Assembly (NCBI GenBank): GCA_012514775.1
Contig: JAAYZQ010000260.1
Location: forward strand, 1 to 24,997
DNA from: Anaerolineaceae bacterium
GTDB lineage: Bacteria; Chloroflexota; Anaerolineae; JAAYZQ01
Reading direction: 5' to 3'
DNA: 24,997 nt
Shown: positions 1-24,997 of the stretch, piece by piece
Layout of the letters: every line of letters begins with the position of its first letter
Position numbering within the stretch: position 1 is the first letter of the stretch
Translations under genes and position numbers: made by a program
Notes under the pieces: generated by a model
Databases searched by the model: none
Told to the model about the DNA's origin: nothing
The model's input: only the letters and a program-made list of their open reading frames with translations

Positions 1-1146
1 CCCCTGGACGTCGTCCTGACCCGGGGGAATGGTGTCTGGGTGGAAGATGTCGAGGGCCGGCGCTACATGGACTTTTTGGCCGCTTACTCGGCCGTGAACC
101 AGGGCCATTGCCATCCTCGCCTGGTCAAGGTCATGGTCGAGCAGGCAGCCCGGCTGACCCTCACCAGCCGTGCTTTCCGCAACGACCAACTGCCTCTTCT
201 CGCGGAAGAACTGTGCGAGATGACCGGCTACGAGATGATGCTGCCCATGAACTCGGGCGCCGAGGCGGTCGAGTCGGCCATCAAGGTGGCGCGCAAGTGG
301 GGCTACCAGGTCAAGGGCGTTAAGGACGACCAGGCGCACATCCTGACCTGCTACGGCAACTTTCACGGGCGGACCATCAGCATTGTGACGTTCTCGCCTG
401 AAGAGCAGTATCGCGACGGGTTTGGGCCCTTTACCCCCGGATTCGACATCATCGCCTATGGCGACGCCGCGGCGCTGGAAGCGGCCATCACGCCCAACAC
501 CGTGGCCTTTCTCGTGGAGCCCATCCAGGGTGAGGGCGGCGTCGTGGTGCCGCCCGAGGGCTATCTGCGGCAGGTGCGCGAGATATGCACCCGCCACAAC
601 GTGCTGCTCATCACCGACGAGATCCAGAGCGGGCTGGGCCGCACCGGCAAGCTGTTGGCGGCCGAGCACGAGGGCGTCCGCGCCGACATGGTGACCGTGG
701 GCAAGGCCCTCTCGGGTGGCATGTATCCGGTGTCGGCCGTCCTGTCCAGCCGCGCCATCCTCGGTGTGCTCCAGCCAGGCGACCACGGGTCTACCTTTGG
801 CGGCAATCCCCTGGGCTGCGCCGTGGCGCGCGAGGCACTCAAAATCCTGCACGACGAGAAGCTCATCGATCGCGCGGCCGAGCTGGGAGGCTATCTCATG
901 GAGCGACTGGCCGCCATCCGCAGCCCCCACGTGAAGCAAATTCGCGGCAAGGGGCTGTGGTTGGGCATCGTGCTCAAGGCCTCAGCCGGAGGCGCACGGC
1001 GCTTTTGCGAAGCGCTCATGAAACAGAACTTGCTGGCCAAAGAAACGCATTGGGACGTCATCCGCCTGGCGCCGCCGCTGGTCATCACCAAAGAAGAGAT
1101 CGACTGGGCCGTCGAGCGCCTGGAAGACGTGCTGCAAATGGAGTAA
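1..1146 (+). CDS. rocD: Ornithine--oxo-acid aminotransferase, 5'-truncated by the window edge
   Basis: PLP-dependent class III aminotransferase that would convert ornithine and 2-oxoglutarate to glutamate semialdehyde and glutamate in the cytoplasm (arginine/ornithine catabolism or proline supply). The frame is open from base 1 (reading P-L-D-V-V-L-T-R-G), so the true start lies upstream; about 15-25 residues are probably missing by comparison with the family. The run [12 protein letters not shown] and the later T-S-R-A-F-R-N-D-Q are hallmarks of ornithine aminotransferases rather than ArgD or GabT. The cofactor-binding motif I-T-D-E-I-Q-S-G is present, and the Schiff-base lysine in T-V-G-K-A-L-S-G-G is encoded at 703-705. 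The gene ends TAA at 1144-1146 and is followed by an intrinsic terminator, so it is the last gene of its transcript. Substrate specificity is inferred from family resemblance only. Confidence 0.93.
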
Positions 1147-1237
1147 GGGAGGCCGGCGCCGCCCGGCGGAACCTTTTTGGGGCCGGGAGCGTCAGAGATG
1201 TGGCACCAGGCACAAGGTGCTTTCTCCTTTCTCCCTG

Positions 1238-1277
1238 GACCGGGGGGAGTTGCTCTCCCCCCGGTCGCTCTTTTTTT
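1238..1277 (+). terminator. Rho-independent terminator after the ornithine aminotransferase gene
   Basis: A perfect 12-bp inverted repeat (left arm 1238-1249, right arm 1255-1266) closes a 5-nt loop. It is followed after four bases by seven consecutive T (1271-1277). The stem is very GC-rich. It ends the upstream plus-strand transcript and separates it from the acetyltransferase promoter. A weaker 5-bp hairpin (1203-1207 with 1216-1220) followed by a T/C-rich run lies just upstream. Confidence 0.9.
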
Positions 1278-1309
1278 CGCGCTCCTGCGATAAATCGGGG
1301 ATTCTACAC

Positions 1310-1338
1310 TTGCCCAATGGCGCAGAGCGTGGTATGAT
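1310..1338 (+). promoter_or_regulatory. Sigma-70-type extended -10 promoter of the acetyltransferase gene
   Basis: A TTGCCC box at 1310-1315 and a TATGAT box at 1333-1338 are separated by exactly 17 bp, with a TGG (TGn extended -10) directly before the -10 box. The expected transcription start is near 1345, only about three bases before the ATG at 1348. There is therefore no room for a ribosome binding site. Confidence 0.7.
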
Positions 1339-1347
1339 ATGCCTGCA

Positions 1348-1968
1348 ATGAGACTCAATGGACACCGGGTCACGATTCGGCCGATGGTCCGGGGCGACCT
1401 GGACGCTATGATGGAGTGGCGCCCCTTTGCCGACCCGCTTTACCAGGCCTTTGATTTCCCCCGGCGCAACAAGGCCGAGACCGTTCGCTGGTTCGAGTGG
1501 CGCAGCCGCGACCCTTCGCGCCGCCTTTACACCGTCGAGGACGAAGCGCGGCGGGTCATCGGCAGCCTGACCCTGCGCGAGATCAATGGCACCCAGTCGG
1601 CGCGCCTGGGCATTACCCTCGGCGCCGACTTTGTCAGCCAGGGCTATGGCAAAGAGGCCCTGGCCCTCTTTTTGGGCTACTATTTCGAGACCATGGGTTT
1701 CGAGGAGATGGTCCTCGACGTGGCGGCCACCAACCTGCGGGCGGTGCGGACCTACCAGTCCCTCGGCTTTCGCTACGCCAGCCAGCACTACCGCCTGGCG
1801 TCGCACCCCAGCTTTGACGTCCTGCGCCGGGACCCGCGCTATCACCATCTCCAGCGCTTTTTCCGGCGCAGGGGGAGCCTGCACGAGGTGCTCTTTTACG
1901 ACCTGGCCCTCAGCCGCGAGGACTGGCGGGCGCGCAAAGCCGGCGAGGCGATGAACGAGAGCGGTTGA
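1348..1968 (+). CDS. GNAT family N-acetyltransferase (RimJ/RimL-like)
   Basis: Cytoplasmic acetyl-CoA-dependent N-acetyltransferase of about 206 residues; the acceptor is unknown. The N-terminus L-N-G-H-R-V-T-I-R-P is the usual first strand of the RimJ/RimL-type Acetyltransf_3 fold. The acetyl-CoA pyrophosphate loop Q-G-Y-G-K-E-A is at residues 98-104, and the motif-B segment N-L-R-A-V-R-T-Y-Q-S-L-G-F is at about 129-141. An in-frame ATG also exists at 1339, but it would lie upstream of the transcription start predicted from the promoter. I therefore prefer 1348, which gives a leaderless or near-leaderless message. About 60 residues beyond the GNAT core (Y-R-L-A-S-H-P-S-F onward) form a C-terminal extension with no motif I recognise. 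The gene is monocistronic and convergent with tex. Confidence 0.85.
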   Translation: MRLNGHRVTIRPMVRGDLDAMMEWRPFADPLYQAFDFPRRNKAETVRWFEWRSRDPSRRLYTVEDEARRVIGSLTLREINGTQSARLGITLGADFVSQGYGKEALALFLGYYFETMGFEEMVLDVAATNLRAVRTYQSLGFRYASQHYRLASHPSFDVLRRDPRYHHLQRFFRRRGSLHEVLFYDLALSREDWRARKAGEAMNESG

Positions 1969-1994
1969 GCCTGCCGGGCGTGCCCCCGCACGAT

Positions 1995-4148
1995 CTAATC
2001 GCGCATGCTCAGCCCAATCCGGCCCCGCTCCAGGTCCACGCTCGTGACCACCACGTCCACCACGTCGCCGACGCTGACCACCTCAAAGGGGTTACGCACG
2101 TAGCGATCGGCCATCTTGGAGACGTGTACCAGCCCGTCCTGCTTGACGCCAATGTCCACAAAGGCGCCAAAGTCCACGACATTGCGCACCGTGCCCTTGA
2201 GCCGCATGCCCTCCCGCAGGTCCTCCATCTTGAGCACGTCCTGGCGCAGGATGGGCGGCGGTAGGTCCTCGCGAGGATCGCGCCCCGGCCGGGCCAGGGC
2301 GTCCAGGATGTCGACCAGCGTCGGCTCGCCCACGTCCAACAGCTCGGCCAGGCCGGCCAGGCCCATCTCGTCGCGCACGGCCTGCACCTTGCCCACCATG
2401 TCCCGGGCCTTGAGCCGGGTGGCGGCCAGGTCCATCAGGCGCTCTACGATGGGGTATGACTCGGGGTGGATGGCCGTGTTGTCCAGGGGGTTGGCCGACT
2501 CGGGCACCCGCAAAAAACCGGCAGCCTGCTGGTAGGCCCGGGGCCCCAGGCCCTTGACCTTTTTCAGGTCCGAGCGCTTCTTGAAGGGCCCAACGTCGTC
2601 GCGCAAGGCGACGACGTTGGCGGCCACGGCCTTGCTGAGCCCGGCCACGTAGCCCAACAGCGCCGGGGAGGCCGTGTTGACGTCGACCCCAACATAGTTC
2701 ACCACCGATTCCACCACGGCATCCAGCGCCTCGGCCAGCTTTTTCTGATCGACGTCGTGCTGGTACATGCCCACTCCGATGGACTGGGGATCGATCTTGA
2801 CCAACTCGGCCAGGGGGTCCTGGAGCCGCCGGGCGATACTGACGGCGCCCCGCAGCGAGACGTCCAGGTTCGGCAGCTCCGCCCGGGCCAGGGGCGAGGC
2901 CGAATAGACCGACGCGCCCGCCTCGCTGACCATGGCATAGCGCAGCCCGGGGTGTTCCTCGATAAGCTCGGCCACCAATTGCTCCGTCTCGCGGCTGGCC
3001 GTGCCGTTGCCGATGGCCACCACACCCACCCCCGCCGCTTTCACCGCCTCCGTAAGCGCCTTTTTGGCCTCGTCCCAGCGCCGGACGGGTTCGTGGGGAT
3101 AGATGGTGTCGGTGCCCAGCACCTTGCCCGTGGCGTCCACGACCGCCACCTTGCAGCCGGTACGATAGCCGGGGTCGAGTCCCATGACCACCTTGCCCCG
3201 CAGGGGCGGCTGGAGCAGGAGCTTGCGCAGGTTGGCAGTAAAAACCTGGATGGCGTGCTCGTCGGCCGCCTCACCCTCGCCGGCCCGCACGTCACGCTCG
3301 ACGCTGGGTGCCAGAAGCCGCTTGTAGCCGTCGGCGATGGCCGCTTCCACCTGGTCGCGGATGGGCCGGCGTGGACCCCGCAAGAAGCTTATCTCCATGA
3401 CGTCCAGGATGTCGTCCTCGGGGAGGTCCAGGCGCACGTGGAGGGCTCCCTCCGCCTCGCCGCGCTCGATGGCCAGCCACTGGTGGGGCTGCACGTCGTC
3501 CAGGGGCAGGGCCACGTCGTGGTACAGCCGGTACTTGCCGCCAGGGTCCACCTCGGCTTCGTCGCCGGCCAGTTGGCAGACGACCACGGCCTTGTTGGCG
3601 GCCAGCTTGCGGGCCTCGCCGCGCACGGCGGCGTCCTCGGCAAAGCGCTCGGCCAGGATATCGCGGGCACCGGCCAGGGCAGCTGCAGCATCCTCCACCT
3701 CGTCGGACAGAAAGGAGGCGGCCAGCTCCTCCAGGGGCCGGTCGTCCTGCTGTTGGAGGAGAAGGTCGGCCAGCGGCTCCAACCCCCGCTCCCGGGCGAT
3801 GGTGGCCCGCGTTCGCCGCTTGGGCTTGTAGGGCAGGTAGAGGTCCTCTACCGCCTGGAGGGTCGTGGCAGCCTCGATGGCCGCCGCCAGCTCGGGCGTC
3901 AGCTTGCCCTGCTCCTCGATGCTCTTGAGCACCGCCGCCTGCCGCTCGGAGAGACGGCGCAGGTAGCCGAGACGCGCCTCGAGCTGGCGCAGTTGCTCCT
4001 CGTCCAGCCCGCCGGTCATCTCTTTGCGGTAGCGGGCCACAAAGGGGATGGTGTTGCCGTCGTCGAACAGGGCGGCCGTGGCCGCCACCTGGGTGGCGGC
4101 CAGCTTGAGCTCGGAAGCGATGGTGGCCAGGATTTCGCGGTCGGTCAT
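1995..4148 (-). CDS. tex: Tex-family S1 RNA-binding transcriptional accessory protein
   Basis: A protein of 717 residues, the usual Tex length; the family binds nucleic acid and is linked to transcription and stress survival. The N-terminal Tex motif G-N-T-I-P-F-V-A-R-Y-R-K-E is at residues 31-43. A YqgF/RNase H-like domain follows (V-V-M-G-L-D-P-G-Y-R-T-G). Then come helix-hairpin-helix segments (V-K-G-L-G-P-R-A-Y-Q-Q-A-A-G-F) and a C-terminal S1 domain (G-T-V-R-N-V-V-D-F-G-A-F-V-D-I-G). The frame stays open upstream to 4433, but that extension is not Tex-like. The ATG at 4148 begins the canonical M-T-D-R-E-I and is preceded by a GGGGGA ribosome-binding sequence. The gene is divergent from the methyltransferase gene. 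Long open frames opposite it on the plus strand are GC-driven shadows. Confidence 0.95.
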   Translation of the reverse strand: MTDREILATIASELKLAATQVAATAALFDDGNTIPFVARYRKEMTGGLDEEQLRQLEARLGYLRRLSERQAAVLKSIEEQGKLTPELAAAIEAATTLQAVEDLYLPYKPKRRTRATIARERGLEPLADLLLQQQDDRPLEELAASFLSDEVEDAAAALAGARDILAERFAEDAAVRGEARKLAANKAVVVCQLAGDEAEVDPGGKYRLYHDVALPLDDVQPHQWLAIERGEAEGALHVRLDLPEDDILDVMEISFLRGPRRPIRDQVEAAIADGYKRLLAPSVERDVRAGEGEAADEHAIQVFTANLRKLLLQPPLRGKVVMGLDPGYRTGCKVAVVDATGKVLGTDTIYPHEPVRRWDEAKKALTEAVKAAGVGVVAIGNGTASRETEQLVAELIEEHPGLRYAMVSEAGASVYSASPLARAELPNLDVSLRGAVSIARRLQDPLAELVKIDPQSIGVGMYQHDVDQKKLAEALDAVVESVVNYVGVDVNTASPALLGYVAGLSKAVAANVVALRDDVGPFKKRSDLKKVKGLGPRAYQQAAGFLRVPESANPLDNTAIHPESYPIVERLMDLAATRLKARDMVGKVQAVRDEMGLAGLAELLDVGEPTLVDILDALARPGRDPREDLPPPILRQDVLKMEDLREGMRLKGTVRNVVDFGAFVDIGVKQDGLVHVSKMADRYVRNPFEVVSVGDVVDVVVTSVDLERGRIGLSMRD

Positions 4149-4220
4149 GGGTCCCCCATTTCCTGGAATGGTGCCCAGTATACACCGAAAGGGCCGTTTG
4201 AGGCAAGGCATCGGGCGGCG

Positions 4221-4249
4221 TTGCCCCTGGCCGGAAGCCATGTTATAAT
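4221..4249 (+). promoter_or_regulatory. Sigma-70-type extended -10 promoter of the methyltransferase gene
   Basis: TTGCCC at 4221-4226, a 17-bp spacer, then a perfect TATAAT at 4244-4249 preceded by TGT (TGn extended -10). The expected start is near 4256, leaving a 5' leader of about 23 nt that contains an AGGGGAG ribosome-binding sequence before the ATG at 4279. This is one of the cleanest promoters in the window. Confidence 0.8.
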
Positions 4250-4278
4250 CGAGGCAGGTACGAGGGGAGCGACGAAGC

Positions 4279-4872
4279 ATGGCGGAAGTATCGGATCGAG
4301 CGCGTTGGAACCGGAAATACGGCCTGGGCGAAGGGCCGGCCCACTTTGAGCCCCAGGACTTTCTGGTGAGGCACGCCGGGCTACTGCGCCCGGGCGGCCT
4401 GGCCCTCGACGTGGCCTGCGGCTTCGGGGGCAATGCCCTTTACCTGGCGGACCAGGGCTACACCGTGGACGCCGTGGACGTCAGCGAGGTAGCCCTCGAA
4501 GCGGCCAGCGCCGAGGCCGAGCGCCGCGGGCTGCGGGATCGGGTCCGCTTCGTGCAGGTCGACCTGGACCGCTGGCCGGTACCGACGGACCGGTACAACG
4601 CCATCGTCGTCTTTTTCTACCTGAACCGCGCCCTGTTTCCCAGGCTCGCCCGTGGCCTGCACCCCGGCGGGCTCCTCTTCCAGGCCAACCGCAACCGGCG
4701 CCACCTGAAGATCCGCCCCGACTTTTCTCCCGATTATCTCCTGGAGGTGGGCGAGCTCCGATGCATGGCAGAGGCGGCCGGGCTCCAGGTGCTCCACTAT
4801 GCTGACGGCACGCCGGAGAAGGACTCGGATTCGTTCCTCATCGCCCGGCGGCCAGGATCGCCCTCATTCTAG
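4279..4872 (+). CDS. Class I SAM-dependent methyltransferase (TehB-like)
   Basis: Cytoplasmic methyltransferase of 197 residues with a Rossmann fold; the substrate is not known. The opening W-N-R-K-Y-G-L-G-E-G-P is typical of TehB/thiopurine-methyltransferase-like proteins, some of which detoxify oxyanions or thiols. SAM motif I (L-D-V-A-C-G-F-G-G-N) is at residues 43-52, with the following acidic strand end D-A-V-D-V-S at 64-69. The post-motif segment V-R-F-V-Q-V-D-L-D follows in order. The ATG at 4279 has a good ribosome-binding sequence and a strong promoter upstream. The gene is monocistronic, divergent from tex and convergent with the anti-sigma/peptidase gene, with only 25 bp between stop codons. 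A tellurite-resistance role is possible but not shown. Confidence 0.85.
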   Translation: MAEVSDRARWNRKYGLGEGPAHFEPQDFLVRHAGLLRPGGLALDVACGFGGNALYLADQGYTVDAVDVSEVALEAASAEAERRGLRDRVRFVQVDLDRWPVPTDRYNAIVVFFYLNRALFPRLARGLHPGGLLFQANRNRRHLKIRPDFSPDYLLEVGELRCMAEAAGLQVLHYADGTPEKDSDSFLIARRPGSPSF

Positions 4873-4897
4873 CCAGACCGCGCAGCGCCCTGGCCTC

Positions 4898-6112
4898 TCA
4901 CGGCAGGTAACCCAGGGGATTGCGTCGCAGCCCCTCCTCGATGATCTCGAAGTGGAGGTGGGGCGTCGTGGCGTTGCCGGTGCTGCCCATGGTGCCGATC
5001 TGCTGCCCCTTGGTGACGACGTCGCCCGCGCTGACAAGCATCGTATCCAGGTGCGTGTAGCGCGTCATGTACCCATTCCCGTGGCCGACGAGCACCTGGT
5101 TACCATAGTTCCACGTGTCGAGGCCGGCCACGATTACGTAGCCATGATCTGCGGCCACCACCGGGGTGCCGGTCCTGTTGGCGATGTCGATGGCATAATG
5201 GCCGCTCCAATAGCCCTGGCTCAGGTAGCCTTCGGTGGGCCAGGCAAAGGTCCCGCTGCCCTTCGGTGCGTCTGTAGGGTAGATCTGATCGTTGAACCAG
5301 GTGCTTTCGTACGTAACGCCCTCTGTGTAGAACCGGGTGGCACCGGGCACGATGAGCTGCTGGCCCGGTTGCAGCTCGTAGGGCTCCTCCAGGCCGTTGA
5401 CGGCCAAGCCGGTGATGGCTTCCTCCGGGACCCTATGGCGCAGGGCCACCTTTTCCAGGGTATCGCCCGGCTGCACGGTGTACAGGACGCCGTCGACGGG
5501 CAGGATGATGAGCCGCTGCGGTGCCACGATGTCTACGTCGGGATCGTGCTCGTTACCCTGAACGTTGGCCCACAGGACCGTCTCGGGCTCGAGGCCGAAG
5601 CGCCGGGCGACGGACCACAGGTTCTCGCTGATGCCCATGGTGTAAGTGATGATCGCGGGGCGCAGAGGTGTGACAGGCGTGGCAGTCGGATGCTCTGCCC
5701 GGCCCTCGGCCCCGGGCCCCTGGGGCACCAGGCGCGCCGCGGGGGGCAGCTCCCCCACGAACGTGCGCCCTTGTGTGAATGGCATTCCGGGGCTCAGAGT
5801 GGGCCAGGCGGTTGCCACGACCAGGATAGTGGCCAGGAGGGCGAGGAGGACCGCCGCGCGCCCGGCGGACAGGGCCAGCCTGGCCGGCGCCCCCGTCTCC
5901 CCTACACCTGGCTGCATGACGACCCGCGCCGGCAGGCGCACGGCCACAGCGGGTGCCGGAAGCCTGCCCAGGCGCAGGTCCATCAGCTCGTATTGGCGGG
6001 CGACGGCCTGGCACGCCAGGCAGGACTTCAGGTGCGCCCTCGCCGCCGCCCCTTCCGCCGCGGTCCACTCGCGGCGAAAGCTCAACAAGTGGCGCGTCTT
6101 GCGACAGCTCAT
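4898..6112 (-). CDS. Membrane-spanning anti-sigma (zf-HC2) protein fused to two LysM repeats and an M23 metallopeptidase
   Basis: A 404-residue fusion. Residues 1-50 form a zinc-binding anti-sigma (ZAS) domain with H27-x3-C31-x2-C34 and an N-terminal C3. A single hydrophobic helix lies at about 85-103. It is followed by a Pro/Thr/Gly-rich linker, two LysM-type repeats (about 155-205 and 209-256; the second has Y-T-V-Q-P-G-D-T-L), and a C-terminal M23 (LytM-like) domain. All M23 zinc/catalytic residues are visible: H305-x3-D309, H354 and H385-L-H387, so the peptidase should be active. The predicted topology is anti-sigma inside, wall-binding and wall-cutting domains outside. The ATG at 6112 overlaps the stop of the sigma factor gene by 4 bp (ATGA), so the two are translationally coupled. 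The frame stays open upstream to 6238, but that part overlaps the sigma gene and is not conserved-looking. Regulation of the sigma factor by this protein is inferred from domain and context. Confidence 0.9.
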   Translation of the reverse strand: MSCRKTRHLLSFRREWTAAEGAAARAHLKSCLACQAVARQYELMDLRLGRLPAPAVAVRLPARVVMQPGVGETGAPARLALSAGRAAVLLALLATILVVATAWPTLSPGMPFTQGRTFVGELPPAARLVPQGPGAEGRAEHPTATPVTPLRPAIITYTMGISENLWSVARRFGLEPETVLWANVQGNEHDPDVDIVAPQRLIILPVDGVLYTVQPGDTLEKVALRHRVPEEAITGLAVNGLEEPYELQPGQQLIVPGATRFYTEGVTYESTWFNDQIYPTDAPKGSGTFAWPTEGYLSQGYWSGHYAIDIANRTGTPVVAADHGYVIVAGLDTWNYGNQVLVGHGNGYMTRYTHLDTMLVSAGDVVTKGQQIGTMGSTGNATTPHLHFEIIEEGLRRNPLGYLP

Positions 6113-6645
6113 CCTTCCACCTCCTCCGGCGCATAGATCTGCCGGAACTTTTCCCGAGCGCGGTAAAGCCGGGTCTTGACCCCCGAGGGTGAGAGTCTCA
6201 GAACGAGGGCTATCTCCCGGGTGGACAGCCCCTGGCAAGCATACAGGACCAGGGGAACCCGGTAGCGTGGGGGCATGCGGTCCAGGGCACGACGCACAGC
6301 CACGCTTTCCAGCGAAGCCTCGGCAAACGAGCTTCGGGCCGTGGGATCCTTGTCCCGATCAAAGAGTGGCAGCCAGGTGATGAGCTTCCGCCGGCGCAGG
6401 CAGTCCAGCGCCGTGTTGGTGGCGATGCGGTATAGCCAGGCCCGGACGTTGGCCTCCGCCGGCAGCCGGCCCAGGGCTCGCAGCGCCTTCTCGAACGTAT
6501 CCTGCGACAGGTCCTCGGCCAGGGCCGGGTCGCCCACCAGGCGAGCGAGGTAAGCCGCGATCTCGCCTTGGTGGCCCTCAAAGAGCCGGCAAAAGGTCGC
6601 CTCTACGCCTTCGGTGCCCTCACCACCTGTCCAGGTACGGTCCAT
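6109..6645 (-). CDS. ECF-type RNA polymerase sigma factor
   Basis: A protein of 178 residues, standard for an extracytoplasmic-function sigma factor. Region 2 spans about residues 18-88 (D-P-A-L-A-E-D-L-S-Q-D-T-F, then W-L-Y-R-I-A-T-N-T-A-L-D). Region 4 spans about 116-168 (helix-turn-helix L-S-T-R-E-I-A-L-V-L-R-L-S, then V-K-T-R-L-Y-R-A-R). There is no region 1.1 or region 3. It lies 63 bp downstream of the DUF4129 gene stop and is followed, with a 4-bp overlap, by the anti-sigma/M23 fusion, which is almost certainly its cognate regulator. An AGAGGGGG ribosome-binding sequence directly precedes the ATG. A candidate self-regulated promoter lies just upstream. Confidence 0.95.
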   Translation of the reverse strand: MDRTWTGGEGTEGVEATFCRLFEGHQGEIAAYLARLVGDPALAEDLSQDTFEKALRALGRLPAEANVRAWLYRIATNTALDCLRRRKLITWLPLFDRDKDPTARSSFAEASLESVAVRRALDRMPPRYRVPLVLYACQGLSTREIALVLRLSPSGVKTRLYRAREKFRQIYAPEEVEG

Positions 6646-6685
6646 CCCCCTCTTTCCGGTTCTCGGACGAGACCCTCACTGTGTA

Positions 6686-6713
6686 TAACGAGCGAGGGAG
6701 GGCCGTGGTTTCA
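6686..6713 (-). promoter_or_regulatory. Candidate ECF-type (auto-regulatory) promoter of the sigma/anti-sigma operon
   Basis: Read on the minus strand, TGAAAC (6713-6708) is followed after 17 bp by CGTTA (6690-6686). This resembles ECF promoters of the Bacillus SigW type (TGAAAC, 16 bp, CGTA). The -35-like box overlaps the TGA stop codon of the DUF4129 gene, and the site is about 40 bp upstream of the sigma factor ATG. One copy only, with a spacer one base longer than the textbook form, so this is a hypothesis. Confidence 0.35.
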
Positions 6714-8153
6714 GGTGCCACGCGCCCCCGCACGCACGCGCTCCCAACAGGCGCGGATGCGCTCCAGTTCCTCGCGGGTGTCGGGCACCTCGCCATAGTG
6801 GGCGTTGACGTACGCCTGGGTGATGGTTTCCACCTCCGACTCGTGGTCGGGGAGCGCTCGCCGCAGCGTCGCCAGGTATTCGTAGGGCGTCTCCGAGCGG
6901 GCGCGGGGATAGCCCTCCCGCGTGGCCAGGCGCACCAGGTTGGCATACACACGCCGGATAGAGACCGCCGCCAGGAATCGGGAGCCCAGGCCAAACCGAT
7001 CGACGAGGCCGGCAAGCTCGCCCAGGCGCTCCAGCCCGGCGCGCAGCATGGCCCGCAGTCCGCTGCCCGTCCTCCGGGAATGGATAGACTCCCGCGACTC
7101 GTCGCCCGCCTCCCGTTCCAGCCGGCGCCTGCGCGCCCACGATGCCACGAGGACGAGGACGACGATGAGCAGGGGAATGCCCACGGCCACCACGACCTGC
7201 AGGATGCCCAGGAGCGGTGGCCGTTCCGCCGGGCTGCCAGGTGGGACCGGCATCTCCGCGCCGGGCGCCAGTAGGAACTCGCCGATGCGGCGCAGGGCGT
7301 CCATGATGCCCTCCCCCAGGGTCGCCAGGTCGATGGAGAACAGGGAGAGCAGCCCCTCCAGGAGCAGCAGGAGAAAAGCGCCCAGGCCGGCGATGACGAT
7401 CCAGAACAGGTACAGGACCGGCGACAGCCAGGATAGGATCTGCTGCAGGCCGCCGCCGGAGAAAAGGGCGGCTACGATGGCTCCCACGAGCACCAGTATC
7501 GCCACTGCCGCCACCGAGGAGCCGATCCAGAACCCGCTGTAGCCTACCTGGCTGCTGTTGGGCGAGCGGCTGACCTCGTCGACGCGGGCCAGGGCCACGG
7601 CCACGAGAGAGAAAAAGAAGTAGGGCAACACAAAGCCCGACAAGTCGGCCTGGACGATGATGCCCAGCAACAGCGACTCGACGACGAGGATGACGACCCC
7701 GGCCCGAAAGGTAAAGCCCACGCTTTCGACGGACAGGCTGCGGCGGGAGAGGCGAATTCCCCGCGCCCAGAAATAGACCAGGAACATGATCGCCATCCAG
7801 CCGCTGGGGTCGACGGTTTCGACGTCGGCCAGGCTGCGAAAGAGGACGACGACCCAGGCCAGGCCCGGCAGCCCCTGGCTGCCATAGACGTGAAAGTGGA
7901 GCACGAGGCCAACGGCCAGGAGCAGGATCAAGGCCAGGAGCCCCTGCTGGAGGCGCAGCGGCAAGGTCGCGGCCTCGATGGCCCGGTAGGCGTAGAAAAA
8001 GGCCAGGAATAGGACGAGCATGCCCAGCCAGGTGAGCAAGGGGGAGTGCAGGCTGCCGGCCTGGCCGACCCCCAAGAAGATCGGCAACACCCAGCAGACC
8101 TCGGCGGCCGCCAGGCCCAGGTAGGTGGCCTCGCGGCGGGGACCCAACAACAT
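6711..8153 (-). CDS. DUF4129-domain multi-pass membrane protein
   Basis: About 480 residues. The N-terminal two thirds is hydrophobic with roughly nine to ten predicted membrane helices. The C-terminal ~100 residues, after a short basic stretch, form a soluble DUF4129 domain (R-R-V-Y-A-N-L-V-R-L-A to the P-Y-E-Y-L-A-T-L-R-R and A-H-Y-G-E-V segments). DUF4129 proteins usually sit next to moxR, DUF58 and transglutaminase genes. The start is uncertain. An ATG at 8177 overlaps the DUF58 stop (TGATG). The ATG at 8153 has a much better ribosome-binding sequence, AAGGGGGAGG, five bases upstream, and I prefer it. No transglutaminase (DUF3488-type) domain is present here or nearby. The molecular role is unknown; an envelope function is inferred. 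Confidence 0.85.
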   Translation of the reverse strand: MLLGPRREATYLGLAAAEVCWVLPIFLGVGQAGSLHSPLLTWLGMLVLFLAFFYAYRAIEAATLPLRLQQGLLALILLLAVGLVLHFHVYGSQGLPGLAWVVVLFRSLADVETVDPSGWMAIMFLVYFWARGIRLSRRSLSVESVGFTFRAGVVILVVESLLLGIIVQADLSGFVLPYFFFSLVAVALARVDEVSRSPNSSQVGYSGFWIGSSVAAVAILVLVGAIVAALFSGGGLQQILSWLSPVLYLFWIVIAGLGAFLLLLLEGLLSLFSIDLATLGEGIMDALRRIGEFLLAPGAEMPVPPGSPAERPPLLGILQVVVAVGIPLLIVVLVLVASWARRRRLEREAGDESRESIHSRRTGSGLRAMLRAGLERLGELAGLVDRFGLGSRFLAAVSIRRVYANLVRLATREGYPRARSETPYEYLATLRRALPDHESEVETITQAYVNAHYGEVPDTREELERIRACWERVRAGARGT

Positions 8154-8176
8154 CACGCCCTCCCCCTTGCCGGCCA

Positions 8177-9484
8177 TCACGAGAACCGGATGGGCGGCGC
8201 CACTTCGGGCGCCCATTCCACGGGCTCGCCCATGAGCTCCCGGTCGAAGGGCAGGTCGCGGGCCGGCAGGTGGTAGACCAGGACGCCGGACGGCAGCGTG
8301 TAGGGCAGCGACGGCTCGTCCTCCAGGGAAACGAGCACCAGCCGGCGCCCGGCATCGTGCAGGCGCACCAGCGCCGCCAGTAGCTCTTCCGTGACCACCG
8401 ACGTAACCACCACCAGTGTCGATCCCCACGGCAGCCGGGCGCTCTCGGTCAGGACGAGCTGATCGATGGAGGCCGTCGTGAAGCTCGTCACCGCGGCCAG
8501 CGCCTCCAGGATGCGGGCCAACTGATCGGGCCGCCGGCTGGGCAGCACCTTGATGGGCTGGTCGGAGTGGGGGATGGAGCCGTTGGCCAGCAGCCCCACC
8601 AGGTACCGGTCGGCCACGGCGTGGCTGGCCACAGAGGCGGCCACGGCAATGACCTGTTCCAGGAGCAGAGGCCGGGTGCCCTGCCAGTGGTGGGCAAAGG
8701 TAGCGACGTTGAGAAGGACGACCAGGTTGTGGCTGGTCGTCGGCTCAAAGACCTTGACCTGGAGGTCCTGGCGCCGGGCGGTGGCCTTCCAGTGCACGTA
8801 GCGAAAGCTGTCCTCCGGCTGGTGGTCGCGAATGCCTACGGCGCGGATGGGGTCCTCGAGGAGCCGCCAGGAGGCTTTTACCTCGCCAAAGGGCTCCTTG
8901 GTGGGAAAGCCCAGCCTTTCCAGGGGCAGAACCTGGGGATAGACGATGAGCCAGTCAAGGTGCTCGCGGTTGACGTTGCGCTGAAACAGGCCCCAGATGT
9001 CGCCCGACTTGAGCACGGCCGGGCCAAAGGGGTAAAAGCCGCGCCGGGTGCAGCGGAGCCGGTAGTGGCGCGTCACGCGCTCGTACCAGCGGACGGCAAA
9101 GGACGTGCGAAAGAAGCCCATCTGTCCCAGGACCGAGGGGAAGAGGCTGCCCTCCAGCAGGGGCAGGGCCATCGACCAGCGGTCCTCCAGCGACAGCCAG
9201 GCCAGGGGTAGCAGCTTGTCGTTGGCCAGCCGCAGCCGGAGGTCAACTACTTCGCCGGGAAAAGCCCGCTTTTCACTCAGCAGGCGCTCGTAGGTGACCC
9301 CCTCCAGGGAACGCCGGTTCCACCACCAGGCCACGGGCACCACGGTCAGCACAAAGGCCGAGAGGACGAGAAGGGCGGGAAGCCGGAGCCAGATACCCAG
9401 GGGGATGAGAAGGACGGCGAGCTGGATCCAGGCACGGTTGAAGGCACCCTCTCGTATCGGCCCCTGGGTCGCGGTCTTGAGCAT
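8177..9484 (-). CDS. DUF58-domain protein
   Basis: 435 residues. Two N-terminal hydrophobic segments (about 20-55) anchor the protein. The DUF58 signature P-E-D-S-F-R-Y-V-H-W-K-A-T-A-R lies at about residues 223-237 and is followed by the vWA-like strand H-N-L-V-V-L-L-N-V-A. DUF58 proteins are partners of MoxR AAA+ ATPases in many bacteria and are thought to act in assembly or maturation of envelope or metal-containing proteins. The start ATG at 9484 overlaps the moxR stop by one base (TGATG), and the stop overlaps a candidate start of the DUF4129 gene the same way. The three genes are therefore translated as a coupled unit. Confidence 0.92.
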   Translation of the reverse strand: MLKTATQGPIREGAFNRAWIQLAVLLIPLGIWLRLPALLVLSAFVLTVVPVAWWWNRRSLEGVTYERLLSEKRAFPGEVVDLRLRLANDKLLPLAWLSLEDRWSMALPLLEGSLFPSVLGQMGFFRTSFAVRWYERVTRHYRLRCTRRGFYPFGPAVLKSGDIWGLFQRNVNREHLDWLIVYPQVLPLERLGFPTKEPFGEVKASWRLLEDPIRAVGIRDHQPEDSFRYVHWKATARRQDLQVKVFEPTTSHNLVVLLNVATFAHHWQGTRPLLLEQVIAVAASVASHAVADRYLVGLLANGSIPHSDQPIKVLPSRRPDQLARILEALAAVTSFTTASIDQLVLTESARLPWGSTLVVVTSVVTEELLAALVRLHDAGRRLVLVSLEDEPSLPYTLPSGVLVYHLPARDLPFDRELMGEPVEWAPEVAPPIRFS

Positions 9485-10422
9485 CAGGTCTCCACGGGAA
9501 CCGGCACGCTGGCGACGATCTCGGCGACGATCTCTTCCGGGCGGCGGCCGCGCAGTCGCGTCTGGGGGCTGATGATGAGACGGTGGGTAAGGACCACGGG
9601 GGCCAGGGTCTTGACGTCGTCGGGCACCACAAAGTCACGGCCGCGCAGGGCAGCCAGGGCCTGGGCCGTGTTGTACAGGGCCAGGCTGCCACGGGGGCTG
9701 ACGCCCAGCTCCACGGCGGCGTGCTCGCGCGTGGCGCGCACGACGTCGACGATGTACTCGCGCACCGAGACCTCGACGCGGACGTCCCGCACCTGCCGCT
9801 GCATGGCCAGCAGGTCCTCGGCCTCGATCACGGGCGTCAGCCCATCCAGGGGGTCGTCGCGCTCGTAGCGCAGCAGGATGTCATTCTCCTCGGCGCGGTC
9901 CGGATAGCCCAGGGCCAGGCGCATCAGGAAGCGGTCCACCTGGGCCTCGGGCAGAGGAAAGGTGCCCTCCAGCTCGATGGGGTTCTGCGTGGCCAGGACC
10001 ATGAAGGGGCGCGGCAGTCGCAGGGTCTCGACGTCGACGGTCACCTGCCGCTCCTGCATGGCCTCCAGAAGGGAGCTCTGGGTGCGTGGCGTGGCGCGAT
10101 TGATCTCGTCGGCGAGGACGATCTGGGCCATGACCGGCCCTGGCCGGAACTCGAACTCCTGGCTCTTCTGGTTAAAGTAGAGGACGCCGGTGACGTCGCT
10201 GGGTAACAGGTCGGGTGTGAACTGGATACGCTTGAAGGTGCAGCCCACGCTGCGGGCCAGGGCCTTGGCCAGGGTCGTCTTGCCGATGCCCGGCACGTCC
10301 TCCAGCAGGATGTGTCCCTCGCACAGCAGGGCCACCAGGCACAGCTCGATGACGTCGTCCTTGCCCACGATTACCCTGGCCACGTTGTCCACGATGGCCT
10401 GCGCCGACTTCTGGATCTCCAT
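9484..10422 (-). CDS. MoxR-family AAA+ ATPase
   Basis: 312 residues; cytoplasmic AAA+ ATPase of the MoxR type (chaperone-like, acting with the vWA/DUF58 partner encoded just downstream). Walker A is G-I-G-K-T-T at residues 45-50 and Walker B is V-L-A-D-E-I at about 102-107. The MoxR-typical segment [11 protein letters not shown] and the sensor region L-A-T-Q-N-P-I-E are also present. The frame remains open to 10647, but the upstream part has no MoxR similarity and crosses the promoter region. The ATG at 10422 has a GGGGGGA ribosome-binding sequence. It is the first gene of the moxR-DUF58-DUF4129 run, which may continue into the sigma/anti-sigma pair. Confidence 0.95.
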
Positions 10423-10472
10423 GCTATTCCCCCCATGCGTCGCCCCCAATGGAAACGGGGCGCGTGGCACAC

Positions 10473-10481
10473 AGTATACCA
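10473..10481 (-). promoter_or_regulatory. Extended -10 promoter element upstream of moxR
   Basis: Minus strand TGG-TATACT: a good -10 hexamer (TATACT, 10478-10473) with a TGn extension. The hexamer at the -35 distance (TTTCGT) is poor, as is common for extended -10 promoters. It lies about 50 bp upstream of the moxR ATG in the 224-bp divergent gap. Confidence 0.5.
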
Positions 10482-10572
10482 CGAAATGGGAGCGCACGAA
10501 ACTGACCGAGGCGGCCGGGCGGGTCGCCGCCGCAGAGCACAAAAGGCGGGGGCTCCCCTCGTCGCCGGCGGA

Positions 10573-10602
10573 TTGTCCAAAGCCGGCCGGGTGCTGTATA
10601 AT
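10573..10602 (+). promoter_or_regulatory. Promoter of the M55 aminopeptidase gene
   Basis: TTGTCC (10573-10578), an 18-bp spacer, and TATAAT (10597-10602). The start of transcription would fall near 10609, giving a leader of about 38 nt. An AGGAG ribosome-binding sequence is placed correctly before the ATG at 10647. Confidence 0.65.
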
Positions 10603-10646
10603 GCCTCCTATCCAGTACATGGCCGGCCACGGCCCAGGAGCGAGCA

Positions 10647-11444
10647 ATGAAGGTTTACATCAGTGCAGACATCGAAGGGGTGACGGGGACAACCCATTGG
10701 GACGAAACCCAGCTGTCCAAGGGCGACTATGCTCCTTTTCGCGAGCAGATGACCGCCGAGGTGGTGGCCGCCTGCGAAGGGGCCCTCGAGGCCGGGGCGA
10801 CCGAGATCTGGGTCAAGGACGCCCACGACTCGGCACGAAACATCCTGCCCGCCAGGTTGCCCCGCGAGGCGCGCCTGATCCGTGGCTGGGGCATGAGCCC
10901 GCTGATGATGGTCCAGGAGCTGGACGAGTCCTTTCAGGCGCTGTTGCTCGTCGGCTACCACTCGCGCGCCGGTACCGGCTCCAGCCCCCTGGCCCACACC
11001 ATGACCGACAGCTTTCGCCACATTCGCCTGAACGAACGCTATGCCTCCGAGTTCCTGATCCACGCCTACGCCGCCGCCTCGCTGGGCGTGCCCGTCGCCC
11101 TGGTCTCTGGCGACAAGGGGCTGTGCGACGAGGTCACGGACCTGAACCCCCACATCGCGGCGGTGGCGGTCAAGGAGGGCATCGGCAACTCGACCGTCAA
11201 CGTGCATCCCGGCCTGGCCGTGGATCGCATCCGCGAGGGCACGTCTCGGGCACTGCGCGGTGACCTCTCCCGGGCCCTCGTCGCGCTCCCCCGGCGCTTT
11301 GTACTGGAGCTGGCGTACCGGGACCACGCCAAGGCCTACACCTTTGGCTTTTATCCGGGCGCCCGGCGCGTGGACGACCTCACCGTGCAGTTAGAGACGG
11401 AGAACTACCTGGACGTGCTACGGGCGCTGATGTTCGCCATGTGA
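10647..11444 (+). CDS. M55-family D-aminopeptidase (DppA-like)
   Basis: 265 residues; zinc-dependent aminopeptidase of family M55, whose founding member (Bacillus DppA) hydrolyses D-Ala-containing peptides from the cell wall. The family signature S-A-D-I-E-G is at residues 6-11 (D8 and E10 as zinc ligands). It is followed by H60 in V-K-D-A-H-D-S, H105 in G-Y-H-S-R-A-G, H117 in the L-A-H-T-M region, and an acidic residue in L-N-E-R-Y-A-S-E near 130-135. The length is normal for the family. The gene has its own promoter and is divergent from moxR. Its stop is only six bases from the convergent DUF5655 stop. Use in D-amino-acid peptide turnover is inferred from the family. Confidence 0.93.
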
Positions 11445-11450
11445 GGCGGG

Positions 11451-11804
11451 CTACGCCGCGGCCTCCCAGGCCGCCCGCAGCCAGGCACGCACCTCGCCGT
11501 CGATCTCGGACGCGGCGCGCAGCTCCAGGTGGTGGGTAAACCGCCCCGGCGCCGGCTCGACGATTTCTTTCCAGCGGGGCGAGATGTCGCGACGATCGAA
11601 GGACAGGGTGAGGACCAGGGGGGCGCCGCGGCCCAGGTACCGGGCCGGCACCCAGGCCCAGGCAAAGGGCCGGTGCCTCCGGAACGCCACCTGGCTCCTG
11701 GTCACGCGCATGTCGACGGGGCCCAGGGCTTCTATTTCGGCATGCAGGGCGTCGAAAATCGGCCGTGCCTCCTCGTATCCGGACAAGAATTCGTCCAAAG
11801 TCAC
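11451..11804 (-). CDS. DUF5655-domain small protein
   Basis: 117 residues, soluble, no signal or membrane segment. The sequence (L-D-E-F-L-S-G-Y-E-E-A at the start, then R-V-T-R-S-Q-V-A-F-R and H-H-L-E-L near the C-terminus) matches the DUF5655 pattern seen in small cytoplasmic proteins of unknown role. I place the start at the GTG at 11804, which has an AAGGAG sequence about 11 bases upstream. The frame is open far beyond this, but the upstream part is a shadow of the next gene. A long inverted repeat (11824-11855) lies just upstream of the ribosome-binding sequence. Confidence 0.75.
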   Translation of the reverse strand: MTLDEFLSGYEEARPIFDALHAEIEALGPVDMRVTRSQVAFRRHRPFAWAWVPARYLGRGAPLVLTLSFDRRDISPRWKEIVEPAPGRFTHHLELRAASEIDGEVRAWLRAAWEAAA

Positions 11805-11823
11805 CGGATCGTTCTCTCCTTCC

Positions 11824-11855
11824 GGCCGGTAAGAGATGCCACGCTCTTGCCGGCC
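11824..11855 (-). repeat. 12-bp inverted repeat upstream of the DUF5655 gene
   Basis: Arms 11824-11835 and 11844-11855 flank an 8-nt loop. All positions pair on the plus strand if one G-U is allowed, and 11 of 12 pair on the minus strand. No T-tract follows on either strand, so it is not a standard terminator. On the minus-strand transcript its 3' arm ends one or two bases before the ribosome-binding sequence of the DUF5655 gene, so it could modulate translation or stabilise a processed end. The rest of the 134-bp gap holds another small hairpin (about 11899-11917) and no gene that I can see. Confidence 0.5.
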
Positions 11856-11938
11856 TGGTGGTGGAGCGCGTCGTGGAGCGAGCGGGCTTTTGCCTCCCGT
11901 GGCGCACAAGCGCCCACTACAGATGGCGGCACCCTGGC

Positions 11939-12772
11939 CTATTGGTAGGCGCGCACGACCCTGGCCCCGAGCAGGGCTGCCAGCCAGGCGCCAAAGCCCT
12001 GGCTGGCCCAGGCCCAGGTGGCCGTGCTCGGATAGGCCGCCAAACCCAGGGCAACCATGGGCAGCGCTGTCATGAGGAGCAAAAGGCACAAGGCCGGCAT
12101 CCGCCGGTACCAGGGAACCCGATAATCCTCGGGGAGTGGGGGGATCCGGGCCTCGATGGCCTGGCACGCTCGCTCCAGTAACTCGGGCGCCGGCGGTCGC
12201 ACGGCCAGGAGCACCAGCTCGGGGGTTTTCCGCGAGTACAGGCGGATCAGCTCGCCCCGGCCGCCGCGCTGCGCCCGGCCGGCCATGCCCCATGGCGTGA
12301 ACGTTCCTCCGTGATACACGCCCTCCTCGGTGAGCGCCACACGAACCGGGGACCAGCGCCGGCTGGCGAGGGGTATGGCCAACGCCGAGCCGGCGGTGAG
12401 CCATGCCAGGCCGGCACTCAGGCTCACCCCGGCATAATGGATCAGCCAGATGGGCTCGGGGAGCGACCATGCGCCGGCCGGGGGCATCCAGGCGGGGGGT
12501 GCAGTCAGCGCGCGTCCGCCGATGAGGACAGCCAGGACACCCATGGCGACGATGGCCGCACCGTGCACGGCTACGAAAGAGGCCGCGACCGGATCTTGCT
12601 GAAAGGCGGGCACGGGGCGCTCGTCCCACCACAGGAAGGCCCCCTCCACACTGGCCGGGGCACGCAGCCTGCCCATGGCGCGCCACGACGACCGGAAGCC
12701 CAGGCCCGCGGCGACCAGGGCCACGAGGACGATCCAGATTACACCCAAGCTGCCTCCCTGCAACATGGCCAA
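11939..12772 (-). CDS. Membrane protein of unknown function (possible PH-like/DUF5673-type domain)
   Basis: 277 residues. Hydrophobic helices are visible near residues 8-24, 65-85 and 108-132, followed by a soluble stretch. One or two more helices lie at about 228-270 (L-C-L-L-L-L-M-T-A-L-P-M-V-A-L-G-L). The soluble part (L-T-E-E-G-V-Y-H-G-G-T-F-T-P-W-G-M) resembles bacterial PH-like domains that sit between membrane helices, but I do not recognise the family with confidence. The start at 12772 leaves 15 bp to the upstream DUF2085 stop, so the two are very likely co-transcribed. No catalytic motif is visible. Confidence 0.7.
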   Translation of the reverse strand: MAMLQGGSLGVIWIVLVALVAAGLGFRSSWRAMGRLRAPASVEGAFLWWDERPVPAFQQDPVAASFVAVHGAAIVAMGVLAVLIGGRALTAPPAWMPPAGAWSLPEPIWLIHYAGVSLSAGLAWLTAGSALAIPLASRRWSPVRVALTEEGVYHGGTFTPWGMAGRAQRGGRGELIRLYSRKTPELVLLAVRPPAPELLERACQAIEARIPPLPEDYRVPWYRRMPALCLLLLMTALPMVALGLAAYPSTATWAWASQGFGAWLAALLGARVVRAYQ

Positions 12773-12787
12773 CCGCCCGGGGGTCTC

Positions 12788-13474
12788 CTATTCCAGGTGC
12801 AGTTTCCGGTTCACGGTGTGGCGCACGTCGGCCATGCCCTCCTCCAGGTAGGGATAGGCGAAAAAGACGGCGCCGATACCAAAGATCGCGCCGGTGAGGC
12901 TGCGCGTGACCCAGGTGCTCTCGTAGGACGTGAAGAGCTGCGCCACACCGTCGATGCCCATGGGCACGGCAAAGAGGATGAACAGGCGGAAGGGCATCTT
13001 CCACATCTCTCTGCCCCGGGTCCTGTTCTTCAGGCCCAGGCGCAGGCCGCCGTACGCCAGCCCGGCGAGGAGGATGCTGCCATAGATGGCCACGTCGCGC
13101 TCGCAAAAGGCCACCTTCCACCCGATCTCCTCGTTGCCGATGTCGCGGGACAGGGCGCTCAGGTCCACGCCGCCGGCGGCCAGCTCCTCGGGCGTGTACA
13201 CCGCCTGCGGTCCGCCGATGAAATAGGAGCGTTCCGGCCGCTGGTGGCATGCCGGGCGATAAATGAGGTAGATAATCCTGGCCGGCGTGGTCCAGCCGGC
13301 GTTCATCATCAAGGGCGCCAGGACCGGCAGCCCGACGTACAGACCCCAGAACAGGTTGGCCAGAAGCAGCCAGTGCTTGGCCAACCGAAAGATCGCCTTG
13401 TCGGCCAGGATGACCGCGTCGCGGGTGCGGCCGGTCACCGGCTTGGATGCCTGGCGAACCTGCTTTTCTTCCAC
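12788..13474 (-). CDS. DUF2085-domain membrane protein
   Basis: 228 residues. The DUF2085 signature is present: Y-R-P-A-C-H-Q-R-P-E-R-S-Y at about 72-84 and F-C-E-R-D-V-A-I-Y-G at about 123-132. The conserved C76-H77 and C124 could be redox-active or metal-binding. Hydrophobic helices lie near 35-57, 132-146, 163-180 and 191-208. The start is the GTG at 13474; the AGGAG used for it overlaps the TAG stop of the upstream TlpA gene, indicating tight coupling. The function of the family is unknown. Conserved Cys residues and the place next to thiol-redox genes suggest, by inference only, an envelope redox or metal role. Confidence 0.88.
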   Translation of the reverse strand: MEEKQVRQASKPVTGRTRDAVILADKAIFRLAKHWLLLANLFWGLYVGLPVLAPLMMNAGWTTPARIIYLIYRPACHQRPERSYFIGGPQAVYTPEELAAGGVDLSALSRDIGNEEIGWKVAFCERDVAIYGSILLAGLAYGGLRLGLKNRTRGREMWKMPFRLFILFAVPMGIDGVAQLFTSYESTWVTRSLTGAIFGIGAVFFAYPYLEEGMADVRHTVNRKLHLE

Positions 13475-13487
13475 TGCACTCGAACTC

Positions 13488-13997
13488 CTAGGGCAACATC
13501 GTTGCCATGTATTTGGCCAGTTGTGTGCCGTTCAGCAACCCGGTGTGCCTCACCTGAATCACGCCCTCGCGATCCAGGAGCAGCGAAAGAGGCAGCCCCG
13601 GGGCGCGAAAGGTCTTCATCACCTGGCCGTTCGTATCCAACAGGATGGGATAGCTCACGTCCAGGGCTTGAACGTAAGGCAAGATCTCCTGGGGCGCTTC
13701 CTGGAAGTTGACGCCCAGCACCACAAAGCCATCGCCCTGCCTGGCTCGATAGGCCGCTTCCAGGGCCGGGATTTCTTCCACGCACGGCCCGCACCACGTG
13801 GCCCAGAAATTGACCAGGACGACGCTCCCCCGATAGTCCTCCAGAGAAACGTCCTGCCCATCCAGCGTCTTGAGTCGAAAATTGGGGGCCCGGTTTCCCT
13901 CGCTGATGCCCGCCTTGGCCCCCGATTCCGCCCCGCCACAGGCCAGAAGCAGCGAGCCGAGGAGCAACGAGGCGAAGACCAACCGAATCTTGGTCAC
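13488..13997 (-). CDS. TlpA/ResA-like thiol-disulfide oxidoreductase lipoprotein
   Basis: 169 residues from the GTG start. An N-terminal lipoprotein signal has the lipobox L-L-A-C (C20). A thioredoxin-fold domain follows, with the active site W-C-G-P-C (C69, C72) and a downstream G-L-P-L cis-proline loop. It should be anchored on the outside of the membrane and reduce disulfides, probably in apocytochrome c C-x-x-C-H motifs, using electrons delivered by CcdA, which is encoded immediately upstream. The frame is open to 14060. The GTG at 13997 has a well-placed AAGGAG seven bases upstream and begins exactly at the signal peptide, so it is the best start. Confidence 0.92.
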   Translation of the reverse strand: MTKIRLVFASLLLGSLLLACGGAESGAKAGISEGNRAPNFRLKTLDGQDVSLEDYRGSVVLVNFWATWCGPCVEEIPALEAAYRARQGDGFVVLGVNFQEAPQEILPYVQALDVSYPILLDTNGQVMKTFRAPGLPLSLLLDREGVIQVRHTGLLNGTQLAKYMATMLP

Positions 13998-14031
13998 GGA
14001 AACTCTCCTTTCCATCGGGCGGCAGGCGGCC

Positions 14032-15018
14032 CTACAGCTCGATATCGAGGAAGGTGCCATACTGGGCCAGAAAGCTCAGGCTGTTGCCAAAGATGAGCAC
14101 ACCCATGAGCACGAGCAGGGCGCCGCTCACCATCGAGACCACACCCAGGTAGCGGTTCGCCTTGCGCAGCCAGCGAGACAGCGGTCCGAAGGCTAGGCCC
14201 AGGAGCAGGAAAGGAATTCCCAGCCCCAGGGAATAGGCGGTCAGGAGCACGATGCCCTGCCCCACTGTGTCCAGTTGGCTGGCCACCACCAGGATGCCGG
14301 TGAGGATGGGGCCCACGCACGGCGTCCAGCCGGCGGCAAAGACGACGCCAAAGAGCGCCGACCGCGGGTAGCCCGATTGGCCGGTGTGTTGTATCTCCAG
14401 CTTTTTCTCGCCGTAGAAAAAGTCGGCCCGGCTAAAGAAATAGACGAGCAGGCCGATGAGCAGGCTGGTCACCAGGTTGGGCACCAGGGCGTCATAGCTC
14501 GACAGAAAGTTGAGCGCGGCGGCCAGGGCCGACAATCCGATCTGGATGGCCGGCGCAAAACCCGCCCCGGCCAGCACCACCGCCACCATGAGCAGGGCCT
14601 CGCCGGCGCGCTGCAAGGGAAAGCTGTTGCTCAGGAGCAAGGTCAGAAGGCCCACAACCACCGCCGCCGCCGTCCACTTCTTGCGGTCCCAGCCGGCTGC
14701 CAGCAGGCGCATGCCAAAGACCACCAACAGCACGCCGCCCACGCGCTGCAAGAGCAGCGAGTAGTCGCGGAGCACGCGCCCCAGGAACGTTGCCGAGGCC
14801 CCCAGCAGCACAAAGACCGCGCCAAAGCCGACGACAAAGAACAGGGCGTGCAAGAAGGTCCGGGTCACGTCCCGGCGCCCCGCATCCGCGCTGCCCATGA
14901 CGGCCGTGCCTCCCAGGTAGCCCATATAGGCCGGCACCAGGGGCAGCACGCAGGGCGAGAGAAAGGACAACAGCCCGGCCAGAAAGGCAAGGGGCAGGGT
15001 CACGTTCTGTGCTTCCAT
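14032..15018 (-). CDS. ccdA: CcdA/DsbD-type transmembrane thiol electron carrier with a long internal insertion
   Basis: 328 residues. CcdA proteins pass electrons from cytoplasmic thioredoxin across the membrane to extracytoplasmic thiol proteins. Both key cysteines are present: C23 in L-S-P-C-V-L-P-L and C234 in W-T-P-C-V-G-P. Common CcdA proteins are about 220-240 residues, with the cysteines about 115-120 apart. Here they are 211 apart because of roughly 90 extra residues (about 112-205). These hold two to three additional hydrophobic segments (e.g. V-V-V-G-L-L-T-L-L-L and L-V-T-S-L-L-I-G-L-L-V-Y). The gene is followed 34 bp later by the TlpA/ResA lipoprotein and preceded by ccm genes, so it likely feeds reductant into cytochrome c maturation. 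Confidence 0.9.
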   Translation of the reverse strand: MEAQNVTLPLAFLAGLLSFLSPCVLPLVPAYMGYLGGTAVMGSADAGRRDVTRTFLHALFFVVGFGAVFVLLGASATFLGRVLRDYSLLLQRVGGVLLVVFGMRLLAAGWDRKKWTAAAVVVGLLTLLLSNSFPLQRAGEALLMVAVVLAGAGFAPAIQIGLSALAAALNFLSSYDALVPNLVTSLLIGLLVYFFSRADFFYGEKKLEIQHTGQSGYPRSALFGVVFAAGWTPCVGPILTGILVVASQLDTVGQGIVLLTAYSLGLGIPFLLLGLAFGPLSRWLRKANRYLGVVSMVSGALLVLMGVLIFGNSLSFLAQYGTFLDIEL

Positions 15019-15093
15019 CCGGTTCGCTCCGCTCCCGTTCTCTTCTCAGTTAACTGGCGGCCAGGGTGCCGCGACGGCTCCGGTTCCGGGCAA

Positions 15094-15246
15094 CTAACGC
15101 TCCTGCTCCCGGCGCGGCTCGTCCTCCAGCATCAGGCGCAGCGTTTCCAGCTCCGTGCGAATGCGCTGCTGCCGCACCAGGATGCTCACCACCAGCCCAA
15201 AGGAAATGGCCCACAAGACGGCATAGGCCGCTACCATGTATTCCAT
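15094..15246 (-). CDS. ccmD: CcmD-like small heme exporter subunit
   Basis: A 50-residue protein. It starts M-E-Y-M-V-A-A-Y-A-V-L-W and has one hydrophobic helix (about residues 5-24), followed by a charged, probably helical tail (R-Q-Q-R-I-R-T-E-L-E-T-L). This is the standard CcmD build: a single membrane helix plus a basic cytoplasmic tail that helps release holo-CcmE from the CcmABC complex. A strong AGGAGG ribosome-binding sequence precedes the ATG at 15246. It lies 38 bp downstream of ccmC, where ccmD is normally found. Identity rests on size, topology and position. Confidence 0.85.
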   Translation of the reverse strand: MEYMVAAYAVLWAISFGLVVSILVRQQRIRTELETLRLMLEDEPRREQER

Positions 15247-15284
15247 CGTTCCTCCTACTCATTGTCTTTCCCTGAAGGGGCTCG

Positions 15285-15986
15285 CTAGCCGGCGAGCCGC
15301 TCCTTCAAATGCTCGACGTCGTCCCGCAGCCGCTCCAGGCGAATGCGATGCCCCATAAGCGTGATGTACCAGATCGTAAAGGTGATCAGGCTGAAAAAGA
15401 AGGCGAACATCATGTTCGGCCCCAGCCCTCCCTCTTCGGTGCCAAACATCAGCGGGTGCTGGGTTCGCCACAGGCGAATGGCGATAAAGTTGATGGGCAC
15501 CGAGATAAAGGCCACGATGCCATAGACGGCCGCAAAGCGCGCCCTGCGCGCCGGATCTTCGACGGCGCTGCGCAGCATCAGGTAGCCGACGTACACCAGG
15601 AACTGGATGAGCGAGATGGTCAGCCGCTCGTCCCACACCCACCACACACCCCAGGCGGGCTTGGCCCAGATCGAGCCGCTGATCAACACGCCCAGCATAA
15701 AGACCGTGCCGATCTCGCCGGAGGAGAGGGCCACGATATCCCAGCTCCGTTCCCCCGTCCGCAGGTAGCCAATGCCCGCCACAAAGGTCACGAAAAAGGC
15801 CAGGAAACCGACCCAGGCAGTGGCGATGTGAAAATAGATGATGCGCTGCGCGTAGCGCCCCGTCTCGCTCTGGAGGTTCGCCTCGGGAGCGCCCAGGAGC
15901 GCCAGGTAGAGGGCCACCATGACCAGCACGGCGCTGAGCGCCGTCAATCCAACCAGGATCACAGCGTTGTGTCGTTTCATGTGCAT
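15285..15986 (-). CDS. ccmC: CcmC heme-handling membrane protein
   Basis: 233 residues, six predicted membrane helices. The tryptophan-rich heme-binding motif W-G-V-W-W-V-W-D is at residues 112-119. The two axial histidine candidates flank it: H53 (Y-F-H-I) and H177 (T-Q-H-P-L). CcmC loads heme onto CcmE on the outer face of the membrane, together with CcmA, B and D, all encoded here. The start is 15986 or the second ATG at 15980 (M-K-R-H-N), which is better spaced from a GGGG sequence. The difference is two residues. Confidence 0.96.
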   Translation of the reverse strand: MHMKRHNAVILVGLTALSAVLVMVALYLALLGAPEANLQSETGRYAQRIIYFHIATAWVGFLAFFVTFVAGIGYLRTGERSWDIVALSSGEIGTVFMLGVLISGSIWAKPAWGVWWVWDERLTISLIQFLVYVGYLMLRSAVEDPARRARFAAVYGIVAFISVPINFIAIRLWRTQHPLMFGTEEGGLGPNMMFAFFFSLITFTIWYITLMGHRIRLERLRDDVEHLKERLAG

Positions 15987-16023
15987 ACCCCAAACGTCTT
16001 GGCGACGGAATAGGTTTCCGCGC

Positions 16024-16701
16024 TCATTCCTTCACCACGTAATCAAAGGTCATGAATGCCGCCGCGGGAAAGATCACGTCAAAGGCCAGCAGGAGCTGCA
16101 GCCAGCGCGCGATCTCGGCCGTGGGCAGGCCGTCCAGGATGCCCGCCGTTGCCTTGACGGCGGCGATGAGGACGGGTGCGGCCACCGGCAGGAGCAAGAT
16201 CGGCAGCAGCACTTCTCGCGCCCGGGTCTGGGCCGTCATGGCCGAGAGGATGGTCCCGACCCCGGCAAAGCCCAGGGTGCCCAGGAGAACAACGGCCACG
16301 AGCCGCAGGTCGAACAGGTTTACGCCGAAAAAGGCGGTAAACACCGGCAGCGTCACGATCTCTACCACCAGCATGAACAGGACCGTGGACAGCATCTTGC
16401 CAAAGTAGATGGCCGTGTGATCCACGGGCGCCAGCAGCAGGCCTTCCAGGCAACCGCGGTCCCGCTCGGCGACAAAGGCGCGGTTGAGTCCCAGGATGCC
16501 GGCAAAGGCAAAGGCTACCCACAGCGCCCCCGGGGCCACCTCGCGCACGCCCTCGCCCGTGACCCGCAGGTCGAAGGCAAAGTGAAAGATGACGACGACC
16601 AGCACCGCAAAGACAAACATGGCGCTGAACATCTCTTTGGTGCGCAGCTCCGCGACAATGTCTTTCCAGACGATGGCGGCGATCTTGGCCAAGTAATCCA
16701 T
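16024..16701 (-). CDS. ccmB: CcmB heme exporter permease subunit
   Basis: 225 residues with about six hydrophobic helices and the CcmB-typical cytoplasmic start (I-A-A-I-V-W-K-D-I-V-A-E-L-R-T-K-E). The loop A-E-R-D-R-G-C-L-E-G-L-L-L-A-P and the C-terminal V-I-F-P-A-A-A-F-M-T-F-D are also family features. It is the membrane partner of the CcmA ATPase, and only three bases separate the ccmA stop from its ATG. ATP hydrolysis by CcmAB drives release of heme-loaded CcmE. Confidence 0.95.
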   Translation of the reverse strand: MDYLAKIAAIVWKDIVAELRTKEMFSAMFVFAVLVVVIFHFAFDLRVTGEGVREVAPGALWVAFAFAGILGLNRAFVAERDRGCLEGLLLAPVDHTAIYFGKMLSTVLFMLVVEIVTLPVFTAFFGVNLFDLRLVAVVLLGTLGFAGVGTILSAMTAQTRAREVLLPILLLPVAAPVLIAAVKATAGILDGLPTAEIARWLQLLLAFDVIFPAAAFMTFDYVVKE

Positions 16702-16704
16702 TGC

Positions 16705-17454
16705 TCACCCGGGCGCGGTCACGTCGCGATAGATGTTCTTCATGGCCACCAGGTCAACGCCGTCCCTCGCCCCCTGCCAGGCAAGCCTGCCCCTGTGCAG
16801 GATAGCCGCCCGGTCGCACATCTCCAGCCCCTGCTCCAGGTTGTGGGTCGTCAGGATGACCGTCCGGTTGGAGGCGGCAAGGTCCTGGAGAACCGCCCTC
16901 AGCATGTCGGCCGCTTGTAGATCGAGCCCGGTGTAGGGCTCGTCAAGGAGCATGATGGCCGGATCGTGGAGGATGGCGCGGGCGATGGAAAGCCGCTGCA
17001 CCATGCCCCGGGAAAAACCGCGCACCGGGTCGCGCCGGCGCGCCAGGAGGCCGACCTGCTCCAGGACGGCCTGGATGCGCTCCCCGGCCTGGGGCAGGTT
17101 GTACATGCGGGCGAAAAAGCGCAGGTTCTCCTCGGCCGTCAGATCGCCGTAGAGCAGTGGGTTGTGCGAGATCAAGCCCAGGTCACGGCGCAGGGCGATG
17201 GCCGCCCGTCCCAGGTCTTGGCCGCGCAGCCGGACCTCGCCCGAGCTGGGCCGCGCCAGTGAGGCGATGATGCGGATGAGGGTCGTCTTGCCCGCGCCAT
17301 TAGGGCCAAAGAGGGTGAGAAACTCGCCTTCCGCCACCTGCAGATCAACCCCACGGAGGGCGACCTGGTGGCCAAATGCCTTGGTCACCTTGCGCACGTC
17401 GATGGCGGGCGGCCTATCCACGCTGGAACCTGCTCCCCGGGTGCTCTCTGACAT
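16705..17454 (-). CDS. ccmA: CcmA ABC transporter ATPase
   Basis: 249 residues. Walker A G-P-N-G-A-G-K-T is at 50-57. The signature loop reads F-S-R-G-M-V-Q-R at about 147-154, diverged from the usual L-S-G-G-Q. Walker B I-M-L-L-D-E-P is at 167-173, followed by the D-loop G-L-D and the switch histidine in T-T-H-N. It powers the CcmABCD complex. The ATG at 17454 follows the stop of the upstream gene by one base (TGACATG). Open frame continues to 17808 but is a shadow of that upstream gene. Identity as CcmA rather than a generic ABC ATPase is fixed by direct coupling to ccmB. Confidence 0.95.
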   Translation of the reverse strand: MSESTRGAGSSVDRPPAIDVRKVTKAFGHQVALRGVDLQVAEGEFLTLFGPNGAGKTTLIRIIASLARPSSGEVRLRGQDLGRAAIALRRDLGLISHNPLLYGDLTAEENLRFFARMYNLPQAGERIQAVLEQVGLLARRRDPVRGFSRGMVQRLSIARAILHDPAIMLLDEPYTGLDLQAADMLRAVLQDLAASNRTVILTTHNLEQGLEMCDRAAILHRGRLAWQGARDGVDLVAMKNIYRDVTAPG

Positions 17455-17455
17455 G

Positions 17456-18694
17456 TCAGTTCGATCGCAGCGACTCGTAGATCTGGGCGCGCTGCTGCTC
17501 ATAATCCGCCTCGTCCAGGCGGCCCTCCTCGTGAGCGTCTTCCAGGTCGGCCAGCTCCTCCAGGAGGCGCCGGCGCCGTGGGTCGGACAGGGCCGGCGCG
17601 GCGGCAACAGGCACGGCGGCACGCGGGCGCCTGATGGCCAGCGGATAGACCACCGCGGCCCCCACGGCCAGGCAGACCAGCACGATGCCCATGGTGCGCA
17701 ACAGCCCCTGCTGCCCCTCCCCTGCCGGTTGAGTGGTCGCCGGAGCCGCCTGGCTTTCGGCCTCGGGCATGGCAGAGCCGGCGGCGGCCGCCGCCTCGTC
17801 GACGACAAAGTTCAGGAGCAATTTCTCACCCGCCTGCAGGTCGTTGGCGACGAAAAACGCATAATCGCGGCCCTGAAACGACTGGATGCCCTGGTCGGTG
17901 AGCTGCCCGCTTTGCAGGGTCAGGCCCGGCTGGGTGGCGAGGATGTTGAAGGCGGTGACCGGGTAGGCAAAGCTGCGCTCCAGCGCTGCTGCCTGGTTGG
18001 CGACCATCAAATGATATGACAAAAAGACAAGGGACGTGTCCGACCCCGGAGTCACGGGCTCCGTGTCCCACACGCCGCCCTCGGCCTCGACGTAGCGGCC
18101 GGCCGGATCCTCTTCGCTAAAAGCCACGCCGACGGCATTGGCGGGCAGCGGAATAAACACCGTCGTCCCGGGGCTTGAGCCCTGGCCGCTGCCGGCAAAG
18201 GTCCGGTCGCCGTCGTTGCTGAACATGTGGATCTCGGAGATGCGCAGCACCTGGCCAAAGGACTCGGCGATGACGTGGACCGAGTTCAAGCGCACGGCCG
18301 AGTCGTCGTCAGAGCTTTCGTAGACGGGGATCGTGGCGGTGATCGTTTCGGCATCGGCCTCGAACTGGACCGGCATGGCGCTGCTGTACGGGGCGTCCTC
18401 GTAGACGGCCTCGACCCAGTACTCCAGGGCCGGGTCCCGATCCAGGCCCTCGAAGCGAAAGCGCCCCTCGGCGTCGGTGGTCGTCTCCCGCGTCTCGAGT
18501 TCGTTGCCGTTGCGCAGAGTGTGCAACGTGACGGCCAGGCCTTCGCCGGGCGTGGGGCCGCCGGGCGTTTCGTTCACCACCTCGCCCTCGAGGATGCCTA
18601 CTTCCTGCGCCTGCAGGGGCACCGCCAGGACCAGGGCCAGCAGCAAACTCGCCAGGATCAGGGTTCGCGCCCCGGCGTGCTGTCGTACACTCAT
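17456..18694 (-). CDS. Exported, membrane-anchored Ig-like (carboxypeptidase-regulatory-like) protein in the ccm operon
   Basis: 412 residues. An N-terminal signal peptide (about 1-30, ending A-V-P-L-Q-A-Q-E) is followed by a carboxypeptidase-regulatory-like beta-sandwich (T-T-D-A-E-G-R-F-R-F-E-G-L at about 72-84). A second beta-rich extracytoplasmic region comes next, then an Ala/Pro/Gln linker and a membrane helix near 325-345. The short cytoplasmic tail has a SHOCT-like helix pair (L-L-E-E-L-A-D-L-E-D-A-H-E-E-G-R-L-D). It is embedded in the operon, with a 4-bp overlap with the upstream gene and a 1-bp gap before ccmA. It has no known ccm homologue. A role as an accessory factor for heme or apocytochrome handling is inferred only from context. 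Confidence 0.75.
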   Translation of the reverse strand: MSVRQHAGARTLILASLLLALVLAVPLQAQEVGILEGEVVNETPGGPTPGEGLAVTLHTLRNGNELETRETTTDAEGRFRFEGLDRDPALEYWVEAVYEDAPYSSAMPVQFEADAETITATIPVYESSDDDSAVRLNSVHVIAESFGQVLRISEIHMFSNDGDRTFAGSGQGSSPGTTVFIPLPANAVGVAFSEEDPAGRYVEAEGGVWDTEPVTPGSDTSLVFLSYHLMVANQAAALERSFAYPVTAFNILATQPGLTLQSGQLTDQGIQSFQGRDYAFFVANDLQAGEKLLLNFVVDEAAAAAGSAMPEAESQAAPATTQPAGEGQQGLLRTMGIVLVCLAVGAAVVYPLAIRRPRAAVPVAAAPALSDPRRRRLLEELADLEDAHEEGRLDEADYEQQRAQIYESLRSN

Positions 18695-19080
18695 GACTGC
18701 ACCTCTTCCAGGCCCCCATCCCCGCCGGGCGCCGAGAGGTGGTGCCCGCAGCGCGCACAGAACAGGTCATCGGGGCGCAATGCCGCGCCACACGAAGGGC
18801 AAACCCGTTCCGGTGCAGGGGTGGGAGCAGCTTCTTGCCGGGGCAGCGCCTGCCCGCAGCGCACGCAGAAGCGATCGCCAGGCTGATAGGGCGCGCCGCA
18901 GGTCGGGCAGGCCGGGCCGGCGCTGCGCTTCCTTGCGCCTCTCAGCCGCTGCACAGCCCTGTCAATCTGTACGTCGCTGACGCGCGCCTCGGGCTGTGCC
19001 GCGACACCCGGCTTGAGGAGAGGATAGGCGATGGCCATGGCGGTCAGCGCCGCCATCAGGACAAAGACAACCAGGCTCAT
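18691..19080 (-). CDS. Small membrane protein with two zinc ribbons (CcmI-like N-terminus?)
   Basis: 129 residues. One N-terminal membrane helix (V-V-F-V-L-M-A-A-L-T-A-M-A-I-A-Y) ends in P-L-L-K-P, which resembles the first helix of CcmI. A charged linker and two tandem C-x2-C...C-x2-C zinc ribbons follow: C-P-T-C-G to C-V-R-C-G, and C-P-S-C-G to C-A-R-C-G. The ATG at 19080 overlaps the ccmF stop by 4 bp (ATGA), and its stop overlaps the next start by 4 bp. It occupies the place between ccmF and ccmA. A CcmI-like scaffolding role is a guess; the zinc ribbons are the only firm feature. Confidence 0.75.
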   Translation of the reverse strand: MSLVVFVLMAALTAMAIAYPLLKPGVAAQPEARVSDVQIDRAVQRLRGARKRSAGPACPTCGAPYQPGDRFCVRCGQALPRQEAAPTPAPERVCPSCGAALRPDDLFCARCGHHLSAPGGDGGLEEVQS

Positions 19081-21041
19081 GCTCGCCTCCCCCGGGTCTG
19101 CCCCGGCCAGGCCGCCACCAGCGTGCCGATGATGAGCACCACGCCGCCGATCCACAGCCAGACGACCATGCGATTGACCAACACCTGGAAAGCCGCCAGC
19201 CCGTCGGGCTCCAGGCTCGCCAGGACGACGTACAGATCCTCTCTCAAATTCGACCGCAGGGCGACCTCGGTCACCGCGCCGTCGACGTTGCTGTGCAGGT
19301 TCCGCTCAGGCCGCACGGTGGCCACCTTTCGCCCGCCGCGGAAGACGTCCAGCACGGCCTGGTTGCGGATCTTGTTGCCCGCTTCCTCGACCTGGCGGTA
19401 CGCGTAGTCGGTGTAGGTCAGGGTGTATCCCTCAACCTCGACCGATTCGCCGGCCGCCAGCGCCACCTGGACCTCGGCCTGGTACGCCTGAGAGCCGGTG
19501 ATGCCGGCGACGATGAGCAGGATAGAAAAGTGGATGAGCTGCCCGCCATAGCGCCGCCTGTTGTTGCGCACGGCGCGGCCCGCGGCCACCAGGACGTTCT
19601 CGCCCGCCGAGCGCATGCGCGCCCGGATGCCGACGCCCATCTGGATGATAATCGTGGCCGCCACAAAGGCTGTCACCGAGAACGAGATCACGGCCCACAG
19701 CTCGCGAATGCCCAGCAGGATCAGGAGCACGGCGGTGACGACGGCCACCAACGCTTGCACCCACAGGCTGCGCAGCAGCTTCTCGGCATCGATGCGCCGC
19801 CAATCCACCAGGGGACAGATCCCCACCAGGAGCACCAGGAGCAGGCCCAGGGGACCCATGAACCGGTTATAGTTCTCGGGACCCAGGGAGCTGGCCACGC
19901 CGCGCACCGCCTCGGTAAAGGTCGGCCACAGGGTCCCCAGGAGCACTGCCCCGGCCGTGCCCAGGAAGAGCAGGTTGGTCAGCAGGAAGACAAACTCCCG
20001 TGAGAGCAGGTCGCCCAACTGGCCCTCTCCCTGGAGCTCCTCGCGGCGGGCGATCATCAAGCCCACCGTTGCGGCCAGGATAAGGAGCATGTAGGCCAGG
20101 TAGTAATAGCCGATGGGCGACTGGGCAAAGGCGTGCACCGACTGGATGAGGCCCGAGCGGGTGACAAACGTGGCAAAGATGGTCAGCACAAAGGTGAGGG
20201 CGGCCAGGAAGACGTTCCAGGCGCGGAACATGTCGCGGCGCTCCTGGATAATGGCCGAATGGACCAGGGCCGTGGCCACCAGCCAGGGAATCAGCGACGA
20301 ATTCTCCACCGGATCCCAGCCCCAGTAGCCGCCCCAGCCCAGCTCCAGGTAGGCCCACCAGGCACCGACCAGGATGCCCACGCCCAGCGACGCCCAGGCC
20401 ACCAGCGTCCAGCGCCGCACGCCGCGCAGCCAGGTGGCGTCCAACTGCCCGGTCACCAGGGCCGCGAAGGCATAGGCAAAGGGGATGGTCCACAGAGCGT
20501 AGGCGGCAAAGATGATGGGCGGGTGAATGACCATCCAGAAGTTCTGGAGCAGTGGATTGAGGCTCACACCTTCGACGGGCACCAGGGGCAGCACCTCAAA
20601 AGGATTGGTGAGGACGATGAGCAGGAGGGCAAAGAATGCCTGGGTGAGGGCCAACACACCCATGGCATAGGGCCGCAGGTGGGCGTCCCAGGTCGGCCGC
20701 CGCAGGACCAGGACCCCGGTAAACAGCGCCGGCATCCACAGCCACAGCAACTGGGAGCCCTCCAGGCCCGCCCAGAACGCGGCCAGGATATACTCCGGCT
20801 TCAGATAGGTGCTGACGTGCTCGTAGACGTAGCGCACCACGAATTCGTGGCGAAAGAGCAGCACCAGCAGGATCACCGACGAAACCGTCGACAGGACGGC
20901 AGTGGCCAACAGCGCGTTGCGCGCGCTGGTCACCAGCTCCGGACGCCGTCCCCGCGCCCCAACAACCGACGCCACGGCCGCCCAGAGCGCCGCGGCCAGT
21001 GTCACCCACAGAGCACCATAGCCTATGTCCGCCAGGACCAC
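19077..21041 (-). CDS. ccmF: CcmF heme lyase subunit (cytochrome c synthase)
   Basis: 654 residues, normal for CcmF, with about 14-15 membrane helices. The WWD heme motif (G-W-G-G-Y-W-G-W-D-P-V-E-N) is at about 235-247. Conserved histidines are visible in V-I-H-P-P (H173) and V-H-S-A-I-I (H261). The C-terminal extracytoplasmic domain (about 520-620) precedes a final helix. The start is a GTG at 21041 with a GGGGGGA ribosome-binding sequence. CcmF transfers heme from CcmE to apocytochrome c. In canonical systems it works with CcmH, and no CcmH is encoded in this window. Confidence 0.96.
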   Translation of the reverse strand: MVLADIGYGALWVTLAAALWAAVASVVGARGRRPELVTSARNALLATAVLSTVSSVILLVLLFRHEFVVRYVYEHVSTYLKPEYILAAFWAGLEGSQLLWLWMPALFTGVLVLRRPTWDAHLRPYAMGVLALTQAFFALLLIVLTNPFEVLPLVPVEGVSLNPLLQNFWMVIHPPIIFAAYALWTIPFAYAFAALVTGQLDATWLRGVRRWTLVAWASLGVGILVGAWWAYLELGWGGYWGWDPVENSSLIPWLVATALVHSAIIQERRDMFRAWNVFLAALTFVLTIFATFVTRSGLIQSVHAFAQSPIGYYYLAYMLLILAATVGLMIARREELQGEGQLGDLLSREFVFLLTNLLFLGTAGAVLLGTLWPTFTEAVRGVASSLGPENYNRFMGPLGLLLVLLVGICPLVDWRRIDAEKLLRSLWVQALVAVVTAVLLILLGIRELWAVISFSVTAFVAATIIIQMGVGIRARMRSAGENVLVAAGRAVRNNRRRYGGQLIHFSILLIVAGITGSQAYQAEVQVALAAGESVEVEGYTLTYTDYAYRQVEEAGNKIRNQAVLDVFRGGRKVATVRPERNLHSNVDGAVTEVALRSNLREDLYVVLASLEPDGLAAFQVLVNRMVVWLWIGGVVLIIGTLVAAWPGQTRGRRA

Positions 21042-21102
21042 TATATCCCCCCTAGATGGCAGCGTTGCAGATTCTACAGCCCACCGAGCCCGCCGCCAGC
21101 CA

Positions 21103-21492
21103 CTATTCCTTTTCCTCGTACTTGGACGGGCACTTCATCAACAGATCGTTGGCCTCAAAGACCCCGGCCTCGTGATTGTACTTGCCAATGGCAACGGCTT
21201 CGACGGCATCGACCAGCATGTCGGGCTGCGGTCCGTGGTACGAGATGGGCAGCGTGCCCGTCTCGTCCTCGATCTGGAAAGTCAGGTGCAGCTCGCGGGT
21301 GTTCCACTCCACCGAGTTGGCCACGATGGCACCCGACACGCGCGAGTCGCGCACCTGTTCGGCGTCCAGCGCTTTTACTTCGGAGATGGTCAAATAGTCG
21401 CTGGTCGAGCCCGAAAAGCTGGTGGCAATAAGCAGGCCGATAACCAGGGCGACAACGACGCCACCCACCAGAAATTTCGTCGTCGAAGACAT
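21103..21492 (-). CDS. ccmE: CcmE heme chaperone, cysteine (C-x-x-x-Y) variant
   Basis: 129 residues: one N-terminal membrane anchor (about 7-25) and an OB-fold extracytoplasmic domain (Y-L-T-I-S-E-V onward). The C-terminal heme-attachment motif is L-M-K-C121-P-S-K-Y125, that is C-x-x-x-Y instead of the common H-x-x-x-Y. Variant CcmE proteins of this kind are known from archaea and some bacteria (for example Desulfovibrio) with a System I that lacks CcmH. That fits the gene content here. A strong GAGGAGGGAG ribosome-binding sequence precedes the ATG. It is 61 bp upstream of ccmF. Confidence 0.95.
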   Translation of the reverse strand: MSSTTKFLVGGVVVALVIGLLIATSFSGSTSDYLTISEVKALDAEQVRDSRVSGAIVANSVEWNTRELHLTFQIEDETGTLPISYHGPQPDMLVDAVEAVAIGKYNHEAGVFEANDLLMKCPSKYEEKE

Positions 21493-21522
21493 TTCTCCCT
21501 CCTCAGAAGGTTGGGCGCGGCC

Positions 21523-22446
21523 TTAATAGCGTACAGGCGCGCCGCACGTCTGGCAATACTCGGCGTCGGACCGCAGCTCGGCGCCGCACTTGTAACAGAA
21601 GGCAACGTCCAGGGCCTGCCGCCTGCCGGACGGACTGGGCCCGGACCGGTCGGTGAGGGCATTGCCCGCCGGCGGCCGGGTGCTGCGACCCAGCCAGAAC
21701 GCCGCACCCCCTACCGCCAGGAGCGCCACAAAGGCAACGACAAAGGTCAACACCGCCGAGTTGCCAGCGCCGCCGCCCGTGCTCCCGGGCACCGCGGCCT
21801 GCGATGCCGGCTGGTCTGGCTGGCTCGGCGCCGGGTTTGTCAGCGCGTCATTGTCCTTATCGTAGCGAAAGGTCCAGGCCAGGGTTTCGCCGGCCCCCAT
21901 GGAGCCCACGTCGATGCGATGATACTGGAGGCCATCGGTGCCGGCCTGAGACGTGCCTTCCGCCGGCTCGACGACCAGGTTCTCCGCCGCGGGCGGTACC
22001 TGGAACTCGACCGACAGCTCCCCGATGGCATAGTCCGCGGTGTAGGCAAAGGCATACTCCCGCTGTCCCTCGGGTGAGACCGGAAGATCGTCATAGTACT
22101 CCAACTGGAAACCCGGGGCCGCCAACTGGAACGAGACCACCAGGGTTTCCCCCTCGATCCGCGTAGTGTACTGCTGGTTCAGCCGCTCACCGGCCTCCGA
22201 CAGGTAGGCCATGGCCGTCGGCCGGCCCACGCGCGCCGGGATGCGGACCTCGACGGCGGCTGGCAGCGGCGTTTCGGCAGTCAGAGCCCCCTGGTAGATG
22301 ATCAGCATCTCGGGCCGGTCGAACTCGGGCCAGAGAGCGATGCTCAGGACCGCCAACTCTGGCGTTTCCTGGGCCCCAGCGGGGGCCAAGCCCCCACTTA
22401 CCAGAACCAACAATCCCAGAATCAGGACTATGCCCGCTTGCCTCAT
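21523..22446 (-). CDS. Exported beta-rich membrane protein with C-terminal zinc ribbon
   Basis: 307 residues from the ATG at 22446. A signal peptide (I-V-L-I-L-G-L-L-V-L-V-S-G-G to A-G-A-Q) is followed by an extracytoplasmic beta-rich domain of about 190 residues (P-E-L-A-V-L-S-I-A-L-W-P-E-F-D). Then come a Gly/Pro/Gln linker, a membrane helix (A-V-L-T-F-V-V-A-F-V-A-L-L-A-V-G) and a cytoplasmic C-terminal zinc ribbon (C-Y-K-C-G to C-Q-T-C-G). Its layout parallels the Ig-like protein between the zinc-ribbon gene and ccmA. It lies 30 bp before ccmE and 31 bp after the DsbA-like gene. The open frame reaches 22563, but that part overlaps the DsbA-like gene. I do not recognise the family. Confidence 0.75.
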   Translation of the reverse strand: MRQAGIVLILGLLVLVSGGLAPAGAQETPELAVLSIALWPEFDRPEMLIIYQGALTAETPLPAAVEVRIPARVGRPTAMAYLSEAGERLNQQYTTRIEGETLVVSFQLAAPGFQLEYYDDLPVSPEGQREYAFAYTADYAIGELSVEFQVPPAAENLVVEPAEGTSQAGTDGLQYHRIDVGSMGAGETLAWTFRYDKDNDALTNPAPSQPDQPASQAAVPGSTGGGAGNSAVLTFVVAFVALLAVGGAAFWLGRSTRPPAGNALTDRSGPSPSGRRQALDVAFCYKCGAELRSDAEYCQTCGAPVRY

Positions 22447-22477
22447 TGCTTCGACGTCCCGTTTCGCACCACAACTC

Positions 22478-24313
22478 CTACTGGCCGACCATGGAGTCGA
22501 GTACGGCCTGAAAGTCCTCGAGGGCAGAATCGCCTGCAAGGGATTGGCCGTTGTTAAAGACATAGGTGGGGGCCATGGGCACGCCGATCATGGCGCCCAC
22601 CACCGTGCCGCCTTGAGCCCTGGTCAGGGCCGCTGTCGACGTCATGCACTCCGCGAATTGATCCCCGTCCAAGTCCAGCGACGTGGCGTACCCCTCCAAG
22701 GTATCCTCCAGGGCGCCGGATACCGTCCATTCTGCCTGGTTTTCGAAGAGCAGGTCGTGCATCTCCCAGGCCCTGTCCTGGGCGGCGGCGCACTCGGCGG
22801 CGATGGCTGCCTCCACGCCCGGCCCATCCGCGCTGTCCAGCCACGGATGCAGGACATAGATCAGCTTGCCCGTTTCGATGTACTGCTCGCGGAGCCCGGG
22901 CAGCACGTTCAGGGCGTGCTCTGCCGACTCCGGCTCGGCATAGTCCACGAAGGCCAGCATGGCAGCCCTGGCCGTCTGCACGTCACCCACCACCCGCCAG
23001 TTACCGTCCGTCGGGACGATCTCGGGCGTCTGCTCCCCGGCTGCCAGGTATTCGATCACCTGTCCCATCACGCCGATGGACTGCCCGCCACGGAGCGCCA
23101 GGTCGTTGACCAGGAATGTGGGGGTGGCATTGATGCCCAGCGACTCGCCGGCCAGGACATCGGCCTGGACGCTGAGCGCCGCTTCCTCCGAGGTCAGGCA
23201 CGCCTCGAAGGTGTCCTCCTCGAGGCCGATCTCCTCGGCGTAGCCGCGGAAGGTGTCCAGGGGAACGTCGGCTGCCCCCGACCACTCGCTTTGCCCGGCA
23301 AACAACTTCTCGTGCATTTCCCAGTAGCTGTCCTGCTCCCCGGCGCACACGGCCGCCTGGGCCGCCTGGGGCGCATAGGGATGGATGGAAGTCAGGGGAT
23401 ATTGGCGAAAGACGAACCGCACCCGTCCCGTATCCACGTAACGTTCGATGATCTCCGGGATCAGTGTCTCTTCCACCTGCGCACACGCGGGGCACTGGTA
23501 GTCGGAAAACTCGGTTATGACGACCGGCGCGTCGGCCTCGCCCATGCTTCGGTAGCTGTCGGCAGCCACCTCCAGGGTGGGAGCTATGCCCCCTGCCAGA
23601 AGGTACTCGATCTGCTTCTGGAAGGCGGCAAAGGGCTGCGCCCCCGAAAGCCCGATGCCGTTGATTCGAAAGGCAGGGGTACCCGATACGCCGACGCTAT
23701 TCCCCTGGGCAAAGTCGGCCCTCACCTTCTCCGAGTACTTGCCGCCGTCGAGGCAAGCATCGAACTGGGGCTGATCCAGGCCCAAATCGCCGGCCAGGGC
23801 CTTGAACGTGTCCCCGGCCGCCGCCGACCCCGACCACTCTTCCTGGGTGTTGAACAACTCGTCGTGCATCTCCCAGAAGCCGCCCTGCTCACCGGCACAC
23901 TCGGCCGCCTGGGCAGCCAGCTCCGCCTGGGGATGGATGGAAAAGAGCGGGTAGTGCCGGAACTCGTAACGAACCTGACCGTTCTGAATATAGTTGCTGG
24001 CAATCTGCGGGAACGTCTCACGGACGTATCTGGCGCAGTAAGGTCACTGGAAGTCCGAATATTCGACGATGGTCACCGGGGCATCGGGCTCGCCCAGGGT
24101 CCGCCAGTCGTTGGGATCGACCGGCAGGTCGCCGGGCGGTAACACCTCCCCCTGAGACGTCGCGGGCGCCGTCTCCACCGCGGCCGCGCTCGTGGGCGTG
24201 CCGGCCGGAGCACCGGCCGTGGGAGTGGCCATCTCAGGGCCACAGGCGGCCACCAGAAGAGCCACCAGGGCTGCAAGGGCTACAATGATAGTCCAACCAT
24301 GCCTTTTGCTCAT
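22478..24313 (-). CDS. Triple DsbA-like (thioredoxin_4) lipoprotein with a putative selenocysteine encoded by in-frame TGA
   Basis: 611 residues if the TGA at 24046-24044 is read as selenocysteine (residue 90). The signal peptide ends in lipobox L-V-A-A-C (C24), followed by an Ala/Thr/Pro linker. Three tandem DsbA-like domains follow, at about 70-245, 255-430 and 437-611. Their active sites are F-Q-U90-P-Y-C93, Y-Q-C274-P-A-C277, and Y-A-E460-P-E-S463. Each keeps its cis-proline loop (G-T-P-A-F P213, A-T-P-T-F P398, A-P-T-Y P582) and a W-E-M-H helix, so all three folds look intact. The frame is the same on both sides of the TGA, with no shift. The ATG at 24313 has GAGGGGAAG upstream. The predicted role is extracytoplasmic thiol-disulfide exchange near the ccm machinery. 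The alternatives are a nonsense mutation or a sequence error at one base. Confidence 0.85.
24005..24046 (-). promoter_or_regulatory. Candidate bacterial SECIS element (UGA plus downstream two-part stem-loop)
   Basis: Starting six bases after the UGA, the minus-strand RNA can fold into an outer 5-bp stem CUGCG/CGCAG (24038-24034 with 24009-24005). An internal loop of 6 and 3 nt follows, then an inner perfect 5-bp stem ACGUC/GACGU closing the 5-nt apical loop CGUGA (24022-24018). The apical loop begins 22 nt after the UGA and has a G at its second position. Both agree with what is known of bacterial SECIS elements (short distance, small loop with G in the first two places). Folding was done by eye. 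Confidence 0.6.
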
Positions 24314-24409
24314 CAACTTCCCCTCACTCGAAATTCGGGTATTAGCCTCTCTGCTCCCCGCGTGGCCGTGCGCACAGGCCGGTTGGGGGGCCTTATTGAT
24401 CCGTCCGGG

Positions 24410-24997
24410 TCAGGTCTCTACGATGCGCCTGCCACGCAGCCGGAGCGAGTTGCTGACCACAAAGATGCTGCTAAAGGCCATCGCCGCGGCGGCCAGCACC
24501 GGGTGCAGCCGCAGCCCCAGCAACGGATAAAAGACGCCGGCGGCCAGCGGGATGAGGATGACGTTGTAGAAAAACGCCCAGAAGAGATTCTGCTTGATGG
24601 TGCGCATCGTCGCCCGGCTCAGGGCAATGGCTCGCGCTACCCCACGCAGATCGCCGCTCATGAGCGTCACGTCCGCGGCCGCCATGGCCACGTCCGTCCC
24701 CGTTCCGATGGCAATGCCCACGTCCGCCTGGGCCAGGGCCGGCGCGTCGTTGATTCCGTCGCCGACCATGCCCACTACGCGTCCCTCTTCCTGGAGGGCG
24801 CGCACCTGGGCCGCCTTGTCGCCCGGCAAGACCTCGGCCACCACGCGCACCGGCAGGCCGCCCGTCCCCTCCTCGCCGGCCAGGGCGAGCTGCCGTGCCA
24901 CGGCCTCGGCTGTGGCGCGATTGTCGCCGGTAATCATGACCACTTCCAGCCCGAGGGTTTGCATCTGGCGGATGGCCTCTATCGATCCTTCCTTTAG
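24410..24997 (-). CDS. P1B-type heavy-metal (copper-like) transporting ATPase, 5'-truncated by the window edge
   Basis: The last 195 residues of a P-type ATPase; the frame is open to the edge at 24997. Visible P-domain motifs are V-M-I-T-G-D-N (hinge) and [14 protein letters not shown]. The P1B-typical [14 protein letters not shown] follows. The two last membrane helices carry the segments [10 protein letters not shown] and [15 protein letters not shown], which are typical of CopA-like copper exporters. Metal-binding helices and any N-terminal domain lie outside the window. The TGA stop at 24410 is 96 bp upstream of the DsbA-like gene on the same strand, so co-transcription is possible. I see no clear terminator or promoter in that gap. 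Confidence 0.93.

What the first reader, a model, noticed from the sequence alone, without database searches (positions are those of the whole stretch)
24005..24060. In-frame TGA at the catalytic Cys position of a DsbA-like protein: likely selenocysteine (U-P-Y-C)
The open frame from 24313 stops at a TGA (24046-24044) and continues in the same frame to 22478. The TGA falls exactly where the first Cys of the thioredoxin-fold C-x-x-C belongs (F-Q-*-P-Y-C, compared with Y-Q-C-P-A-C in the second domain of the same protein). A random stop among 611 codons would rarely hit this one. A two-part hairpin with a 5-nt G-containing apical loop starts six bases after the UGA, as in bacterial SECIS elements. 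Other genes here use TGA as a normal stop (e.g. ccmF, ccmA, ccmB), so the code itself is not reassigned. U-x-x-C versions of DsbA-like proteins are known as a selenoprotein class.
Basis: partly seen in the sequence, partly recalled or inferred. Interest (0 to 1): 0.93.

Follow-up and report, generated by a model that had tools for sequence, protein, structure and literature searches.

The report
Selenocysteine in triple-domain DsbA-like lipoprotein
A bacterial gene for a three-domain DsbA-like protein carries a TGA "stop" codon exactly where its first active-site cysteine belongs; the codon is likely read as selenocysteine, and because the gene sits beside cytochrome c assembly genes, the protein would likely help in that assembly.

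Summary
The minus-strand frame 24313-22478 is interrupted only by TGA at 24046-24044, at the first Cys of a thioredoxin-fold C-x-x-C (F-Q-U-P-Y-C). Two named Chloroflexota records carry the same three-domain gene in the same gene order with TGA at the same codon. A pattern that accepts TGA, TAA, TAG and TGG alike found 87 sites in 773 genomes, all TGA. A SECIS-like hairpin follows at the right distance; TGA sites as a group fold more strongly than Cys sites, though the window's own hairpin alone is not significant. selA, selD and tRNA-Sec (TCA) are present in both relatives, selB whole in one, in fragments in the other. The window's own genome is not held, so its Sec machinery is untested.

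It works like known UxxC DsbA/DsbG-like selenoproteins; the nearest curated family is NF041057. New here: the three-domain form fixed in a ccm (cytochrome c maturation) gene cluster, 51 of the 69 best database relatives beginning after the Sec codon (likely misannotated), and relatives with two or three predicted Sec codons in one protein (9 of 55 frames read). The role in cytochrome c maturation is inferred from gene order only.

The parts
22478..24313 (-). Predicted selenoprotein gene: three-domain DsbA/DsbG-like (Thioredoxin_4) protein, predicted lipoprotein, 611 residues with Sec at 90
   Evidence: Pfam PF13462 x3; AlphaFold2 model mean pLDDT 89.6
24044..24046 (-). TGA codon 90, predicted Sec, first residue of U-P-Y-C
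   Evidence: same codon TGA in L001 and L002
24005..24038 (-). Predicted bacterial SECIS hairpin: outer stem CUGCG/CGCAG, upper stem ACGUC/GACGU, apical loop CGUGA (24022-24018) 21 nt after the UGA
   Evidence: fold z -1.16 on its own; 18-nt run (codons 96-101) identical in L001 and L002, one compensatory wobble pair in L001
24242..24313 (-). Predicted signal peptide and lipobox (LVAAC, Cys24)
   Evidence: read by eye, no predictor run; helix 5-22 in the model; nearest curated family is named a (seleno)lipoprotein
23597..24109 (-). Domain 1, thioredoxin fold with U90-P-Y-C93 at the start of helix 91-99
23042..23551 (-). Domain 2, thioredoxin fold with C274-P-A-C277
22484..22993 (-). Domain 3, thioredoxin fold without CxxC
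24410..24964 (-). Upstream neighbour: C-terminal part of a P-type ATPase (cut by the window edge; ATPase label recalled from the sequence, Pfam gives HAD-like hydrolase)
   Evidence: next to the gene also in L001 and L002
21523..22443 (-). Zinc-ribbon protein of unknown function between the selenoprotein and ccmE
   Evidence: match in L001, none in L002
21103..21492 (-). ccmE
   Evidence: PF03100; 77% and 71% identical in L001 and L002
19077..21041 (-). ccmF
   Evidence: PF16327, PF01578
16705..17454 (-). ccmA (ABC ATPase; gene name from position)
   Evidence: PF00005
16024..16701 (-). ccmB
   Evidence: PF03379; (in L001 only residues 3-24 are matched, at the end of the locus)
15285..15986 (-). 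ccmC-like
   Evidence: PF01578
14032..15018 (-). CcdA/DsbD-TM-like electron carrier
   Evidence: PF02683
13488..14060 (-). TlpA/ResA-like thioredoxin with C-G-P-C
   Evidence: PF00578, PF08534

Best explanation
The gene encodes a three-domain DsbA/DsbG-like protein, predicted to be a lipoprotein, whose first-domain active-site codon is TGA; this codon is likely decoded as selenocysteine (U-P-Y-C) through a predicted SECIS hairpin directly after it, and the protein would exchange disulfides outside the cell membrane, likely during cytochrome c maturation. Shown: the frame, the TGA at the Cys position, the fold model, the same TGA and gene order in two relatives, Sec genes in relatives. Inferred: Sec insertion in this organism (SelB with tRNA-Sec binding the hairpin), membrane anchoring by Cys24, and the function. 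Proposed chemistry: Sec90 as the attacking residue, Cys93 as the resolving one, the GTP loop at 211-213 supplying the cis-Pro; domain 2 is an ordinary Cys site that could pass electrons or disulfides on, domain 3 a redox-silent scaffold. Reducing power would come from the CcdA-like protein encoded about 7.5 kb downstream. I put about 0.93 on Sec and about 0.5 on the cytochrome c role.
For: 1) Same TGA codon in L001 and L002, 56-57% identical proteins. 2) Pattern GAYTTYCARTRRCCNTWYTGY, blind to TGA/TAA/TAG/TGG: 61 sites in 52 of 396 genomes of the class of G002 and 26 sites in 19 of 377 genomes of the phylum of G004; 87 of 87 TGA; reversed-pattern control 0 and 2. 3) 51 of the 69 best database relatives (P0002-P0070) start after residue 90 and 18 cover it, all with Cys: the pattern expected if annotation stops at a Sec codon. 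4) Purifying selection before and after the TGA, dN/dS 0.15-0.31 (from the values). 5) Hairpins: SECIS rule met by 18 of 33 TGA sites (class of G002 and kin, window included), 25 of 26 (phylum of G004) and 54 of 202 Cys sites; synonymous shuffles of the TGA sites 21% and 45%. 6) Machinery in relatives: selA in G001 and G002, tRNA-Sec with TCA anticodon in both, selD in both with an in-frame TGA inside a selD, selB whole in G002, fragments in G001. 7) Gene order ATPase - this gene - ccmE - ccmF - ccmA - ccmB in both. 8) Model: residue 90 at the start of helix 91-99; best solved matches DsbA and BdbD.
Against: No genome of the window's own organism is held, so no sel gene of its own was seen; no tRNA gene lies in the window. 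The window's hairpin alone is only z -1.16, rank 0.13 against synonymous shuffles, and 15 of 33 TGA sites of its own group miss my rule. selA presence does not separate genomes with the pattern (46 of 52) from those without (42 of 52), because selA is common in the class; six pattern genomes show no selA at that threshold. Of the six genomes whose RF01852 match was re-examined, one (G005, which has a TGA site) gave only tRNA-Ser. No protein or selenium data. The cytochrome c role rests on gene order alone.
Confidence: 0.85

Rival explanations
1. The TGA is a true stop: the gene is decaying or split, and the downstream part is made from internal starts, as databases annotate it.
For: 51 of 69 close relatives are annotated as shorter proteins, and internal start codons exist (Met149).
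Against: Same TGA in two other genomes at the same active-site codon, never TAA or TAG in 87 pattern sites, no other stop in the window gene, purifying selection on both sides; the downstream piece lacks signal peptide and first active site.
Confidence: 0.04
2. UGA is recoded here, but as cysteine (a variant tRNA-Cys or a changed Sec system) rather than as selenocysteine.
For: The position is Cys in 18 of 69 close relatives; such recoding has been described elsewhere (recalled, no call).
Against: tRNA-Sec (TCA) with selA, selB and selD in related genomes; selD in five of six genomes itself carries an in-frame TGA.
Confidence: 0.03
3. A sequencing or assembly error turned TGC or TGT into TGA.
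For: Single-base difference; source of the window unknown.
Against: Same TGA in L001 and L002 and in 87 of 87 pattern sites; the closest relatives, 91% and 86% identical, begin at residue 95, just after the codon.
Confidence: 0.02
4. It is a selenoprotein, but works in copper or general disulfide handling, not in cytochrome c maturation.
For: A P-type ATPase gene lies directly upstream in all three loci; weak sequence similarity to solved copper-resistance thioredoxin-fold proteins.
Against: ccmE, ccmF, ccmA and ccmB follow in all three loci, and CcdA- and TlpA-like genes lie further along in the window.
Confidence: 0.35

Closest known systems
NCBIfam NF041057, Rcas_1661 family thioredoxin-like (seleno)lipoprotein; listed as 'DsbG-like protein', UxxC, one Sec, in the 2026 review PMC13188914 (passages seen)
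   Same: Thioredoxin_4-type domain, Sec at the first position of UxxC after a D-F-x motif; whole protein scores 399.5 against a cut-off of 190
   Different: Domain 1 alone scores 178.9, just under the cut-off; three domains instead of one; motif DFQUPYC, where nine core members that I read have DF[LFM]UxxC
DsbA-like selenoprotein (PF01323, UxxC), reported from the Sargasso Sea, PMC1088965 (passages seen)
   Same: UxxC at the DsbA active site with a SECIS after it; PF01323 hit
   Different: Three tandem domains, ccm gene cluster, relatives with two or three Sec
DsbA / BdbD of bacteria (solved structures 3f4r, 3eu3, 4pwo)
   Same: Fold of a single domain; target-normalised TM up to 0.84
   Different: Cys instead of Sec; one domain
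CcmG/ResA/TlpA-type reductases of cytochrome c maturation (recalled)
   Same: Extracytoplasmic thiol-disulfide enzyme in a ccm cluster (inferred)
   Different: Different thioredoxin family; the cluster has its own TlpA-like gene

Membership tests
Bacterial selenoproteins | In-frame TGA at a position that is Cys in homologues | tested here: met
   Cys in 18 of 69 close relatives (the other 51 do not cover the site) and 50 of 51 more distant ones; TGA in window, L001, L002
[quoted passage not shown] rule seen in passages of PMC13188914) | tested here: met
   window loop CGUGA at 21 nt, 5 bp; group test; not significant for the window alone
Bacterial selenoproteins | selA, selB, selC, selD in the same genome | not testable with these tools
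   own genome not held; in relative G002 all four found; in G001 selB only as fragments
Bacterial selenoproteins | Selenium in the protein | not testable with these tools
   needs 75Se or mass spectrometry
NF041057 (Rcas_1661 family) | Score above the curated cut-off of 190 bits | tested here: inconclusive
   whole protein 399.5, but by adding three repeats; parts alone 178.9, 143.1, 92.1
NF041057 (Rcas_1661 family) | Lipoprotein signal | tested here: inconclusive
   LVAAC lipobox read by eye; no predictor run
DsbA-like / Thioredoxin_4 fold | Pfam model and fold | tested here: met
   PF13462 in all three domains, PF01323 in domains 1 and 2; Foldseek DsbA/BdbD
Cytochrome c maturation (Ccm) components | Conserved place beside ccm genes | tested here: met
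   3 of 3 loci of this three-domain form examined (window, L001, L002)
Cytochrome c maturation (Ccm) components | Needed for haem attachment | not testable with these tools
   needs a deletion experiment

The most novel reading that the evidence does not exclude
A family of tandem DsbA-like selenoproteins in which each thioredoxin domain can become a selenoenzyme site by itself: one Sec in the window, two or three in relatives (L049 and L194 with Sec at all three sites, each with its own SECIS hairpin). In Chloroflexota it is built into the cytochrome c maturation gene cluster, which would make selenium a direct part of c-type cytochrome assembly.
Probability: 0.5. Interest if true: 0.68.

Novelty: new variant of a known kind. 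Interest (0 to 1): 0.5.

Why it matters
If true, it ties selenium to disulfide chemistry outside the cell in the gene cluster that builds cytochromes c, a link that my paper searches (listings and passages only) did not bring up. It also suggests that many database proteins of this group begin after their own active site, so the family is widely misread, and it points to near-identical Sec and Cys versions that would allow a direct comparison of what selenium adds.

Tried and rejected
a pattern that I wrote one base out of frame, run on 400 genomes; its two hits are not used. Rfam, 3 weak matches below their gathering scores, taken as chance; viral contigs, no relative; plasmids, 1658 records, all under 60% identity and none covering 80% of the query; not pursued; selA as a discriminating test failed, since it is common in the class; tree of 78 proteins on columns after the Sec site; the Cys label needs 5 changes (shuffled mean 20.6; starred branches force only 2), so switches likely occurred but direction is not settled; 'truncated' rows count as Sec there by inference; motif filters that found no site in L202-L211 (85 printed three unrelated stretches) because they were wrong for these sequences; one search read nine of the ten directly and found UxxC in all nine. 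The 96-102 codon test (6 of 7 identical codons against 71 of 255, p 0.003) was chosen after seeing the alignment; the wider 91-106 stretch gives 7 of 13 against 70 of 249. L002's second TGA is weak evidence for two Sec, because P0058, 97% identical, has Cys there. One search lists 6 of 7 genomes over the tRNA-Sec cut-off; ARAGORN on six loci (one for each of six genomes) confirmed five, and G005's is a tRNA-Ser. Six loci whose matches to A1 were reported with one inner TGA (L110, L113, L114, L115, L118, L121) were looked at; only L114's site could be read there, the other five were left.

Full report
Observation. The frame 24313-22478 on the minus strand is open except for one TGA at codon 90 (24046-24044), at the first Cys position of a thioredoxin-fold active site. 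Pfam finds Thioredoxin_4 three times. An AlphaFold2 model (mean pLDDT 89.6, 47-row alignment, Cys entered for Sec) shows three domains of the same order of strands and helices, with residue 90 just before helix 91-99 and the GTP loop at 211-213 before the next strand. Foldseek gives DsbA and BdbD structures as best matches to one domain, target-normalised TM up to 0.84. Domain 2 has CPAC, domain 3 no CxxC.

Is the TGA a sense codon? The one scan of genome contigs kept the best 80 of 486 relatives. Two, L001 (JAMJFU010000055.1, Anaerolineae) and L002 (JAGVRI010000024.1, Chloroflexi), are the same three-domain protein at 56-57% identity, and both have TGA at the same codon. To see whether other stops occur there, I searched genomes with a pattern for D-F-Q-x-P-[FY]-C in which x may be TGA, TAA, TAG or TGG. 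In the class of G002 (the genome of L002), 61 sites lay in 52 of 396 genomes; in the phylum of G004 (the genome of L049; the group also holds G003, a Polyangiaceae record, so I call it myxobacterial), 26 sites in 19 of 377. All 87 were TGA; the reversed pattern matched 0 and 2 times. With the curated family NF041057, 288 genomes of the class gave 41 listed matches that pass the cut-off on their own; 33 hold one TGA, 8 no stop. Nine of the TGA matches were read and all nine have UxxC.

Database relatives. Of P0002-P0070, 51 of 69 begin after residue 90 and 18 cover it, all with Cys; of P0071-P0121, 50 of 51 cover it with Cys. Only the best 120 of 3367 matches are listed. Some truncated ones lie on contigs of 45-317 kb, so contig ends do not explain those. 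This is what gene callers produce at an unrecognised Sec codon; that these genes hold TGA is inferred, as their DNA was not seen.

Selection. Between window, L001 and L002, dN/dS (NG86) is 0.15-0.31 in all twelve comparisons, before and after the TGA (ratios of the values; dS is partly saturated). The gene is not decaying.

SECIS. The window hairpin has its CGUGA loop 21 nt after the UGA on a 5-bp upper stem and so meets the rule given in PMC13188914 (passages seen). L001 and L002 have the same loop and upper stem at this site; codons 96-101 are identical in all three, and in L001 one outer pair changes on both sides by two silent changes (TGC/CCG to TGT/CCA). As a group, 45 nt after TGA sites fold more strongly than after Cys sites, -15.3 against -10.7 kcal/mol at equal G+C (59 and 202 sites; the Cys pattern was wider and its loci of mixed taxa). 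Against synonymous shuffles, mean z is -0.88 (33 sites: class of G002 and kin, window included), -1.40 (26 myxobacterial) and -0.25 (202 Cys); Mann-Whitney p 0.005 and 6e-7, not corrected for relatedness. The window alone reaches only z -1.16.

Machinery. Not testable in the window's genome. In G002 (L002): selA, selB, selD over cut-off and tRNA-Sec (TCA). In G001 (L001): selA, selD and tRNA-Sec, selB in fragments. Overall: selB over cut-off in 6 of 7 genomes; tRNA-Sec over cut-off in 6 of 7, of which ARAGORN, run on one locus each of six genomes, confirms five (G005 is a tRNA-Ser; G006 was not run); selA in 10 of 11; selD in 6 of 6, five of them with an in-frame TGA inside a selD. selA does not discriminate: 46 of 52 genomes with the pattern, 42 of 52 without.

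Neighbourhood and function. The order P-type ATPase - this gene - ccmE - ccmF - zinc-ribbon protein - unknown - ccmA - ccmB is kept in window, L001 and L002 (L001 ends early in ccmB; the protein at 21523-22443 is matched in L001 but not in L002). The window continues with ccmC-like, CcdA-like and TlpA-like genes. With its predicted lipobox the protein would sit on the outer face of the membrane. I infer a Sec-based thiol-disulfide enzyme for apocytochrome c thiols or a component nearby; copper handling or general disulfide repair are open alternatives.

Multi-Sec relatives. From the loci fetched (30 loci for the 61 sites, all 26, and earlier ones) I read 55 non-redundant frames that carry the pattern; 10 run off their locus, so counts are lower bounds. 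Nine have two or more UxxC codons and two have three (L049, L194). Seven of the nine meet the SECIS rule at every UGA (16 of 16 sites); L147 and L152 meet it at none of their four. Four of the nine were checked with family models (L002, L049, L147, L194). L002's second site is doubtful, because a 97%-identical protein has Cys there.

Known or new. UxxC DsbA-like selenoproteins are reported from 2005 (PMC1088965, passages seen). PMC13188914 (passages seen) lists NF041057 as 'DsbG-like', UxxC, one Sec, 'DsbA-like form 1' with one Sec, and says that a small subset of families has 2-3 Sec, so several Sec in one bacterial protein is not new in itself. The window protein passes the NF041057 cut-off only by the sum of three domains (399.5; parts 178.9, 143.1, 92.1). 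I therefore call it a close three-domain variant. PMC1794560 and PMC5029168 (passages seen) count DsbA-like or DsbG-like selenoproteins without Sec numbers in what I saw; PMC12013277 had no hit for my terms. No listing or passage from searches showed multi-Sec tandem DsbA proteins or a ccm link; I did not read the listed papers whole, most subscription papers are not held, and Haft and Tolstoy 2025 could not be read.

Noticed in passing
L002 codon 272 of the gene, against P0058: L002 has TGA in the second-domain active site where a 97%-identical protein has Cys: a very recent Cys/Sec swap or an assembly error.
   Followed up: partly
L049:5677-7908 and L194 (minus strand): Two genes of the myxobacterial group with three UxxC codons in one frame, each followed by a hairpin that fits the SECIS rule.
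   Followed up: partly
L202-L210: Single-domain-length NF041057 matches in the class of G002 with UxxC after D-[YF]-S-D-F-[LFM]; 33 of 41 listed matches over cut-off carry TGA.
   Followed up: partly
L197 (G001:C515:18799-19725): A selD match inside a 770-residue open frame without TGA, in a genome that also has a second selD with an in-frame TGA.
   Followed up: no
window 13488-21492: ccm cluster (E, F, A, B, C-like) with CcdA- and TlpA-like genes; the zinc-ribbon protein and the 412-residue protein between ccmF and ccmA are matched in L001 and L002.
   Followed up: partly
L031, L189: Three-motif proteins with one UxxC and two CxxC sites: mixed Sec/Cys forms of a tandem protein.
   Followed up: no
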